Positions 1-64,000 of a stretch of DNA of 64,000 bases are shown here, piece by piece; within the stretch, counting starts at the first letter, position 1, and the number at the start of each line of letters is the position of its first letter. Source of the DNA: Pseudomonas piscis (GTDB lineage: Bacteria; Pseudomonadota; Gammaproteobacteria; Pseudomonadales; Pseudomonadaceae). The stretch is taken from the NCBI RefSeq assembly GCF_009380155.1, contig NZ_WHUV01000001.1, positions 1,612,001 through 1,676,000 of the forward strand, in the 5' to 3' direction. The notes below the pieces were generated by a model that did no database searches, was not told the origin of the DNA, and saw nothing but the letters and a program-made list of their open reading frames with translations. The position numbers and the translations under genes are program-made.

Positions 1-1290
1 GAATGCCGCCACTGCTCGCAGGTTGACGCCGTGGCTGTAGAAGTACGGCCCTTGAGGATCTTCGCTGTACAGCTGCGGCACGTCGACCCGGCCTTTGCGC
101 AGGATCCAGTAGTCCACCATGATCACCCCATACAGCGGGCCCAGCAGCGCGCCGAGGCCGGCCAGGAAGTACTGGATCACCAGCGGGCTGTTGTAGAGAT
201 TCCACGGCAGGATCAGCACCGCGATGGTGGCGCTGATCAGCCCGGCCCGGCGGAAGGTCAGGTGCCGGGGCGCCAGGTTGCTGAGGACGAAGGCCGGGGC
301 GACGAAGTTGGCCATGATGTTCACCGCCACGGTGACGATCAGGAATGCCAGGCAGCCCAGGACCAGGAACGGGGTGCTGGGGATCGAGGCGATGATGTCG
401 GTGGGGCTTTCGATGATCTTGCCGTTGATCTGCAGTTGTGCGCCGCACAGCAGCACCGTGATGCTGGCGAACACCAGGATGTTCACCGGCAGGCCCCAGA
501 AGTTGCCCACGGTGATGGTCTTGCGGCATGGCGCGGAGCGGGCGAAGTCGCAGAAGTTGAGCACCATCGTGCCGTAGATCGCCAGCCACAGCGTGCCGCC
601 GGCGAAGATCTGCCGCCACATTTCACCACCGCTCAGGGGCTCGCGGATCGACCAGGCAATGTGCCCGTCGGCCTGGGTGTACATCCATCCGGCGAGGCAG
701 GCCACAGTCAGCAGGATGATCGGGCCGGCGAAGGCTTCGTAGCGCCGGATGGTCTCCATGCCGTAGGCCAGGATCGCCAGCTGCACCAGCCAGATCGTCA
801 CGAAACAGACCCAGCCCAGGCTCGACAGGCCGAGGATCGCATCATGGTCGTAGGCCGCGAAGCCTGGATGGATGGCGGTGAGCAACACGCGAAACACCAC
901 CGAGGCCAGGTAGGTCTGGATGCCGAACCAGGCGATGGCGATCACGGCGCGGATCAATGCCGGGATCTGCGCGCCATGGATGCCGAAGGCGATGCGGCTG
1001 ATCACCGGGAACGGTACGCCGGTCTTCTGTCCCATGTAGCCGGAGAGGTTCATGAAGCCATAGACCAGCAGTGCGCCGATACCCAGGCTCAACAAGATCT
1101 GCCAGCCACCCAGGCCCAGGGCATACAGGCCGATGGCGAAGGAGTAGTTGGCGATGTTGTGCACATCGTTGGTCCACAGGGCGAAGATGCTGTAGCGGCC
1201 CCAGCGCCGGCCCGCGATCCTGGTGGGTGCCAGGTCATGGTTGTGCAGGCGTGGGCTGAGGGCGACGGACCTTTGATCGCTGTCGGTCAT
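1..1290 (-). CDS. NCS1-family nucleobase/hydantoin:cation symporter (3' end beyond window)
   Basis: The reverse strand reads open from an ATG at 1288-1290 to the window edge, giving 430 codons with no stop, so the C-terminus is missing. The translation is strongly hydrophobic with about ten to eleven visible membrane segments. Near residue 40 it carries the NCS1-type segment WTNDVHNIANYSFAIGLYAL. The family (Mhp1, uracil and allantoin permeases) moves nucleobases, hydantoins or allantoin across the inner membrane with Na+ or H+. Substrate cannot be read from sequence; uracil, hydantoin or a purine breakdown product are all possible. The usual neighbours (dihydropyrimidinase or allantoinase) would lie outside the window. 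A 14-bp perfect palindrome about 220 bp upstream is a likely operator. The family call is firm, the substrate is open. Confidence 0.85.
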   Translation of the reverse strand, partial: MTDSDQRSVALSPRLHNHDLAPTRIAGRRWGRYSIFALWTNDVHNIANYSFAIGLYALGLGGWQILLSLGIGALLVYGFMNLSGYMGQKTGVPFPVISRIAFGIHGAQIPALIRAVIAIAWFGIQTYLASVVFRVLLTAIHPGFAAYDHDAILGLSSLGWVCFVTIWLVQLAILAYGMETIRRYEAFAGPIILLTVACLAGWMYTQADGHIAWSIREPLSGGEMWRQIFAGGTLWLAIYGTMVLNFCDFARSAPCRKTITVGNFWGLPVNILVFASITVLLCGAQLQINGKIIESPTDIIASIPSTPFLVLGCLAFLIVTVAVNIMANFVAPAFVLSNLAPRHLTFRRAGLISATIAVLILPWNLYNSPLVIQYFLAGLGALLGPLYGVIMVDYWILRKGRVDVPQLYSEDPQGPYFYSHGVNLRAVAAF

Positions 1291-1507
1291 GGGCTGTGAC
1301 GAGGTGTACGGGTGCAGCGGAGAGGAGGTGTCCAGTGCGATGTCGTGGGAAGGGCGGGTCTGCATTCCGGCGTACTCCGATTCCGCCCCTGGATGACTGT
1401 GCCTGAGCCTGGGCTCGACAATCTTCCGCGTAGGGTGGAATCACCTGGCTTCGGGGCATCTGCAGCCTGGGGCGTGCGGATGGTGAGTGTATGTATGTTT
1501 TGATTGT

Positions 1508-1521
1508 TTTTGTATACAAAA
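1508..1521. promoter_or_regulatory. Perfect palindrome TTTTGTATACAAAA, candidate GntR-type operator
   Basis: A perfect 14-bp palindrome centred between 1514 and 1515, upstream of the NCS1 transporter gene. FCD-class GntR regulators commonly bind short palindromes with a GT-N(2-4)-AC core. On the minus strand the TTGTAT half could act as a -35 with a -10-like TACATA about 18 bp downstream, so a bound repressor would block the promoter. The regulator is unknown. A GntR gene at 48.4 kb has similar sites around it. Confidence 0.45.
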
Positions 1522-1726
1522 CATGTTTCGACTCAAGCCACTTTTATGCCAGGTTTGCTTCTATGGGTTTTCCTGCTGATTTCGTTTGGTTATTGGTTTG
1601 CGCTAACCGACTGAAATAGCGCAGTTAAAAATTGACCGTTCGAACAGGTATTTATTTTCAGGCAACAGGAGGCAGCAACTGGCGGGGAGAGGATGTGTAA
1701 CTTTCTGGGGCGAGCGAAGAATCTAG

Positions 1727-1767
1727 TGCACACAAAAATGGCACCTTGAGTGACATTTTTGTGTACA
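1727..1767. repeat. 14-bp inverted repeat downstream of cysH
   Basis: Arms TGCACACAAAAATG (1727-1740) and CATTTTTGTGTACA (1754-1767) are complementary with one mismatch, around a 13-nt spacer. The repeat lies 47 bp after the cysH stop. Read as cysH mRNA it forms an AT-rich stem whose second arm holds five U residues, so it may be a weak terminator. Its TGTACA-like end could instead be a regulator site. The stretch 1291-1813 holds no credible gene. Confidence 0.4.
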
Positions 1768-1813
1768 GGTTTTGTGCTCGTGGAGTGGGCACCCCAACGG
1801 ATGCCCGGGAGGA

Positions 1814-2548
1814 TCAGGCCTTGCCGATGAGGTTGCCGGCGTGCAGGCCGCATTCCTTCTGGGTGGCTTCTTCCCACCACCAGCGACCTTCGCGTTCGTG
1901 CTGGTTGGGCAGGACCGGACGGGTGCAGGGCTCGCAGCCGATGCTGATGAAGCCGCGCTCATGCAGGCTGTTGTATGGCAGTTCGAGCATGCGGATGTAG
2001 CCCCAGATTTCCTCGCTGCTCATCTGCGCCAGCGGGTTGAACTTGTACAGCGTGCGCTCCGGGGTGGAGAAAGCGCTGTCGATCTCCATTACCGCCACTT
2101 GGCTGCGGGTTCCCGGGCTCTGGTCGCGGCGCTGGCCGGTGGCCCAGGCGCTGACGGTGGACAGCTTGCGTCGCAGGGGCTCGATCTTGCGGATGCCGCA
2201 GCATTCGCCATGGCCATCCTTGTAGAAACTGAACAGGCCCTTTTCCTTGACGAAGGGTTCGAGCTTGCTGTGGTCCGGCGAGATCAGCTCGATATCGATC
2301 TTGTAGTGCTCGCGCACCTGGTCGATGAAGCGGTAGGTCTCCGGATGCAGGCGCCCGGTGTCGAGGCTGAAGACCTTGACGTTCTTGTTCAGCTTCCAGG
2401 CCATGTCCACCAGCACCACATCCTCGGCGCCGCTGAAGGAGATCCACAGGTCATCGCCGAACTGGGAAAAGGCCAGCTTGAGGATGTCCTGGGCGGATTT
2501 GTTGGCATAGGTCGCGGCGAGTTCGGCGACGTCGAACGATGGGGTCAT
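1814..2548 (-). CDS. cysH: Phosphoadenosine/adenosine phosphosulfate reductase CysH
   Basis: 244-aa assimilatory sulfate reductase that reduces activated sulfate (APS, probably PAPS as well) to sulfite using thioredoxin, in the cytoplasm. The fold is recognisable from [10 protein letters not shown] (about residues 37-46) and [11 protein letters not shown] (about 61-71). Two cysteine pairs, C116-C117 and C205/C208, are the signature of the [4Fe-4S] APS-reductase type found in Pseudomonas, and the C-terminal KECGLH motif (C233) is the catalytic cysteine. Full length for the family with an ATG start. It is preceded by a repeat element and followed by an inverted repeat, so it is probably monocistronic. 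CysB control is expected but no site was identified. Confidence 0.95.
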
Positions 2549-2662
2549 CAGGGCGGTTTCCTACAGGTCGGTGGCGCTATGCGCTCTATAGGGGGGCGAT
2601 CTTAGCAAAATCCCCCAGGGCCTGGCGCGCTCCTCTGCGTTGCGCCCTCGGGGACGAATCGC

Positions 2663-2930
2663 TAGGGTCTGTTGCCATTTCGCCGCGACCGCGCCGGAGC
2701 CAGTTTTAGCGCGGAGCTAGGCACGAGACGCGAGGTTTGGCATTCCAAATGAGCCGTCGAGTAACGACGCGCCGCGCTAAAACCGGCCCGTCCCTTCGGG
2801 TTGCGCGTCAAATGGCGCCATGCGTCGTTGCAGGACTTGGCAAGGGAGCGACCATTGCCTGCGTCCTACGCCTAGCCTGGCGCCATTTGACGCGGCAACG
2901 CGGTTTGCGCCGAAACGGCAACAGACCCTA
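2663..2930. repeat. 268-bp nested inverted-repeat element (MITE/intergenic-repeat type)
   Basis: The ends are 20-bp inverted repeats with one mismatch (2663-2682 and 2911-2930; motif TAGGGTCTGTTGCC then A or G then TTTCG). Inside are two further perfect inverted pairs: GTTTTAGCGCGG at 2703-2714 with its complement at 2772-2783, and a 16-bp pair at 2805-2820 and 2878-2893. There is no credible ORF. The layout resembles non-autonomous mobile or repeated intergenic elements of the P. fluorescens group. It sits between divergently oriented cysH and thrH and could affect both promoters. Confidence 0.7.
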
Positions 2931-2989
2931 TAGTTCGGCCGTCCTTTTGCTCGCTCAATTTCAATAATCAGAACCAATGGGAGTATCTC

Positions 2990-3607
2990 GTGGAAATCGC
3001 CTGTCTCGATCTGGAAGGTGTGCTGGTCCCGGAAATCTGGATCGCCTTCGCCGAAAAAACCGGGATTGAATCCCTCAAGGCCACCACCCGGGATATTCCC
3101 GACTACGACGTGCTGATGAAGCAGCGCCTGCGCATTCTCGATGAGCACGGCCTGAAGCTTTCGGACATCCAGGAAGTGATCGCTACCCTGAAGCCGCTGG
3201 ACGGCGCGGTGGAGTTCGTCAACTGGCTGCGCGAGCGCTTCCAGGTGGTGATTCTCTCCGACACCTTCTATGAGTTCTCCCAGCCGCTGATGCGCCAGCT
3301 GGGTTTCCCGACCCTGTTGTGCCACCGCCTGGTCACCGATGACAGCGGCCGCGTCACCGGCTACCAGCTACGCCAGAAGGACCCCAAGCGCCAGTCGGTG
3401 CTGGCCTTCAAGAGCCTGTACTACCGGGTGATCGCCGCCGGCGACTCCTACAACGACACCACCATGCTCGGCGAGGCGGATGCCGGCATCCTGTTCCACG
3501 CGCCGGACAACGTGATCCGCGAGTTCCCGCAGTTCCCGGCGGTGCACAGCTTCGCCGAGCTCAAGCAGGAGTTCCTCAAGGCTTCCAACCGTAGCCTGAG
3601 CCTGTAA
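2990..3607 (+). CDS. thrH: Phosphoserine phosphatase / phosphoserine:homoserine phosphotransferase ThrH
   Basis: 205-aa HAD-superfamily enzyme nearly identical in layout to the characterised Pseudomonas ThrH, which dephosphorylates phosphoserine and can pass the phosphate to homoserine, feeding serine and threonine synthesis. HAD motif I is DLEGV at residues 7-11, motif II is the SDTF segment (about residue 92), and motif III/IV lies in AAGDSYNDTTML (about 148-159). The start is GTG at 2990, chosen because the conserved N-terminus MEIACLDLEG begins there. Stand-alone gene, preceded by the nested repeat element and followed by a REP pair. Confidence 0.95.
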   Translation: MEIACLDLEGVLVPEIWIAFAEKTGIESLKATTRDIPDYDVLMKQRLRILDEHGLKLSDIQEVIATLKPLDGAVEFVNWLRERFQVVILSDTFYEFSQPLMRQLGFPTLLCHRLVTDDSGRVTGYQLRQKDPKRQSVLAFKSLYYRVIAAGDSYNDTTMLGEADAGILFHAPDNVIREFPQFPAVHSFAELKQEFLKASNRSLSL

Positions 3608-3654
3608 CGACGGCGGCAATCGCGCTGGCTGGAGCGGCTACGGGATCAGGCTTC

Positions 3655-3774
3655 GTGTAGCCGCTGCCGCAGGCTGCGCACGGGCGCGCAGCGGCCGCAA
3701 GATCGGGCAGCCTCCGCCATCGTTGGAAGGCCCCGCGGGCCTTGGCGCAGCTTCGCCGGCTCAGCAGCGGCTAC
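3655..3774. repeat. REP pair (REPIN-like) between thrH and pabB
   Basis: GTAGCCGCTG (3657-3666, followed by CCGCAGGCTGCG) faces its inverted copy CAGCGGCTAC (3765-3774). A further GTAGCCGC follows at about 3785. This is typical of REP sequences in this group, placed between the convergent ends of thrH and pabB. No gene lies in 3608-3801. Confidence 0.6.
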
Positions 3775-3801
3775 AGATGCAACGTGTAGCCGCGACTTTC
3801 G

Positions 3802-5163
3802 TCAGAGCTGCTGCAGGGTGTCCAGCAGCACTCGCACCTTGGTGATCGACTCCTGGTATTCGGCCTGCCAGTCCGAGTCGGCCACGATTCCGCCGCCGCC
3901 CCAGCAGCTGATCTGCCCGTCCTTGGCCAGCAGGCTGCGGATGGCGATGGAGCTGTCCATCTCCCCGCGCACGTCCAGGTACAGCAGCGAGCCGCAATAC
4001 AGCGCCCGGCGTGTGGGTTCGAGCTCGTCGATGATCTGCATCGAGCGGATCTTCGGCGCGCCGGTGATCGAGCCGCCAGGGAAGCTGCCGGCGATCAGGT
4101 CCAGGGCGTCCTTGTCTGCCGCCAGCTCGCCGGTGACGCTGCTCACCAGGTGGTGGACGTTGGGGTAGCTCTCCAGGCTGAACAGCTCCGGTACCCGCAC
4201 CGAGCCGATGCGGCAGCTGCGGCCCAGGTCATTGCGCAGCAGGTCGACGATCATCAGGTTTTCCGCCCGGTCTTTGGCGCTGGCCAGCAGTTCGGCGGCG
4301 CTGGCCGCATCCTCGGCGGCATCCCGGCCGCGGGGGCGGGTGCCCTTGATCGGCCGGGTTTCCACCCGGCCCTGGCTGACATGAACGAAGCGTTCCGGTG
4401 ACAGGCTCAGCACCGCGTCACCGTCGGCCAGGCGCTGGAAACCGGAGAATGGCGTGGGGCAGGCGGCGCGCAGGGCCCGGTAGGCCACCCATGGGTCGCC
4501 CTGGTACTGGCCGCGAAAGCGCTGGGCGAAGTTCACCTGGTAGCAGTCGCCGGCCTGGATGTATTGCTGGATGCGCTGGAATGCCTGGCGATAGTCGTCG
4601 GTGCCGAGGTCTGCCTGCATCGGCCCGTCCAGCTTGAACCAGCCGCTTGGCGCCGGCAGTGGCTGTTCGAACAGTTGCACCAGGCGCTGGCGTTCGTCTT
4701 GCTCCAGGGCCGGATGGAACACCAACTGGCTGGTACCGGCCTGGTGATCGTTGACCAGCGCCCAGGCATACAGGCCCAGGCGTGCATCGGGCAGGTGCAG
4801 GTCGTCCCGGGCCTGGCTGGGCATGCGCTCCAGGTGCCGGCCGAAGTCATAGCTCAGGTAGCCGATCAGGCCGCCGGCGAACGGCAGTTCGTAGGGTGCC
4901 GGAATCTGTGCCGGGCCCAGTTGCGCGAGGTTGTCCCGCAGGCGTTGCAGGAATGCGCCGCCGCTTTCCTCGGCGGCCACGGTCAGTTGCGCCAGGGGCC
5001 AGGCGCTGAGCAGGTCGTAACGGCCGCGCTCGGCGCTGGGGCGGCCGCTATCGAGCAGCACGGCGCCGGGGGCGTGTTCGATTGCCGCGAAGTAGTCGGC
5101 GGGATTGTCGCGATAGGGGAGCGGGTGTACGGAACAGGTCAACATGCGGGGCAGATCAGCCAT
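3802..5163 (-). CDS. pabB: Aminodeoxychorismate synthase component I PabB
   Basis: 453-aa chorismate-utilising enzyme that converts chorismate plus ammonia (from the PabA glutaminase) into 4-amino-4-deoxychorismate for p-aminobenzoate and folate synthesis. Chorismate-binding motifs are PIKGTRPRGRD in the central part and GSFPGGSITGAPKIRSMQII followed by DELEP and the S-S-I-A-I-R-S block near the C-terminus. The PIKGT lysine marks PabB rather than TrpE, which has PIAGT. Full length. A second ATG at codon 7 (5145) leaves a start more like some relatives and is an alternative. Its partner pabA is not in the window, as is usual in Pseudomonas. Confidence 0.93.
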   Translation of the reverse strand: MADLPRMLTCSVHPLPYRDNPADYFAAIEHAPGAVLLDSGRPSAERGRYDLLSAWPLAQLTVAAEESGGAFLQRLRDNLAQLGPAQIPAPYELPFAGGLIGYLSYDFGRHLERMPSQARDDLHLPDARLGLYAWALVNDHQAGTSQLVFHPALEQDERQRLVQLFEQPLPAPSGWFKLDGPMQADLGTDDYRQAFQRIQQYIQAGDCYQVNFAQRFRGQYQGDPWVAYRALRAACPTPFSGFQRLADGDAVLSLSPERFVHVSQGRVETRPIKGTRPRGRDAAEDAASAAELLASAKDRAENLMIVDLLRNDLGRSCRIGSVRVPELFSLESYPNVHHLVSSVTGELAADKDALDLIAGSFPGGSITGAPKIRSMQIIDELEPTRRALYCGSLLYLDVRGEMDSSIAIRSLLAKDGQISCWGGGGIVADSDWQAEYQESITKVRVLLDTLQQL

Positions 5164-5300
5164 CGGGGCGCGGCTGGCGATTGTAGTCCCCCCGGGGATT
5201 TGCTCCTAGGGGGGAGGTCGGCAATGGAGTGGTTTGCGACGTACCGCTTGCATTGGCCATGGCCACCGGCTGCGCCAGGACCTTCAGGCAGCCGTCGCGA

Positions 5301-6287
5301 TCAGCCTTCCACGGCGGGGATATGGCCGAACAGCTGCTGGGCGAAACGCACCCGCTCCTCGACGCTTTCCTCGATGCCCTGGGCCTTGAGCTGTTCCAGG
5401 TGGGCCTCGATGGCGTGGGTGCGCTGGGTCAGGCCGCAGTCGTTGGCGATCTGGATGTTCAGGCCCGGGCGGGCGTTGAGCTCGAGAATCAACGGCCCCT
5501 TGTCCTGGTCCAGCACCATGTCCACGCCGATGTAGCCCAGGCCGCACAGCTCGTAGCAACCGGCCGCCAGCTTCATGAAACCGTCCCAGTAGGGCAGCTG
5601 CACGCCGTCCACCGCGTTGGTGGTGTCCGGGTGCTTGGTGATGATGTTGTTCAGCCAGGTGCCGCGCAGGGTCAGGCCGGTGGCCAGGTCGACCCCGACG
5701 CCGATGGCGCCCTGGTGGAGGTTGGCCTTGCCGCCGGACTGGCGGGTCGGCAGGCGCAGCATGGCCATCACTGGGTAGCCCATGAGCACGATGATGCGGA
5801 TGTCCGGCACGCCTTCGTAGCTGATGCTCTTGAAGATCTGGTCCGGGGTTACCCGGTACTCGATCAGCGCGCGGTCGCGGTGGCCGCCCAGGGAGTACAG
5901 GCCGGTGAGGATGCTGGAGATCTGATGCTCGATTTCCTCATGGCTGATGATCTTCCCGGACACCGTGCGATAGCGACCCTCGAAGCGGTCGGCGATCACC
6001 AGGATGCCATCGCCGCCGGCGCCCTGGGCTGGCTTGATGACGAAGTCGTTGCGCCCACCGATGATCTCGTCGAGCTTGTCGATTTCCTTCTCGGTGGAGA
6101 TCACCCCGTACAGCTCCGGCACGTGGATGCCGGCCTTGAGCGCCCGCTCCTTGGTGATGATCTTGTCATCGACGATGGGGTACAGGCTGCGCTTGTTGTA
6201 CTTGAGCACGTAGTCGGCGTTACGCCGGTTGATGCCCATGATCCCGCGCGCTTCCAGGGCCTTCCAGGTCTTCCACAGGCCGAACAT
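5301..6287 (-). CDS. RimK-like alpha-L-glutamate-ligase-type ATP-grasp protein
   Basis: 328-aa cytoplasmic protein of the ATP-grasp superfamily, in the branch annotated as alpha-L-glutamate ligase-like. Visible motifs are FVIKPAQGAGGDGILVI (ATP-binding lysine and glycine loop, about residues 137-153) and LILELNARPGLNIQIAN near residue 275 (metal-binding Glu/Asn). ATP-grasp ligases join a carboxylate to an amine through an acyl-phosphate, and RimK adds glutamates to a protein tail. The substrate here is unknown. The ATG overlaps the stop of the upstream membrane-protein gene (TGATG), implying translational coupling. It is the last gene of the three-gene operon that starts at 8361. I am confident of the fold and not of the substrate. 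Confidence 0.85.
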   Translation of the reverse strand: MFGLWKTWKALEARGIMGINRRNADYVLKYNKRSLYPIVDDKIITKERALKAGIHVPELYGVISTEKEIDKLDEIIGGRNDFVIKPAQGAGGDGILVIADRFEGRYRTVSGKIISHEEIEHQISSILTGLYSLGGHRDRALIEYRVTPDQIFKSISYEGVPDIRIIVLMGYPVMAMLRLPTRQSGGKANLHQGAIGVGVDLATGLTLRGTWLNNIITKHPDTTNAVDGVQLPYWDGFMKLAAGCYELCGLGYIGVDMVLDQDKGPLILELNARPGLNIQIANDCGLTQRTHAIEAHLEQLKAQGIEESVEERVRFAQQLFGHIPAVEG

Positions 6288-7819
6288 CAGGAGTCAGCCT
6301 TGACGAAGGCTTTGAACCGCACCAGCTCCGTCAGCCGGTAGCCGCGGTAGCGACCCATGGCCAGCATGAAGCCCACCAGGATCAGCAGCATCGCCGGGAA
6401 GGTGAAGACGAAGTACGTCAGCTCCGGCACGCTCATGATCAGGTGCGCCAGGGAGGCGGCGAACAGGGTGCCGATCGCGACTTTCATCGCATGGCCGCCG
6501 CCACGTTCTTCCCAGGTGATGGACAGCCGCTCGATGGTCATGGTCAGGATCACCATCGGGAACAGCGCCACCGACAAGCCGCGCTCCAGGCCCAGCTTGT
6601 GGCTGAACAGGCTGATGGCGGCGATCAGCACCACGACGAAGGTCAGCACCACCGACAAGCGCGGCAGCATCTGCAGCTTCAGGTGCTCGAGGTAGGAGCG
6701 CAGCGACAGGCCCAGGGCGGTGATCACGGTGAACAGCGCGATGCCGAAGCCCAGCTGGGTCTCGCGAAAGGCCAGGGCGATCAGCACCGGGGTGAAGGTG
6801 CCCAGGGTCTGCAGGCCGATCAGGTTGCGCAGCACCAGGATCACCAGCACGCCGATCGGGATCATCACCATGATCATGAAGGTCTGCTGGGTCTGCAGCG
6901 GCAGGCCGTAGAGCGAGTATTCGAGGAAGTTGGCGTCGGTGTTCTCGTCGGTCAGCTTGGCCAGGCGGATGGCATTCATCTCGCTGTTGTTCATGCTGAA
7001 GGTGACGTTGGCTTTCTTGCCGCCATCGACGGTGATCAGGTTGTCGTCGCCGGTCCACCACAGCAGGCGATCGCTGGGCAGGCCCTGCTCGCCGGTCTCG
7101 GGGTTGAAGTACAGCCAGTCGGTGCCGTTGAAGCTGCGCAGCCACAGCTCCGGGGTCTGCGGCTGGTCGGCCACCAGGCGGATGGTGTGGACCTTCTCGG
7201 CCGGCACGTGGGCGATGGACAGCAGCAGTTCGACGATCTTGGCCTTGTTGGCGCTGGATGGGTCGCCGGCCAGCAGCAGCTTGGCGTTGTCGTCGTTGGC
7301 GTTGTTGACCCGCTTGATGGCTTCGCTGATGAAGGTCTCGACGTCTGCCGAGTGCTGGCGGATCGGTGCCAGCAAGGCGTCGGCGGCGATCTTCTCCGGC
7401 CCTTCGATGGCCATGCTGTCGCGGAAGGTCGGACCCTTGACCTTGGCTTTCTCGGCGCTGTAGCGCTTGGTCAGGACCAGGCGGTAGTACAGGGTCTGGT
7501 TGCCCTTGGCCCGGCGTGCCGACCAGGTGACCTTGCGGTTGCCGTCGACGCGGTTCACCGCCACCCCATAGTTGTTGGAGATGAAGCTCTCGTTGAGGCT
7601 CACATAGTCACGGCTCAGGGGCGGCACGAACATCTGGATCTTGATCGGGTCCTTGCCGTTGGCGACGAACTCGACCTTGGCGTCGATGTTCCACAAGTCG
7701 TCGGTAGCGTCTTCGGTCACCGGAATGCCGAGCACGAAGATCTGGTAGGCCGTGATCGAAATGCCCAGCACCACCAGCACGGCGATCAGGACTTTCAGAT
7801 GAAGGGTAAGAGAGCGCAT
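6287..7819 (-). CDS. Inactive transglutaminase fused to a multi-pass (7TM-type) membrane domain
   Basis: 510-aa inner-membrane protein. It has one N-terminal membrane segment (about residues 8-29), then a soluble region to about residue 300 that should face the periplasm, then a cluster of about seven hydrophobic segments (about 308-495). The soluble part keeps the shape of a transglutaminase-like fold, with ELWLRSFNGTDWLYFNPETG matching the normal His/Asp strand region, but the catalytic His is Glu-Leu-Trp and no catalytic Cys is present, so it should not be an enzyme. This architecture is known as inactive transglutaminase with 7TM. The gene starts 5 bp after the protease gene and overlaps the ligase gene by one base, which suggests the product links a periplasmic event to the cytoplasmic ligase. 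Confidence 0.85.
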   Translation of the reverse strand: MRSLTLHLKVLIAVLVVLGISITAYQIFVLGIPVTEDATDDLWNIDAKVEFVANGKDPIKIQMFVPPLSRDYVSLNESFISNNYGVAVNRVDGNRKVTWSARRAKGNQTLYYRLVLTKRYSAEKAKVKGPTFRDSMAIEGPEKIAADALLAPIRQHSADVETFISEAIKRVNNANDDNAKLLLAGDPSSANKAKIVELLLSIAHVPAEKVHTIRLVADQPQTPELWLRSFNGTDWLYFNPETGEQGLPSDRLLWWTGDDNLITVDGGKKANVTFSMNNSEMNAIRLAKLTDENTDANFLEYSLYGLPLQTQQTFMIMVMIPIGVLVILVLRNLIGLQTLGTFTPVLIALAFRETQLGFGIALFTVITALGLSLRSYLEHLKLQMLPRLSVVLTFVVVLIAAISLFSHKLGLERGLSVALFPMVILTMTIERLSITWEERGGGHAMKVAIGTLFAASLAHLIMSVPELTYFVFTFPAMLLILVGFMLAMGRYRGYRLTELVRFKAFVKADS

Positions 7820-7824
7820 TGGAA

Positions 7825-8361
7825 TTACTCTGCGGTAAGAGCGGCGGTGGCGCAGGCAGGTTTGCCAGCAGCGTATTTAAGACTGGGGTCGACCAGCGCA
7901 TCGAAACGCTTGAGGGCTTCGGAGCCGATCAAAAGCGGGTATTGGAATGCACTACGGTCGGTCAAGTTCACTTCGATGCTGCGCAAGGCGCTGCCCATGC
8001 AGACTTCCAGGGCGATCACCGGGCGCGCAGTGTAGTTCTTGTCCTCATCGGGGTCGTAGTCGCCAGCGCGGCGCTTGATCTTGCTGACCCGGGCCAGGGG
8101 GCGTTCGATGGGGTGGGAGTGGGCGGTGTCGATGGCCAGGTAAAAGCGTACCCAGGACTCGCCATTGCGCTTGAAGCGCTTGATGTCGCGGGCGCTCAGC
8201 GAAGCGGTCTTGGCCCCGGTGTCGAGTTTGGCGGCGACCTCCAGGTCGATGCCCGCCAGTTGGGCGTATTCATTCAGGCCGTAGACGGTCTTGCCGGCGG
8301 CGATGCCGGTACCAGGAAGGATGAATAGGCAGAGCAGTGGGAGAAGGGCCTTGAGAGTCAT
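7825..8361 (-). CDS. Periplasmic retropepsin-like aspartic protease (Zn_protease family)
   Basis: 178-aa protein with a Sec-type signal peptide (residues 1-22, cleavage expected near GIAAG). The family is often labelled ATP-dependent zinc protease, but the visible catalytic motif is the retropepsin DTGA at residues 47-50 (KLDTGAKTASLSA). The hydrophobic PLLIGSEALKRF near residue 145 resembles the downstream retropepsin strand. Such proteins act as homodimers with one Asp from each subunit. As first gene of the operon with the 7TM protein and the ATP-grasp ligase, it should lie in the periplasm and may process or sense an envelope component. Target unknown. Confidence 0.82.
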   Translation of the reverse strand: MTLKALLPLLCLFILPGTGIAAGKTVYGLNEYAQLAGIDLEVAAKLDTGAKTASLSARDIKRFKRNGESWVRFYLAIDTAHSHPIERPLARVSKIKRRAGDYDPDEDKNYTARPVIALEVCMGSALRSIEVNLTDRSAFQYPLLIGSEALKRFDALVDPSLKYAAGKPACATAALTAE

Positions 8362-8464
8362 AGATCCTGATGGTCATGGGTTCTTCAGTTCAAGGCGACC
8401 GGCATTGCTGCGCAAGCTCCCTCGTGTGCGTGGCATAAAAAGATGACAGGCCAATGCGGGCGGC

Positions 8465-8473
8465 ATTCTAGCA
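8465..8473 (-). promoter_or_regulatory. Extended -10 promoter for the protease-7TM-ligase operon
   Basis: On the minus strand TGCTAGAAT is an extended -10 (TGn plus TAGAAT) about 100 bp before the protease start. The matching -35 is weak (CTGGCG), as often seen with extended -10 promoters. Confidence 0.45.
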
Positions 8474-8542
8474 TGCTGGTTTGTTGGCGCCAGCGTCCGG
8501 GGCGGGCCATTTGTCTCGTTTAGAATTCATGTGGCCTTAGAC

Positions 8543-8556
8543 GATTGTCGACAATC
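8543..8556. promoter_or_regulatory. Operator GATTGTCGACAATC of the 2-methylcitrate operon
   Basis: Perfect 14-bp palindrome just upstream of the -35 of the prp operon. The form ATTGTCGACAAT is what I recall for GntR-type propionate regulators (called PrpQ in some comparative work). A partial copy lies at 8619-8626. Confidence 0.65.
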
Positions 8557-8568
8557 TATATTTTTCCT

Positions 8569-8597
8569 TTGACTGTAATGGGGCTATTGGCTAATTT
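8569..8597 (+). promoter_or_regulatory. Sigma-70 promoter of the prp operon
   Basis: TTGACT (8569-8574), a 17-bp spacer, TAATTT (8592-8597). Transcription would start near 8604, leaving a leader of about 25 nt before the ATG at 8629. Palindromic operators flank it on both sides. Confidence 0.5.
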
Positions 8598-8618
8598 TTG
8601 CCTCATTGATTTTCAAGG

Positions 8619-8626
8619 TGTCGACA
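8619..8626. promoter_or_regulatory. Second operator core TGTCGACA overlapping the ribosome-binding site
   Basis: The 8-bp core of the upstream palindrome recurs here, between the AAGGTG ribosome-binding site and the ATG at 8629. Its centre is 73 bp from the centre of the first site, close to seven helical turns. Confidence 0.5.
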
Positions 8627-8628
8627 AT

Positions 8629-9351
8629 ATGCTGGATCAACTGGAACACTCGACGCCGGCCCAGGACGACTCCGAGACTCTCTCCGAAAACGTCTTCCGG
8701 CGCATCCAGGCGGCCATCGTCAAGGGTGAGATCGCCCCGGGCAGCAAGATCTCCGAGCCCGAGCTGGCCCGCACCTACGGCATCAGTCGTGGCCCGTTGC
8801 GCGAGGCCATCCATCGCCTGGAGGGCCAGCGGCTGCTGGTGCGCGTGCCCCATGTCGGCGCCCGGGTGGTTTCCCTGAGCCATGCCGAGCTGATCGAGCT
8901 CTACGAAATCCGCGAATCCCTGGAAGGCATGGCCTGCCGCCTGGCGGCCGAGCGCATGAGCGTGGCCGAGATCGACGAACTGCGCCGGGTGCTGGAGACC
9001 CACGAGCGCGATGCGGCGTTCCAGGCCGGGGTTGGCTACTACCAGCAGGAAGGGGATTTCGACTTCCACTACCGGATCATCCAGGGCGCGGGCAACCAGA
9101 CCCTGACCAAGATGCTTTGCGGCGAGCTCTACCAACTGGTGCGCATGTATCGCCTGCAGTTCTCCAGCGTGCCGAACCGGCCGCGCCAGGCTTTCGCCGA
9201 ACACCACCGGATTCTCGATGCCATCGCCGACCGAGACGGCGAACTGGCCGAGTTGCTGATGCGCCGTCATATCGGTGCCTCCAAGCGCAATATCGAGCGC
9301 CATTACCAGGAAGCGCTCGTCAACCCGTCCAAGACACGAGGTGAGTCATGA
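8629..9351 (+). CDS. GntR-family (FCD) regulator of the 2-methylcitrate cycle
   Basis: 240-aa regulator: winged-helix domain at the N-terminus ([43 protein letters not shown], about residues 38-80) and an FCD all-helical ligand domain after it. Being the first gene of the prp operon, it should sense a pathway intermediate such as 2-methylcitrate or 2-methylisocitrate and repress prpBC-acnD-prpFD and itself. I chose the ATG at 8629 because it has the AAGGTG ribosome-binding site. A TTG 84 bp upstream (8545) would lie inside the operator. The stop overlaps the prpB start as ATGA. RegPrecise-type work calls a similar protein PrpQ; I am not certain the name applies. Confidence 0.9.
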
Positions 9352-10232
9352 GTCAGAAAACTGCCGGCCAGCGCTTCCGCGACGCCATTGCCGAAGAACA
9401 TCCGCTGCAGGTCATCGGCGCCATCAACGCCAACCATGCACTGCTGGCCAAACGCGCCGGCTTCAAGGCCATCTACCTCTCCGGTGGCGGTGTCGCCGCC
9501 GGCTCCCTGGGCCTGCCGGACCTGGGCATCAACACCCTGGATGACGTGCTCACCGACGTGCGTCGCATCACCGATGTCTGCGACCTGCCGCTGCTGGTGG
9601 ACATCGACACCGGTTTCGGCCCCAGCGCCTTCAACATCGAGCGTACTATCAAGAACCTGATCAAGGCCGGCGCCGCCGCCGCGCATATCGAGGACCAGGT
9701 GGGCGCCAAGCGGTGCGGCCACCGTCCGGGCAAGGAAATCGTCTCCACCGAGGAAATGGCCGACCGCGTGCGTGCCGCCGCCGATGCCAAGACCGACCCG
9801 AGCTTCTTCCTGATCGCCCGGACCGACGCCATCCAGGCCGAGGGCGTGGACGCCGCGATCGAGCGCTGCCAGCGCTATGTGGAGGCGGGCGCCGACGGCA
9901 TCTTCGCCGAGGCCGCCTACGACCTGCCGACCTACAAGCGCTTCGTCGACGCTCTCGACGTGCCCGTACTGGCCAACATCACCGAGTTCGGCGCCACCCC
10001 GCTGTTCTCCCGTGATGAGCTGGCTTCGGTGGGCGTTGCCATCCAGCTCTGCCCGCTGTCGGCCTTCCGTGCCGCCAACAAGGCGGCCGAGGCGGTCTAC
10101 ACCGCTATTCGCCGCGACGGCCATCAAAAAGAGGTCATCGACCTGATGCAGACCCGTGCCGAACTGTACGACCGCATCGGCTACCACACCTTCGAGCAGA
10201 AGCTCGACGCCCTGTTCGCTGCCAAGAAATGA
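9348..10232 (+). CDS. prpB: 2-methylisocitrate lyase PrpB
   Basis: 294-aa enzyme of the isocitrate lyase/PEP mutase superfamily that splits 2-methylisocitrate into pyruvate and succinate, the last step of the 2-methylcitrate cycle for propionate. The catalytic loop KRCGH lies about residue 122 (in [18 protein letters not shown]), and DIDTGFG (about 85-91) carries the Mg2+-binding aspartates. Full length. The ATG overlaps the stop of the regulator gene by four bases (ATGA), so the two are translationally coupled. Confidence 0.96.
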
Positions 10233-10314
10233 CCGGACCCGGGCCGTTCCCCGGGAACGGCCTGCGGATATAACAAGACGCAAGCAACCGGATAAAAATG
10301 AGGAGATTCACGCG

Positions 10315-11472
10315 ATGAGCCCCAGCGAAACCACCACCGCCTTCAAGCCGAAGAAGTCCGTGGCCCTGAGCGGCACTGCCGCCGGCAACACGGCCCTGTG
10401 CACCGTCGGCCGTACCGGCAACGACCTGCACTACCGCGGTTATGACATCCTCGACTTCGCCACCTCCTGCGAATTCGAGGAAATCGCCCACCTGCTGGTC
10501 CATGGCAAGCTGCCGAATGTCGCCGAGCTGACGGGCTACAAGGCCAAGCTCAAGGCCCTGCGCGGCCTGCCGGCCGGGGTCAAGCTGGCGCTGGAGCAAC
10601 TGCCGCCGTCCGCCCACCCGATGGACGTGATGCGCACCGCCGTTTCCGTGCTGGGTTGCCTGTCGCCGGAGAAGGACGACCACAACCATCCGGGCGCCCG
10701 GGACATCGCCGACAAGCTGATGGCATGCCTCGGCTCCGCGTTGCTCTACTGGTACCACTTCAGCCACAACGGCAAGCGCATCGACGTGGAGACCGACGAC
10801 GATTCCATCGGCGGCCACTTCCTGCACCTGCTGCACGGCGAGAAGCCGCGTGAGTCGTGGGTACGCGCCATGCATACCTCGCTGATCCTCTATGCCGAGC
10901 ACGAATTCAACGCTTCTACCTTCACCTCGCGGGTGATCGCCGGTACCGGTTCCGACATGTTCTCCTGCATCGCCGGGGCCATCGGCGCACTGCGCGGTCC
11001 CAAGCATGGTGGCGCCAACGAAGTGGCCTTCGAGATCCAGAAGCGCTACGACAACCCGGACGAAGCAGAAGCCGACATCCGCGCCCGCGTCGAGAAGAAG
11101 GAAGTGGTGATCGGTTTCGGCCATCCGGTCTACACCGTGTCCGACCCGCGCAACAAGGTAATCAAGGAAGTGGCCCGCGAGCTGTCCGTCGAGCAGAGCA
11201 ACAGCAAGATGTTCGACATCGCCGAGCGCCTGGAATCGACCATGTGGGAAATCAAGAAAATGTTCCCCAACCTCGATTGGTTCAGCGCCGTCAGCTACCA
11301 CATGATGGGCGTGCCCACCGCCATGTTCACCCCGCTGTTCGTGATCGCCCGTACTTCCGGCTGGTCTTCCCACGTCATCGAGCAACGCATCGACGGCAAG
11401 ATCATCCGCCCGAGCGCCAACTATGTCGGCCCCGAAGACCTGAAGTTCGTGCCCCTGAAGGACCGCAAGTAA
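10315..11472 (+). CDS. prpC: 2-methylcitrate synthase PrpC
   Basis: 385-aa citrate-synthase-family enzyme that condenses propionyl-CoA with oxaloacetate to 2-methylcitrate. The conserved [10 protein letters not shown] segment (about residues 227-236) and [15 protein letters not shown] (about 268-282) hold active-site histidines. The ATG at 10315 has a strong TGAGGAG ribosome-binding site at 10299-10305 and the normal N-terminus. The frame is open further upstream but that stretch is not conserved. It is separated from prpB by 82 bp and from acnD by 2 bp. Confidence 0.95.
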
Positions 11473-11474
11473 TC

Positions 11475-14087
11475 ATGAACAGCCAATACCGCAAGAACCT
11501 GCCTGGTACGGCGCTGGACTACTTCGACACCCGCGAAGCGGTGGATGCCATCGCCCCGGGTGCCTACGCCGGCCTGCCGTACACTTCCCGGGTGCTGGCC
11601 GAGCAGCTGGTGCGCCGTTGCGACCCGGCACAGCTCACCGATTCGCTGAAGCAACTGATCGAACGCAAGCGCGACCTCGACTTCCCCTGGTACCCGGCCC
11701 GCGTGGTCTGCCACGACATCCTCGGCCAGACCGCACTGGTGGACCTGGCCGGCCTGCGCGATGCGATCGCCGACCAGGGTGGTGACCCGGCCCTGGTCAA
11801 CCCGGTGGTGCCGACCCAGCTGATCGTCGACCACTCCCTGGCCGTGGAATTCGGCGGTTTCGACCCGGACGCCTTCGAGAAGAACCGCGCCGTCGAGGAG
11901 CGCCGCAACGAGGACCGCTTCCACTTCATCGAGTGGACCAAGACCGCGTTCAAGAACGTCGATGTGATCCCCGCCGGCAACGGCATCATGCACCAGATCA
12001 ACCTGGAGAAAATGAGCCCGGTGATCCAGGCGCGCGGCGGCGTGGCCTTCCCCGACACCTGCGTCGGCACCGACAGCCATACCCCCCACGTCGATGCGCT
12101 GGGCGTGATCGCCATCGGCGTCGGTGGCCTGGAGGCGGAGACCGTGATGCTCGGTCGCGCGTCGATGATGCGCCTGCCCGACATCGTCGGCGTCAAGCTC
12201 ACCGGCAAGCGCCAGCCCGGGATCACCGCCACCGACATCGTCCTGGCCCTGACCGAGTTCCTGCGCAAGGAAAAGGTAGTGGGTGCCTACGTCGAGTTCT
12301 TCGGCGAAGGGGCCGACAGCCTGTCCGTTGGCGACCGCGCGACCATCTCCAACATGTGCCCGGAGTACGGTGCCACCGCGTCGATGTTCTACATCGACCA
12401 GCAGACCATCGACTACCTCAAGCTCACCGGCCGCGAGCCGGAGCAGGTGGCCCTGGTGGAGAACTACGCCAAGACCACCGGCCTGTGGGCCGATGCCCTG
12501 GTCACCGCCGAGTACGAGCGGGTGCTGACATTCGACCTGTCCACCGTGGTGCGCAACATGGCCGGTCCGTCCAACCCGCACCGGCGCTTGCCGACCTCGG
12601 CCCTGGCCGAGCGGGGTATCGCCGATGAAACCAAGCTGGCCGCCGGCAAGGTCGAACAAGCCGAGGGCCTGATGCCCGATGGCGCGGTGATCATCGCGGC
12701 GATCACCAGCTGCACCAACACCTCCAACCCGCGCAACGTGGTGGCTGCCGGCCTGGTGGCGAAGAAGGCCAACGCCCTGGGCCTGGTGCGCCAGCCCTGG
12801 GTCAAGACGTCCTTCGCGCCGGGCTCGAAGGTCGCCAAGCTGTACCTGGAAGAGGCCGGCCTGCTGCCGGAGCTGGAGAAGCTCGGCTTCGGCATCGTCG
12901 CCTACGCCTGCACCACCTGCAACGGCATGTCCGGTGCGCTGGACCCGGTCATCCAGCAGGAAATCATCGACCGCGACCTGTATGCCACCGCAGTGCTGTC
13001 GGGCAACCGCAACTTCGACGGCCGTATCCACCCCTACGCCAAGCAGGCGTTCCTCGCCTCGCCGCCGCTGGTGGTGGCCTATGCGATCGCCGGCACCGTG
13101 CGCTTCGACATCGAGCAGGACGTGCTGGGCCATGACCAGGCCGGCAACCCGGTGACCCTGAAGGACCTGTGGCCGAGCGACGAGGAAATCGACGCCATCG
13201 TCGCCGCCTCGGTGAAGCCCGAGCAGTTCCGCCAGATCTACATCCCGATGTTCGACCTGGGCACCGTCAAGGAAGCCGAGAGCCCGCTGTACGACTGGCG
13301 TCCGATGAGCACCTACATCCGTCGTCCGCCGTACTGGGAAGGCGCGCTGGCCGGGGAGCGCACGCTCAAGGGCATGCGTCCGTTGGCGGTGCTGCCGGAC
13401 AACATCACCACCGACCACCTGTCGCCGTCCAACGCCATCCTGGCGGACTCCGCGGCCGGTGAGTACCTGGCGAAGATGGGCCTGCCGGAGGAGGACTTCA
13501 ACTCCTACGCCACCCACCGTGGCGACCACCTGACCGCCCAGCGCGCGACCTTCGCCAACCCGCAGTTGGTGAACGAGATGGCGGTGGTCGATGGCGAGGT
13601 GAAGAAGGGTTCCCTGGCCCGTGTCGAGCCCGAAGGCAAGGTCACGCGGATGTGGGAAGCCATCGAGACCTACATGGAGCGCAAGCAGCCGCTGATCATC
13701 ATCGCCGGTGCCGACTACGGCCAGGGTTCGTCCCGCGACTGGGCGGCCAAGGGTGTGCGCCTGGCGGGTGTCGAGGCGATCGTCGCCGAGGGCTTCGAGC
13801 GTATCCACCGCACCAACCTGGTGGGCATGGGCGTGCTGCCGCTGCAGTTCCTGCCGGGCACCGACCGCAAGACCCTGGGCATCGACGGCACCGAGACCTA
13901 CGACGTGCTCGGCCAGCGCACTCCCCGGGCGCAGTTGACCCTGGTGATCCACCGCCACAATGGCGAGCGGCTCGAGGTGCCGGTGACCTGCCGCCTCGAC
14001 ACTGCCGAGGAGGTGTCGATCTACGAGGCCGGCGGTGTGCTGCAGCGCTTTGCCCAGGACTTCCTGGAATCGGCCACAGCCAGTTAA
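11475..14087 (+). CDS. acnD: Fe/S-dependent 2-methylisocitrate dehydratase AcnD
   Basis: 870-aa aconitase-superfamily enzyme. In the AcnD/PrpF route it dehydrates 2-methylcitrate, producing trans-2-methylaconitate, which PrpF isomerises. The [4Fe-4S] ligands are visible in ITSCTNTSNPRN (about residue 413) and CTTCNGMSG (about 479-487). The C-terminal swivel domain holds GADYGQGSSRDWAAKGVRLAG. The ATG lies 2 bp after the prpC stop. The frame is open for another 618 bp upstream, but that stretch is only prpC read out of frame. Length is normal for AcnD and shorter than AcnB. Confidence 0.95.
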   Translation: MNSQYRKNLPGTALDYFDTREAVDAIAPGAYAGLPYTSRVLAEQLVRRCDPAQLTDSLKQLIERKRDLDFPWYPARVVCHDILGQTALVDLAGLRDAIADQGGDPALVNPVVPTQLIVDHSLAVEFGGFDPDAFEKNRAVEERRNEDRFHFIEWTKTAFKNVDVIPAGNGIMHQINLEKMSPVIQARGGVAFPDTCVGTDSHTPHVDALGVIAIGVGGLEAETVMLGRASMMRLPDIVGVKLTGKRQPGITATDIVLALTEFLRKEKVVGAYVEFFGEGADSLSVGDRATISNMCPEYGATASMFYIDQQTIDYLKLTGREPEQVALVENYAKTTGLWADALVTAEYERVLTFDLSTVVRNMAGPSNPHRRLPTSALAERGIADETKLAAGKVEQAEGLMPDGAVIIAAITSCTNTSNPRNVVAAGLVAKKANALGLVRQPWVKTSFAPGSKVAKLYLEEAGLLPELEKLGFGIVAYACTTCNGMSGALDPVIQQEIIDRDLYATAVLSGNRNFDGRIHPYAKQAFLASPPLVVAYAIAGTVRFDIEQDVLGHDQAGNPVTLKDLWPSDEEIDAIVAASVKPEQFRQIYIPMFDLGTVKEAESPLYDWRPMSTYIRRPPYWEGALAGERTLKGMRPLAVLPDNITTDHLSPSNAILADSAAGEYLAKMGLPEEDFNSYATHRGDHLTAQRATFANPQLVNEMAVVDGEVKKGSLARVEPEGKVTRMWEAIETYMERKQPLIIIAGADYGQGSSRDWAAKGVRLAGVEAIVAEGFERIHRTNLVGMGVLPLQFLPGTDRKTLGIDGTETYDVLGQRTPRAQLTLVIHRHNGERLEVPVTCRLDTAEEVSIYEAGGVLQRFAQDFLESATAS

Positions 14088-14148
14088 GCGACGTACCGGG
14101 GGCGGGCCGCAAGGCGCCGCCCCCGGTCTTTATCAGGACCTGAAATCC

Positions 14149-15339
14149 ATGGCATTTGTAGCGCAAATCAAGATTCCGGCCACCTACATGCGTGGCGGCA
14201 CCAGCAAGGGTGTGTTCTTCAACCTGCAAGACCTGCCCGAGGCTGCGCAGCTGCCCGGCGCGGCCCGCGATGCCTTGCTGTTGCGGGTGATCGGCAGCCC
14301 CGATCCCTATGACAAGCAGATCGACGGCATGGGTGGCGCCACCTCCAGCACCAGCAAGACGGTGATCCTGTCCAGGAGCATCAAGCCCGACCATGACGTC
14401 GACTACCTGTTCGGCCAGGTCGCCATCGACAAGCCTTTCGTCGACTGGAGCGGCAACTGCGGCAACCTGTCGGCGGCGGTGGGTTCCTTCGCCATCAGCA
14501 GCGGCCTGGTGGACCCGGCGCGCATTCCCCACAACGGTGTGGCGGTGGTGCGCATCTGGCAGGCCAACATCGGCAAGACCATCATCGCCCATGTGCCGAT
14601 CACCGATGGCGCGGTCCAGGAGACCGGCGACTTCGAGCTGGACGGCGTGACCTTCCCGGCGGCGGAGGTGCAGTTGGAGTTCCTAGACCCGGCGGCCGAG
14701 GAGGAGGGCGGTGGCGGTTCGATGTTCCCCACCGGCAACCTGGTGGACGACCTGGAAGTACCCGGTGTCGGCACCCTCAAGGCGACCCTGATCAATGCCG
14801 GGATCCCCACTATCTTCGTCAATGCGGCGGACATCGGTTATCGCGGTACCGAGTTGCAGGGCGTGATCAATGGCGACCCCAAGGCCCTGGCGATGTTCGA
14901 GACCATCCGTGCCCATGGCGCCTTGCGCATGGGCCTGATCAAGCACCTGGACGAGGCCGCGCAGCGCCAGCACACGCCAAAGGTGGCCTTCGTCGCCGCG
15001 CCGGCGGACTACCAGGCCTCCAGCGGCAAGGCGGTCAGGGCGGCGGATGTCGACCTGCTGGTGCGCGCCATGTCCATGGGCAAGCTGCACCACGCGATGA
15101 TGGGCACCGCGGCGGTGGCCATCGGCACGGCGGCGGCGATCCCCGGGACCCTGGTCAACCTCGCGGCCGGTGGCGGCGAGCGTAGCGCCGTGCGTTTCGG
15201 CCATCCTTCGGGCACTTTGCGCGTAGGCGCCGAGGCCAGCCTCGAGGCCGGCGAGTGGAGCGTGGTCAAGGCGATCATGAGCCGCAGTGCGCGGGTGCTG
15301 ATGGAAGGCTGGGTGAGAGTGCCCGGCGACACCTTCTAA
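14149..15339 (+). CDS. prpF: 2-methylaconitate cis-trans isomerase PrpF
   Basis: 396-aa protein of the diaminopimelate-epimerase-like fold. It isomerises the trans-2-methylaconitate made by AcnD to the cis form. Characteristic segments are PATYMRGGTSKGVFF at the N-terminus, DWSGNCGNLSAAVGSFAI (about residue 100) and FGHPSGTLRVGAE near the C-terminus. I chose the ATG at 14149 because it starts the conserved MAFVAQIKIPATYMRGG and follows an AGGA ribosome-binding site. The gene is 61 bp after acnD. Confidence 0.95.
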   Translation: MAFVAQIKIPATYMRGGTSKGVFFNLQDLPEAAQLPGAARDALLLRVIGSPDPYDKQIDGMGGATSSTSKTVILSRSIKPDHDVDYLFGQVAIDKPFVDWSGNCGNLSAAVGSFAISSGLVDPARIPHNGVAVVRIWQANIGKTIIAHVPITDGAVQETGDFELDGVTFPAAEVQLEFLDPAAEEEGGGGSMFPTGNLVDDLEVPGVGTLKATLINAGIPTIFVNAADIGYRGTELQGVINGDPKALAMFETIRAHGALRMGLIKHLDEAAQRQHTPKVAFVAAPADYQASSGKAVRAADVDLLVRAMSMGKLHHAMMGTAAVAIGTAAAIPGTLVNLAAGGGERSAVRFGHPSGTLRVGAEASLEAGEWSVVKAIMSRSARVLMEGWVRVPGDTF

Positions 15340-15344
15340 GGACC

Positions 15345-15380
15345 GGTGGTGGCGAGGGAGCCGGCTCCCTCGCCACCGAT
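15345..15380. repeat. REP palindrome inside the prp operon (prpF-prpD gap)
   Basis: Perfect 13-bp stem GGTGGCGAGGGAG (15348-15360) and CTCCCTCGCCACC (15365-15377) around CCGG. It resembles P. fluorescens REP units. As RNA it would be a very stable hairpin between prpF and prpD without a U-tract, so mRNA stabilisation or partial termination are both possible. Confidence 0.65.
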
Positions 15381-15490
15381 GCCGTTATCGAATCATTGAG
15401 CAGGCAGAGACCTGCGATGCCGTTACTGACCTGAACCTGGAGCCTGAGGAATCGACCTACCCATAACCCCGCCATTGGAGTGCACGATCC

Positions 15491-16975
15491 ATGAGCGCCA
15501 ACGTTGATCTGAACAACCGTCCCGATTACGACCCGGTTTTGCAGGACATTGCCGATTATGTCCTGGAGTATCGCGTCGACTCCCCCCTAGCCCTCGATAC
15601 CGCCCGCCATTGCCTGATGGATACCCTGGGCTGCGGCCTGCTGGCATTGCGTTTTCCTGAGTGCACCAAGCACCTGGGGCCGCTCGTCGAAGGCACCGTG
15701 GTGCCCCATGGCGCCCGCGTGCCGGGTACCAGCTATCGCCTGGATCCGGTGAAGGCCGCCTGGGATATCGGCTGCATCGTGCGCTGGCTCGATTACAACG
15801 ATACCTGGCTGGCGGCGGAGTGGGGGCACCCGTCGGACAACCTCGGCGGCATCCTGGCCGTGGCCGATCACCTTTCGCAGAAACGCGTAGCCAACGGCGA
15901 GGCGCCACTGAGCATGGGCGATGTGCTGCGGGCGATGGTCATGGCCCACGAGATCCAGGGTGTGCTGGCCCTGGACAACTCCTTCAACCGCGTCGGGCTC
16001 GATCATGTGCTGCTGGTGAAGGTGGCCTCCACGGCCGTTTGCGCCCGCTTGATGGGGGCCAATCGCGAGCAGCTGCTGGCCGCGCTGTCCCATGCCTTCG
16101 TCGACGGCCAGGCGCTGCGTACCTATCGCCATGCACCCAATGCCGGGTCGCGCAAGTCCTGGGCGGCGGGGGATGCCTCGAGCCGCGGGGTGCGCCTGGC
16201 GGACATGGCGCTGCGCGGCGAAATGGGCATTCCTGGCGTGCTCAGTGCGCCGCAGTGGGGCTTCTACGACGTGCTGTTCAGCCATGCCAACAAGGACCTT
16301 TCGCTCAAGCCCGAGGGCCAGCGGCGCTTCAGCTTGCCCCAGGGGTACGCCAGCTACGTGATGGAAAACATCCTGTTCAAGATCAGCTTTCCGGCCGAGT
16401 TCCATGCGCAAACCGCCTGCGAAGCGGCAGTGGCCCTGCACCCGCTGGTGCGCGATCGGTTGCAGGAGATCGAGCGGATCGTCATCACCACCCATGAGTC
16501 GGCGATCCGCATCATTTCCAAGGTCGGACCGCTGGCCAATGCCGCCGATCGCGACCACTGCCTGCAGTACATGACCGCCGTGCCCCTGGCGTTCGGCACC
16601 CTGGTGGCCGAGCACTACGAGGATGATTTCCACGCGGCGCATCCGATCATCGACCAGTTGCGCGACAAGATGCAGATCGTCGAGGACCCGCGCTACACCC
16701 GCGAGTACCTGGAGGCCGACAAGCGTTCGATCGCCAACGCGGTGCAGGTGTTCTTCGCCGATGGCAGTTGCACCGAACAGGTGGCGGTGGAGTACCCCAT
16801 TGGTCACCGCCGGCGGCGGGCCGAGGGCATCCCGCTGCTGGAGGACAAGTTCAAGGCCAACCTGGCCACGCGCTTCAGCGCCCAGCGCTCGGTGCAGATC
16901 TTCGATCTGTGCAAGGACCCGGGACGGCTGTCGGCCACGCCGGTGCAGCGCTTCGTCGATCTGCTGGTGATTTGA
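15491..16975 (+). CDS. prpD: 2-methylcitrate dehydratase PrpD
   Basis: 494-aa MmgE/PrpD-family enzyme that dehydrates 2-methylcitrate to 2-methylaconitate without an Fe/S cluster. Conserved segments are [17 protein letters not shown] (about residues 38-54), [24 protein letters not shown] (about 98-121) and [18 protein letters not shown] (about 217-234). The ATG at 15491 has GGAG 12 bp upstream. It is the last gene of the operon. Finding PrpD together with AcnD and PrpF gives two possible routes for the same step, which is common in Pseudomonas. Confidence 0.95.
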
Positions 16976-16984
16976 AACCGCGAT

Positions 16985-17011
16985 GCAGGCAGCGCCTGGT
17001 GCGCTGCCTGC
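16985..17011. terminator. Hairpin between convergent prpD and ppsR
   Basis: Perfect 11-bp stem GCAGGCAGCGC (16985-16995) and GCGCTGCCTGC (17001-17011) around CTGGT. There is no U-tract on either strand. Placed where two convergent transcripts meet, it may act as a bidirectional barrier or a 3' end stabiliser. Confidence 0.5.
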
Positions 17012-17056
17012 CGATGGTCGCTGGGGCCGCGCAGGCCCTGGGAATAGGGGACAGCT

Positions 17057-17875
17057 TTACTTGAAACGGCGTTCGACGCCTTTTTCCACGAGGATCTTGG
17101 CCGAGATTTCCTCGACGGAGAAGTGCGTGGAGTTGATATGCGGGATGTTTTCCCGGCGCAGCAGGTTCTCGACTTCCCGTACCTCGAATTCGCACTGGGC
17201 GAAGCTGGAATAGCGGCTGTTGGGCTTGCGCTCGTTGCGGATCGCGGTGAGGCGGTCGGGGTCGATGGTCAGGCCGAACAGCTTGTGCTTGTGCGGGCGC
17301 AGCGCGTTGGGCAGTTGCAGGCGCTCCATGTCCTCTTCGGTGAGCGGGTAGTTGGCCGCGCGGATGCCGAATTGCATGGCCATGTACAGGCAGGTCGGGG
17401 TCTTGCCGCAGCGTGACACGCCCACCAGGATCAGGTCGGCCTTGTCGTAGTAGTGGGTGCGGGCGCCGTCGTCGTTGTCCAGGGCGAAGTTCACCGCCTC
17501 GATCCGCTCCATGTAGTTGGAGTTGTGGCCGATGGAGTGGGATTTGCCCACGGAGTAGGAGGAATGCTCGCTCAGCTCCTGTTCCAGGGGGGCGAGGAAG
17601 GTGGAGAAGATATCGATCATGAAACCATTGGAGGTCGCGAGAATCTCACGGATGTCCTGGTTGACGATAGTGTCGAAAATGATCGGTCGATAACCGTCTT
17701 TTTCGGCGGCTATATTGATTTGCTGTACCATGGCCCGCGCTTTTTCCATGCTGTCGATATACGGCCGCGTGAATTTGCTGAACGTAATGTTCTCGAACTG
17801 CGCCAGAAGGCTCTGGCCGAGGGTTTCCGCTGTGATACCGGTACCGTCGGAGATGAAGAAGGCAGATCGTTTCAT
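17057..17875 (-). CDS. ppsR: PEP synthase regulatory protein PpsR (bifunctional kinase/pyrophosphorylase)
   Basis: 272-aa DUF299-family protein. It switches PEP synthase off by ADP-dependent phosphorylation of an active-site Thr and reactivates it by Pi-dependent phosphorolysis, linking gluconeogenesis to energy state. The N-terminus [19 protein letters not shown] is diagnostic and a P-loop-like GVSRCGKT lies at residues 152-159. Divergent from its target gene ppsA across 175 bp, the standard Pseudomonas arrangement. Confidence 0.95.
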
Positions 17876-18050
17876 TTGCGGCTTGGGCCTTAAGCTAGTG
17901 ACGATTCTTGGATATGATAGGCGCGATTTGTCGGCCGGGAATGGCCCGCATTCTCACTTATTTTCCAGGTCCAGGCCATATGACGGGCAGATGCACCCCT
18001 GAAGCAGCCCGTTTCTGAGCTTTTCCAACACAGTTAGTGGAGAGATCACC

Positions 18051-20426
18051 TTGGTAGAGTACGTAGTTTCCCTCGATAAGCTCGGCAAACACGATGTTGA
18101 GCATGTGGGGGGCAAGAACGCATCCCTGGGCGAGATGATCAGTAACCTCGCGGGTGCCGGCGTCTCGGTCCCGGGTGGCTTCGCCACGACCGCCCAGGCA
18201 TATCGAGACTTTCTCGAACTGAGCGGTCTGAACGACCAGATCCATGCAGCGCTCGACGCGCTGGATGTCGATGACGTGAATGCCCTGGCCAAGACCGGCG
18301 CACAGATCCGCCAATGGATCATGGACGCCGAGTTCCCCGAGCGCCTCGACGCGGAAATCCGCAAGGCCTTCGCCGCGCTGTCGGCGGGCAACCCCGAGAT
18401 GGCCGTGGCCGTGCGCTCCTCGGCTACCGCCGAAGACCTTCCGGATGCATCCTTCGCCGGCCAGCAAGAGACCTTCCTCAACATCCGTGGCGTGGACAAC
18501 GTGATCCGCGCTGCCAAGGAAGTGTTCGCCTCGTTGTTCAACGACCGCGCCATTTCCTACCGCGTGCACCAGGGCTTCGACCACAAGCTGGTGGCCCTGT
18601 CCGCCGGCGTGCAGCGCATGGTCCGTTCGGAAACCGGTACCGCCGGGGTGATGTTCACCCTGGATACCGAGTCGGGCTTCCGTGACGTGGTGTTCATCAC
18701 CGGCGCCTACGGCCTGGGTGAAACCGTGGTGCAGGGCGCCGTCAACCCTGACGAGTTCTACGTTCACAAGAACACCCTGACCGCCGGCCGTCCTGCGATC
18801 CTGCGTCGCAACCTGGGCAGCAAGGCGATCAAGATGATCTACGGCGACGAAGCCAAGGCCGGTCGCTCGGTGAAGACCGTGGACGTGGACAAGGCCGATC
18901 GCGCACGTTTCTGCCTGACCGACGCCGAAGTGAGCGAGCTGGCCAAGCAGGCGATGATCATCGAGAAGCACTACCAGTGCCCGATGGACATCGAATGGGC
19001 CAAGGACGGTGACGACGGCAAGCTGTACATCGTGCAGGCCCGCCCGGAAACCGTGAAGAGCCGTACCCAGGCCAACGTGATGGAGCGCTACCTGCTCAAA
19101 GAAAAAGGCACCGTCCTGGTGGAAGGCCGTGCCATCGGCCAGCGCATCGGCGCCGGCAAGGTGCGGATCATCAAGGACGTGTCGGAGATGGACAAGGTCC
19201 AGGCCGGCGACGTGCTGGTTTCCGACATGACCGACCCGGATTGGGAGCCGGTGATGAAGCGCGCCAGCGCCATCGTCACCAATCGCGGCGGCCGTACCTG
19301 CCACGCGGCGATCATCGCCCGTGAACTGGGCATTCCGGCGGTAGTGGGTTGCGGCAACGCCACCGAGCTGCTCAAGGATGGCCAGGGCGTGACCGTTTCC
19401 TGCGCCGAGGGCGACACCGGCTTCATCTTCGAGGGCGAACTGGGCTTCGACGTCAAGCAGAACTCCGTGGATGCCATGCCGGAGCTGCCGTTCAAGATCA
19501 TGATGAACGTCGGCAATCCGGACCGCGCCTTCGACTTCGCCCAGCTGCCGAACGCCGGTGTGGGCCTGGCCCGCCTGGAATTCATCATCAACCGCATGAT
19601 CGGCGTGCACCCCAAGGCGCTGCTGAACTACGCGGGCCTGCCACAGGACATCAAGGACAGCGTCGACAAGCGTGTCGCCGGCTACCATGATCCGGTGGAC
19701 TTCTACGTCGACAAGCTGGTCGAGGGCATCAGCACCCTGGCCGCGGCATTCACGCCGAAGAAGGTCATCGTGCGCCTGTCGGACTTCAAGTCCAACGAAT
19801 ACGCCAACCTGATCGGCGGCAAGCTCTACGAGCCGGAAGAAGAAAACCCGATGCTGGGCTTCCGTGGCGCCTCGCGCTACATCAGCGAATCCTTCCGCGA
19901 TTGCTTCGAACTCGAGTGCCGTGCCCTCAAGCGCGTGCGCAACGAGATGGGCCTGACCAACGTCGAGATCATGGTGCCCTTCGTGCGTACCCTCGGCGAA
20001 GCCAGCCAAGTGGTTGATCTGCTCGCGGAAAACGGTCTCAAGCGGGGCGAGAATGGCCTGCGCGTGATCATGATGTGCGAACTGCCATCCAACGCGATCC
20101 TGGCCGAGGAGTTCCTGGAGTACTTCGATGGTTTCTCCATCGGTTCCAACGACCTGACCCAGCTGACCCTGGGCCTGGACCGCGACTCCGGCATCATCGC
20201 CCACCTGTTCGACGAGCGTAATCCTGCGGTCAAGAAGCTGCTGGCCAACGCCATTGCGGCTTGCAACAAGGCTGGCAAGTACATCGGCATTTGCGGCCAG
20301 GGCCCTTCGGATCACCCTGACCTGGCCAAGTGGCTGATGGAGCAGGGCATCGAAAGCGTTTCGCTGAACCCGGATTCGGTGCTCGAGACCTGGTTCTTCC
20401 TGGCCGAGGGCCAGGGCGCCGCATAA
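18051..20426 (+). CDS. ppsA: Phosphoenolpyruvate synthase PpsA
   Basis: 791-aa enzyme converting pyruvate, ATP and water to PEP, AMP and Pi, the gluconeogenic entry from pyruvate (also the product of the 2-methylcitrate cycle upstream). It has an N-terminal ATP-binding domain ([12 protein letters not shown], about residues 20-31), the phospho-histidine domain ([26 protein letters not shown], about 407-432, His in TCHAA) and the C-terminal PEP/pyruvate domain with GICGQGPSD near residue 744. I chose TTG at 18051 because the conserved [12 protein letters not shown] begins there after a GGAGAG ribosome-binding site. A weak -10 (TATGAT, 17913-17918) lies upstream. Confidence 0.95.
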
Positions 20427-20476
20427 TCGGTGAGTGCAGGCCTGGCCAGCGACTGGCCGGGCCTTGCGATTCAAGC

Positions 20477-20509
20477 AGGGCGCGCTTCTTCCGGATGCCG
20501 CCCTTTTTT
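20477..20509 (+). terminator. Probable rho-independent terminator of ppsA
   Basis: Stem AGGGCG (20477-20482) and CGCCCT (20499-20504) with a run of six T at 20504-20509. The stem is short and the loop long, so termination may be partial and allow read-through into the hydrolase gene starting 15 bp later. Confidence 0.5.
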
Positions 20510-20523
20510 GTGCAAGAAAGAAT

Positions 20524-21513
20524 ATGCAAAGCAGCAGCAACCTATTTCCTGTCGCCTTGATCAGTGCCGAGCGTCGAGGCGACCTCAGCGAAGATGTCTA
20601 TCGCTTGAAACCCGGCAACAGCCCCGATCCTTCGGTGGAGCTGGCCGTGACGCGCCTGGGCCTGGCCGATGCGCCTGGGGCCCAAGGCGTACCCGTGGTC
20701 CTGTTGCACGGCAGCTTTTCCAACCGGCGCTTCTGGTACTCGCCCAAGGGTATCGGCCTTGGGGCCTACCTGGCACGGGCCGGTTTCGATGTGTGGATCC
20801 CGGAAATGCGCGGCCATGGCTTGTCACGCCGCAATGCCCAGTACCGCAACAACCGAGTGGCGGATTACGCGCGCTACGACCTGCCGGCCATCGCGGCCTT
20901 CGTTCGTGAGCTGAGTGGGCAGGTTCCCCACTGGATCGGCCATTCCCTGGGCGGTACCACCCTGGCCGCGGCGCTGGGCGGCCAATACCTGGGCGACGCG
21001 GGGGTGGCCTCGGCGGCGTTCTTCGGCACCCAGGTCAGCCGTATCTACTGGCCCTTGAAGATTCCCTTGGTGGAGTGGAGCGGACGCCTGTTCATCAAGC
21101 GGTTTGCCCAGTTGTCCGGTTCCCGGCTCAAGCGCGGCCCGGAGGACGAGCCCATTGGCCTGGCCCTGGAGAGCATGCGCTGGCATGGGCTGTTCGGGCG
21201 TTTCGGTGATGCCGACAAGGATTGGTGGGCCGGCCTGACGGAGGTCGGCGTACCGGCCCTGGCGGTCAGCGCCGCTGGCGACCACCAGGATCCGACCTGG
21301 GCCTGCCGCAAGCTGTTCGATCAACTGGGCAGCGAACACAAGCAGTTCGTCTGCCTGGGGCGTGAACAGGGCTTTGGCGGTAATTTCGGCCATGTCGAGA
21401 TGCTCGTGAGCAAACCGGCGCAGGCCGAGGTCTGGCCGTTGGTGGCACGCTGGCTCAGGGACCAGCAGGCGCCGTTGCTGGTTTGCGCCACCGAGCAGAT
21501 GGCGACGGTTTGA
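20524..21513 (+). CDS. Alpha/beta-fold hydrolase, function unknown
   Basis: 329-aa cytoplasmic hydrolase with the oxyanion segment VVLLHGSFSNRRFWYSPKGIGLG, the region IPEMRGHGLSRRN, and the nucleophile elbow GHSLGG (Ser about residue 141). The catalytic His is probably in NFGHVEML near residue 295, and an Asp lies in SAAGDHQDP. The same gene follows ppsA in other Pseudomonas genomes as far as I recall. Substrate unknown. Lipase or esterase-like activity is likely, but nothing in the sequence settles it. I chose the ATG at 20524 because an AAGAAAG ribosome-binding site precedes it. An upstream ATG at 20434 would run through the ppsA terminator. Confidence 0.85.
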   Translation: MQSSSNLFPVALISAERRGDLSEDVYRLKPGNSPDPSVELAVTRLGLADAPGAQGVPVVLLHGSFSNRRFWYSPKGIGLGAYLARAGFDVWIPEMRGHGLSRRNAQYRNNRVADYARYDLPAIAAFVRELSGQVPHWIGHSLGGTTLAAALGGQYLGDAGVASAAFFGTQVSRIYWPLKIPLVEWSGRLFIKRFAQLSGSRLKRGPEDEPIGLALESMRWHGLFGRFGDADKDWWAGLTEVGVPALAVSAAGDHQDPTWACRKLFDQLGSEHKQFVCLGREQGFGGNFGHVEMLVSKPAQAEVWPLVARWLRDQQAPLLVCATEQMATV

Positions 21514-21768
21514 CGCAGAGGCTCTGACAAGGGCATTTCGCTGGATAGCGCTTGCGGCTAAGATATGACGCGCTGAACCGTTTTGGTCACATTCAGTTAT
21601 TGAGTCGACTTTCCGTTCTGTCGGCAGTCTTGCGAAAATGCCCGCCAGGTTGGTGGGCGGCCCGAGTGCGGTAGGCTAAACATCTGCCGATTGGGCTCGT
21701 ATTTTCATTGCTGGCCCCGGAATGACCGACACCGTCGATCGTGTTCTTTCTGTTACAGGAGCTTCTCG

Positions 21769-22260
21769 ATGAACCATTACCTTACTCCCGACCTGTGCGA
21801 CGCCTACCCGGACCTGGTGCAGGTGGTCGAGCCCATGTTCAGCAACTTTGGCGGGCGCGATTCCTTTGGTGGCGAAATCGTCACCATCAAGTGCTTCGAG
21901 GACAACTCGCTGGTCAAGGAGCAAGTCGAGCTCAAGGGGCATGGCAAGGTGCTGGTGGTCGACGGTGGCGGTTCCCTGCGACGCGCCCTGCTGGGGGACA
22001 TGCTGGCCGAGAAGGCAGCCAAGAATGGCTGGGAAGGCTTGGTGATCTACGGTTGCATCCGCGACGTGGATGTCATCGCCCAGACCGACCTCGGCGTCCA
22101 GGCCCTGGCCAGCCACCCGATGAAGACCGACAAGCGCGGTATCGGCGACCTCAACGTGGCCGTGACCTTTGCCGGGGTGACCTTCCGTCCGGGTGAATAT
22201 GTTTACGCCGACAACAATGGCGTGATCGTTTCGCCCAGCCCGCTGAAAATGCCTGAATGA
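21769..22260 (+). CDS. rraA: RraA-family protein (RNase E activity regulator / HMG aldolase-like)
   Basis: 163-aa protein of the RraA fold. In E. coli RraA binds RNase E and limits its activity, and many relatives are class II 4-hydroxy-4-methyl-2-oxoglutarate/oxaloacetate aldolases. The catalytic-type residues are present: [26 protein letters not shown] contains the G-x(20)-R-D pattern (IRDVD) required for aldolase or decarboxylase activity. An enzyme role is therefore as likely as the RNase E role. ATG at 21769 with an AGGAG ribosome-binding site. zntB follows 25 bp downstream, probably in one transcript. The 255 bp upstream hold no gene. Confidence 0.92.
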
Positions 22261-22285
22261 CCAAGCGGCCAGAGAAGGGGTGAGG

Positions 22286-23281
22286 ATGTTCGAGGAAGAA
22301 AACGCGCAGTGGGGGCTGGTGCATGCCCTGGTGCTGGATGGTAAAGGCGGTGCGCGTTCGATTGCCCGGACTGAGCTCGACGATCTGCAACTGCAGGCCC
22401 ATGAGAGCCTGTGGTTGCATTGGGATCGCAGCCATCCGCAGACCCAGACCTGGTTGCGTCGCTCCAGTGGCTTGAGCGAGTTCAGTTGCGACTTGCTGCT
22501 GGAGGAAAATACCCGGCCACGCTTGCTGGCACTGCCTGATTCGGAACTGCTGCTGTTCTTGCGTGGCATCAATCTCAATCCGGGTGCCGAGCCTGAGGAT
22601 ATGGTCTCGGTGCGGATCTTCGCCAGCGCGCAGCGGGTGATTTCGCTGCGTTTGCGCCCCTTGCGAGCCACCGATGAGCTACTGGTGCAGTTGAGCGAGG
22701 GCAATGGCCCGAAAAGCGCCGCCGAGTTGCTCCTCTACATGGCCGAATACCTGACCCACAAGGTGCAGAACCTGGTCAGCGATCTCGCTGAAGTGGTCGA
22801 TGATGAGGAAGAAAAACTGGATGCCGACGAACGGTATACCCCGGAGCATGGCAGCATTTTGCAGATTCGTCGTCGGGCTGCCGGACTGAAGCGGTTCCTG
22901 GCCCCGCAACGGGATATCTTCTCGCAGTTGAGCCGGATAAAACTGCCCTGGTTCGCTGCCGACGATGGCGACTACTGGAATGAATTGCACAACAGCCTGA
23001 CCCGCTACCTGGAAGAGCTGGAACTGGCCCGGGAGCGCGTGGGGCTTGTGCTCGAGGCCGAGGATAGGCGTTTGAGCGTGCGCATGAATCGCACCATGTA
23101 CCGCTTCGGCATCATTACCGGGATCTTCCTGCCGATGAGCTTTCTCACCGGGCTTTTGGGGATCAACGTCGGTGGTATTCCGTTCTCTGCCAGTCCCTAT
23201 GGCTTCATCATCGCCTGCCTGTTGCTGGTGGCGGTGGCGCTGGGCCAATGGTGGCTATTCCGGCGTTTACGTTGGGTATGA
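22286..23281 (+). CDS. zntB: Zinc transporter ZntB (CorA superfamily)
   Basis: 331-aa inner-membrane protein of the CorA family. The long soluble N-terminal domain (residues 1-270) ends in helices rich in Glu/Asp. Two C-terminal membrane segments follow (TMYRFGIITGIFLPMSFLTG and FIIACLLLVAVALGQWW), with the pore-loop motif GIN between them (GLLGINVGGIPF) in place of the GMN of CorA magnesium channels, as in ZntB. Zn2+ transport is known for the family; direction is debated (efflux or proton-driven import). I chose the ATG at 22286 over the GTG at 22280 because AGAAGG lies at the right distance. Confidence 0.88.
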   Translation: MFEEENAQWGLVHALVLDGKGGARSIARTELDDLQLQAHESLWLHWDRSHPQTQTWLRRSSGLSEFSCDLLLEENTRPRLLALPDSELLLFLRGINLNPGAEPEDMVSVRIFASAQRVISLRLRPLRATDELLVQLSEGNGPKSAAELLLYMAEYLTHKVQNLVSDLAEVVDDEEEKLDADERYTPEHGSILQIRRRAAGLKRFLAPQRDIFSQLSRIKLPWFAADDGDYWNELHNSLTRYLEELELARERVGLVLEAEDRRLSVRMNRTMYRFGIITGIFLPMSFLTGLLGINVGGIPFSASPYGFIIACLLLVAVALGQWWLFRRLRWV

Positions 23282-23344
23282 AGAGGCTTCATGTGACCCG
23301 AATAAATCTGATCGCGTCTTTTTCAAACATCACCAGAGGTGCTT

Positions 23345-23590
23345 ATGCACGATCCGTTTGAAGAGTCGCTGCGTGACATGCTCAAGGCCTCGCCATCCAG
23401 TCGCGATGACGACGCTTGCCTGGGCCGCGTATTGAAAACCGCCAACCGCCAAGTGGGGGCAGGGGACCTGTTCAGCCTGCTGGGTCGCTGGTTGCCGGCC
23501 TTGATGATCGCCCTGAATAACGGATCGGCCCATATAGCGCCGGTTTCTCGTCTTAAATCTACTGCTCGCACTGCTGATAAGGCTGATTGA
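23345..23590 (+). CDS. crfX: CrfX, small protein of the cmpX-sigX locus
   Basis: 81-aa protein starting MHDPFEESLRDMLKASPSS, recognised mainly by position: Pseudomonas genomes carry crfX-cmpX-sigX-oprF in this order. It is hydrophilic with one mildly hydrophobic stretch (LFSLLGRWLPALMIAL, about residues 42-57). Function is not established; work in P. fluorescens/aeruginosa links it to SigX expression. I chose the ATG at 23345 with AGAGGT upstream, not the GTG at 23339. Its stop overlaps the start region of cmpX, so they are cotranscribed. Confidence 0.85.
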   Translation: MHDPFEESLRDMLKASPSSRDDDACLGRVLKTANRQVGAGDLFSLLGRWLPALMIALNNGSAHIAPVSRLKSTARTADKAD

Positions 23591-23592
23591 AT

Positions 23593-24417
23593 ATGGAACT
23601 TGATCTCTGGACGCAGAGCCTCGTCACAGCGATGACCGCCTTGTGGACCAAGGTGGCGAACTTCATTCCGAACCTGTTCGGCGCATTGGTGGTGCTGTTG
23701 TTGGGCTTCGTGGTTGCGAAGCTGCTCGACACCCTGCTGTCCAAATTGCTGGCCAAGCTGGGGCTGGATCGGCTCATGGGTGGTACCGGCTTGACCAAAT
23801 TGCTGTCCCGTGCGGGCTTGCAAGTTCCCATTTCGACCCTGATCGGCAAGATCGTCTACTGGTTCGTGCTGCTTATTTTTCTGGTTTCTGCTGCTGAATC
23901 CCTTGGCCTTGAGCGAGTTTCGGCTACGCTCGACATGCTTGCGTTGTATTTGCCGAAGGTTTTCGGCGCTGCGCTGGTGCTGTTGGTGGGGGTTCTGCTG
24001 GCGCAGCTGGCCAATGGGCTGGTGCGGGGCGCGGCGGAAGGCGTGGGGTTGGAGTATGCCAGCGGCGTGGGGCGGATCGCTCAGGGATTGGTGATCATCA
24101 TCAGTATTTCCGTGGCGATCAGTCAGCTGGAGGTCAAGACCGACCTGCTCAACCATGTGATCGTGATCGTTTTGATTACCGTTGGTCTGGCAGTTGCGCT
24201 GGCGATGGGGTTGGGAAGCCGGGAAATTGCCGGTCAGATTCTTGCGGGAATCTATGTGCGTGAGTTGTACCAGGTGGGTCAACAAGTGCGTGTTGGCGAG
24301 GTTGAAGGCCAGATCGAGGAGATTGGCACGGTCAAAACTACATTGCTGACCGATGAGGGTGAGCTAGTCTCTCTCTCCAATCGGATCCTGCTGGAGCAGC
24401 ATGTAAGTAGCCGCTAA
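23593..24417 (+). CDS. cmpX: CmpX, MscS-related cytoplasmic-membrane protein
   Basis: 274-aa inner-membrane protein with about five membrane segments (for example FGALVVLLLGFVVAKLLDTL, ALVLLVGVLLAQLANGLVRGA, HVIVIVLITVGLAVALAMGLG). It ends in an MscS-like beta domain (VGQQVRVGEVEGQIEEIGTVKTTLLTDEGELVSLSNRILLEQHV, about residues 230-272). Relatives are small-conductance mechanosensitive-type channels. In Pseudomonas, CmpX affects SigX activity and membrane fluidity responses, so it may pass membrane tension to SigX. I prefer the ATG at 23593; a TTG at 23587 overlapping the crfX stop is the alternative. Confidence 0.9.
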   Translation: MELDLWTQSLVTAMTALWTKVANFIPNLFGALVVLLLGFVVAKLLDTLLSKLLAKLGLDRLMGGTGLTKLLSRAGLQVPISTLIGKIVYWFVLLIFLVSAAESLGLERVSATLDMLALYLPKVFGAALVLLVGVLLAQLANGLVRGAAEGVGLEYASGVGRIAQGLVIIISISVAISQLEVKTDLLNHVIVIVLITVGLAVALAMGLGSREIAGQILAGIYVRELYQVGQQVRVGEVEGQIEEIGTVKTTLLTDEGELVSLSNRILLEQHVSSR

Positions 24418-24503
24418 CCCGGCACCCTGCTAATGTATGCCGCCGCAAAATGCCCCTCGCCGGGCTGCGGTGGACACTGACCTGACTGTCGGCACGACTC
24501 GTT

Positions 24504-25094
24504 TTGAATAACACCCAAACGCTATCCACGCGCTATGACCCCCGCGAGCTCTCTGATGAGGAGTTGGTTGCGCGCTCACATACGGAGCTGTTTCACGTAA
24601 CACGCGCCTATGAAGAGTTGATGCGACGCTATCAGCGAACCCTATTTAATGTTTGTGCGCGTTATCTGGGGAACGATCGGGATGCCGATGATGTCTGTCA
24701 GGAAGTGATGTTGAAGGTGCTGTATGGCCTTAAGAACTTTGAGGGCAAATCGAAGTTCAAAACCTGGCTATACAGCATCACGTACAATGAATGCATCACG
24801 CAGTATCGCAAGGAGCGACGCAAGCGGCGGTTGATGGATGCTTTGAGCCTTGATCCCCTCGAGGAGGCGTCTGAAGAGAAGGCGCCGAAACCTGAGGAGA
24901 AGGGCGGACTTGACCGCTGGTTGGTGCATGTGAACCCGATCGATCGGGAAATCCTGGTGCTGCGTTTTGTCGCAGAACTGGAGTTTCAGGAGATCGCAGA
25001 CATCATGCATATGGGTTTGAGTGCTACAAAAATGCGTTACAAACGTGCTCTTGATAAATTGCGTGAGAAATTTGCAGGCATTGCTGAAACTTAG
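24504..25094 (+). CDS. sigX: ECF sigma factor SigX
   Basis: 196-aa extracytoplasmic-function sigma factor. Region 2 holds FNVCARYLGNDRDADDVCQEVMLKVLYGL (about residues 48-76) and the region 4 helix-turn-helix is VAELEFQEIADIMHMGLSATKMRYKRALDKLREKF. It drives oprF and membrane-fluidity and fatty-acid genes in response to envelope stress and osmolarity. There is no anti-sigma gene beside it; CmpX upstream may serve as input. The start is TTG at 24504, which gives the conserved N-terminus. It precedes its main target oprF by 107 bp. Confidence 0.95.
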   Translation: MNNTQTLSTRYDPRELSDEELVARSHTELFHVTRAYEELMRRYQRTLFNVCARYLGNDRDADDVCQEVMLKVLYGLKNFEGKSKFKTWLYSITYNECITQYRKERRKRRLMDALSLDPLEEASEEKAPKPEEKGGLDRWLVHVNPIDREILVLRFVAELEFQEIADIMHMGLSATKMRYKRALDKLREKFAGIAET

Positions 25095-25201
25095 TTCGGC
25101 GCAAATATCTCTTACGTCTAGGTGAGTTCTGATAGACTTACCGCCGAGTTGTCCCCCGGTATGTGGGACTGCTTTACAATCACCAGATGGGGATTTAACG
25201 G

Positions 25202-26182
25202 ATGAAACTGAAAAACACCTTGGGCATTGCCATTGGTTCTATTGTTGCCGTGACTTCGTTCGGCGTTCTGGCGCAAGGCCAAGGCGCGGTCGAGGGTGAA
25301 CTGTTTTACAAAAAACAGTACAACGACAGCGTTAAGCACATCGAAGATGGCTTCAACCCAGGCGCCCGTATTGGTTACTTCTTGACCGACGACCTGTCGT
25401 TGGACCTGAACTACGACAAGACCAACCACACCCGTTCCAACGACGGTACTGGCAACCAGAAGATCAAAGGTGACACCACCAGCCTGCTGGCCACCTACCA
25501 CTTCGGCCAAGCTGGCGTGGACTCCCTGCGTCCATACGTTTCCGGTGGTTTCGGTCACCAGAGCCGTAGCAACGTAGCAGCTGATGGTCACGGCGGTCGC
25601 GACAAGACTACCCAGGCCATCATCGGTACTGGTGTTAAGTACTACTTCACCGACAACCTGTTCGCCCGTGCTGGCGTTGAAGCCGACTACGGCATGGACA
25701 ACGGCAAGTGGGACTACGCTGCCCTGGTTGGTCTGGGTGTGAACTTCGGCGGCAACGCCGGTAAAGTCGCTCCAGCTCCAGTAGCTCCAGCTCCGGCTCC
25801 AGAGCCAGCTCCAGAAGCTCCAGTTGCTGAAGTCGTACGTGTTGAGCTGGACGTGAAGTTCGACTTCGACAAGTCGGTCGTCAAGCCTAACAGCTACGCT
25901 GACATCAAGAACCTGGCTGACTTCATGAAGCAGTACCCACAGACCACCACCGTTGTTGAAGGTCACACTGACTCCGTCGGTCCTGACGCTTACAACCAGA
26001 AGCTGTCTGAGCGTCGTGCAAACGCCGTTAAGCAAGTACTGGTTAACCAGTACGGCGTTGGCGCTGAGCGCGTTCAGTCCGTTGGTTACGGTGAGTCCCG
26101 CCCAGTTGCCGACAACGCAACTGAAGCTGGTCGTGCTGTTAACCGTCGCGTAGAAGCCTCGGTAGAAGCTCAAGCTAAGTAA
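25202..26182 (+). CDS. oprF: Major outer-membrane porin OprF
   Basis: 326-aa OmpA-family porin that anchors the outer membrane to peptidoglycan and forms a slow, non-specific pore. It has a signal peptide (residues 1-24, cleaved near VLAQG), an eight-stranded beta-barrel to about residue 180, and a Pro/Ala-rich hinge (APAPVAPAPAPEPAPEAPV, about 190-208). The C-terminal OmpA domain contains EGHTDSVGPDAYNQKLSERRA. Codon use is biased to C-ending and CGT/GGT codons, fitting very high expression. A strong terminator follows directly. SigX is the expected sigma factor; I could not place its promoter confidently in 25095-25201. Confidence 0.97.
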   Translation: MKLKNTLGIAIGSIVAVTSFGVLAQGQGAVEGELFYKKQYNDSVKHIEDGFNPGARIGYFLTDDLSLDLNYDKTNHTRSNDGTGNQKIKGDTTSLLATYHFGQAGVDSLRPYVSGGFGHQSRSNVAADGHGGRDKTTQAIIGTGVKYYFTDNLFARAGVEADYGMDNGKWDYAALVGLGVNFGGNAGKVAPAPVAPAPAPEPAPEAPVAEVVRVELDVKFDFDKSVVKPNSYADIKNLADFMKQYPQTTTVVEGHTDSVGPDAYNQKLSERRANAVKQVLVNQYGVGAERVQSVGYGESRPVADNATEAGRAVNRRVEASVEAQAK

Positions 26183-26199
26183 TTAGCCTGTCAGCTTGG

Positions 26200-26228
26200 A
26201 AAAACCCGGCCTAGGCCGGGTTTTTCTT
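26200..26228 (+). terminator. Rho-independent terminator of oprF (usable in both directions)
   Basis: A 26-bp perfect palindrome at 26200-26225 with stem AAAAACCCGGCC and its complement. It is flanked by T5 on the + side and by A5 that gives T5 on the minus side, so it should stop oprF and also cobA, which converges on it. Confidence 0.9.
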
Positions 26229-26250
26229 TGCCCGGATTTTGTCCTGGGCC

Positions 26251-26991
26251 TCAGGCCTGGAGCAGGCGGGTGGCGCTGGTACCGCCAGTTGCCGCTACTG
26301 CGCCGATCACCAGGATCGCCGGGCTCTTGAGCCTGAAATCCAGGGCATCCTGCTGCATATTCCCCAGCATGCTGCGACATTCCCGCTGCTCTGGCAGCGA
26401 GGCGTTCTCGATCATCGCCACCGGTGTCCAATCCGGCATGCCAGCGGCGCGCAACTGTTCGCCGATCTCTGTCAGTTTCGCCACTCCCATGTAGATCACC
26501 AGGGTCGTTCCGCCCTGGGCCAGTGCCTGCCAGTCCAACGGGCTGTCGTCCTGGGTATGGGCGGTGAGTAACGTCACGCCGCGGGCCACGCCACGCAAGG
26601 TCAGGGAAATATCGCAACTGGTGGCACCGGCCAGGCCGGCGGTGATGCCGTTCACCAACTCCACCTCGATGCCGTGCTCCCGGAGCCACTGGGCTTCTTC
26701 GCCACCGCGTCCGAAAATGCATGGATCGCCACCCTTGAGGCGAACCACGCAATGGCCTTGGCGGGCATAACGCAGCATCAGGCGATGGATGAAGGCCTGG
26801 GGCGTGGAACGACAGCCGCCACGCTTGCCCACCGCGATCACCCGCGCTCCGGGACAGTGTTGCAAGACGGCACTGTTGACCAAGTCATCGATCAGTACCA
26901 CATCGGCCTCGCCCAGGGCGCGTACCGCCTTGAGCGTCAGCAGCTCCGGGTCGCCAGGACCCGCGCCGACCAGCCAGACTTTTGCACTCAT
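26251..26991 (-). CDS. cobA: Uroporphyrinogen-III C-methyltransferase (siroheme synthesis)
   Basis: 246-aa SAM-dependent methyltransferase that methylates uroporphyrinogen III at C2 and C7 to precorrin-2, the precursor of siroheme (and cobalamin). Diagnostic segments are VWLVGAGPGDPELLTLKAVRAL at the N-terminus, VRLKGGDPCIFGRGGEEA (about residues 84-101) and ELVNGITAGLAGA (about 111-123). It has no CysG-type oxidase/chelatase domain, so siroheme must be completed by another enzyme. As last gene of the nirB-nirD-nasA operon it supplies siroheme for nitrite reductase. ATG at 26989-26991 with a GAGAGGAA ribosome-binding site, 11 bp after the nasA stop. Confidence 0.94.
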   Translation of the reverse strand: MSAKVWLVGAGPGDPELLTLKAVRALGEADVVLIDDLVNSAVLQHCPGARVIAVGKRGGCRSTPQAFIHRLMLRYARQGHCVVRLKGGDPCIFGRGGEEAQWLREHGIEVELVNGITAGLAGATSCDISLTLRGVARGVTLLTAHTQDDSPLDWQALAQGGTTLVIYMGVAKLTEIGEQLRAAGMPDWTPVAMIENASLPEQRECRSMLGNMQQDALDFRLKSPAILVIGAVAATGGTSATRLLQA

Positions 26992-27002
26992 GGGAATTCC
27001 TC

Positions 27003-29720
27003 TCACACAGGGATGGCCAAAGGTTGCGCCGCAGTGGCCAGGAGACGCTTGATCTCCGGCACGCAGGAGCCGCATTGGCTGCCGCAACCCAGTTGTTGTC
27101 GCAGTTGCCCCAGATCCAGGCCGGCGGCGATGCCGGCTTGCACGGCGCGATAACCGACGTTCTTGCAGTTGCACAAGGTGCGGTCCGCAGGCTCGCCCAG
27201 GCCGCAGGCTTGCGGTGGCGTGCTCAGGGGGGCCAACAGCCAGCGGCGCAGTTGTTCGTCGGCACGTCCTTCGAGCCAGAGCTGCTGCAACCAATGCCGG
27301 GCGAGGGTTTCCCCGGCCAGGCGGATGGCTGTGATCCGCTGCTGCTCGATACGCACCCGCTTGCCGATGGCCCGGCGCGGATCGTCATAGGCCAGCACCG
27401 GGCCGGCATCCAGCCCCAGGTGCTGGTCGATGGCCGCAAGCAGCTGGGGTTCCGGCGCCTGCAGGTGGGCGGCGCGAATCACCAAGGCCGGGCGCTCGCG
27501 GCCGGTCAGGGCGAGGCTGACATAGGCCAGGGACTCGCACAGCGGGCGCAGGGCCTGGAAGCGGGCCTGTACATCGCCTTCGACCAGGGCGAACAGTTGC
27601 CACGGCAAGTGCACCGGCTCCAGGCGCACGCCGCTGTGCTTGAGCTCCGGTTGCTTGGATAGCGGGTCGAAGGCCGGTTGGGTGACGGCATTGATTCCGC
27701 CCTTGAGGAAGCGATCGCCCCAATGCATCGGCAAGAACGCCTGGCCCGGGCGCACGCTGTCATCGCCGGTCACGGGCACTATCACGCTGCCGCGTCGGCT
27801 CTTGAGGCTCACCAGGTCGCCGTCTTGCAGGCGCTGGCGGCGCAGGTCATCCGGATGCAGGCTCAGCAGCGCCTCGCCGACATGGCCGAACGCCTGCGCT
27901 GCGGTGCCGGTACGGCTCATGCCGTGCCATTGGTCCCGCAGCCGGCCGGTGATCAGGGTCAGGGGAAAGCGCGCCTCGCGCTGCTCCCGGGCCGCTACGT
28001 AGGGATCGCTGATAAAGCGTGCGCGCCCCGTGGGCGTGGGGAACACGCCGTCGCCATACAGGCGTGCCGTGCCGTGGTCGGCGCCCTCTGGAAATGGCCA
28101 CTGCTGCGGGCCAAGCCGGTCGAGCAGTTCGAAGCCGAGGCCGGACAGATCCAGGTCGCGCCCCCGGGTCAGGCCCTTGTATTCATCGAACAGCTGGCTG
28201 GCACTCCCGAAGGCGAACAGGCTGGGCAGCCCGGGACGCAGGCGGCGCTCCAGGCGTCGGGCGAAATCCAGGGTGATCGCCCAATCCGCACGAGCTTCTC
28301 CAGGCGGCGGCACCGCTTGGCGCACATGGGAAACCCGGCGCTCGGAGTTGGTCACCGAGCCTTCTTTTTCCCCCCAGCTGGCCGCTGGCAGCAAGAGGTC
28401 GGCGAAAGCCGCCGTTTCCGTGGTGGCGAAGGCCTCTTGCAGGACCACGAAGGGACACTCGAGCAAAGCCGCGCGTACGCGATTCTGGTCGGGCAGCGAT
28501 TGGGCCGGGTTGGTGCAGGCGATCCACAGCGCCTTGATCCGTCCGCTGTGCAATTGCTCGAACAGTTCGATAGCGCTCAGCCCGGGTGTCTCCGGCAGGC
28601 GCTCAACGCCCCAGTAGCTGGCGACTTCGGCGCGGTCTCCGGGATTGGCGGCTTCCCGGTGGCCCGGCAGCAGGTTGCTCAGGCTGCCGGTTTCCCGACC
28701 GCCCATGGCATTGGGCTGGCCGGTGAGGGAGAAGGGCCCAGCGCCGGGCCGGCCAATCTGCCCGGTGGCCAGGTGCAGGTTGATCAGCGCGCTGTTCTTG
28801 GCGCTGCCGGCGCTGGACTGGTTCAGGCCCATGCACCACAGCGACAGGAAGCTCGGCGCGGTGCCGATCCATTGGGCGCACTGCTGCAGTTGCTCGATAC
28901 CGATGCCGCACAGCTGCGCCACCATGGCCGGGGTGTAGTCGCGCACCAGGGCCTTGAGTTCGGCCAGGCCCTCGGTATGGGCCTGGATGAAATCCCGGTC
29001 GATCCAGTCCTCCCACAACAGCAGATGCAGGATGCCGTGGAACAGCGCGACATCGGTGCCCGGCAGGATCGCCAGGTGCAGGTCGGCCAGGTCGCAGGTG
29101 TCGGTGCGCCTGGGGTCGATGACGATGACCTTCATCGTCGGGCGTTGGTTCTTGGCCTGTTCCAGGCGGCGAAACAGCACCGGGTGGGCATAGGCCATGT
29201 TGCTGCCGACGATCATCACGCAATCGCTCTGCTCCAGGTCCTCGTAGTTGCACGGTGGTGCATCGGCTCCCAGGCTGCGCTTGTAGCCCACCACCGCCGA
29301 AGACATGCACAGCCGCGAGTTGCTGTCGATGTTATGGGTGCCCACCAACGCCCGGGCCAGCTTGTTGAAGGCGTAGTAGTCCTCGGTCAGCAGTTGTCCG
29401 GAAAGGTAGAACGCCACGCTGTCCGGGCCGTGCTCGGCGATGGTTCGGGCAAAGACTTCGGCGGCGTGGTCCAGGGCACTGTCCCAATCGCAGCGGCTGC
29501 GAGCCAGGGCCTTGCCCAGGCGCAACTGCGGGTACAGCGCGCGGGCCGCCGGGTCGCCGGTCAGGTGCAGGCTGGCGCCCTTGCTGCACAGTCGGCCGAA
29601 GTTCGCCGGGTGCGCCGGATCGCCGCTGACCCCGAGGATCTGCCGGCCATCGTGCTCGATCAGCACGCCGCAGCCGACCCCGCAATAGCAACAGGTCGAG
29701 GCGGTGCTCTGGCGCTCCAT
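27003..29720 (-). CDS. nasA: Assimilatory nitrate reductase, molybdopterin subunit
   Basis: 905-aa cytoplasmic nitrate reductase. It has an N-terminal [4Fe-4S] motif (C10, C13, C17, C45 in CCYCGVGCG and LCSKG), the molybdopterin-guanine-dinucleotide domains of the DMSO-reductase family (LSGQLLTEDYYAFNKLARALVGTHNIDSNSRLCMSSAV), and a C-terminal BFD-like [2Fe-2S] domain (CNCKNVGYRAVQAGI and GCGSQCGSCVPEI) that takes electrons from a reductase partner. The ATG at 29718-29720 overlaps the nirD stop (TGATG) and starts the conserved MERQSTASTCCYCG. The open frame extends 69 bp further into nirD but that part is not conserved. Called nasA or nasC in different species. Confidence 0.94.
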   Translation of the reverse strand: MERQSTASTCCYCGVGCGVLIEHDGRQILGVSGDPAHPANFGRLCSKGASLHLTGDPAARALYPQLRLGKALARSRCDWDSALDHAAEVFARTIAEHGPDSVAFYLSGQLLTEDYYAFNKLARALVGTHNIDSNSRLCMSSAVVGYKRSLGADAPPCNYEDLEQSDCVMIVGSNMAYAHPVLFRRLEQAKNQRPTMKVIVIDPRRTDTCDLADLHLAILPGTDVALFHGILHLLLWEDWIDRDFIQAHTEGLAELKALVRDYTPAMVAQLCGIGIEQLQQCAQWIGTAPSFLSLWCMGLNQSSAGSAKNSALINLHLATGQIGRPGAGPFSLTGQPNAMGGRETGSLSNLLPGHREAANPGDRAEVASYWGVERLPETPGLSAIELFEQLHSGRIKALWIACTNPAQSLPDQNRVRAALLECPFVVLQEAFATTETAAFADLLLPAASWGEKEGSVTNSERRVSHVRQAVPPPGEARADWAITLDFARRLERRLRPGLPSLFAFGSASQLFDEYKGLTRGRDLDLSGLGFELLDRLGPQQWPFPEGADHGTARLYGDGVFPTPTGRARFISDPYVAAREQREARFPLTLITGRLRDQWHGMSRTGTAAQAFGHVGEALLSLHPDDLRRQRLQDGDLVSLKSRRGSVIVPVTGDDSVRPGQAFLPMHWGDRFLKGGINAVTQPAFDPLSKQPELKHSGVRLEPVHLPWQLFALVEGDVQARFQALRPLCESLAYVSLALTGRERPALVIRAAHLQAPEPQLLAAIDQHLGLDAGPVLAYDDPRRAIGKRVRIEQQRITAIRLAGETLARHWLQQLWLEGRADEQLRRWLLAPLSTPPQACGLGEPADRTLCNCKNVGYRAVQAGIAAGLDLGQLRQQLGCGSQCGSCVPEIKRLLATAAQPLAIPV

Positions 29721-30037
29721 CACCCGGCATCCCGCAGGGCCAGTTGCACCCGGCCGCTGGCGACCCGGGCCGCGTGCTGGTGGGCGCAACCGACATCCGG
29801 CGCCTGGGCCTGACCCGATTGCAGGTCGATCTGCCAGTTGTGCAGCGGACAGGCCACCCGCTTGCCGTGGATCAGGCCCTGGGACAGCGGCCCACCCTTG
29901 TGCGGGCAGCGATCGTCGAGGGCGAACACCTGGTCGTCGCTGGTGCGGAAAATCGCGATATCGCCCCGGGGCCCCTTGATGATGCGCGAGCCCAGGATGT
30001 TGATGTCTTCCAGGGCGCAGATATCCAGCCAGTTCAT
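29720..30037 (-). CDS. nirD: Nitrite reductase [NAD(P)H] small subunit NirD
   Basis: 105-aa Rieske-fold subunit of assimilatory nitrite reductase. Unlike E. coli NirD, it keeps a full set of Rieske ligands, C-x-H in RCPHKGG and C-x-x-H in ACPLHNW, so it should bind a [2Fe-2S] cluster. The ATG (30035-30037) overlaps the nirB stop as ATGA and its own stop overlaps the nasA start as TGATG, giving a chain of translational coupling nirB-nirD-nasA. Confidence 0.93.
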   Translation of the reverse strand: MNWLDICALEDINILGSRIIKGPRGDIAIFRTSDDQVFALDDRCPHKGGPLSQGLIHGKRVACPLHNWQIDLQSGQAQAPDVGCAHQHAARVASGRVQLALRDAG

Positions 30038-32487
30038 GCCGGCACCTCCAGTTGCTTGACGGGGATGGTCTCGTACTCTTTTTTCAGCAGCGGCTCGGCC
30101 AGCCGCTGCTGCCAGGGGTCCTGCTCGAAGGACAGGGAAAACTGCAGGCGTTCGTTGAGCGCCTGGCGCCGCTGCGGGTCTTCCAGTACGGCGCGTTTCA
30201 CGTGTTCCAGGCCGACCCGCTCCAGGTAGTGCACGGTGCGCTCCAGGTAGAAGGCTTCCTCGCGGTACAGCTGGAGGAAGGCGCCGTTGTACTCGCGCAC
30301 CTCGTCGGCGGTCTTGAGCTTGACGAAGAACTGCGCGACCTCGGTCTTGATCCCGCCGTTGCCGCCGATATACATCTCCCAGCCGGAGTCGACGCCGATG
30401 ATGCCCACGTCCTTGATCCCGGCTTCCGAGCAGTTGCGCGGGCAGCCGGAGACGGCCAGCTTGACCTTGTGCGGCGCCCACATGTTGAACAGGTCGTGCT
30501 CCAGGTCGATACCCAGCCGGGTCGAGTCCTGGGTGCCGAAGCGGCAGAATTCGCTGCCAACGCAGGTCTTCACAGTGCGGATGGATTTGCCGTAGGCATG
30601 GCCGGACGGCATGTCCAGGTCCTTCCACACTCCCGGCAGGTCTTCCTTGCGGATGCCCAGCAAGTCGATGCGCTGGCCGCCGGTGACCTTGACCATGGGC
30701 ACCTGGTACTTGTCCGCCACGTCGGCGATGCGCCGCAGCTCGGACGGGTTGGTCACGCCGCCCCACATCCTCGGCACCACCGAGTAGGTGCCGTCCTTCT
30801 GGATGTTGGCGTGGGCCCGCTCGTTGATCAGGCGCGACTGTGGGTCGTCCTTGGCCTCGCCCGGCCAGGTGGAGATCAGGTAGTAGTTCAGGGCCGGACG
30901 GCAGGTGGCGCAGCCGTCCGGGGTACGCCAGTCCATGAAACGCATGGCGTTGCCCAGGGTGATCAGGTGGTGCTCGCGGATCGCCTGGCGCACCTGGCCA
31001 TGGGTGAGGTCGCTGCAGCCGCAGATGGCCTTCTCGCTCTTGGGCTTGACGTCCGCCGCGCCGCCCACGGTGCTGATCAGGATCTGTTCCACCAGCCCGG
31101 CGCAGGAGCCGCAGGAGCTGGCGGCCTTGGTGTGCTTTTTCACCTCGTCGACGCTGAACAGGCCGTTCTCCTGGATGGCCTTGACGATGGTGCCTTTGCA
31201 TACGCCATTGCAGCCGCAGACTTCGGCGCTGTCGGGCATGTTCGCCGCGCTGTTCTGGCCCTGGTGGCCAACGTCGCCCACGCTGTTCTCGCCGAACATG
31301 AGGTGGTCGCGGATCTCGCCGACGTTATGGTTCTCGCGGATCTGCCGGAAGTACCAGCCGCCGTCGGCGGTGTCGCCATACAAGCAGGCGCCCACCAGCA
31401 CGTCGTCCTTGATCACCAGCTTCTTGTACACCCCGCCGATGGGGTCGGCGAGGGTGATGGTCTCGGTGCCTTCGCCGCCCATGAAGTCGCCGGCGGAGAA
31501 CAAATCGATCCCGGTGACCTTGAGCTTGGTCGACGTGACCGAGCCCTGGTAGCGGGCGAAACCCAGCTGGGCCAGGTGATTGGCGCAGACCTTGGCCTGC
31601 TCGAACAGCGGCGCCACCAGACCATAGGCGATGCCGCGATGGCTGGCGCATTCGCCGATGGCATAGATGCGTGGGTCGTAGGTCTGCAGGGTGTCGTTGA
31701 CCAGGATCCCGCGATTGCATGGCAGGCCGGCACGTTCCGCCAGTTCGGTATTGGGCCGGATGCCGGCCGCCATGACTACGAGGTCGGCGGGCAGGATGTC
31801 GCCGTTCTTGAGCCGTACCGAGCCGACCCGACCGTTGCCGGCATCGAGCAGCGCCTGGGTCTGCTCGCTCAGGCGGAACTTCAATCCGCGGCTTTCCAGG
31901 GCGCCTTGCAGCAGCTGGGCGCTGGTCTGGTCCAGCTGGCGCTCGAGCAGCCATTCCCCCAGGTGCACCACGGTCACTTCCATGCCGCGCAGCTTCAGGC
32001 CGTTGGCGGCCTCCAGGCCCAGCAGGCCTCCACCGATCACCACGGCATGGCGGTGGGTCCTGGCGGTGTCGATCATCACCTGGGTGTCGGCGATGTCCCG
32101 GTAGCCGATCACGCCCTGCAGATCGTTGCCGGGAATCGGCAGGATGAAGGGCGTGGAGCCGGTGGCGATCAGCAGGCGATCGTATTCGGCCTCGGTGCCG
32201 TCGTCGGCGATCACCCGGCGCCGGATACGGTCGATCTGCACCACCTTGCGGTTGAGCAGCAGCTTGATGCCGTGCTCCTGGTACCAGCCAAGGTCGTTGA
32301 GGATGATGTCCTCGAACTGCTGTTCGCCGGCCAGCACCGGCGACAGCAAGATACGGTTGTAGTTGGCGTGGGGCTCGGCACCGAAGACGGTGATGTCGTA
32401 CAGCTCCTCGCTCAGCTTGAGCAGTTCCTCCAGGGTGCGGACCCCGGCCATGCCATTGCCGATCATCACCAGCTTGAGTTTTTTCAT
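30034..32487 (-). CDS. nirB: Assimilatory nitrite reductase large subunit NirB
   Basis: 817-aa enzyme reducing nitrite to ammonium with NAD(P)H. It has an N-terminal FAD/NAD-binding reductase (MIGNGMAGVRTLEEL; VVIGGGLLGLEAANGL near residue 147), then two BFD-like [2Fe-2S] modules in tandem (CGCNGVCKGTIVKAI...SCGSC and CGCSDLTHGQVRQAI...CATC). The C-terminal siroheme/[4Fe-4S] domain has its ligands in TCVGSEFCRFG and VSGCPRNCSEAG. I chose the ATG at 32485-32487 because of the GGAGGAG ribosome-binding site. The frame is open upstream only because the leader lacks stops. First gene of nirB-nirD-nasA-cobA, preceded by a 161-nt leader with an ANTAR-type antiterminator. Confidence 0.96.
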   Translation of the reverse strand: MKKLKLVMIGNGMAGVRTLEELLKLSEELYDITVFGAEPHANYNRILLSPVLAGEQQFEDIILNDLGWYQEHGIKLLLNRKVVQIDRIRRRVIADDGTEAEYDRLLIATGSTPFILPIPGNDLQGVIGYRDIADTQVMIDTARTHRHAVVIGGGLLGLEAANGLKLRGMEVTVVHLGEWLLERQLDQTSAQLLQGALESRGLKFRLSEQTQALLDAGNGRVGSVRLKNGDILPADLVVMAAGIRPNTELAERAGLPCNRGILVNDTLQTYDPRIYAIGECASHRGIAYGLVAPLFEQAKVCANHLAQLGFARYQGSVTSTKLKVTGIDLFSAGDFMGGEGTETITLADPIGGVYKKLVIKDDVLVGACLYGDTADGGWYFRQIRENHNVGEIRDHLMFGENSVGDVGHQGQNSAANMPDSAEVCGCNGVCKGTIVKAIQENGLFSVDEVKKHTKAASSCGSCAGLVEQILISTVGGAADVKPKSEKAICGCSDLTHGQVRQAIREHHLITLGNAMRFMDWRTPDGCATCRPALNYYLISTWPGEAKDDPQSRLINERAHANIQKDGTYSVVPRMWGGVTNPSELRRIADVADKYQVPMVKVTGGQRIDLLGIRKEDLPGVWKDLDMPSGHAYGKSIRTVKTCVGSEFCRFGTQDSTRLGIDLEHDLFNMWAPHKVKLAVSGCPRNCSEAGIKDVGIIGVDSGWEMYIGGNGGIKTEVAQFFVKLKTADEVREYNGAFLQLYREEAFYLERTVHYLERVGLEHVKRAVLEDPQRRQALNERLQFSLSFEQDPWQQRLAEPLLKKEYETIPVKQLEVPA

Positions 32488-32545
32488 GGGCTCCTCCGGG
32501 AGCGCAGGCAGGGCTTGGGCCTGGCTCGACAAAATGCGCGCAAAC

Positions 32546-32585
32546 AAAAAAGGCGTCCCGTCAGTGGCCTGACGAGGACGCCTTT
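32546..32585 (-). terminator. Intrinsic terminator in the nirB leader
   Basis: On the minus-strand RNA the outer stem is AAAGGCGTCC (32585-32576) with GGACGCCUUU (32558-32549). Inside it CGUCAG (32574-32569) pairs with CUGACG (32564-32559). A run of U follows (32551-32546). It lies 59 nt before the nirB start, so it would stop transcription unless read through. Its first arm is shared with an upstream hexaloop hairpin. Confidence 0.85.
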
Positions 32586-32630
32586 GTCCGATCCCGTTCT
32601 CTCGGGAAGCCTGCCTTCGTCGTTGAAGGC
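32576..32630 (-). promoter_or_regulatory. ANTAR-target RNA (NasT site) in the nirB leader
   Basis: Three hairpins with six-nucleotide loops in RNA order: GCCUUC-[AACGAC]-GAAGGC (32630-32613), UCCCG-[AGAGAA]-CGGGA (32607-32592) and GGAC-[AAAGGC]-GUCC (32589-32576). All loops have A at position 1 and G at position 4, the signature of RNA bound by ANTAR proteins. The third hairpin uses the same bases as the first arm of the terminator, so its formation should prevent termination. The middle hairpin may be part of the linker. nasT, which encodes an ANTAR protein, is in the same cluster. Confidence 0.8.
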
Positions 32631-32658
32631 CGGGCTTTATGTCTGTTGCCAGGAGCAA

Positions 32659-32674
32659 TGCAGCGCCTGTGCCA
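32659..32674 (-). promoter_or_regulatory. Sigma-54 promoter of nirB-nirD-nasA-cobA
   Basis: The minus strand reads TGGCACAGGCGCTGCA, matching TGGCAC-N5-TTGCA with one change. Transcription would start near 32648, about 18 nt before the first leader hairpin. An NtrC-like half site TGCACC lies about 80 bp upstream (32738-32743), which is weak evidence. Confidence 0.65.
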
Positions 32675-32868
32675 AGTTACCGAGACCGCGTATTTGCATG
32701 CTGCCCAGGCAGCTGTTCGCGCTACCGGGGCAGTTTCTGCACCGAATTGACGCGTCCTGCCCCGTTTCGATACCGGCCATTTCCACTCCCACGTGGCCGC
32801 TGCCGAGCCTGTGAGGCTGCGACAAGGCCCGCAGGGCCTTCATCGCCGGGTCATGCGCAACCAAGGCC

Positions 32869-34539
32869 TCAGCCGCGCAGCACCAGCCACAGCAGCACCA
32901 GGTTGAGCAGCACGGCGGCCAGGGCGAGTCCGCGCCAGACCTTCAGCGGCTCGCGTTCCAGCAGTGGCCGGGGCCGGCTGTGCAGGCTGCGGCGTTCACC
33001 CTGTTCCAGCGCCAGCAGCCACTGCTCGGCAGTTTCGTAGCGCTGCTGTGGTTGGGCGCAGACTCCGCGCTCCAGGCTCTCCTCCAGCCATTGCGGCAAG
33101 TCCGGGCGGTAGCGTCCTGGGCTGGTCGGCAGGCCGAAGCGCGGGCGCTGGAAGGCTTCGACCTCGCCATGGGGATAGTGCCCGGTCAGCAGGAAGTACA
33201 AGCACACGCCCACGGCGTACAGGTCTTGCCCGGGGCCGGGAGGTTCGCCAGCGAAGGCTTCCGGGGCGATGAAGCTCGGGGTGCCGGGCAGCAGGTGTTG
33301 CGGGTCCACCGTCAATCCGGGGCAGTAGGCCAGGCCGAAATCCAGGATGCGCAGTTCGCCATCCTCGCCCAGCAGCAGGTTCTCCGGCTTGAGGTCGCGG
33401 TGCACGATCTGCCGCCGATGCAGCAGGCCCACCGCCCGCAGCAGGCGTTCGGCCAGGGCCTGCCACTGGTCCAGGGGCAGGGTGCCGTGCTGTTGGAACA
33501 ACTGCGCCAGGGTCCGTCCCGGATATTCGCGCATCAGGTAGTACAGGTGCTGGCGCGAGCTGCCGCCATGTACTTGGGGAAAGTGCCGGCCGGCGACCCG
33601 ACGCAGCAGCCATTCTTCGGCCAGCAGTGCCTGGCAGGCCGGCAGGTCATCGTGCAGGGCGCCGGGCAGGGTCTTGAGCAGCCAGGCCTGATCTTGCTCG
33701 TCGCGCACCCGATACAGCAGCGACTGCCGGCTCTGGCCCAGCAGCGACTCGACCTGCCAGCCCTCGAACATCTGGCCGGGCTTCAGTGGCGGCGGCAGGG
33801 GCCATTGCTGCAGGTGCAGCAGGGCATCGCCGATGCTCTGTTCACCCAGGGCATCGACCCGTACCAGCAGGGCGCTGGCATTGTCCTGGCTGCCGGCCAG
33901 GTGGGCGGCGCTGACCAGGGTCCGGGTGGCGCTCTCCGGGTCTGGTTGGTCGTGCAGGATCGCCGCGATGGCGGTGTCGCTCAGGGTGGCCCAGACCCCG
34001 TCGCTGAGCAGCAGGAAGCTCTCGCCCTGGCGCAGTTCCCCGTCGAGGAAGTCCAGCACCAGGTGCTGGTCCAGCCCCAGGGCGCGCTTGAGCACATGCT
34101 GCATGCCTGGCTGCTCCCAGACATGATCTTCGCTGATGCGCTGCAAGCGTTGCTGGTGCCAGCGGTAGACCCGGCAGTCGCCGACGTGGGCCAGGGTGAA
34201 GCGCCGCCCGCGCAGCACCAGGGCGCTGAGGGTGGTGAGCAGCGGTTGGCCGCCACCATTGGCCTGCAGCCAGCGATTCTGTGCGTTCAGCAGGCGCTCC
34301 AGGGACTCGGCCACGCCCCAGGTTTCTGGTGTCGCATAGTAGTCCAGGGCCAGCGCCTGCAAGCTGGAACGGGCTGCCAGGCCACCATCGGCGCACTGGC
34401 TGACACCGTCGGCAATGGCGAACAGCAGGCCCTTGCTCGCGGCCAGGACCGGCTCCGGGGTCACTCGGCGCAGGGCATCCTGGTTCTCGGTCCGGGGGCC
34501 GGTGGCGCTGGCCTGGGCGTGGCTCAGTTGCAGGGCCAT
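32869..34539 (-). CDS. Fused PP2C-type phosphatase and Ser/Thr protein kinase with C-terminal membrane anchor
   Basis: 556-aa bifunctional protein. Residues 1-230 are a PP2C phosphatase (ATGPRTENQDA, FAIADGVSQCADGG, LAHVGDCRVYR, LLSDGVWATLSD, AGSQDNASALLV). Residues about 260-520 are a Hanks-type kinase (VHRDLKPENLLLGEDGELRILDFGLAY and a PSFIAPEAF activation segment). A single membrane helix ends the protein (GLALAAVLLNLVLLWLVLRG). The kinase glycine loop is poorly conserved. It starts 6 bp after narK, so it is cotranscribed with the nitrate transporter. Pseudomonas nitrate clusters share this gene, but its target is unknown; NarK, NirB or NasT are obvious candidates. Confidence 0.9.
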   Translation of the reverse strand: MALQLSHAQASATGPRTENQDALRRVTPEPVLAASKGLLFAIADGVSQCADGGLAARSSLQALALDYYATPETWGVAESLERLLNAQNRWLQANGGGQPLLTTLSALVLRGRRFTLAHVGDCRVYRWHQQRLQRISEDHVWEQPGMQHVLKRALGLDQHLVLDFLDGELRQGESFLLLSDGVWATLSDTAIAAILHDQPDPESATRTLVSAAHLAGSQDNASALLVRVDALGEQSIGDALLHLQQWPLPPPLKPGQMFEGWQVESLLGQSRQSLLYRVRDEQDQAWLLKTLPGALHDDLPACQALLAEEWLLRRVAGRHFPQVHGGSSRQHLYYLMREYPGRTLAQLFQQHGTLPLDQWQALAERLLRAVGLLHRRQIVHRDLKPENLLLGEDGELRILDFGLAYCPGLTVDPQHLLPGTPSFIAPEAFAGEPPGPGQDLYAVGVCLYFLLTGHYPHGEVEAFQRPRFGLPTSPGRYRPDLPQWLEESLERGVCAQPQQRYETAEQWLLALEQGERRSLHSRPRPLLEREPLKVWRGLALAAVLLNLVLLWLVLRG

Positions 34540-34545
34540 GCAGTG

Positions 34546-35757
<1,212 letters not shown>

Positions 35758-35856
35758 CGCGCACCTCGGCTGACAGCAATCGTGAAAGTGGTCATGGGCT
35801 TTGAGGGGGTGCGCCACGCCGGCCGCACCACCAGCCCCGTGCAGTGGGGCCAGAAC

Positions 35857-35910
35857 GAAAAGACGCCGGCACCCGGCTCGCGGTGGGCGAGCAGGATGCG
35901 CGACGTCTTT
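35857..35910 (-). terminator. Intrinsic terminator in the narK leader
   Basis: On the minus-strand RNA AAAGACG (35910-35904) pairs with CGUCUUU (35865-35859). Inner stems are GCAUCC with GGGUGC and GCUCGC with GCGAGC. The U-rich end is at 35861-35857. It lies about 100 nt before narK and shares its first arm with the second hexaloop hairpin. Confidence 0.75.
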
Positions 35911-35941
35911 GTCGTGGGTGGGGCAACCGCCGTTGGTTACC
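35901..35941 (-). promoter_or_regulatory. ANTAR-target RNA (NasT site) in the narK leader
   Basis: Two hexaloop hairpins in RNA order: GGUAACC-[AACGGC]-GGUUGCC (35941-35922, with one G-U pair) and CGAC-[AAAGAC]-GUCG (35914-35901). Both loops have A1 and G4. The second hairpin overlaps the first arm of the terminator exactly as in the nirB leader. The first begins about 4 nt after the predicted transcription start. Confidence 0.78.
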
Positions 35942-35954
35942 GATGCTTATCCGA

Positions 35955-35971
35955 TAGCAAGAGCCGGGCCA
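35955..35971 (-). promoter_or_regulatory. Sigma-54 promoter of narK and the kinase/phosphatase gene
   Basis: The minus strand reads TGGCCCGGCTCTTGCTA, matching TGGCAC-N5-TTGCT with one change. It lies 20 bp downstream of the nasT stop, and transcription would start near 35945. Confidence 0.65.
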
Positions 35972-35990
35972 ATCGCCGCCAGGGGCGGGG

Positions 35991-36566
35991 TCAGCCCAGC
36001 AGTTCCTGCATGGCGATGATCTGCTCCGCCACCTGGATCAGCTTCTGCTGCCGGCTCATGGCCTGGCGGCGCATCAGGGTGTAAGCCTGCTCCTCGTCGC
36101 AGGCCTTCATCTTCATCAGTAGCCCTTTGGCCAGTTCGATGCGCTTGCGCTCCGCCAGTTGCTGGTCCCGGGCCTGCAACTGGGCGCGCAGGGCCTGGTC
36201 GCTCTCGAAGCGGGCCATGGCCACATCGAGGATCGGTTGCAGGCGCTGGACCTGGATGCCTTCGACTATGTAGGCGCTGACCCCGGATTTGATCGCCTGG
36301 CGCATCACGCCCGGGTCGTGCTCGTCGGTGAACATCACGATGGGCCGGGGCTGGTCGCGGCTGACCAGCACCACTTGCTCCATGACGTCGCGCCCCGGTG
36401 ACTCGGTATCGATCAGGATCACGTCCGGACGCACCGCTTCGACGCGTCCGGGCAGGTCGATGGTCAGGCCGGATTCGTCGATGACTTCGAAGCCGGCCTC
36501 GCTGAGGGCCGCCTTGAGCCGCCCGACTTTCTTCGCGGTGTCGTTGATCAGCAAGATTCGCAGCAT
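35991..36566 (-). CDS. nasT: ANTAR-domain nitrate antiterminator NasT
   Basis: 191-aa protein with a pseudo-receiver domain (residues 1-120, LRILLINDTAKKVGRLKAAL) and a C-terminal ANTAR RNA-binding domain (about 130-190, IELAKGLLMKMKACDEEQAYTLMRRQAMSRQQKLIQVAEQII). In this system NasS holds NasT without nitrate, and nitrate frees NasT to bind leader RNA and prevent termination. The expected targets are the hexaloop hairpins in the nirB and narK leaders. It starts 15 bp after nasS. The receiver is unlikely to use phosphorylation if it works like other NasT proteins. Confidence 0.95.
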   Translation of the reverse strand: MLRILLINDTAKKVGRLKAALSEAGFEVIDESGLTIDLPGRVEAVRPDVILIDTESPGRDVMEQVVLVSRDQPRPIVMFTDEHDPGVMRQAIKSGVSAYIVEGIQVQRLQPILDVAMARFESDQALRAQLQARDQQLAERKRIELAKGLLMKMKACDEEQAYTLMRRQAMSRQQKLIQVAEQIIAMQELLG

Positions 36567-36581
36567 GTTCGCAGGCTCCGC

Positions 36582-37790
36582 TCAGTGCCGGGCGCAGAGG
36601 GCTGGGGTGTCGTTCAGGGCGTGCAGGTGGAAGCTGCGGGCATAGGCGGCCGGTTGTGAGCCGTCCCAGACCTTGCCATCGATCAACTGGCTGCTGCGCA
36701 TCTGCGGGCCGCAGGCGATGCCCAGGGCTGTCGCTGCTTCGCGGTAGAGCTGCACTTGCTGTACCTGGCGTGCCACGGCCAGGTAGTCCGGGTCTTCGCG
36801 CAGCAGGCCCCAGCGGCGGAACTGGGTCATGAACCACATGCCGTCTGATAGATAGGGCTGGTTCACCGCGCCATGCTGGTGAAAGCGCAGGGCATGGGGA
36901 TCCTGCCAGCGATGGCCGAGGCCGTCGGCGTAGTCGCCCAGCAGTCGTGGTTCGATGCAGGCAAGCGGCGCGTCGAGGTAGTCGCTGGCGCTCAGTAGCC
37001 GGGCGGTGCCTCGACGGTTCTCCAGGCTTTGCTCGATGAAGCGGCTGGCCTCCAAGACGGCCATCACCAGGGCTCGGGCGGTGTTGGGGTAGTGCTCGGC
37101 GAAGGTTCGGGTGCAGCCCAGGACCTTTTCCGGATGATCCGGCCAGATCGCCTGGCTGGTGGCCAGGGTGAAGCCCAGGTCTTGCTGCACCGCGCTGGCG
37201 CTCCAGGGTTCGCCGACGCAGAAGCCGTCGATGCGCCCTGCCTGCAGGTGGGCCACCATCTGCGGCGGCGGTACCACCACGCTGTCCACGTCCTGCAGCG
37301 GATGGATGCCCTGGCTGGCCAGCCAGTAGTACAGCCACAGGGCGTGGGTGCCGGTGGGAAAGGTCTGGGCGAAAGTCAGGCGCGCCCGGCTTTGGTGCAC
37401 ATGGCGCTCCAGTGCTTCAGGGCTGGTCACCTCGAGGGCTTGCAGCCCCGGCGACAGGTTGATGCTCTGGCCGTTCTGGTTCAGGCCCATGAGTACCGCC
37501 ATGGGGCAGGGGCTGGTACCGCCGATGCCCAGGTGCACGGCGTAGACCAGGCCGTACAGGCTGTGGGCGGCGTCCAGTTCGCCGCTTACCAGTTTGTCCC
37601 GCAGGCTGGACCAGGAGCTCTGGCGCTTGAGGTTCAGGGTCAGGCCGTGGGGCTGGGCGAACCCCTGGGTGGCGGCGACTACCAGCGATGCGCAATCGGT
37701 CAGGGCCATGAAGCCCAGGTCCAGTTCGGGCTTTTCCGGGGCATCGCTACCGTTGACCCAGGCCAGCGCTGGGCGAAGGTGTTCAGTCAT
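36582..37790 (-). CDS. nasS: Nitrate-binding sensor NasS (NrtA-like, cytoplasmic)
   Basis: 402-aa periplasmic-binding-protein-like fold of the NrtA/NasS family ([68 protein letters not shown]). There is no signal peptide or lipobox, so it stays in the cytoplasm, as expected for the sensor that binds nitrate and controls NasT rather than a transporter component. I chose the ATG at 37788-37790. The frame is open upstream but only the shorter protein matches the family. First gene of the nasS-nasT unit, with a sigma-54-like promoter upstream. Confidence 0.92.
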
Positions 37791-37847
37791 GGGGCTACCT
37801 TGCGTGAAGGACCTGGCCTTGGCCCGGGAGGATGGCGAAGCAGCAGG

Positions 37848-37863
37848 TGCAAGGCATATGCCA
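37848..37863 (-). promoter_or_regulatory. Sigma-54 promoter of nasS-nasT
   Basis: The minus strand reads TGGCATATGCCTTGCA, matching TGGCAC-N5-TTGCA with one change. The predicted start near 37837 leaves a 47-nt leader before nasS. It lies back to back with the pyrD -10. Confidence 0.6.
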
Positions 37864-37913
37864 GCGCTGGTCGGATTTGCCGATGCGCCTCGCCTGTGGG
37901 GCCCGGGCCCGGC

Positions 37914-37919
37914 TATAAT
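37914..37919 (+). promoter_or_regulatory. Consensus -10 (TATAAT) of pyrD
   Basis: Perfect TATAAT 40 bp before the pyrD ATG. No good -35 is visible at 16-18 bp, so the call is partial. Confidence 0.4.
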
Positions 37920-37958
37920 CGCTGCCCCATTTCGCTGTCCACCGAGTCCATCGCGCCC

Positions 37959-38978
37959 ATGTATAACCTGGCCCGCCAGCTGCTGTTCAAACTCTCCCCG
38001 GAAACCTCCCACGATCTGTCCCTGGACCTGATCGGCGCGGGCGGGCGTCTGGGCCTCAACGGCTTGCTGTGCAAGGCTCCGGCATCAAAGCCGGTGACGG
38101 TCATGGGCCTGGAGTTCGCCAACCCGGTGGGGCTGGCCGCCGGCCTGGACAAGAACGGCGCGGCCATCGATGGCTTCTCCCAGCTGGGTTTCGGTTTCGT
38201 CGAGATCGGCACCGTCACCCCGCGCCCGCAGCCAGGCAACCCCAAGCCACGGATCTTCCGCCTGCCGGAGGCCGAGGGCATCATCAACCGCATGGGTTTC
38301 AACAACCTGGGGGTCGATAACCTGCTGGCGCGGGTCTCCGCCGCCAAGTACCGGGGCGTGCTGGGGATCAACATCGGCAAGAACTTCGATACCCCGGTGG
38401 AGCGGGCGGTGGACGACTACCTGATCTGCCTGGACAAGGTCTATTCCCGGGCCAGCTACATCACGGTCAACGTCAGCTCACCCAACACTCCGGGCCTGCG
38501 CAGCCTGCAATTCGGCGAGTCCCTCAAGCAGCTGTTGGCCGCCCTGGGCCGGCGCCAGGAGGAATTGACCGCGATCCATGGCAAGCGTGTGCCGCTGGCG
38601 ATCAAGGTCGCTCCGGACATGAGCGATGAAGAAACCGTGGAAGTGGCCCGTGCCCTGCTGGAGGCGGGCATGGATGCGGTGATCGCCACCAACACCACCC
38701 TCAGCCGTGAAGGCGTCGAAGGCCTGGAGCATTGCGACGAGGCCGGTGGCCTGTCCGGTGCGCCGGTGCGGGAGAAGAGCACCCATACGGTCAAGGTCCT
38801 GGCTTCCGAGCTGGCCGGTCGCCTGCCGATCATCGCGGTGGGCGGCATCACCGAAGGCAAGCATGCAGCCGAGAAAATCGCCGCCGGCGCGAGCCTGGTG
38901 CAGCTGTATTCGGGGTTCATCTATAAAGGACCGGCGCTGATTCGCGAATCGGTGGATGCCATCGCGGCGATGGGCTGA
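37959..38978 (+). CDS. pyrD: Dihydroorotate dehydrogenase (quinone), class 2
   Basis: 339-aa membrane-associated enzyme oxidising dihydroorotate to orotate with ubiquinone in pyrimidine synthesis. The N-terminal amphipathic helix ([20 protein letters not shown]) is the class 2 membrane and quinone-binding extension. FMN and substrate motifs are [13 protein letters not shown] (about residues 54-66), [10 protein letters not shown] (about 108-117) and [14 protein letters not shown] with the catalytic Ser region. The ATG at 37959 has the conserved start. The same frame is open far upstream but opposes nasS. Confidence 0.95.
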
Positions 38979-39006
38979 GGCATCGGCGGACTTTTGCGGC
39001 GGCAAT

Positions 39007-39030
39007 AAAAAGGGCTCCTTGAAGGAGCCC
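39007..39030 (-). terminator. Terminator of rmf (minus strand)
   Basis: Stem GGGCTCC (39012-39018) and GGAGCCC (39024-39030). On the minus strand it is followed by a T-run (39007-39011 reads AAAAA on the + strand). It lies 85 bp beyond the rmf stop. On the + strand there is no T-run, so pyrD probably uses only the hairpin. Confidence 0.7.
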
Positions 39031-39114
39031 CTGGGCCGAAGCCCGCCGCCCGGATGGGGCGCGCGTGGTTAAATCGTCATCTATTCAAGTTTTAGGTGTC
39101 GGAATGTGCCCTGA

Positions 39115-39330
39115 TCAGCCGACAGCGCGAAGTTCGTTGAGTCTGTGTATACCCGCAGTGCCTGTCATACCGTCCCAGTTGTCGCCGCGTCCTTCGCGCC
39201 AGCCGTTGATCCAGGCTTGGCGTACCGACGGTAGAGTAAATGGGCAAAGCTCACGGGACTTGCCATTAACGCCATACTGATATCCGCGTAAAAACGCTCT
39301 TTCCAACGGATCACGCTTTAGTCTTCTCAT
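39115..39330 (-). CDS. rmf: Ribosome modulation factor Rmf
   Basis: 71-aa basic protein MRRLKRDPLERAFLRGYQYG, a clear Rmf. In stationary phase it binds 70S ribosomes and helps them pair into inactive 100S dimers. The segment SRELCPFTLPSVRQAWINGWREGRGDNWDGMTG is the family core. ATG at 39328-39330 with a GAGGGAAA ribosome-binding site. It lies between pyrD and rlmL, as in other Pseudomonas, and has its own terminator. Expression should depend on growth phase. Confidence 0.95.
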   Translation of the reverse strand: MRRLKRDPLERAFLRGYQYGVNGKSRELCPFTLPSVRQAWINGWREGRGDNWDGMTGTAGIHRLNELRAVG

Positions 39331-39873
39331 AGGGTGTTTCCCTCACTTGTTGACTGTATATGTCCCGTCGACCTTCGTTGAGGTCGGGCAGATCGGTTCT
39401 GCCGTTGGTGCTCGCTGCCGGCGTCGCGAGCCTTGATGTCGACGCCGTTGCGGCGCCAACCTGTGTTGAGTTCTAACCAATAGGTCACAGCAAGTGAATG
39501 ATCGTTTTGTCATAAGAACGTAACCATAATGCTGTCCAGGCCATAAGCCAGAGCGGTTTTTGCACGGTCTCCTTGGAGCAAAGCCTGCTGTGATCAGGCC
39601 TCTACTAGATGATGAGGTTAATGCTTTAGTGAGAATGTCGAACGGTTGCACTCAACTACTATTCGACGAAGGGTAGACTTATGTCATTTTGTTGCCCTGA
39701 CTTTTCATCTGCCCCGGCCTCTAAGCTCTTTTGTCCTGCAAGAAAGCCTGCCCGCCGGGGTGGGACGGCACGTTGCGTGCCACACGAGCGCTCTTGAAGA
39801 AAAGCGCTTGATTAAAAACCGAGCGGGCGATGCGTTGCCCGTTCACTTATTTGCCTAAGGCCCTGGTATTTCC
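39331..39873. other. 543-bp intergenic region between divergent rmf and rlmL
   Basis: No credible protein gene. Two short open frames here lack ribosome-binding sites and family resemblance. The part near rmf has lower GC than its surroundings and must hold the rmf promoter, and the part near 39840 the rlmL promoter. I could not pick convincing boxes for either. A weak hairpin GGGC-N-GCCC lies near 39823-39843. A small RNA cannot be excluded from sequence alone. Confidence 0.4.
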
Positions 39874-42135
39874 ATGTCGGATCGTTACGAACTCTTCCTC
39901 ACCTGTCCCAAAGGCCTAGAAGGCCTGCTGATCGAGGAAGCCACCGGGCTTGGCCTTGAACAAGCGCGCGAACACACCTCCGCCGTGCGCGGCATGGGCG
40001 ACATGGAGACGGCTTATCGCCTGTGCCTGTGGTCGCGCCTGGCCAACCGGGTCTTGCTGGTCCTCAAGCGCTTCCCGATGAAGAACGCCGACGACCTGTA
40101 CCAGGGCGTGCTGGATGTCGACTGGCAGGACCACATGCTGGCCGACGGTACCCTGGCGGTGGAGTTCAGCGGGCATGGCTCGGGCATCGACAACACCCAT
40201 TTCGGCGCCTTGAAGGTCAAGGATGCCATCGTCGACAAGCTGCGGACCCCAACCGGCGAGCGTCCCTCGGTGGACAAGCTCAACCCGGACCTGCGCATCC
40301 ATCTGCGCCTGGATCGTGGCGAAGCCATCCTCTCCCTGGACCTCTCCGGCCACAGCCTGCACCAGCGTGGCTATCGCTTGCAGCAGGGCGCCGCGCCACT
40401 CAAGGAAAACCTCGCCGCGGCGGTGCTGATCCGCGCCGGCTGGCCGCGTATCGCGGCTGAAGGCGGGGCTCTGGCCGACCCGATGTGCGGTGTCGGGACC
40501 TTCCTGGTGGAGGCCGCGATGATCGCCGCCGACATCGCCCCCAACCTCAAGCGCGAGCGCTGGGGCTTCACCGCCTGGCAGGGACATGTGCCGGCGCTGT
40601 GGCGCAAGCTGCACGACGAGGCCCAGGCCCGTGCCCAGGCCGGGTTGGCCCGGCCGCCGCTGTGGATCCGTGGCTACGAAGCCGATCCGCGCCTGATCCA
40701 GCCGGGCCGCAACAACGTCGAGCGTGCCGGCTTGAGCGACTGGATCAAGATCTACCAGGGCGAGGTGGCGACCTTCGAGCCGCGCCCGGACCAGAACCAG
40801 AAGGGCCTGGTGATCAGCAACCCGCCCTACGGCGAGCGCCTGGGGGACGAAGCAAGCCTGCTGTACCTCTACCAGAATCTTGGCGAGCGCCTGCGCCAGG
40901 CCTGCCTGAACTGGGAGGCGGCGGTCTTCACCGGCGCCCCGGAGCTGGGCAAGCGCATGGGCATCCGCAGCCACAAGCAATACTCGTTCTGGAACGGTGC
41001 CCTGCCTTGCAAGTTGCTGTTGATCAAGGTGCAGCCGGACCAGTTCGTCACTGGCGAGCGCCGGACCCCCGAGCAACGCCAGCTGGAACGCGAGCAGGCC
41101 CAGGCCGCGCCTGAGCCGGTCGAGCGCCAGTACAACAAGAACGGCAACCCGATCAAGCCTGCTCCAGCCCCGGCCCCGGTGGTGGAGCAGGCGCGCTTGA
41201 GCGAAGGTGGGCAGATGTTCGCCAACCGCCTGCAGAAGAACCTCAAGCAACTGGGCAAGTGGGCCAAGCGCGAGGGTGTGGAGTGCTACCGGGTCTACGA
41301 TGCCGACATGCCCGAATACTCCCTGGCCATCGACCTGTACCAGGATTGGGTGCATGTGCAGGAATACGCGGCGCCCAAGTCGGTGGATCCGGAGAAGGCC
41401 CAGGCGCGGCTGTTCGATGCCCTGGCGGCGATCCCCCAGGCACTCGACGTCGACAAGAGCCGTGTGCTGATCAAGCGCCGTGAGCGCCAGAGCGGCACCC
41501 GCCAGTACGAGCGCCAGGGGGCCCAGGGGCAGTTCACCGAGGTCCGCGAAGGCGGGGTCAAGCTGCTGGTGAACCTCACCGACTACCTGGATACCGGGCT
41601 GTTCCTGGACCACCGGCCGATGCGCATGCGCATCCAGAAGGAAGCGGCGGGCAAGCGTTTCCTCAACCTGTTCTGCTACACCGCTACCGCCAGCGTGCAT
41701 GCGGCCAAGGGCGGGGCGCGCAGCACCACCAGCGTCGACCTGTCGAAAACCTACCTGGACTGGGCGCGGCGCAACTTCTCGCTCAATGGCTTCTCCGACA
41801 AGAACCGCCTGGAGCAGGGCGATGTGATGGCCTGGCTGGAAACCTGCCGCGACGAGTTCGACCTGATCTTCATCGACCCGCCGACCTTCTCCAACTCCAA
41901 GCGCATGGAAGGGGTGTTCGACGTACAGCGCGACCACGTGCAGTTGCTCGACCTGGCCCTGGCGCGCCTGGCTCCTGGCGGCGTGCTGTATTTCTCCAAC
42001 AACTTCCGCAAGTTCCAGCTGGATGAGAATCTCGTTGCGCGCTACCAGGTCGAGGAGATCACCGCGAGCACCATCGACCCGGACTTCGCCCGTAACGGCA
42101 AGATCCACCGCGCCTGGAAAATCAGCGTCCGCTGA
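39874..42135 (+). CDS. rlmL: 23S rRNA methyltransferase RlmL/RlmK fusion (m2G2445, m7G2069)
   Basis: 753-aa fused enzyme. The N-terminal half holds a THUMP domain (about residues 45-155) and the m2G2445 methyltransferase, with DPMCGVGTFLVEAAMIA and the catalytic motif NPPYGERLGDE. The C-terminal half is the m7G2069 methyltransferase (LFLDHRPMRMRIQKEAAGKRFLNLFCYTATASVHAAKGGA and IDPPTFSNSKRM). The two are joined by a charged Ala/Pro-rich linker (about 395-440). The fusion is normal in gamma-proteobacteria. ATG at 39874. It acts on unfolded 23S rRNA during ribosome assembly. Confidence 0.95.
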   Translation: MSDRYELFLTCPKGLEGLLIEEATGLGLEQAREHTSAVRGMGDMETAYRLCLWSRLANRVLLVLKRFPMKNADDLYQGVLDVDWQDHMLADGTLAVEFSGHGSGIDNTHFGALKVKDAIVDKLRTPTGERPSVDKLNPDLRIHLRLDRGEAILSLDLSGHSLHQRGYRLQQGAAPLKENLAAAVLIRAGWPRIAAEGGALADPMCGVGTFLVEAAMIAADIAPNLKRERWGFTAWQGHVPALWRKLHDEAQARAQAGLARPPLWIRGYEADPRLIQPGRNNVERAGLSDWIKIYQGEVATFEPRPDQNQKGLVISNPPYGERLGDEASLLYLYQNLGERLRQACLNWEAAVFTGAPELGKRMGIRSHKQYSFWNGALPCKLLLIKVQPDQFVTGERRTPEQRQLEREQAQAAPEPVERQYNKNGNPIKPAPAPAPVVEQARLSEGGQMFANRLQKNLKQLGKWAKREGVECYRVYDADMPEYSLAIDLYQDWVHVQEYAAPKSVDPEKAQARLFDALAAIPQALDVDKSRVLIKRRERQSGTRQYERQGAQGQFTEVREGGVKLLVNLTDYLDTGLFLDHRPMRMRIQKEAAGKRFLNLFCYTATASVHAAKGGARSTTSVDLSKTYLDWARRNFSLNGFSDKNRLEQGDVMAWLETCRDEFDLIFIDPPTFSNSKRMEGVFDVQRDHVQLLDLALARLAPGGVLYFSNNFRKFQLDENLVARYQVEEITASTIDPDFARNGKIHRAWKISVR

Positions 42136-42270
42136 AGACCGGACAAGCCGCCGAGGCCTGAATTTCCAGGCTTCGGAATGGCTTGATACTGGTCAAATTA
42201 ATGGCTAATGGCTATAACTCACAGCAAGTCCGAATGACACCCAAACTCGCTGGCGTGATGAGTTCTACTT

Positions 42271-44670
42271 ATGCCGTTGCATGTGGTACGCCCGAAAATC
42301 CTGGGTTTCATCAGTGAAGAAGTTTCTGCCTGGCTGGTGGCCCTGTTGGTGCTGCTGGCCGGCGGCATCCTGACCGGCCTGCTGGCCTGGTCCACCTACA
42401 ACCTCAACAAGCAGCAGTTGCGCCAGCGCTTCCAGTTGCTGGCCAGCGAGCGCTACAGCCGCATCGAGGAACGCTTCCAGGACCAGGAGCAACGCCTGGA
42501 TGGCCTGCGGCGTTTCTTCGTCAATTCCGACCTGGTGAGTCGCCAGGATTTCGATGGTTATGCCAAGCCCTTGTTGCGTCGTACCCAGGCCTATGCCTGG
42601 GCGCCGCTGATCAGTCGTGCCCGGCGCCCGGCCTTCGAGCAGGAGGTGCGCGACCAGGGCGTGGCAGGGTTCTCTATCCTGCAACTCAATGGCGCCGGGC
42701 AGATGGAGCCGGCCGGCGAGCGCGAGGACTATGCCCCGGTGTTGTACAGCCAGACCCAGAGCCCCATGGGTTCGCCCCTGGGCTACGACCTGCTGGCCCA
42801 GCCCCTGCGCCGGGCCACCCTGGAGCGGGCGCGGGAGCTGGATGGCATGGCGGTGTCGGCGCCAGTGCACCTGGTGGCGGTCGACCCGGCCTATGCCCGT
42901 GGCGTGGTCCTGGCGGCCCCGGTCCGGCGTGCTGTGCATGGCGGCCAACAGCAGTCGCGGCCTGACGGCTACGTATTGGCGGTGATCAGCCTGCGGCAGT
43001 TGGTGGCCGAAGGGTTGTCGGTGCCGGCCAGCGACAATCTCTCGGTGCGCATCCTCGACCTGTCCAGCGAAGGCCGGCACGAGGTGCTCTATGAATCGAA
43101 CAACCCGCCGATCAACGGGTACCTGAATGCCAGCCGCCTGCTGCGCCTGGCGGACCGCGATTACCAGGTGGAGATCCGGCCGGGAGCGGCCTTCCTGCAT
43201 GCCAACCATTTTTCCCTGGCCAGCCTGGTGATCCTCGGCGGGCTCTTGAGCCTGTTGCTCAGCGCCTTGCTCTACGTGCTGGTCAGCCAGCGCCAGCGGG
43301 CCCTGACCCTGGTGGAGCAGCGCACCGCCGAACTGCGTAGTCGCGAGCACGAACTGCGCGGGACCCACAGCCAGCTGCGCAGCGTGCTCAACGCCGCGAC
43401 CCAGGTGGCGATCATCGCCACCGACCTGCGCGGGATCATCACCACCTTCAACGCCGGGGCCGAGCAGATGCTCGGCTACAGCAGCAGCGAAGTGGTGGGG
43501 CTGTTGACCCTGGAGAGCCTGCATTTGCCCAAGGAGCTGGAGAGCTGGGCCCAGAGCCTCAGCCAGCGCTATGGCAAGCCGATCCCGATGTCCCAGGCGA
43601 TGCTGGTGGAAGAGGGCATGGCGGGCGGCCACGAAGCCCGGGAGTGGACCCTGGTGCGCCGGGATGGCAGCCACCTGCCGGTGAACATGCTGGCGACCCC
43701 GGTACTCGACGACCAGGGTTTGTGGATCGGCCACCTGGCGATCTGCATCGACATCACCGAGCGCAAGCGCGTGCACGAGGCCCTGGCCGCCCGTGACCGC
43801 TTGCTCAAGCGGCTCAGCGCCCATGTTCCTGGCGGCATCTACCAGTTCAAGATCGACGCCGACGGGCACATGAGCTTCACCTATGCCAGTGATGGCATGC
43901 GGGAGATCTACGAGATCGATCCGCTGCTACTGCAAGAGGATGCCGCGCCGGTGTTCGAACGCATTCATCCCGAGGACCTGGAACGGATAAGCCAGTCGAT
44001 CCAGGTGTCGGCGCAGCACCTGAGCCCTTGGCGCGAGGAATACCGGGTCTGCCTGCCGGAGCGAGGCCTGCGCTGGATGCGCGGCGCGGCCAGCCCGGAA
44101 AGCCTGCCTGGCGGCGGGGTGCTATGGCACGGCTACATCTCGGATATTTCCGATCTCAAGCGGGTCGAGGAAGAGTTGCGCGCGCTGTCGGTCACCGACG
44201 CCCTGACCGGCATCCACAACCGGCGCTATTTCCAGGAGCAGCTGCAACATGAGATGCAGCGCCTGGAGCGCAGCGGCGGGGAGATGGCGGTGATCATGCT
44301 GGACATCGACCACTTCAAGCGGATCAACGACCGCTACGGCCATGCCGTGGGCGACCAGGTGCTGCGCGGCGTGTGCCAGCGCATCAGCCGGCGCTTGCGC
44401 CGCACCGATGTGTTCTGCCGCCTGGGGGGCGAGGAATTCATGCTCCTGTGCCCGGACACCAATGGCCAGCAGGCGCAGGTTTTGGCCCAGGAGCTGTGGC
44501 AGGGTTTGCGCAGTGCGCCGATCGAGCCGGTGGGCAGGGTCACCGCCAGCTTCGGCATTGCCAGCTGGCGGGTGGGCGAGGGAGCGGATGGCTTGTTGCT
44601 GCGGGCCGACTCCGGCGTCTATGCCGCCAAGCAGGCCGGGCGCGACCGGGTACAGCCGGAGCAGGCGTGA
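42271..44670 (+). CDS. Diguanylate cyclase with CHASE sensor and PAS domains
   Basis: 799-aa inner-membrane signalling protein that should make cyclic di-GMP. Membrane segment 1 is at residues 20-42 (AWLVALLVLLAGGILTGLLAW). A periplasmic CHASE-type domain follows (about 60-300, RFFVNSDLVSRQDFDGYAKPLLRRTQAYAWAPLI), then segment 2 (about 316-338). Two PAS/PAC units span about 368-500 and 512-625, and a GGDEF domain about 635-795. The active site is GGEEF (719-723), intact, and an RxxD inhibition site (RRTD, 710-713) suggests product feedback. No EAL domain. ATG at 42271. Input signal unknown. Confidence 0.92.
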   Translation: MPLHVVRPKILGFISEEVSAWLVALLVLLAGGILTGLLAWSTYNLNKQQLRQRFQLLASERYSRIEERFQDQEQRLDGLRRFFVNSDLVSRQDFDGYAKPLLRRTQAYAWAPLISRARRPAFEQEVRDQGVAGFSILQLNGAGQMEPAGEREDYAPVLYSQTQSPMGSPLGYDLLAQPLRRATLERARELDGMAVSAPVHLVAVDPAYARGVVLAAPVRRAVHGGQQQSRPDGYVLAVISLRQLVAEGLSVPASDNLSVRILDLSSEGRHEVLYESNNPPINGYLNASRLLRLADRDYQVEIRPGAAFLHANHFSLASLVILGGLLSLLLSALLYVLVSQRQRALTLVEQRTAELRSREHELRGTHSQLRSVLNAATQVAIIATDLRGIITTFNAGAEQMLGYSSSEVVGLLTLESLHLPKELESWAQSLSQRYGKPIPMSQAMLVEEGMAGGHEAREWTLVRRDGSHLPVNMLATPVLDDQGLWIGHLAICIDITERKRVHEALAARDRLLKRLSAHVPGGIYQFKIDADGHMSFTYASDGMREIYEIDPLLLQEDAAPVFERIHPEDLERISQSIQVSAQHLSPWREEYRVCLPERGLRWMRGAASPESLPGGGVLWHGYISDISDLKRVEEELRALSVTDALTGIHNRRYFQEQLQHEMQRLERSGGEMAVIMLDIDHFKRINDRYGHAVGDQVLRGVCQRISRRLRRTDVFCRLGGEEFMLLCPDTNGQQAQVLAQELWQGLRSAPIEPVGRVTASFGIASWRVGEGADGLLLRADSGVYAAKQAGRDRVQPEQA

Positions 44671-44673
44671 ACG

Positions 44674-44701
44674 GCAGCGGCGGCGGATGCGCCGCCGCTG
44701 C
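44674..44701. terminator. Hairpin between the convergent diguanylate cyclase and dacB genes
   Basis: Perfect stem GCAGCGGCGGCG (44674-44685) and CGCCGCCGCTGC (44690-44701) around GATG, 3 bp after one stop and 8 bp before the other. No U-tract; a bidirectional barrier is the likely role. Confidence 0.5.
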
Positions 44702-44709
44702 AACTGGGC

Positions 44710-46170
44710 CTAGCGCGTTGCTGCGCTACCGGCCAGTTTGGGCTGGCGATAGAGGTCCAGCAGGACCTGGTCCAGCACCGAGGAAGCGCCGAAGGGTTGC
44801 GGATCGTTGAGGATCGCCACCACGGCCCAGGTGTTGCCATTGTCATCGCGGCTGTAGCCGGCGATGGCCCGAACGGTGTTCAAGGTGCCGGTCTTGATGT
44901 GCGCCTCGCCGCTCATGGCCGTGCGTTTCAGGCGCTTGCGCATGGTCCCGTCCATCCCGGCGATAGGCATCGAGCTGATGAACTCGGCAGCGTAGGGGCT
45001 TTTCCAGGCCGCTTGCAGCAGGCTGGCCATCTCCCGGGCGCTGACCCGCTCGGCCCGGGACAGGCCGGAACCGTTCTCCATCACCAGGTGCGGCGAGGTG
45101 ATGCCTTTTCTCGCCAGCCACTGGCGCACCACTCGCTGCGCGGCCTTGGCGTCGTCGCCGTCGGCTTCGTTGCGGTACTTGGCCCCCAGGCTCAGGAACA
45201 GCTGCTGGGCCATGGTGTTGTTACTGTACTTGTTGATGTCGCGGATGATCTCCGCCAGGTCCGGGGAGAAGGCCCGGGCCAGGACCTTGGCGTCCTTGGG
45301 CACCACGGCCAGGCGATCCTTGCCCTGGATGCTGCCGCCCAGTTCGCTCCAGATCGCCCGTACCGCACCGGCGGTGTAGGTGGCATGGTCCAGCAGCGAC
45401 AGGTAGGTCTGCGAGCTGCAGCCATCGCCCAACTGGCCGCCGACGGTAACGATCACGCTGCCATCGGCCTGGGTCACCGGGTTGTAGCGCACATCGCCCG
45501 TGCATTGCTTGCCGCTGAGGGCCTTGACCTGGTTGTCGATGCGGATCTTGGCGATCGGCGGTTCCACCGATACCAGCACCCGGCCGGAGTCGTTGCGGGC
45601 GACGAAGCGCAGGGCCTTGAGGTTGACCATCAGGGCATCGGGCTTGACCAGGAATGGCTTGTTCTCGTCCTTGCCGTCGTCATCGAATTCCGGCAGTTGC
45701 GGCTGGACGAAATAGTTGCGATCCAGCACCAGGTCGCCGGTGATCTGCTGCACGCCGTTGGCCCGCAGGTCGCGCATCAGCAGCCAGAGCTTCTCCATGT
45801 TCAGCTTGGGGTCGCCGCCGCCCTTGAGGTACAGGTTGCCGTTGAGGATGCCGCCGCTGAGGGTGCCGTCGGTGTAGAACTCGGTCTTCCACTGGTGGGT
45901 CGGGCCGAGCATTTCCAGGGCCGCGTAGGTGGTCACCAGCTTCATGGTGGAGGCCGGGTTGACCGATACGTCGGCGTTGAAGATGGTCGGGGTGCCAGGG
46001 CCATCGAGAGGCAGCATCACCAGGGACAGGGCGTTGTCCGGGACCTTGGCGGCCTTGAGGGCTTGCTGGACCTTGGGAGTCAGGGTGGTGTTGATCGGGG
46101 CGGCGTAAGCCTGGAAAGCCAGGGGTAAGACGACACTGGCGAGCAGTAGTGGACGCAACGATTTGATCAT
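44710..46170 (-). CDS. dacB: D-alanyl-D-alanine carboxypeptidase/endopeptidase (PBP4, DacB)
   Basis: 486-aa periplasmic class C penicillin-binding protein of the S13 family that trims and cuts peptidoglycan cross-links. Signal peptide residues 1-23 (cleavage after AYA). The active-site triad motifs are all present: STMK (Ser74-Lys77), SNN (in KYSNNTMAQQL) and KTGT (in EAHIKTGTLNTV). In P. aeruginosa loss of the orthologue triggers AmpC beta-lactamase induction. I chose the ATG at 46168-46170; the longer open frame upstream has no signal sequence and crosses the yggL promoter. Confidence 0.94.
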   Translation of the reverse strand: MIKSLRPLLLASVVLPLAFQAYAAPINTTLTPKVQQALKAAKVPDNALSLVMLPLDGPGTPTIFNADVSVNPASTMKLVTTYAALEMLGPTHQWKTEFYTDGTLSGGILNGNLYLKGGGDPKLNMEKLWLLMRDLRANGVQQITGDLVLDRNYFVQPQLPEFDDDGKDENKPFLVKPDALMVNLKALRFVARNDSGRVLVSVEPPIAKIRIDNQVKALSGKQCTGDVRYNPVTQADGSVIVTVGGQLGDGCSSQTYLSLLDHATYTAGAVRAIWSELGGSIQGKDRLAVVPKDAKVLARAFSPDLAEIIRDINKYSNNTMAQQLFLSLGAKYRNEADGDDAKAAQRVVRQWLARKGITSPHLVMENGSGLSRAERVSAREMASLLQAAWKSPYAAEFISSMPIAGMDGTMRKRLKRTAMSGEAHIKTGTLNTVRAIAGYSRDDNGNTWAVVAILNDPQPFGASSVLDQVLLDLYRQPKLAGSAATR

Positions 46171-46404
46171 ATGGAATGGAACCCTGCAGTCGAGGGGAAA
46201 AAAGGCGAGGGGTACAAATGAAAATCCCTCAGTGGTCATGAAAGTGTCGGCATTATGCCCCAAGGTATAGCGGCTTGTGCCGTGCCACGGCCTGCGGTGG
46301 CGGTATTTTTTTTGCCAATGACCGACCGGCGTTCTCATAGAGTCAGGCAATCGCCTGGCTAAACTGGTAAAGTGCCGCCCGTTATTACTTATGAGGATTG
46401 TTCC

Positions 46405-46749
46405 ATGGCCACTAACCGTTCCCGCCGTCTGCGCAAAAAGCTCTGCGTAGATGAATTCCAGGAGCTGGGTTTTGAGCTGAACCTGGATTTCAAAGAAGAT
46501 CTGTCCGACGAAGCCATCGACGCTTTCCTCGACGCATTCCTCAAAGAAGCGATGGAAGCCAACGGCCTGGGCTATGTGGGCGGTGACGACTTCGGTCTGG
46601 TTTGCCTGAGCAAGCGCGGTTCCGTCAGCGAAGAGCAACGTGCCACCGTTGAAGCCTGGCTCAAGGCACGCACCGAGCTGACCAACGTTGAAGTCAGCCC
46701 GCTGCTGGACGTGTGGTACCCGGACAACGCGATCAACCCGACCGCGTGA
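46405..46749 (+). CDS. yggL: YggL-family (DUF469) protein
   Basis: 114-aa acidic protein of the YggL family, full length: a basic start (MATNRSRRLRKKLCVDEFQELGF) then acidic segments (FKEDLSDEAIDAFLDAFL). E. coli YggL has been linked to 50S ribosome assembly, so a ribosome-associated role is plausible, not shown here. I chose the ATG at 46405, with GAGGA 8-12 bp upstream, over an upstream in-frame start at 46372. Divergent from dacB across 234 bp. Confidence 0.88.
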   Translation: MATNRSRRLRKKLCVDEFQELGFELNLDFKEDLSDEAIDAFLDAFLKEAMEANGLGYVGGDDFGLVCLSKRGSVSEEQRATVEAWLKARTELTNVEVSPLLDVWYPDNAINPTA

Positions 46750-46755
46750 TGTCAT

Positions 46756-46785
46756 GCACGGACGACCCGGCCGGGTCGTCCGTGC
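46756..46785. terminator. 30-bp perfect palindrome after yggL
   Basis: Stem GCACGGACGACCC (46756-46768) and GGGTCGTCCGTGC (46773-46785), 7 bp after the yggL stop. A second hairpin, CGTGGGCG with CGCCCACG (46861-46882), lies before the benE stop. Neither has a clear U-tract. Both lie between convergent genes. Confidence 0.55.
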
Positions 46786-46897
46786 GTTGTTGCCCGAGGG
46801 CAACCTTTCCTTTTTCCCTATCGATCGTTGCTCCGGCCTCGGGCTTGTCCCGGGTTTTGTCGTGGGCGTCATTTGGCGCCCACGCCGGTTCCGGGTC

Positions 46898-48091
46898 TCA
46901 GGCGTTGCGCCAGTTGAGGATCAACAGGGTCAGCACCCCGGCGACGATGCCCCAGAATGCCGAGCCCACCGAGAACAGCGTCAGCCCGGATGCGGTCACC
47001 ATGAAGGTGATCAGCGCCGCTTCGCGCTCCTTGCTTTCGCTCATGGCGATGGTCAGGCCGTTGATGATGGAGCCGAACAGCGCCAGGGCGGCGATGGACA
47101 ACACCAGCTCCTTGGGCAGAGCGGCGAACAGCGCGGCCAGGGTGGCGCCGAAGGTCCCGGCGATGCCGTAGAAGATCCCGCACCAGACCGCTGCGGTGTA
47201 GCGCTTGGCGTGGTCTTCATGGGCATGGGGGCCGGTGCAGATCGCTGCGCTGATGGCCGCAAGGTTGATGCCGTGGGAGCCGAAGGGCGCCATCAGCAAC
47301 GAACCCAGGCCGGTGGCGGTGATCAGCGGCGAGGCTGGCACGTTGTAGCCATCGGCCCGCAGCACGGCGACCCCGGGCATGTTCTGCGAGGTCATGGCCA
47401 CCACGAACAGTGGGATGCCGATGCTGATGGTGGCCGCCAGGGAGAAGTGCGGAGTGGTCCAGACCGGGGTCGCCACTTCCAGCTTGAAGCCGCTGAAATC
47501 CAGCAGCCCCATCATTCCAGAGAGCGCCGTGCCGATCAGCAGGGCCGCCAGCACCGCATAGCGCGGTGACAGGCGCTTGACCACCAGGTAGGTGAAGAAC
47601 ATGCCCAGCACCAGGGCGGTGCGATGCTGGGCGGCAACGAAGATCTCGCTGCCGATCTTGAACAGGATCCCGGCCAGCAGGGCCGCCGCCAGGGACGCCG
47701 GGATCTTTTTCACCAGGCGTTCGAAGCTGCCGGTGAGGCCGCAGATGATGACCAGCACCGCGCAGGTGATGTAGGCGCCGATGGCTTCGCCGTAGGTCAC
47801 GCCCCCCAGGCTGGTGATCAGCAGGGCGGCGCCCGGGGTCGACCAGGCGATGGTGATGGGGGTGCGGTAGCGCAGGGACAGGCCGATGCTGCATACCGCC
47901 ATGCCGATGGAAAGGGCCCAGATCCACGAGGAGATCTGGCCGTTGCTCAGGCCGGCGGCTTGTCCGGCCTGGAACATCAGCACCAGGGAGCTGGTGTAGC
48001 CGGTCATCATGGCGATGAAGCCGGCGACTATGGCTGAAGGCGAAGTGTCGGCCAGGGGGCGCAGTTGCGCGGGGTTGGCATCGGACATCAT
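46898..48091 (-). CDS. benE: BenE-family benzoate/H+ symporter
   Basis: 397-aa inner-membrane protein with about eleven to twelve membrane segments. The segments GFIAMMTGYTSSLVLMFQAGQAAGLSNGQISSWIWAL and ITIAWSTPGAALL are typical of BenE transporters, a branch of the same superfamily as nucleobase NAT permeases. Benzoate is the known family substrate, but no benzoate-degradation gene is nearby. The adjacent genes are a GntR regulator and purine catabolism, so another aromatic or purine substrate is possible. The start is one of two tandem ATGs (48091 or 48088). I chose the first for its spacing from AAGGAA. Confidence 0.82.
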   Translation of the reverse strand: MMSDANPAQLRPLADTSPSAIVAGFIAMMTGYTSSLVLMFQAGQAAGLSNGQISSWIWALSIGMAVCSIGLSLRYRTPITIAWSTPGAALLITSLGGVTYGEAIGAYITCAVLVIICGLTGSFERLVKKIPASLAAALLAGILFKIGSEIFVAAQHRTALVLGMFFTYLVVKRLSPRYAVLAALLIGTALSGMMGLLDFSGFKLEVATPVWTTPHFSLAATISIGIPLFVVAMTSQNMPGVAVLRADGYNVPASPLITATGLGSLLMAPFGSHGINLAAISAAICTGPHAHEDHAKRYTAAVWCGIFYGIAGTFGATLAALFAALPKELVLSIAALALFGSIINGLTIAMSESKEREAALITFMVTASGLTLFSVGSAFWGIVAGVLTLLILNWRNA

Positions 48092-48270
48092 GGGGTTCCT
48101 TGTTCTTGAAAGACGCGATGGACCGCTCTTGTTCCTGGTGCGAGCCGCGAAGGAGGGCACTGCAATGCTGAAAGGTCCAGGGGCCAAGCCTAAACGTAAA
48201 CGGCGCTTGCCGTTGCCATACAGCCGCGCCTGCAAACAGCCGTACAGTCAGGGGGCGCCAGCAGGGGGGC

Positions 48271-48280
48271 AAGTATACTT
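48271..48280. promoter_or_regulatory. Palindrome AAGTATACTT in the benE/GntR divergent promoter region
   Basis: A perfect 10-bp palindrome 180 bp from benE and 126 bp from the GntR gene, 21 bp from a second palindrome-like site (48302-48311). It shares the GTATAC core with sites at 1508 and 49282. Confidence 0.35.
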
Positions 48281-48301
48281 TTTACTGTTGCGTTCCAAGG
48301 G

Positions 48302-48311
48302 TTGTGTACAA
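48302..48311. promoter_or_regulatory. Palindrome-like site TTGTGTACAA upstream of the GntR gene
   Basis: TTGTGTACAA has four-base arms TTGT and ACAA that match in inverted orientation, a common GntR operator shape. It lies about 95 bp before the GntR ATG and about 210 bp from benE, fitting control of both divergent genes. Confidence 0.45.
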
Positions 48312-48405
48312 TGTGCACCTGTTTTAACGCGATACTTGCCAGCGCCCCACCGTGGCGTATTAAAGTCACGCTGACACCGCTGCAGTCCTCCCGACCCGAG
48401 TGCCC

Positions 48406-49170
48406 ATGAACGAACAGTTGCAACCCCTGAAGAAACAACCGCGAGCAGGCAAGGCCGGACGCAGCGGAACCCAGGACGATATCGTCTACGCGCATATCTT
48501 CGAGGCCATTCTCGAACAGCGCCTGGCGCCCGGTACCAAATTGAGCGAAGAGGCGCTGGGGGAGATTTTCGGGGTCAGCCGTACCATCATCCGTCGCGCG
48601 CTCTCGCGCCTGGCCCATGAAGGCGTGGTGCTGCTGCGTCCCAACCGTGGGGCAGTGGTGGCCAGCCCGAGCGTCGAGGAAGCGCGCCAGGTGTTCCTCG
48701 CCCGGCGCCTGGTGGAGCGGGCCATCACCGAGCTGGCAGTGCAGCACGCCACCACCGAGCAGTTGCTGGAGCTGCGGCAGATGGTCAACGAGGAGCGCGA
48801 CAGCTTCTCCCGTGGCGATCGCGGTGCCGGCATCCGTCTTTCCGGGGAATTCCACCTGAAGCTGGCGGAGGCGGCGAAAAATGCCCCGCTGATCAGCTTC
48901 CAGCGCAGCCTGGTATCCCAGACCTCGCTGATCATCGCCCAGTATGAAAGTGGCAACCGCTCCCATTGCTCCTACGACGAGCACACCCAGCTGATCGATG
49001 CCATCGAGGCGCGGGATGCCGAGCTGGCGGTGAACCTGATGATGCACCACATGGACCACATCGACAGCAAGCTCAATCTCGACGAGGAAAGTGCCTCGGA
49101 CGACCTGCATGCGGTGTTCTCGCACCTGCTGCAGACGAAAAAACCGGGCCGCTCCAGCGCCAAGCTGTAG
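48406..49170 (+). CDS. GntR-family (FCD) transcriptional regulator, divergent from benE
   Basis: 254-aa regulator with a basic N-terminal tail, a winged helix (TKLSEEALGEIFGVSRTIIRRALSRLAHEGVVLLRPNRGAVV, about residues 45-86) and an FCD effector domain (about 95-235). The histidine-rich stretches EFHLKLAE and MHHMDHID could help bind a metal and a carboxylate ligand, as in other FCD proteins. Divergent from the benE-type transporter and close to guanine deaminase and xanthine dehydrogenase, so it probably senses a purine or aromatic acid. I chose the ATG at 48406; a GTG at 48400 is in frame. Confidence 0.88.
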   Translation: MNEQLQPLKKQPRAGKAGRSGTQDDIVYAHIFEAILEQRLAPGTKLSEEALGEIFGVSRTIIRRALSRLAHEGVVLLRPNRGAVVASPSVEEARQVFLARRLVERAITELAVQHATTEQLLELRQMVNEERDSFSRGDRGAGIRLSGEFHLKLAEAAKNAPLISFQRSLVSQTSLIIAQYESGNRSHCSYDEHTQLIDAIEARDAELAVNLMMHHMDHIDSKLNLDEESASDDLHAVFSHLLQTKKPGRSSAKL

Positions 49171-49190
49171 GACCTCGTCCCGCACGACCG

Positions 49191-49227
49191 ATCCCCCGTT
49201 CCATGTTCCATGGGGCGGGGGATTTTT
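49191..49227 (+). terminator. Rho-independent terminator of the GntR gene
   Basis: Outer stem ATCCCCCG (49191-49198) and CGGGGGAT (49216-49223), inner pairs CCATG and CATGG, then five T at 49223-49227. Confidence 0.85.
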
Positions 49228-49279
49228 GTTTGGCGCCCCGGGCGCTGGGCAACTGCTGGATTGTTGTGGTTTTCTTGTT

Positions 49280-49294
49280 TAATTGTATACAGTT
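49280..49294. promoter_or_regulatory. Palindrome-like AATTGTATACAGTT upstream of the LysR gene
   Basis: TTGTATACAG shares the TTGTATACA core with the palindrome at 1508-1521. It lies about 65 bp before the LysR ATG, where an operator or LysR site would be expected. Confidence 0.4.
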
Positions 49295-49356
49295 CTGTCG
49301 TCAACGCTCTCGGCCAGCCCGCGGCGGCCTTTCATCGTGCCCAAGGAGTCCAAGGC

Positions 49357-50331
49357 ATGAGCGGCAGAACCCTGCGTATTCATTCTTGCGCGATCCATTA
49401 TTTCGACATGGTCCGCCGTTGCCGCTCGATCCGCGAGGCTGCCCGGCGCTTGAATGTCGCCTCCTCGGCGGTGAACCGGCAGATCCTCAAGATCGAGGAT
49501 GAAATCGGTACCTCGCTATTCGAGCGCCTGCCCGGCGGCCTGCGCCTGACCCTGGCCGGCGAGGCGTTCAGTCGGCATGTCAGCCTGGTACTGCAGGACC
49601 TGGAGCGAGTGCGCCTGGAGTTCGATGCGCTGCGCGGGCTCCAGAGCGGGCACGTGGAGATCGCCACGGTGGAGGGCGCCACTGTCGACCTGTTGCCGGC
49701 GGTACTCAAGCGCATGCGCGACCTCTATCCCCAGGTGACCATCGGTGTGACGGTCCAGGGCTCGCAGGTGATTCCCCAGGCGCTGACCAGCAATCGAGCG
49801 GACCTGGGGCTGGCGTTCGCCTTGCCCAGGGCGGCCGAGATCCGTCAATTGAGCGTCGGGCATTTTCGCCTGGGAGCGCTGGTCAGCCCCGGGCATCCCC
49901 TGGCCGATCGGGGAAGCGTGAATTTCGCCACCTGTGCCGAGCATGGCCTGATCCTGGCCAAGAGCGAGTTGTCGATCCATCACCTGCTGATGCCCCTGCA
50001 CAAGCGCCTCGGCCTGCTGGACAAACCACCTTTGCAGAGCAACTCCATGGAGCTGGCGCGGCAGATGGTCCGCCACGGCCTGGGCGTGGCCTTCCAGACC
50101 CGGATCGGAGTCGAGGCGGACCTGGCCCTGGGCGCGCTGGTGCACATTCCCCTGAGCGACCAGGGCGGTATCTACAGCGACCTGGGGCTCTATGCCCGAA
50201 GCGGTCGCGAGCTGCCTGGCGCGGTGGAAGCACTGGCGCACCTGCTGGATGAAGAGATCGGTATTCGCCAGCGCGCCGAATGCACTGGCCGCCAGCCAGT
50301 GCTTAATGTCGATCAGCTAAGGAAATTGTAG
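49357..50331 (+). CDS. LysR-family transcriptional regulator
   Basis: 324-aa regulator: N-terminal helix-turn-helix (HYFDMVRRCRSIREAARRLNVASSAVNRQILKIEDEIGTSLFERL, about residues 14-57) and a periplasmic-binding-protein-like effector domain (about 93-300). The effector is unknown. It precedes a Tsx/OmpK-like porin and faces guanine deaminase further on, so a purine or nucleoside signal is plausible. ATG at 49357 with AAGGAG. The stop codon TAG (50329-50331) lies inside the start of a REP sequence, so the last residues were probably set by the insertion of that repeat. Confidence 0.88.
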   Translation: MSGRTLRIHSCAIHYFDMVRRCRSIREAARRLNVASSAVNRQILKIEDEIGTSLFERLPGGLRLTLAGEAFSRHVSLVLQDLERVRLEFDALRGLQSGHVEIATVEGATVDLLPAVLKRMRDLYPQVTIGVTVQGSQVIPQALTSNRADLGLAFALPRAAEIRQLSVGHFRLGALVSPGHPLADRGSVNFATCAEHGLILAKSELSIHHLLMPLHKRLGLLDKPPLQSNSMELARQMVRHGLGVAFQTRIGVEADLALGALVHIPLSDQGGIYSDLGLYARSGRELPGAVEALAHLLDEEIGIRQRAECTGRQPVLNVDQLRKL

Positions 50332-50440
50332 GAGCGAGGCTTGCCCGCGATGGACTGCAGAGCGCCGCGTTTATCCAGTCAGCAAGCGCTAACGTTGACA
50401 ACCATCGCGAGCAATCGAGCGTCGACCGGCTGCTCCTGCA
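50327..50440. repeat. Inverted REP pair between the LysR and porin genes
   Basis: GTAGGAGCGAGGCTTGCCCG with CGATGG (50328-50352) faces a degenerate inverted copy (CCATCGCGAGCAATCGAG and GCTGCTCCTGCAG, 50402-50440). It is typical of P. fluorescens-group REPIN elements. The remaining bases to 50597 hold the porin promoter region and no gene. Confidence 0.65.
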
Positions 50441-50597
50441 GGGGATCACCTCGCTTAACTGACCTGCATCAGGCCAGCGCTGCCGTTTTGGCAGCACGCC
50501 GGGCGATATTCTGTGCTTTGGCCCCTGCGGCGCTTGTGTCGATACTGCGCCGGTCGGCAGCCAGCGAAGCTGCCATCAGCCACAGGACATAATAAAA

Positions 50598-51431
50598 ATG
50601 AAAAAGGCACTACAAGGCGCGACCCTGCTGATGACCTTGATCGGAGCGGGGCAAGCGACCGCCCTGGAATGGATGAGCAACAGCGTGGGCTTTCGCTATG
50701 GCAAGGAATTCACCAATCCCAACAACCCGCACTACATCAGCAAGCGTGTCTATAGCTTCACCCACGCCAGCGGCTATCAGTACGGCAGCAACTACCTGCA
50801 CCTGGATGTGCTGCTCTCCGACAACGATGACCCGCGCAAGGGCACCAACAAGGGCAGCAGCGAAGTCTACGGCGTCTATCGTCACCAGCTCTTCGCCTCG
50901 CGGGTGCTGGATACGCCCCTGGGCACAGGCCTGGTCAAGGACTACGCGCTGACCCTGGGTTTCGACGCCAGCCGCAACAACAACCTGGGTTCGGCGAAGA
51001 AACGCGCCCTGGTGTTCGGCCCGACCCTGAAGTTCAACACCGTCGGCGTGCTCGACCTGAGCCTGCTGTACTACAAGGAAAACAACCATTCCGGCATCCC
51101 CGGGGCCAAGGACCCGGACCATACCTTCGACGATACCTACCTGCTCAACCTGGCCTGGATGCGGCCATTCGAGGTAGGCAGCCATGCGGCCAAGTTCCAG
51201 GGTTTCGTCAACTACATCGGGGAGAAGGGCCATGACTACAACGACCGTGACACGGCCCCGGAAACCCTGATGCGCACCTCGTTGATGTTCGCCGTGCTGC
51301 CGGGCAAGAACGTCAAGCCCAACCTCTACCTCGGGGTCGGCTACGAGTACTGGCACAACAAGTTCGGCGTGGATGGCGGCCGTGGTACCCGTACCTCGGC
51401 GCCAACCCTGAACCTGGAAGTGACCTTCTAG
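50598..51431 (+). CDS. Outer-membrane nucleoside-channel-like protein (Tsx/OmpK family)
   Basis: 277-aa outer-membrane beta-barrel. Signal peptide residues 1-22 (MKKALQGATLLMTLIGAGQATA, cleaved before LEWMSNS). The mature protein alternates aromatic and polar residues and ends in LNLEVTF, with the C-terminal Phe needed for barrel insertion. Family resemblance is to the nucleoside-specific channel Tsx/OmpK group. Next to guanine deaminase and xanthine dehydrogenase, it is a good candidate for taking up nucleosides or purines through the outer membrane. No RNA-type terminator is obvious downstream. Confidence 0.8.
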   Translation: MKKALQGATLLMTLIGAGQATALEWMSNSVGFRYGKEFTNPNNPHYISKRVYSFTHASGYQYGSNYLHLDVLLSDNDDPRKGTNKGSSEVYGVYRHQLFASRVLDTPLGTGLVKDYALTLGFDASRNNNLGSAKKRALVFGPTLKFNTVGVLDLSLLYYKENNHSGIPGAKDPDHTFDDTYLLNLAWMRPFEVGSHAAKFQGFVNYIGEKGHDYNDRDTAPETLMRTSLMFAVLPGKNVKPNLYLGVGYEYWHNKFGVDGGRGTRTSAPTLNLEVTF

Positions 51432-51505
51432 TCCGAGCACCCGTACCGGAGCCGGGCCCTCCCCAGGGCCCGGCCGCCATCGCCGACCAAGATCTCAACG
51501 CCGTT

Positions 51506-51973
51506 TCACTCGTCCTCATCCGGATCGGGCTTGAGGCCGGCCAGCAACGCCTCGAAGCTGGGGGCAAGAATCTCCGGTTCGCTACCGTCGTCGTGTCGCC
51601 ACAGGCGCACCTCGGGGCCTTGGCTCGGGTCGATGATGAGCTGGTCGCCGCTGCCGTCCCCGGCGATGGCGATCACCTTCCTGCCCAGTTCCTCGCAAGG
51701 CCACTCGGAGGCCACGGCGATGCTGTAGCTGTCGTCCGGATCGCTTTCCAGGGCCAGGTAGTGGAAGGCCTCGATGGCGAAGGCGGCCTCGTCGTTCTCG
51801 AAGAAGTTCAGCGTGGGCGCGCCGCCATTGATCGTGCGCAGGAACTGCAGGTAGTCCGCGGGCAGGGCGACGCCCTGCCTGGCCTGGAATTCGGCGATTT
51901 CATCCAGGCTCGGGATGGGCCGTTCGATAACGCAGTTCTGGTAGTAGATGCCGAGTTCAGCTAGCTCTCTCAT
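51506..51973 (-). CDS. SMI1/KNR4 (SUKH-fold) family protein
   Basis: 155-aa protein with the SUKH-fold segments IPSLDEIAEFQARQGVALPADYLQFLRTINGG (about residues 20-51) and VIAIAGDGSGDQLIIDPSQG (about 99-118). The C-terminus is very acidic (KPDPDEDE). SUKH proteins are often immunity proteins against secreted toxins, but solitary housekeeping-like members are common and no toxin gene is next to it. It faces the porin gene and lies downstream of guaD on the same strand, beyond a terminator. ATG at 51971-51973 with GGAAGAAAG. Function unknown. Confidence 0.8.
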   Translation of the reverse strand: MRELAELGIYYQNCVIERPIPSLDEIAEFQARQGVALPADYLQFLRTINGGAPTLNFFENDEAAFAIEAFHYLALESDPDDSYSIAVASEWPCEELGRKVIAIAGDGSGDQLIIDPSQGPEVRLWRHDDGSEPEILAPSFEALLAGLKPDPDEDE

Positions 51974-52148
51974 GTGCTTTCTTCCGGTTCGGGGGCGGCC
52001 TGCGGCGACGCCCCTTGTTGCTCCATGGGGCCCGGGGCAGAGCAGCAGGGCCCGGGCGAAGCGGCAGATGATACGCAGTGCGAGCCCATCCGCGTGAGCT
52101 CTTTGCCGATGGTCGGCGCGAGCGTGCGCAGCAGGTTGCGACTCCATG

Positions 52149-52184
52149 AAAAATCCCCCGGTCGAGCGGTATCGAGCGGGGGAT
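52149..52184 (-). terminator. Rho-independent terminator of guaD
   Basis: On the minus strand ATCCCCCG (52184-52177) pairs with CGGGGGAT (52160-52153), followed by T5 (52153-52149). It lies 20 bp after the guaD stop. Confidence 0.85.
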
Positions 52185-52203
52185 CCTTGGCGCCGGGGAC
52201 CGA

Positions 52204-53508
52204 TCAGCGCTGGTGCACTTGCTGGCCGGCGGCGTAGGTCTGCAGCACGGTGCGGTCGTCGCCCAGGGTCATCAGCACGAACAGGGTCTCGGCGATGCTC
52301 TTGGCCTGTTGCAGGCGGTATTCCAGCAGCGGCGTGGCCTTGTAGTCCAGGACCAGGAAGTCGGCGTCGGTGCCGGGGTGCAGGGTGCCGATCCGTTCTT
52401 CCAGACGCAGGGCCCGGGCGCCGCCGAGGGTGGCCAGGTACAGGGATTTGAACGGGCTCAGGCGCGCGCCCTGCAACTGCATCACCTTGTAGGCCTCATT
52501 GAGGGTGTTGAGCAGCGAGAAGCTGGTGCCGGCGCCGATATCGGTGCCCAGGCCGACATTGAGCTTGTGCTTCTCGGCCATCGGCAGGTTGAACAGGCCG
52601 CTGCCGAGGAAGAAGTTCGAGGTCGGGCAGAAGGCCACCGCCGAACCGGTCTGCGCCAGGCGCGCGCATTCGTTGTCGCACAGGTGCACGCCATGGGCGA
52701 ACACCGAGCGTTCGCCCAGCAACTGGTAATGGTCGTAGACGTCCAGGTAGCCCTTGCGCTCGGGGAACAGCTCCTTGACCCACTCGATTTCCTGCAGGTT
52801 CTCGCTGATGTGGGTCTGCATGTAGAGATCGGGATACTCCTTGAGCAACTGGCCGGCCAGGGTCAACTGCTGCGGGGTGCTGGTGGGGGCGAAGCGCGGG
52901 GTCACTGCGTAGTGCAGGCGGCCTTTGCCATGCCAGCGCTCGATCAATGCCTTGCTGTCCTGGTAGCCGGACTCGGCGGTGTCGACCAGGTAGTCCGGGG
53001 CGTTGCGGTCCATCATCACCTTGCCGGCGATCATCCGCAGATCGAGCTTCTGCGCGGCGCTGAAGAAAGCATCCACCGACTGCGGGTGCACGCTGCCGAA
53101 CACCAGGGCGGTGGTGGTGCCGTTGCGCAGCAGCTCCTTGATGAACACGTCGGCCACTTCGTCGGCGTGGGCCCGGTCGGCGAACTGGCTTTCGCAGGGG
53201 AAGGTGTAGGTATTGAGCCAGTCCAGCAGTTGTTCGCCATAGGCGCCGACCATGCCGGTCTGCGGCAGGTGGATATGGGTGTCGATGAAGCCCGGGGTGA
53301 TCAGCGCGTCCGGGTAATGGTTCACCGGTACCTCGGCGGGCAGGCTCGCGAGCAGTTCGCTGGCATGGCCAAGGGCGCTGATCCGGCCGTTTTCCACCAC
53401 CAGCAGGCCGTCCTCGAAGTACTCGTAGGAGGCTTCGATTCCGACCTCCGCCGGGTCGGCGATGCTGTGCAGGATGGCGGCACGGTAGGCTTTGCGAGTC
53501 TGGGACAT
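52204..53508 (-). CDS. guaD: Guanine deaminase GuaD
   Basis: 434-aa amidohydrolase converting guanine to xanthine, which XdhAB then oxidises to urate. The metal site is visible in PGFIDTHIHLPQTGMVGAYGEQLLDWL (HxH, about residue 80), the substrate-binding CPTSNFFLGSGLFNL, QTHISEN (His) and LGTDIGAGTSFS (catalytic Asp). I chose the ATG at 53506-53508 because it gives proper spacing from the TTGAGA ribosome-binding site. An ATG two codons upstream is possible. It follows xdhC by 25 bp, so the order xdhA-xdhB-xdhC-guaD is one transcription unit. Confidence 0.95.
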   Translation of the reverse strand: MSQTRKAYRAAILHSIADPAEVGIEASYEYFEDGLLVVENGRISALGHASELLASLPAEVPVNHYPDALITPGFIDTHIHLPQTGMVGAYGEQLLDWLNTYTFPCESQFADRAHADEVADVFIKELLRNGTTTALVFGSVHPQSVDAFFSAAQKLDLRMIAGKVMMDRNAPDYLVDTAESGYQDSKALIERWHGKGRLHYAVTPRFAPTSTPQQLTLAGQLLKEYPDLYMQTHISENLQEIEWVKELFPERKGYLDVYDHYQLLGERSVFAHGVHLCDNECARLAQTGSAVAFCPTSNFFLGSGLFNLPMAEKHKLNVGLGTDIGAGTSFSLLNTLNEAYKVMQLQGARLSPFKSLYLATLGGARALRLEERIGTLHPGTDADFLVLDYKATPLLEYRLQQAKSIAETLFVLMTLGDDRTVLQTYAAGQQVHQR

Positions 53509-53533
53509 GGTCATTCTCAAGTGTGTGGCTGTT

Positions 53534-54376
53534 TCAGTTCGAGGCCTGACTGCGGCGCGAGACCGGCAGCAGCTGGGCAATGGGTTCGGCGGTGACGCTG
53601 GGCTGGCCGAAATGGGCGTTGTAGGTGGCGATGATTTCACCGGCGATGGAGATGGCGATTTCCACGGGCAGCTTGCCCTTGACCTCGCCCAGCCCCATGG
53701 GGCAACGCATGCGTTGCACGGTGGCGGCGTCGAAGCCGCGATCGCGCAGGCGATGTTCGAACTTCACCCGCTTGGTCCTGGAGCCGATCAGGCCGAAATA
53801 GGTGAAATCGTTGCGCTTGAGCAGGGCGGCGGTCAACTCCAGGTCCAGCTGGTGATTATGGGTCATGACGATGCAATAGCTGCCTGGGGGCAGGTCATCG
53901 ATCTCGTCCACCGGCTCCTCGCTGACGATCTTGCGCACCCCCTGGGGAATCTGTTCGGGGAATTCCTGCTCCCGCGAGTCGATCCAGCGCACCCGGCAGG
54001 GCAGCGCGGCGAGCAAGGGTACCAGGGCGCGGCCGACATGGCCGGCACCGAACACGGCAATTTGCGCCTGCACCTGGCCCATGGGCTCGAACAGCAGTAC
54101 CGTGGCCCCGCCGCAGCACTGGCCGAGGCTGGCGCCGAGGCTGAAGCGCTCCAGGTGGGTGGTTTGCCGGCCGCTGGCGAGCATCTGCCGGGCGATCTGC
54201 ATGGCCTTGTATTCCAGGTGGCCGCCGCCGATGGTGTCGAAGGCCCGGCTGGCGCTGACCACCATCTTCGAACCGGCGTTGCGCGGGGTCGAGCCCAGCT
54301 CTTCGATGATGGTCACCAGCACGCAGGGTTCTCCCTGGTTCTGCAGGTCGGCGAGGGCGCTGATCCAGTCGTACAT
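53534..54376 (-). CDS. xdhC: Xanthine dehydrogenase accessory protein XdhC
   Basis: 280-aa maturation factor that binds molybdenum cofactor, promotes its sulfuration and loads it into XdhB. XdhC/CoxI segments are visible: ISALADLQNQGEPCVLVTIIEELGSTPRNAGSKM at the N-terminus and GQCCGGATVLLFEP (about residue 88). The Rossmann-type region IAVFGAGHVGRALVPLLAALPCRVRWIDSRE follows near residue 110. I chose the ATG at 54374-54376 after GAGG; a GTG at 54382 is the alternative. Between xdhB and this gene is a REP palindrome, not a new promoter that I can see. Confidence 0.93.
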   Translation of the reverse strand: MYDWISALADLQNQGEPCVLVTIIEELGSTPRNAGSKMVVSASRAFDTIGGGHLEYKAMQIARQMLASGRQTTHLERFSLGASLGQCCGGATVLLFEPMGQVQAQIAVFGAGHVGRALVPLLAALPCRVRWIDSREQEFPEQIPQGVRKIVSEEPVDEIDDLPPGSYCIVMTHNHQLDLELTAALLKRNDFTYFGLIGSRTKRVKFEHRLRDRGFDAATVQRMRCPMGLGEVKGKLPVEIAISIAGEIIATYNAHFGQPSVTAEPIAQLLPVSRRSQASN

Positions 54377-54413
54377 GTTCACCTCGACATCGCTGTTGTG
54401 TGTTCGGGCCTCA

Positions 54414-54475
54414 TCGCGGGCAAGCCTGGCTCTTCCAGGGAAATGCCATCCCGGCAGGAGCCAGGCTGCCCGCGA
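54414..54475. repeat. REP palindrome between xdhB and xdhC
   Basis: TCGCGGGCAAGCCTGGCTC (54414-54432) faces GAGCCAGGCTGCCCGCGA (54458-54475), identical apart from a one-base bulge. As RNA it forms a very stable hairpin within the xdhABC-guaD transcript. Confidence 0.7.
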
Positions 54476-54490
54476 CAGGCGCGCCTGGGT

Positions 54491-56890
54491 CTAGAGCGGA
54501 GCCAGCTCGGATTCGCTCTCTACGGCTTTCGCCACCTGCAGCTGGCGCATCTGTTCACAGCCCCAGAGCACCCGTTCCGGGGTCGCCGGGGCGTCGATCC
54601 GTGGCTGGTGCCGGTAGTCGCCAAGGCTGGCCACGGCGTCCTTGATGGCGCACCAGGCGGCGATGCCGAGCATGAACGGCGGTTCGCCCACCGCCTTGGA
54701 GTGGAACACTGTGTCTTCCGGGTTCTTGCGGTTTTCCACCAGCTTGACCCGCAAGTCCGCCGGCATGTCGGCCACTGCCGGGATCTTGTAGCTGGCCGGG
54801 CCATTGGTCATCAGCTTGCCCTTGGCGTTCCATACCAATTCCTCGGTGGTCAGCCAGCCCATGCCCTGGATGAAGCCGCCTTCCACCTGGCCGATGTCGA
54901 TGGCCGGGTTCAGCGACGCGCCGACGTCATGCAGGATATCGGTGCGCAGCATCTTGTATTCGCCGGTCAGGGTATCGACGAGCACCTCGGCGCAGGCCGC
55001 GCCGAAGGCGAAGTAGTAGAACGGCCGGCCGCGGGCCTGGGCGCGGTCGTAGTAGATCTTCGGAGTCTTGTAGAAGCCGGTGCTGGACAGCGACACCTGG
55101 GCGAAATACGCCTGCTGGATCAGTTCCTCGAAGGTCAGGATCAGCTCGCGAACCCGCACGTGGCCGTTGTGGAACTCCACATCTTCCTCGCTGACCTGGT
55201 ACTTGCGCGCGGCGAACTCCACCAGCCGGTCCTTGATGGTCTGCGCCGCGTTCTGCGCCGCCTTGCCGTTGAGATCGGCGCCGCTGGAGGCCGCGGTCGG
55301 CGAGGTATTGGGCACCTTGTCGGTATTGGTGGCGGTGATCTGCACCCGGCCGATATCGACCTGGAACACCTCGGCCACCACCTGGGCCACCTTGGTGTTC
55401 AGGCCCTGGCCCATCTCGGTGCCGCCATGGTTGAGGTGGATGCTGCCGTCGGTGTAGACGTGGACCAGCGCGCCGGCCTGGTTGAGGAAGCTGGCGGTGA
55501 AGGAGATGCCGAATTTCACCGGGGTCAGGGCCAGGCCTTTCTTCAGCACCGGGCTGTTGGCGTTGTACAGCCGGATGGCTTCGCGGCGCTCGGCATACTG
55601 GCTGCTGGCTTCCAGTTCGGCGGTCATTTCCTCGAGCATGTTGTGCTCGACGGTCTGGTAGTAGTGGGTGACGTTGCGCTCGGTCTTGCCGTAGTAGTTG
55701 GCCTTGCGCACGGCCAGCGGGTCCAGGTGCAGGTGACGGGCGATGGCATCCATCACTTCCTCGATGGCGACCATGCCCTGGGGGCCGCCGAAACCGCGAT
55801 AGGCGGTATTGGAGGCAGTGTTGGTCTTGCAGCGGTGGCCGTTGACCGTGGCGTCGCCCAGGTAGTACGAGTTGTCGGCGTGGAACATCGCCCGGTCGAC
55901 GATGGACGCCGAGAGGTCCGGCGAGCAGCCGCAGTTGCCCGCCAGCTCCAGCTGGATGCCGTGCAGCCGGCCGCTGTCGTCGAAGCCCACGTCGTATTCG
56001 ATGTAGAACGGGTGGCGCTTGCCGGTCATCAGCATGTCCTCGACCCGGGGCAGGCGCATCTTGGTCGGCTGGCCGGTGAGGCGCGCGATCACCGCGCACA
56101 GGCAGGCGGGGCTGGCAGCCTGGGTTTCCTTGCCGCCGAAGCCGCCACCCATGCGGCGCATGTCCACCACGATCTTGTTCATCGAGACATCCAGCACCTC
56201 GGCCACCAGCTTCTGCACTTCAGTGGGGTTCTGGGTCGAGCAGTAGACGATCATGCCGCCGTCTTCGGTGGGCATCACCGAGGAGATCTGGGTCTCCAGG
56301 TAGAAGTGCTCCTGGCCGCCGATGTGCAGGGTGCCCTGGATGCGGTGCCTGGCGCTGGCCAGGGCGCTGGCCGAGTCGCCGCGCTGGTGGGTGTGGCTGT
56401 CGAGCACGAAGTGGCGCTTGCGCAGGGCCTCGACCACGTCCAGCACTGGTTCCAGGTCCTCGTACTCGATGATCGCGGCCATGGCGGCCTGGCGAGCGGT
56501 ATCCAGGTCGCGGGCGGCCACCGCCAGCACCGGCTGGCCGACGTATTGCACGGTGTCGATGGCCAGCAACGGGTCGCCGGGCAGCAGCGGGCCGATGTCC
56601 TTGAGGCCGGGAATGTCCTCGTGGGTGATGACGATGCGCACCCCTTCGAAGGCATGGCAGGGGGTGGTGTCGATGCTGATGACCCGGGCGTGGGCACGGT
56701 CCGAGAGCCGGGCATAGACGTGCAGCTGGTTGGGGAATTCCAGGCGGTCGTCGATGTACACCGCTTCGCCGGACACGTGTTTTTCGGCGCTGTCATGCTT
56801 GACGCTGCGACCGACGCCGGTGGTCAGGTCCTGGCGAAACAGGGCCGAGAGTTCGTCCTGGGTCTTTTCGACCTTGTGCTGGTTAGACAT
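54491..56890 (-). CDS. xdhB: Xanthine dehydrogenase, molybdenum subunit XdhB
   Basis: 799-aa large subunit of cytoplasmic xanthine dehydrogenase, which oxidises hypoxanthine and xanthine to urate with NAD+. Molybdopterin and substrate segments include RRMGGGFGGKETQA (about residue 245), NTAYRGFGGPQGM, and the catalytic glutamate in GEPPFML (Glu736). Full length. The ATG overlaps the end of xdhA by 8 bp, so the two subunits are made in a coupled way. Confidence 0.96.
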   Translation of the reverse strand: MSNQHKVEKTQDELSALFRQDLTTGVGRSVKHDSAEKHVSGEAVYIDDRLEFPNQLHVYARLSDRAHARVISIDTTPCHAFEGVRIVITHEDIPGLKDIGPLLPGDPLLAIDTVQYVGQPVLAVAARDLDTARQAAMAAIIEYEDLEPVLDVVEALRKRHFVLDSHTHQRGDSASALASARHRIQGTLHIGGQEHFYLETQISSVMPTEDGGMIVYCSTQNPTEVQKLVAEVLDVSMNKIVVDMRRMGGGFGGKETQAASPACLCAVIARLTGQPTKMRLPRVEDMLMTGKRHPFYIEYDVGFDDSGRLHGIQLELAGNCGCSPDLSASIVDRAMFHADNSYYLGDATVNGHRCKTNTASNTAYRGFGGPQGMVAIEEVMDAIARHLHLDPLAVRKANYYGKTERNVTHYYQTVEHNMLEEMTAELEASSQYAERREAIRLYNANSPVLKKGLALTPVKFGISFTASFLNQAGALVHVYTDGSIHLNHGGTEMGQGLNTKVAQVVAEVFQVDIGRVQITATNTDKVPNTSPTAASSGADLNGKAAQNAAQTIKDRLVEFAARKYQVSEEDVEFHNGHVRVRELILTFEELIQQAYFAQVSLSSTGFYKTPKIYYDRAQARGRPFYYFAFGAACAEVLVDTLTGEYKMLRTDILHDVGASLNPAIDIGQVEGGFIQGMGWLTTEELVWNAKGKLMTNGPASYKIPAVADMPADLRVKLVENRKNPEDTVFHSKAVGEPPFMLGIAAWCAIKDAVASLGDYRHQPRIDAPATPERVLWGCEQMRQLQVAKAVESESELAPL

Positions 56891-58337
56891 GAGCGGTCAC
56901 CCGGGTCTCGATGTGCGGTGTGTGCAGTTCGATGAAGTACTTGCGCAGCAGGTTCTGCGCGCTCAGCAGGCGGTATTCCTTGCTCGCGCGAAAATCCGAG
57001 AGCGGTGTGAAGTCCTGGGCCAGGGCCGCGCAGGCCTGCTCGATGCTCGCCTGGGTCCAGTCGGCGCCGGTCAGGATCGCCTCGCAGTGCCTGGCGCGCT
57101 TGGGGGTTGCGGCCATGCCGCCGAAGGCGATGCGCGCTTCCTCGATCACGCCGTCGACTATCCGCAGGTTGAAGGCCGCGCAGACCGCGGAGATATCGTC
57201 GTCCAGGCGCTTGGACACCTTGTAGGCGCGGAACTGCCGCTTGGCGCTGGCGCGGGGCACGATGATCTTCTCGATGAACTCGCTGTCCTGGCGGGCGGTG
57301 ACGCGGTAGTCGATGAAGTAATCCTCCAGGGCCAGGGTCCGGCGCACCTGGCCCTTGCACAGCACAATCTGCGCGCCCAGGGCGATCAGCAGCGGCGGCG
57401 AGTCGCCGATGGGCGAGGCGTTGCCGATGTTGCCGCCCAGGGTGCCCTGGTTGCGGATCTGCAGCGAGGCGAAGCGTTGCAGGAGTTCGCCGAAGTCCGG
57501 GTACTCGCCGCGCAGGGCGTCGTAGCAATCGGTGAGGGCGGTGGCCGCGCCGATCTCCAGGCGGTCCTCGAAGTGTTCGATGCGCTTGAGCTCGGCGATA
57601 TTGCCGACGTAGATCATCACCGGCAGGGTGCGGTGGAACTGCGTTACCTCCAGTGCCAGGTCGGTGCCGCCGGCCAGCAGACGGGCCTGGGGATAGGCGT
57701 CGTAGAGGTCGGCCAGGTCGGCGACTGTCAGGGGCACCAGGCAGCGCTTGTCGCCGCTGTTGAGCTCGGCCGTGTCTTGCGGGGCGATGGCCTTGAGGCG
57801 GGCGATGGTCTCGGCCTGGCGGGCATCGAACTGGTCGCCGCGTTCATCAGCGCAGGCCTGTTCGGCGGCGGCGAGGATCGGCCGGTAGCCGGTGCAGCGG
57901 CACAGATTGCCGGCCAGTGCTTCGTGGGCCTTGTGGCTGTCGGGCTGGCTGCTGTTCTTCTGCAGGGCGAACAGCGACATGACGAAGCCCGGCGTGCAGA
58001 AGCCGCACTGCGAACCATGGCAGTCGACCATGGCCTGCTGCACGCTGTGCAACTGGCCCTGGTGCTTGAGGCCTTCGATGCTGATCAGCTGCTTGCCATG
58101 CAGGGAGGACACGAAGGTCAGGCACGAGTTGAGGCTGCGGTAGCGGATCGATTCGCCGCCCCGGGCATCGACTTGCAGCTCGCCGACCACCACGGTGCAG
58201 GCCCCGCAGTCACCGCTGGCACAGCCTTCCTTGGTGCCAGGCTTGCCTAGGTGTTCGCGCAGGTAGTCGAGCACGGTCAGGTTCGGGTCCAGGGTGTGCT
58301 CGCTGCGGAGCTCCTGGTTGAGTAGAAACTGGATCAC
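56883..58337 (-). CDS. xdhA: Xanthine dehydrogenase, Fe-S/FAD subunit XdhA
   Basis: 484-aa small subunit. The N-terminal plant-type [2Fe-2S] domain has GCASGDCGACTVVVGEL (about residue 37). The second helical [2Fe-2S] domain has GSQCGFCTPGFVMS and LCRCTGYRPI (about 108-155). The C-terminal FAD domain has LLAGGTDLALEVTQ (about 220) and GNIGNASPIGDSPP. The start is GTG at 58335-58337 with GAGG upstream. It is divergent from the GntR gene; a promoter overlapped by tandem palindromes lies between them. Confidence 0.95.
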   Translation of the reverse strand: MIQFLLNQELRSEHTLDPNLTVLDYLREHLGKPGTKEGCASGDCGACTVVVGELQVDARGGESIRYRSLNSCLTFVSSLHGKQLISIEGLKHQGQLHSVQQAMVDCHGSQCGFCTPGFVMSLFALQKNSSQPDSHKAHEALAGNLCRCTGYRPILAAAEQACADERGDQFDARQAETIARLKAIAPQDTAELNSGDKRCLVPLTVADLADLYDAYPQARLLAGGTDLALEVTQFHRTLPVMIYVGNIAELKRIEHFEDRLEIGAATALTDCYDALRGEYPDFGELLQRFASLQIRNQGTLGGNIGNASPIGDSPPLLIALGAQIVLCKGQVRRTLALEDYFIDYRVTARQDSEFIEKIIVPRASAKRQFRAYKVSKRLDDDISAVCAAFNLRIVDGVIEEARIAFGGMAATPKRARHCEAILTGADWTQASIEQACAALAQDFTPLSDFRASKEYRLLSAQNLLRKYFIELHTPHIETRVTAHV

Positions 58338-58382
58338 GGAAGGCCTCGCAAACTCATTATTGTTGTTAAGCGACGTGGGCCG

Positions 58383-58411
58383 AATTTAGTCATGTCTGAC
58401 TTTTCGGTCAA
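58383..58411 (-). promoter_or_regulatory. Sigma-70 promoter of xdhABC-guaD
   Basis: On the minus strand TTGACC (58411-58406), a 17-bp spacer and TAAATT (58388-58383). The -35 and spacer overlap the first TGAC-N6-GTCA palindrome. Confidence 0.55.
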
Positions 58412-58435
58412 TGATTTTTCTGACTTCAAGGTCAG
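58397..58435. promoter_or_regulatory. Two tandem TGAC-N6-GTCA palindromes (candidate operators)
   Basis: TGAC-TTTTCG-GTCA at 58397-58410 and CTGAC-TTCAAG-GTCAG at 58420-58435, 24 bp apart within a direct repeat starting TCTGACTT. They lie in the divergent region between xdhA and the GntR gene and overlap the xdhA promoter. Confidence 0.6.
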
Positions 58436-58650
58436 GAAATTTATTCGCCCAACAATTCAAGTATGACCAAGATCCTCGTGGCCGCAGGCGCGGGGTCGGG
58501 CGTCAGTCGACAACCATCGGTGCAGACCCGACCAATAGCTGTCTATCTGCGGGTTTCATGGCAAATTCCGCTGCCGTGGCACTCCGCGCCGAGGTATCAA
58601 TTGCGCTACACTTCGCCGCTTGTGCCGATTAAAGATTCTGAAGGAAAACC

Positions 58651-59310
58651 ATGACGTTCAAGGCGCCGGACAGTCTCGCCGAGCAAATCGCTCACCACCT
58701 CGCCGAACGTATCATTCGCGGGGATCTCAAGCCTGGGGAACGCATTCAGGAACAGAAGGTCACCCTGGCTCTCAATGTCAGCCGCGGCTCGGTCCGCGAG
58801 GCCTTGCTGATCCTGGAACGTCGCCACCTGATCGCCATCCTGCCGCGCCGTGGCGCCCACGTGACCGAGCTCACCGAGCACAAGGTCCGCAGCCTCTGCA
58901 CCCTGATGAGCGAGATGTACATCCTGCTCGGCAATTCGGTAGCCAGCGGCTGGCAGCAGCAAAGCGACATGGCGCCGTTCCTGCAGATCCAGCAACGCCT
59001 GGAAAGTGCCTACCAGAGCCAGGACATCCGCGCTTTCGTCGAAGACAGCTTCAGCGTGATGCGCGCCGCCTATCCCTTCGCCAACAACCCGTACCTGCAG
59101 GAGACCGTCGAGAACCTGCACCCGGCCATGAGCCGCGCCTATTACCTGGCGCTGGACCAGCGCAAGGCGTCCATGAGCGAGTACCTGGAGTTGTTCGAGC
59201 AACTGCTGGCTGCCGTGCTGGCCCGTGACCTGGCGCAGATCCGCCGGGTATTGACCGCCTACGGCCAGCGCAGCAGCGACCTGGTGGTGTCTGCCCTGGC
59301 GGATGCATAA
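58651..59310 (+). CDS. GntR-family regulator divergent from xdhA
   Basis: 219-aa regulator with a winged helix (ERIIRGDLKPGERIQEQKVTLALNVSRGSVREALLILERRHLIAILPRRGAHV, about residues 20-71) and a C-terminal helical FCD-like domain that is short and has few of the usual metal-binding histidines. It should control xdhABC-guaD through the TGAC-N6-GTCA sites. The same regulator sits between xdh and smc in other Pseudomonas as far as I recall. ATG at 58651 with AAGGAAAA. Its stop is 2 bp before the smc start, so it is cotranscribed with a chromosome-segregation gene. Confidence 0.88.
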   Translation: MTFKAPDSLAEQIAHHLAERIIRGDLKPGERIQEQKVTLALNVSRGSVREALLILERRHLIAILPRRGAHVTELTEHKVRSLCTLMSEMYILLGNSVASGWQQQSDMAPFLQIQQRLESAYQSQDIRAFVEDSFSVMRAAYPFANNPYLQETVENLHPAMSRAYYLALDQRKASMSEYLELFEQLLAAVLARDLAQIRRVLTAYGQRSSDLVVSALADA

Positions 59311-59312
59311 AC

Positions 59313-62300
59313 GTGCGACTCAAGTGCATCAAGCTGGCGGGGTTCAAGTCCTTCGTCGATCCGACCACGGTCAACTTCCCCAGTAACATGGCGGCGGTGG
59401 TCGGGCCCAATGGCTGCGGCAAGTCGAACATCATCGACGCCGTACGCTGGGTGATGGGCGAAAGCTCGGCGAAGAACCTGCGCGGCGAATCGATGACCGA
59501 CGTCATCTTCAACGGTTCCACCAGTCGCAAGCCGGTGAGCCAGGCGAGCATCGAACTGGTATTCGACAACTCCGATGGCACCCTGGTGGGCGAGTATGCC
59601 GCCTACGCGGAGATCTCGATCCGGCGCAAGGTCACCCGCGATAGCCAGAACAGCTATTTCCTCAACGGTGCCAAGTGCCGTCGCCGGGATATCACCGACA
59701 TCTTCCTGGGCACCGGCCTCGGGCCGCGCAGCTACTCGATCATCGAGCAGGGCATGATCTCCAAGCTGATCGAGGCCAAGCCCGAGGACCTGCGCAATTT
59801 CATCGAGGAAGCCGCAGGCATTTCCAAGTACAAGGAGCGCCGGCGCGAGACGGAAAACCGCATCCGTCGCACCCATGAAAACCTGGCGCGCCTGACCGAC
59901 CTGCGCGAGGAGCTGGAGCGCCAGCTCGAGCGCCTACATCGTCAGGCCCAGGCCGCTGAGAAATATCAGGAATACAAGGCCGAGGAGCGTCAGCTCAAGG
60001 CGCAACTGTCGGCCTTGCGCTGGCAGGCGCTGAACGAGCAGGTGGGGCAGCGCGAGTCGGTGATCGGCAGCCAGGAGGTCAGCTTCGAGGCTCTGGTGGC
60101 CGAGCAGCGCAACGCCGATGCCGCCATCGAGCGCCTGCGCGACGGCCATCATGAGTTGTCCGAGCGCTTCAACCAGGTGCAGGGGCGTTTCTACTCGGTA
60201 GGTGGCGACATCGCCCGGGTCGAGCAGAGCATCCAGCACGGCCAGCAGCGCCTGCGCCAGTTACAGGACGATCTGAAGGAGGCCGAGCGCGCGCGCCTGG
60301 AGACCGAATCGCACCTGGGCCACGACCGCACCTTGCTCGCGACCCTGGGCGAAGAGTTGGCGATGCTCGAGCCCGAGCAGGAGCTCACCAGCGCCGCTGC
60401 CGAGGAAGCCGCGGCGGCCCTGGAAGAGTCCGAGGCCACCATGCATGGCTGGCAGGAGCAGTGGGACGCCTTCAACCTCAGTTCCGCCGAGCCAAGGCGC
60501 CAGGCGGAAGTGCAGCAGTCACGCATCCAGCAGCTGGAGGCCAGCCTGGAACGCCTGGCCGAGCGCCAGCGACGCCTGGGCGAAGAGCGTGAGCAACTGA
60601 CCGCCGATCCGGAAGACGCGGCCATGCTCGAGCTCAATGAACAACTGGCCGCCAGCGAGGCCACCCTGGAGGACTTGCAAGCCAGCGAGGAGTCCCAGGT
60701 CGAGCGCCTGGAACAACTGCGCCAGCAGTTGCAGCAGGCGACCCAGGCCCAGCAGCAAGCCCAGGGCGAGTTGCAGCGGCTCAACGGTCGCCTGGCGTCC
60801 CTGGAGGCCCTGCAGCAAGCGGCCCTGGACCCGGACACCGGCACCGCCCAGTGGCTGCGTGAGCAGCAACTGGCCGAGCGCCCACGCCTGGCCGATGACC
60901 TGCAGGTGGAGGCCGGCTGGGAGCTGGCAGTGGAAACCGTGTTGGGTGCCGACCTGCAGGCAGTGCTGGTGGAGGATTTCACCGGTATCGACCTGGGTGG
61001 GTTCGAGCAGGGCGACCTGCGCTTGTTGAGCCTGCCGGGAGAGGCTTCGTCCTTGCCCGGCAGCTTGCTGGACAAGGTGCAGTCCCAGGTCGACCTGGCG
61101 CCCTGGTTGGGCCAGGTCAAGCCGGTGGACAGCCTCGAGCAGGCCTTGGCCTTGCGTGGCCAGCTGGCGGCGGGGCAGAGCCTGATCAGCCGCGACGGTT
61201 ATTGGGTCGGTCGGCATTTCCTGCGGGTGCGCCGCGCCAGCGACGCGCAGAGCGGAGTGTTGGCCCGGGGCCAGGAAATCCAGCAACTGATACTCGAGCG
61301 CGACGAGCGTGAAGCCAGTGTCGAGGACCTGGAAAGCCAGTTGCTCAACCTGCGGGCCCAGCAACGCCAGCAGGAAAACGGGCGTGAGCATCTGCGCCGG
61401 CTATTGCAGGACGAGGCTCGTCAGCAGGGTGAGTTGAAAGCCCTGTTGTCCGCTGGCAAAGCCAAGGCCGAGCAGTTGCATCTGCGCCGCAGCCGCCTCG
61501 ACGAGGAGCTGGTGGAGCTGGCTGAGCAGCGCGAACTGGAGCATGAGCAGATCGGCGAGGCGCGCCTGCAACTGCAGGATGCGCTGGATGGCATGGCCTT
61601 GGACACCGAGCAGCGCGAGTCGCTGCTGGCCCAGCGCGACAGCTTGCGCGAGCGTCTCGACCGGGTGCGCCAGGAGGCCCGCCAGCACAAGGACCACGCC
61701 CATCAGTTGGCGGTGCGCATGGGCTCGCTCAAGGCCCAGCACGACTCCACGCGCCAGGCCCTGGAGCGCCTGGAGATGCAGTCCGAGCGCCTGACCGAGA
61801 AGCGCGAACAGTTGAGCCTCAACCTGGAGGAGGGCGAGGCGCCCCTGGAAGAATTGCGTCTCAAGCTCGAAGAGTTGCTGGAGCGGCGCATGAGCGTGGA
61901 TGTCGAGCTCAAGGCCGCGCAGATCGCCATGGAAGATGCCGACCGTGAATTGCGTGAAGCCGAGAAGCGTCGCAGCCAGGCCGAGCAGCAGTCGCAGTTG
62001 ATCCGCGGGCAGCTCGAGCAGCAACGGATGGAGTGGCAGGCGCTGAGCGTGCGGCGCAAGGCGCTGCAGGAGCAGTTGCTGGCCGATGGTTATGACCTGG
62101 ATGGGGTACTGGCGACCCTGGCGGCGGATGCCAGCGAGCCGGCCGCGGAAGAGGAACTGGAGCGGATTGCGGCGCGGATCCAGCGCCTGGGGGCGATCAA
62201 CCTCGCGGCGATCGACGAATACCGCCAGCAGTCCGAGCGCAAGCGCTACCTGGATGCCCAGGATGCCGACCTGGTACAGGCCCTGGAAACCCTGGAAAAC

Positions 62301-62801
62301 GTGATCCGCAAGATCGACAAGGAAACCCGGAATCGTTTCAAGGACACTTTCGACCAGATCAATGGTGGCCTTCAGGCATTGTTTCCAAAAGTTTTCGGTG
62401 GCGGCAGCGCTTATTTGGAACTGACGGGCGAAGATCTACTCGATACAGGGGTGACGATCATGGCGCGCCCTCCGGGGAAGAAGAACAGCACCATTCATTT
62501 GCTCTCCGGTGGAGAAAAGGCACTGACCGCACTGGCCCTGGTATTCGCCATCTTCAAGTTGAATCCGGCACCTTTCTGCATGCTCGACGAAGTTGACGCA
62601 CCGCTGGATGACGCTAACGTTGGACGCTATGCAAAGCTGGTCAAGGAGATGTCGCAAACGGTGCAGTTCATCTATATCACCCACAATAAGATCGCCATGG
62701 AAATGGCCGATCAATTGATGGGGGTGACGATGCACGAGCCCGGTTGTTCGCGCCTGGTGGCCGTGGACGTCGAAGAGGCCATGGCGATGGTGGACGCTTG
62801 A
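59313..62801 (+). CDS. smc: Chromosome segregation protein SMC
   Basis: 1162-aa SMC ATPase that forms a ring with ScpA/ScpB and compacts and separates chromosomes. The N-terminal head has Walker A GPNGCGKSN (about residues 30-38). Long coiled coils (about 160-500 and 650-990) flank a hinge (about 505-640, QLAERPRLADDLQVEAGWELAVETVLG). The C-terminal head has the signature LSGGEKALTALALVF and Walker B LDEVDAPLDD. The start is GTG at 59313, giving the conserved MRLKCIKLAGFKSFVD. It lies 2 bp after the GntR gene. Coiled-coil strands have very high Gln/Glu/Arg/Leu content, which creates long spurious frames on the other strand. Confidence 0.96.
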   Translation: MRLKCIKLAGFKSFVDPTTVNFPSNMAAVVGPNGCGKSNIIDAVRWVMGESSAKNLRGESMTDVIFNGSTSRKPVSQASIELVFDNSDGTLVGEYAAYAEISIRRKVTRDSQNSYFLNGAKCRRRDITDIFLGTGLGPRSYSIIEQGMISKLIEAKPEDLRNFIEEAAGISKYKERRRETENRIRRTHENLARLTDLREELERQLERLHRQAQAAEKYQEYKAEERQLKAQLSALRWQALNEQVGQRESVIGSQEVSFEALVAEQRNADAAIERLRDGHHELSERFNQVQGRFYSVGGDIARVEQSIQHGQQRLRQLQDDLKEAERARLETESHLGHDRTLLATLGEELAMLEPEQELTSAAAEEAAAALEESEATMHGWQEQWDAFNLSSAEPRRQAEVQQSRIQQLEASLERLAERQRRLGEEREQLTADPEDAAMLELNEQLAASEATLEDLQASEESQVERLEQLRQQLQQATQAQQQAQGELQRLNGRLASLEALQQAALDPDTGTAQWLREQQLAERPRLADDLQVEAGWELAVETVLGADLQAVLVEDFTGIDLGGFEQGDLRLLSLPGEASSLPGSLLDKVQSQVDLAPWLGQVKPVDSLEQALALRGQLAAGQSLISRDGYWVGRHFLRVRRASDAQSGVLARGQEIQQLILERDEREASVEDLESQLLNLRAQQRQQENGREHLRRLLQDEARQQGELKALLSAGKAKAEQLHLRRSRLDEELVELAEQRELEHEQIGEARLQLQDALDGMALDTEQRESLLAQRDSLRERLDRVRQEARQHKDHAHQLAVRMGSLKAQHDSTRQALERLEMQSERLTEKREQLSLNLEEGEAPLEELRLKLEELLERRMSVDVELKAAQIAMEDADRELREAEKRRSQAEQQSQLIRGQLEQQRMEWQALSVRRKALQEQLLADGYDLDGVLATLAADASEPAAEEELERIAARIQRLGAINLAAIDEYRQQSERKRYLDAQDADLVQALETLENVIRKIDKETRNRFKDTFDQINGGLQALFPKVFGGGSAYLELTGEDLLDTGVTIMARPPGKKNSTIHLLSGGEKALTALALVFAIFKLNPAPFCMLDEVDAPLDDANVGRYAKLVKEMSQTVQFIYITHNKIAMEMADQLMGVTMHEPGCSRLVAVDVEEAMAMVDA

Positions 62802-63058
62802 ACCAGCGGGGTTGAGGGGGCTGTCGGGGGCAGCGCAGGAGGTTTTTCGCCATTGTCGGGCCAGCCAGGCGACATATTGGCCATAAGCGTTGCGACAGAC
62901 GGTGTAAAGTTGCCTTTGGTCGTGCTAGTTTAATGTCAATTTTTTCTACGCGTGAGCAAAAGGCCATTCAGAACATAGAGTTGGCGCCACGTTTTAAAGC
63001 GGTTTGCAGATTGTAAGCCCCTTATTTTTCAGCATTTTTCATAGAGGCACGGGATTAC

Positions 63059-63913
63059 ATGGAAATCGGTCTGCGCGAGTGGCTGATCGTCATCGGCATT
63101 ATTGTCATCGCCGGTATTCTTTTTGATGGCTGGCGGCGTATGCGCGGCGGCAAGGGCAAGTTGAAGTTCCGTCTTGATCGAAGTCTTTCCAACTTGCCGG
63201 ATGAGGAAGGCAATGCCGAACTGCTGGGTCCGTCCCGGGTGCTGGACAACCACAAGGAGCCGCAACTGGATGAGCATGACTTGCCTTCGGTGAGCATGCC
63301 GGCCCGCGAGCCTCGGGAAAGTTCTTCGTCCAAGCGCGGCAAGCGTGGTAGCGAGCCGCAGCAGGGCGACCTCAACCTGGACCTGGATCTGGACAACGGT
63401 CCGAGCTTCAGCAGCCGTGACGATGATTTCCCGGCCGATGAAGGCAAGGCTGCCGGCTTCGGCGACAAGGACCAGCCCCAGGCCGAGGAAGTGCTGGTGA
63501 TCAGCGTGATCTGCCGTGATGCGGCGGGCTTCAAGGGGCCGGCACTGTTGCAGAACATCCTCGAGAGCGGCCTGCGTTTTGGCGAGATGGATATCTTCCA
63601 CCGCCACGAAAGCATGGCTGGCAACGGCGAAGTGCTGTTCTCCATGGCCAACGCGGTCAAGCCCGGGGTGTTCGACCTGGATGATATCGACCACTTCAGC
63701 ACCCCGGCCGTGAGCTTCTTCCTGGGCCTGCCGGGCCCGCGTCATCCGAAACAGGCTTTCGACGTAATGGTGGCCGCGGCGCGCAAGTTGTCCCAGGAGC
63801 TCAATGGCGAGCTAAAGGACGACCAGCGCAGCGTCCTGACCGCCCAGACCATCGAACACTACCGCCAGCGCATCGTCGAGTTCGAGCGCCGTGCCCTGAC
63901 CCAGAAGCGGTGA
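63059..63913 (+). CDS. zipA: Cell division protein ZipA
   Basis: 284-aa inner-membrane protein that tethers FtsZ to the membrane early in division. It has one N-terminal membrane segment (about residues 9-25, [17 protein letters not shown]) and a charged, poorly conserved linker (about 30-140). The C-terminal FtsZ-binding domain follows (about 145-280, [42 protein letters not shown]). ATG at 63059. The 257 bp between smc and this gene contain no further gene. The DNA ligase gene ligA usually follows in Pseudomonas but starts after the window end. Confidence 0.94.
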
Positions 63914-63957
63914 CCCTCTGATCGCTGGCCAGCGATTTCGCCGAAGCGGGATCTATC

Positions 63958-63985
63958 CTGTAGGAGTCGACTGGCCAGCCAAGCC
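63958..63985. repeat. REP-like fragment after zipA
   Basis: CTGTAGGAGTCGACTGGCCA with AGCC following matches the start of REP units elsewhere in the window (50328). Any partner would be beyond the window end. Confidence 0.4.
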
Positions 63986-64000
63986 TGAACACCATCTTCG

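Follow-up and report, generated by a model that had tools for sequence, protein, structure and literature searches.

The nirB leader and its genomic neighborhood

The window, by which we mean the whole stretch of 64,000 nucleotides of Pseudomonas piscis that was analyzed, carries on its minus strand an operon of nirB, nirD-like, nitrate reductase, and cobA-like genes, preceded by a structured leader at positions 32546 to 32674. Upstream of the leader, on the same strand, are encoded a NasS-like protein, NasT, an MFS transporter, and a kinase/PP2C protein. The features that enter the argument are, in the direction of transcription:

36582-38012, minus strand: nasS-like NMT1_2 protein, open reading frame as listed (Pfam NMT1_2, 310 bits)
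35991-36566, minus strand: nasT, receiver-like and ANTAR, the proposed reader of the leader (Pfam ANTAR, 60 bits)
35900-35970, minus strand: narK RNA (Rfam RF03032), two hairpins with loops AACGGC and AAAGAC plus a terminator, before the MFS transporter gene (Rfam, fold)
32660-32674, minus strand: sigma-54-type -24/-12 box, TGGCACAGGCGCTGC (sequence)
32613-32630, minus strand: hairpin H1, GCCTTC-AACGAC-GAAGGC, A1 at 32624 and G4 at 32621 (sequence, fold)
32592-32607, minus strand: hairpin H2, TCCCG-AGAGAA-CGGGA, A1 at 32602 and G4 at 32599 (sequence, fold)
32576-32589, minus strand: hairpin H3, GGAC-AAAGGC-GTCC, A1 at 32585 and G4 at 32582 (sequence, fold)
32546-32582, minus strand: intrinsic terminator, GGCGTCC (32582-32576) with GGACGCC (32558-32552) (fold)
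30034-32487, minus strand: nirB, first gene of the putatively controlled operon (Pfam Pyr_redox_2, NIR_SIR, and Fer2_BFD)
29720-30040, minus strand: nirD-like Rieske protein, searched stretch (Pfam Rieske)
27003-29789, minus strand: assimilatory nitrate reductase of the molybdopterin type (Pfam Molybdopterin and Molydop_binding)
26251-27294, minus strand: cobA-like tetrapyrrole methylase, open reading frame as listed (Pfam TP_methylase)

The best 80 relatives of NasT from a named collection, from which the nearest genomes were possibly excluded, all belong to Pseudomonas, with P. protegens at the top (97% identity). A second ANTAR protein of the genome (L032, G000:C17:209821), encoded downstream of an AmiC-like protein, is presumably AmiR-like. 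Rfam also places an rmf RNA at window positions 39349 to 39480 (minus strand, 117 bits).

Leader anatomy and chance expectation

Transcription is predicted from the sequence to start near position 32648. A basal stem, read from the sequence of the minus-strand leader, extends H1 outward, and the closing pair is C-G in H1 and H3 and G-C in H2. Six Ts (32551 to 32546) directly follow the terminator stem, and bases 32582 to 32576 are common to H3 and the 5′ arm of the terminator. The full predicted transcript folds as H1, H2, and the terminator (−52.4 kcal/mol), the leader cut after H3 folds as H1, H2, and H3, and forcing H3 in the full leader yields −39.0 kcal/mol; the folds with and without the terminator thus make H3 and the terminator mutually exclusive. 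The preliminary description, made from the letters alone, had proposed a sigma-54-like promoter on the minus strand, three hairpins with A1/G4 hexaloops, and the mutual exclusion of the last hairpin and the terminator, and all of these elements were recovered here.

Strict ANNGNN hairpins, defined by at least four Watson-Crick pairs and counted on both strands after removal of overlaps, number 60 in the whole 64 kb. Clusters of at least two within 60 nt are confined to two sites, the nirB leader and position 35934, and three together occur only in the nirB leader. Among 100,000 dinucleotide shuffles of positions 32545 to 32648, 96,912 contained no such hairpin, 3,056 contained one, 32 contained two, and 0 contained three.

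Family assignment and published context

The leader matches the Rfam family P11 (RF00625) at 32552 to 32686 on the minus strand with 123.1 bits, for a gathering cut-off of 70 bits, and the match spans model positions 1 to 139 of 139. Both Rfam models, RF00625 and RF03032, start in promoter DNA containing the -24/-12 boxes, where the P11 model draws a helix; the 5′ parts of the two models are probably not transcribed. In several genomes (G095, G048, G031, G136, G059, G099, and G363), the terminator end of the true leader also gives weak antisense P11 matches of 28 to 33 bits, which are probably produced by the terminator palindrome.

We read the P11 leader as NalA, the leader of nirBD, on the basis of operon and family, an identity that none of the texts consulted states outright. 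According to the accessible part of a 2026 review, which cites Romeo 2012 and Nie 2024 for NalA, NasT binds the NalA leader of nirBD and prevents termination, NasS holds NasT when nitrate is absent, and the nalA promoter is of the sigma-54/NtrC type. Excerpts of a 2025 paper describe P11 of strain PA14 as regulating a nitrogen assimilation operon with NirB, NirD, and NasC, and binding of NasT to the nasA leader RNA is recorded, also in an excerpted source, for Paracoccus. The P11 match, the operon, the NasT and NasS-like proteins encoded in the window, and the review's account of NalA all agree with the NasT switch that had been put forward for nirB-nirD-nitrate reductase-cobA. The switch type is already known, and the proposed mechanism has already been published for leaders of this type. 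A strict NtrC-type dyad (GCAC-N4..8-GTGC) was found in the 250 nt upstream of 0 of 29 loci, and the window contains only loose NtrC-like dyads, such as that at 32753; NtrC control is therefore taken from published work.

Conservation of the three hairpins

Conservation was examined in 169 related leaders, one per genome, a nonrandom set whose choice is biased toward low scores and other genera. It comprises all 83 over-cut-off leaders of the genus, 3 from the order, and 83 hand-picked from the family and larger draws, three of which (G318, G404, and G322) score under the cut-off. Left out were six lower-scoring two-hairpin leaders with an unassigned downstream gene (L085 to L090), second hits in the same genome (L091, L092, L265, and L267), and weak or antisense hits (L128, L152 to L155, L169, and L205 to L209).

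The A1/G4 hexaloop is kept in H3 of 169/169 leaders, in H1 of 160/169, and in H2 of 123/169. The H1 count admits a C.A second pair (six leaders), the compact L268 and L269, and L222, which was assigned by hand, and the H2 count includes 8-nt loops (L083, L197, and L203) scored as A1/G4 hexaloops plus one A-U pair. A stem of the H2 form is present in 149/169 leaders, 26 of which have another loop (13 hexaloops without A1/G4 and 13 loops of other lengths). The remaining 20 keep H1 and H3 and have no H2 stem, meaning no CCYG/CRGG adjoining H3, although L222 and L223 possibly have a 3-pair stem. The middle hairpin, which the preliminary description had regarded as unusual, is therefore a family trait and not an oddity.

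The surroundings of the hairpins are similarly conserved. The box TGGCAY-N6-TGC is found in 168/169 leaders, all seven pairs of the terminator stem are kept in 160/169, and NirB begins, in the same orientation, 68 to 156 nt beyond the H3 loop at 164/169 loci, the remaining five having no NirB match. Loop spacing is 22 to 24 nt from H1 to H2 (116 leaders) and 17 to 19 nt from H2 to H3 (123 leaders), and the distance from H1 to H3 is 39 to 42 nt in 148/160 leaders; the leaders without an H2 stem have an H1-H3 gap of 37 to 40 nt in 14 of 20 cases. Further, in a sample that is independent of leader score, the strict three-hairpin pattern was present at 63 of 80 named Pseudomonas nasT loci, the 17 misses including short contigs as well as leaders that possibly lie elsewhere.

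The three hairpins vary in different ways. Among 99 distinct H1 hairpins, changes on both sides of the stem were seen at pairs 3, 4, 5, and 6 in 28, 11, 9, and 29 hairpins, and the same pairs were unpaired in 12, 13, 19, and 36, respectively; the outer stem of H1 is loose because pairs 3 to 6 often fail to pair. Pair 1 of H1 is C-G in 99/99; recognition required the A1/G4 loop and a C-G closing pair, so that the figures from these 99 hairpins are not independent of it, whereas the 160/169 is. The 47 distinct H2 hexaloop hairpins all have G-C at pair 1, partly by choice since the stem was recognized as CCYG/CRGG; at pair 2, 40 have C-G and 7 have T-A. The H2 loop has A at position 1 in 39 of them, G at position 4 in 43, and A at position 5 in 44, while positions 2, 3, and 6 vary. 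H3 exists in only 9 distinct sequences and is too conserved for a covariation test.

Distribution of leaders and ANTAR regulators

Within the genus, 99 of 149 genomes gave P11 matches (83 over the cut-off); the corresponding numbers are 263 of 398 genomes (236 over) in a larger draw and 160 of 218 genomes (138 over) in the family, where 11 of 19 genera are represented. The order yielded 6 of 145 genomes (5 over the cut-off), all within the same family. The narK RNA was found in 129 of the 149 genus genomes (125 over the cut-off). With true NasT defined by an E value below 1e-20, 127 of these 149 genomes have NasT. Counting hits as listed, narK leaders occur in 126 of the 127 genomes with NasT versus 3 of the 22 without, and P11 leaders in 95 of 127 versus 4 of 22. 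In 16 of the 22 NasT-less genomes of the genus, no ANTAR domain over the threshold was found. The 88% complete genome G133 retains a P11 leader with no ANTAR domain found, and G086, also with no ANTAR domain found, has a narK-like match (E value, 4e-8), either a relic or a sign of a missed regulator. In another genome (G125:C1:2156816-2157389), the NasT match falls into two overlapping pieces (1 to 163 and 158 to 191), a possible frameshift, and a three-hairpin P11 is present.

Among the 169 leader genomes, the NasT search covered 163, with NasT present in 151 and absent in 12. A search for NIT-ANTAR (NasR-like) proteins with query P0003 (Pfam NIT, 175 bits; ANTAR, 60 bits) covered 80 of the 169 and found them in 22, namely, 11 of the 12 NasT-less genomes, the twelfth being G133, and 11 genomes that also have NasT. 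No NIT-ANTAR protein was found in the genome to which the window belongs.

All 151 genomes with NasT, including the 11 with both regulators, have an intact H1, as do 3 of the 12 NasT-less genomes. The nine genomes in which H1 is lost (G001, G147, G734, G718, G730, G694, G696, G514, and G331) all lack NasT and encode a NIT-ANTAR protein, and two others (G018 and G443) lack NasT, bear NasR, and keep H1. The retention of H1 in the 11 two-regulator genomes indicates that its loss tracks the absence of NasT and not the presence of NasR as such. The A1/G4 loop of H2 is found in 110/151 genomes with NasT versus 10/12 without, loop position 1 being C in G694 and G331. On a FastTree phylogeny of 164 NirB N termini, we counted 2 state changes for H1, 17 for the H2 motif, 4 for the H2 stem, and 4 for NasT, and the H1 losses represent two independent events. 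An independent-pairs test of H1 against NasT gave agreement in 1 of 3 pairs, the other two being invariant, and did not reach significance. The match between H1 and NasT, which comes from two independent losses, can thus be put to the test but so far falls short of significance.

The narK RNA and other related leaders

The narK leader of the window sits 3.3 kb upstream of the P11 leader, between nasT and the MFS transporter gene, and has a sigma-54-like box. The strict two-hairpin rule was passed by 52 of 64 narK loci, a few of them perhaps via chance pairs; among the 52, the second loop is AAAGAC in 46, a -24/-12-like box is present in 31, and the loop-to-loop distance is 23 to 25 nt in 45. 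Inspection by eye of the 12 failing loci showed both A1/G4 loops, together with a second pair of A.C or a T run that is short. A search of the literature for "narK motif" gave nothing.

Two further groups of sequences were noted. Among weaker narK matches (L130 to L136 and L140 to L143), several precede, by eye, the start of a molybdopterin-nitrate-reductase-like gene, which points to a further candidate type of leader, on another operon for nitrate reductase. The six two-hairpin leaders L085 to L090, which score 41 to 51 bits with the P11 model, have H1 with an extended stem, no H2, a linker of ∼16 nt by eye, and an H3 of CAGGC-AAAGGC-GCCTG.

Proposed mechanism

We consider it highly probable that the nirB leader is a transcription-attenuation leader of the P11/NalA family controlled by NasS and NasT. 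RNA polymerase with sigma-54 would initiate near 32648. When nitrate is absent, NasS would hold NasT, the RNA would form H1, H2, and the terminator, with the short leader as the main product. With nitrate or nitrite present, NasT would be freed and would bind the A1/G4 hexaloops; on H3, it would withhold the shared arm from the terminator, so that nirB-nirD-nitrate reductase-cobA would be transcribed. In this scheme, the promoter box, the three hairpins, the terminator overlap, their conservation, and the co-occurrence with ANTAR proteins are direct observations, and NasT binding and antitermination on this leader type, as well as NasS release by nitrate, are taken from publications.

H1 and H3 are probably the contacts of NasT, H1 serving as a putative recruitment hairpin and H3 as a putative antitermination hairpin. 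H2 would be an accessory ANTAR-type hairpin that provides an extra docking step or compacts the gap between H1 and H3. The largely fixed positions 1, 4, and 5 of its loop argue that H2 is a contact, whereas the 17 changes inferred for its motif speak against an essential role when NasT is the regulator. In addition, SELEX with NasR favored a C-G closing pair, as reported in an excerpted source, so that H2, with its G-C pair, may bind ANTAR proteins weakly or not at all. Partial accounts of eutP describe impaired function with linkers of 3 or 14 nt and abolished function with 20 nt added; these tests imply that the H1-H3 gap matters unless H2 compacts it. However, a long gap is also found in most leaders that have no H2 stem. 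Equally open is that H1 and H2 are contacted first and the protein then moves to H3, by analogy with the successive-binding model described, in the part available, for EutV; this option draws on the H1-H2 spacing (23), which is near that of the two-hairpin narK leaders (24).

A competing view, which concerns H2 only and to which we give somewhat less than an even chance, is that H2 serves only as a structural spacer bringing H1 and H3 closer together, its loop not being contacted. The H2 stem outlives its loop motif in the 26 leaders with another loop, the 20 leaders without an H2-form stem retain H1 and H3, and the closing pair differs from that preferred by NasR in the excerpted SELEX work. 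A spacer, however, would need neither A1 nor G4, found in 39 and 43 of the 47 distinct H2 loops in which positions 2, 3, and 6 vary.

Where a NasR-like protein has replaced NasT, H2 may stand in for H1, as the two losses of H1 suggest. The G-C closing pair of H2, the small number of events, and the retention of H1 in G018 and G443, which bear NasR and lack NasT, speak against this. A broader and rather unlikely reading is that P11 is a platform with exchangeable regulators, in which H3 would be the fixed effector, H1 would recruit NasT, and H2 would recruit a NIT-ANTAR protein of the NasR type.

It is very unlikely that P11 is chiefly a trans-acting small RNA, with the terminator as its normal 3′ end and the link to nirB secondary. 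Rfam types RF00625 as a gene/sRNA, and the 2025 paper, as far as excerpted, treats PA14 P11 as an sRNA taken up by Caenorhabditis elegans, but the same excerpts have P11 regulating the nitrogen assimilation operon. NirB follows the leader at nearly all loci (164/169), H3 overlaps the terminator arm and has A1/G4 in every leader, and the leaders track ANTAR genes across genomes. Action in trans and the attenuation switch are not exclusive, since termination does not prevent a leader from acting in trans. Less credible still is that the 5′ arm of H2 (TCCCG) pairs with CGGGA of the descending terminator arm as a second antiterminator. The pentamers of the window do complement each other, yet in genus g95, where the H2 stem is CCTG/CAGG, the terminators of L255, L256, L260, and L263 lack CAGGA, and the pairing was rejected because the change is matched within H2 and not with the terminator. 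Chance hairpins in G+C-rich DNA, for which the frequency of lone ANNGNN hairpins in the window (60) speaks, can be dismissed given three hairpins in 0/100,000 shuffles and their conservation across 169 leaders.

Comparison with known systems

The closest known system is P11/NalA itself (RF00625; P. aeruginosa and P. putida), with which the leader shares the sequence family, the kind of operon, the promoter type, and the NasT regulator. The ANTAR motif is defined, in the passages available, as two hairpins with A1/G4 hexaloops, the second overlapping a terminator, and one survey, also available in part, accepted linkers of 2 to 25 nt. The leader has at least two A1/G4 hexaloops (three), terminator overlap, and NasT in the same genome. 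It thus shares the A1/G4 hexaloops and the terminator overlap with the dual-hairpin leaders of eut in Enterococcus faecalis, nasF in Klebsiella, and amiE in P. aeruginosa, but it differs from them in having three hairpins, a longer H1-H3 gap, and a G-C-closed H2. The narK RNA (RF03032) has A1/G4 hairpins, terminator overlap, and, in the window's copy, a sigma-54-like box in common with P11, and it differs in having two hairpins with a spacing of 23 to 25 nt. NasR, a NIT-ANTAR protein acting on nasF, offers a parallel for nitrate-dependent ANTAR antitermination as proposed for P11, although this regulator was not found in the genome of the window. Within the listings and excerpts searched, which lacked the principal papers on P. 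aeruginosa and P. putida, no description of three A1/G4 hairpins in one leader was found.

Implications

Collectively, these results allow two Rfam families, P11, which is filed as an sRNA, and the narK RNA, to be read as ANTAR antitermination leaders. PA14 P11 RNA has been reported, in a source available in part, to alter C. elegans behavior, and a role of P11 as the leader of a switch is relevant to those findings. The P11 family also presents a natural experiment on the contacts of the ANTAR dimer, with leaders that have H1 and H3, H2 and H3, or all three hairpins, in genomes with NasT, NasR, or both. If the reading of P11 as a platform with exchangeable regulators is true, a genome could exchange the protein that senses nitrate while leaving the switch of the operon unchanged.
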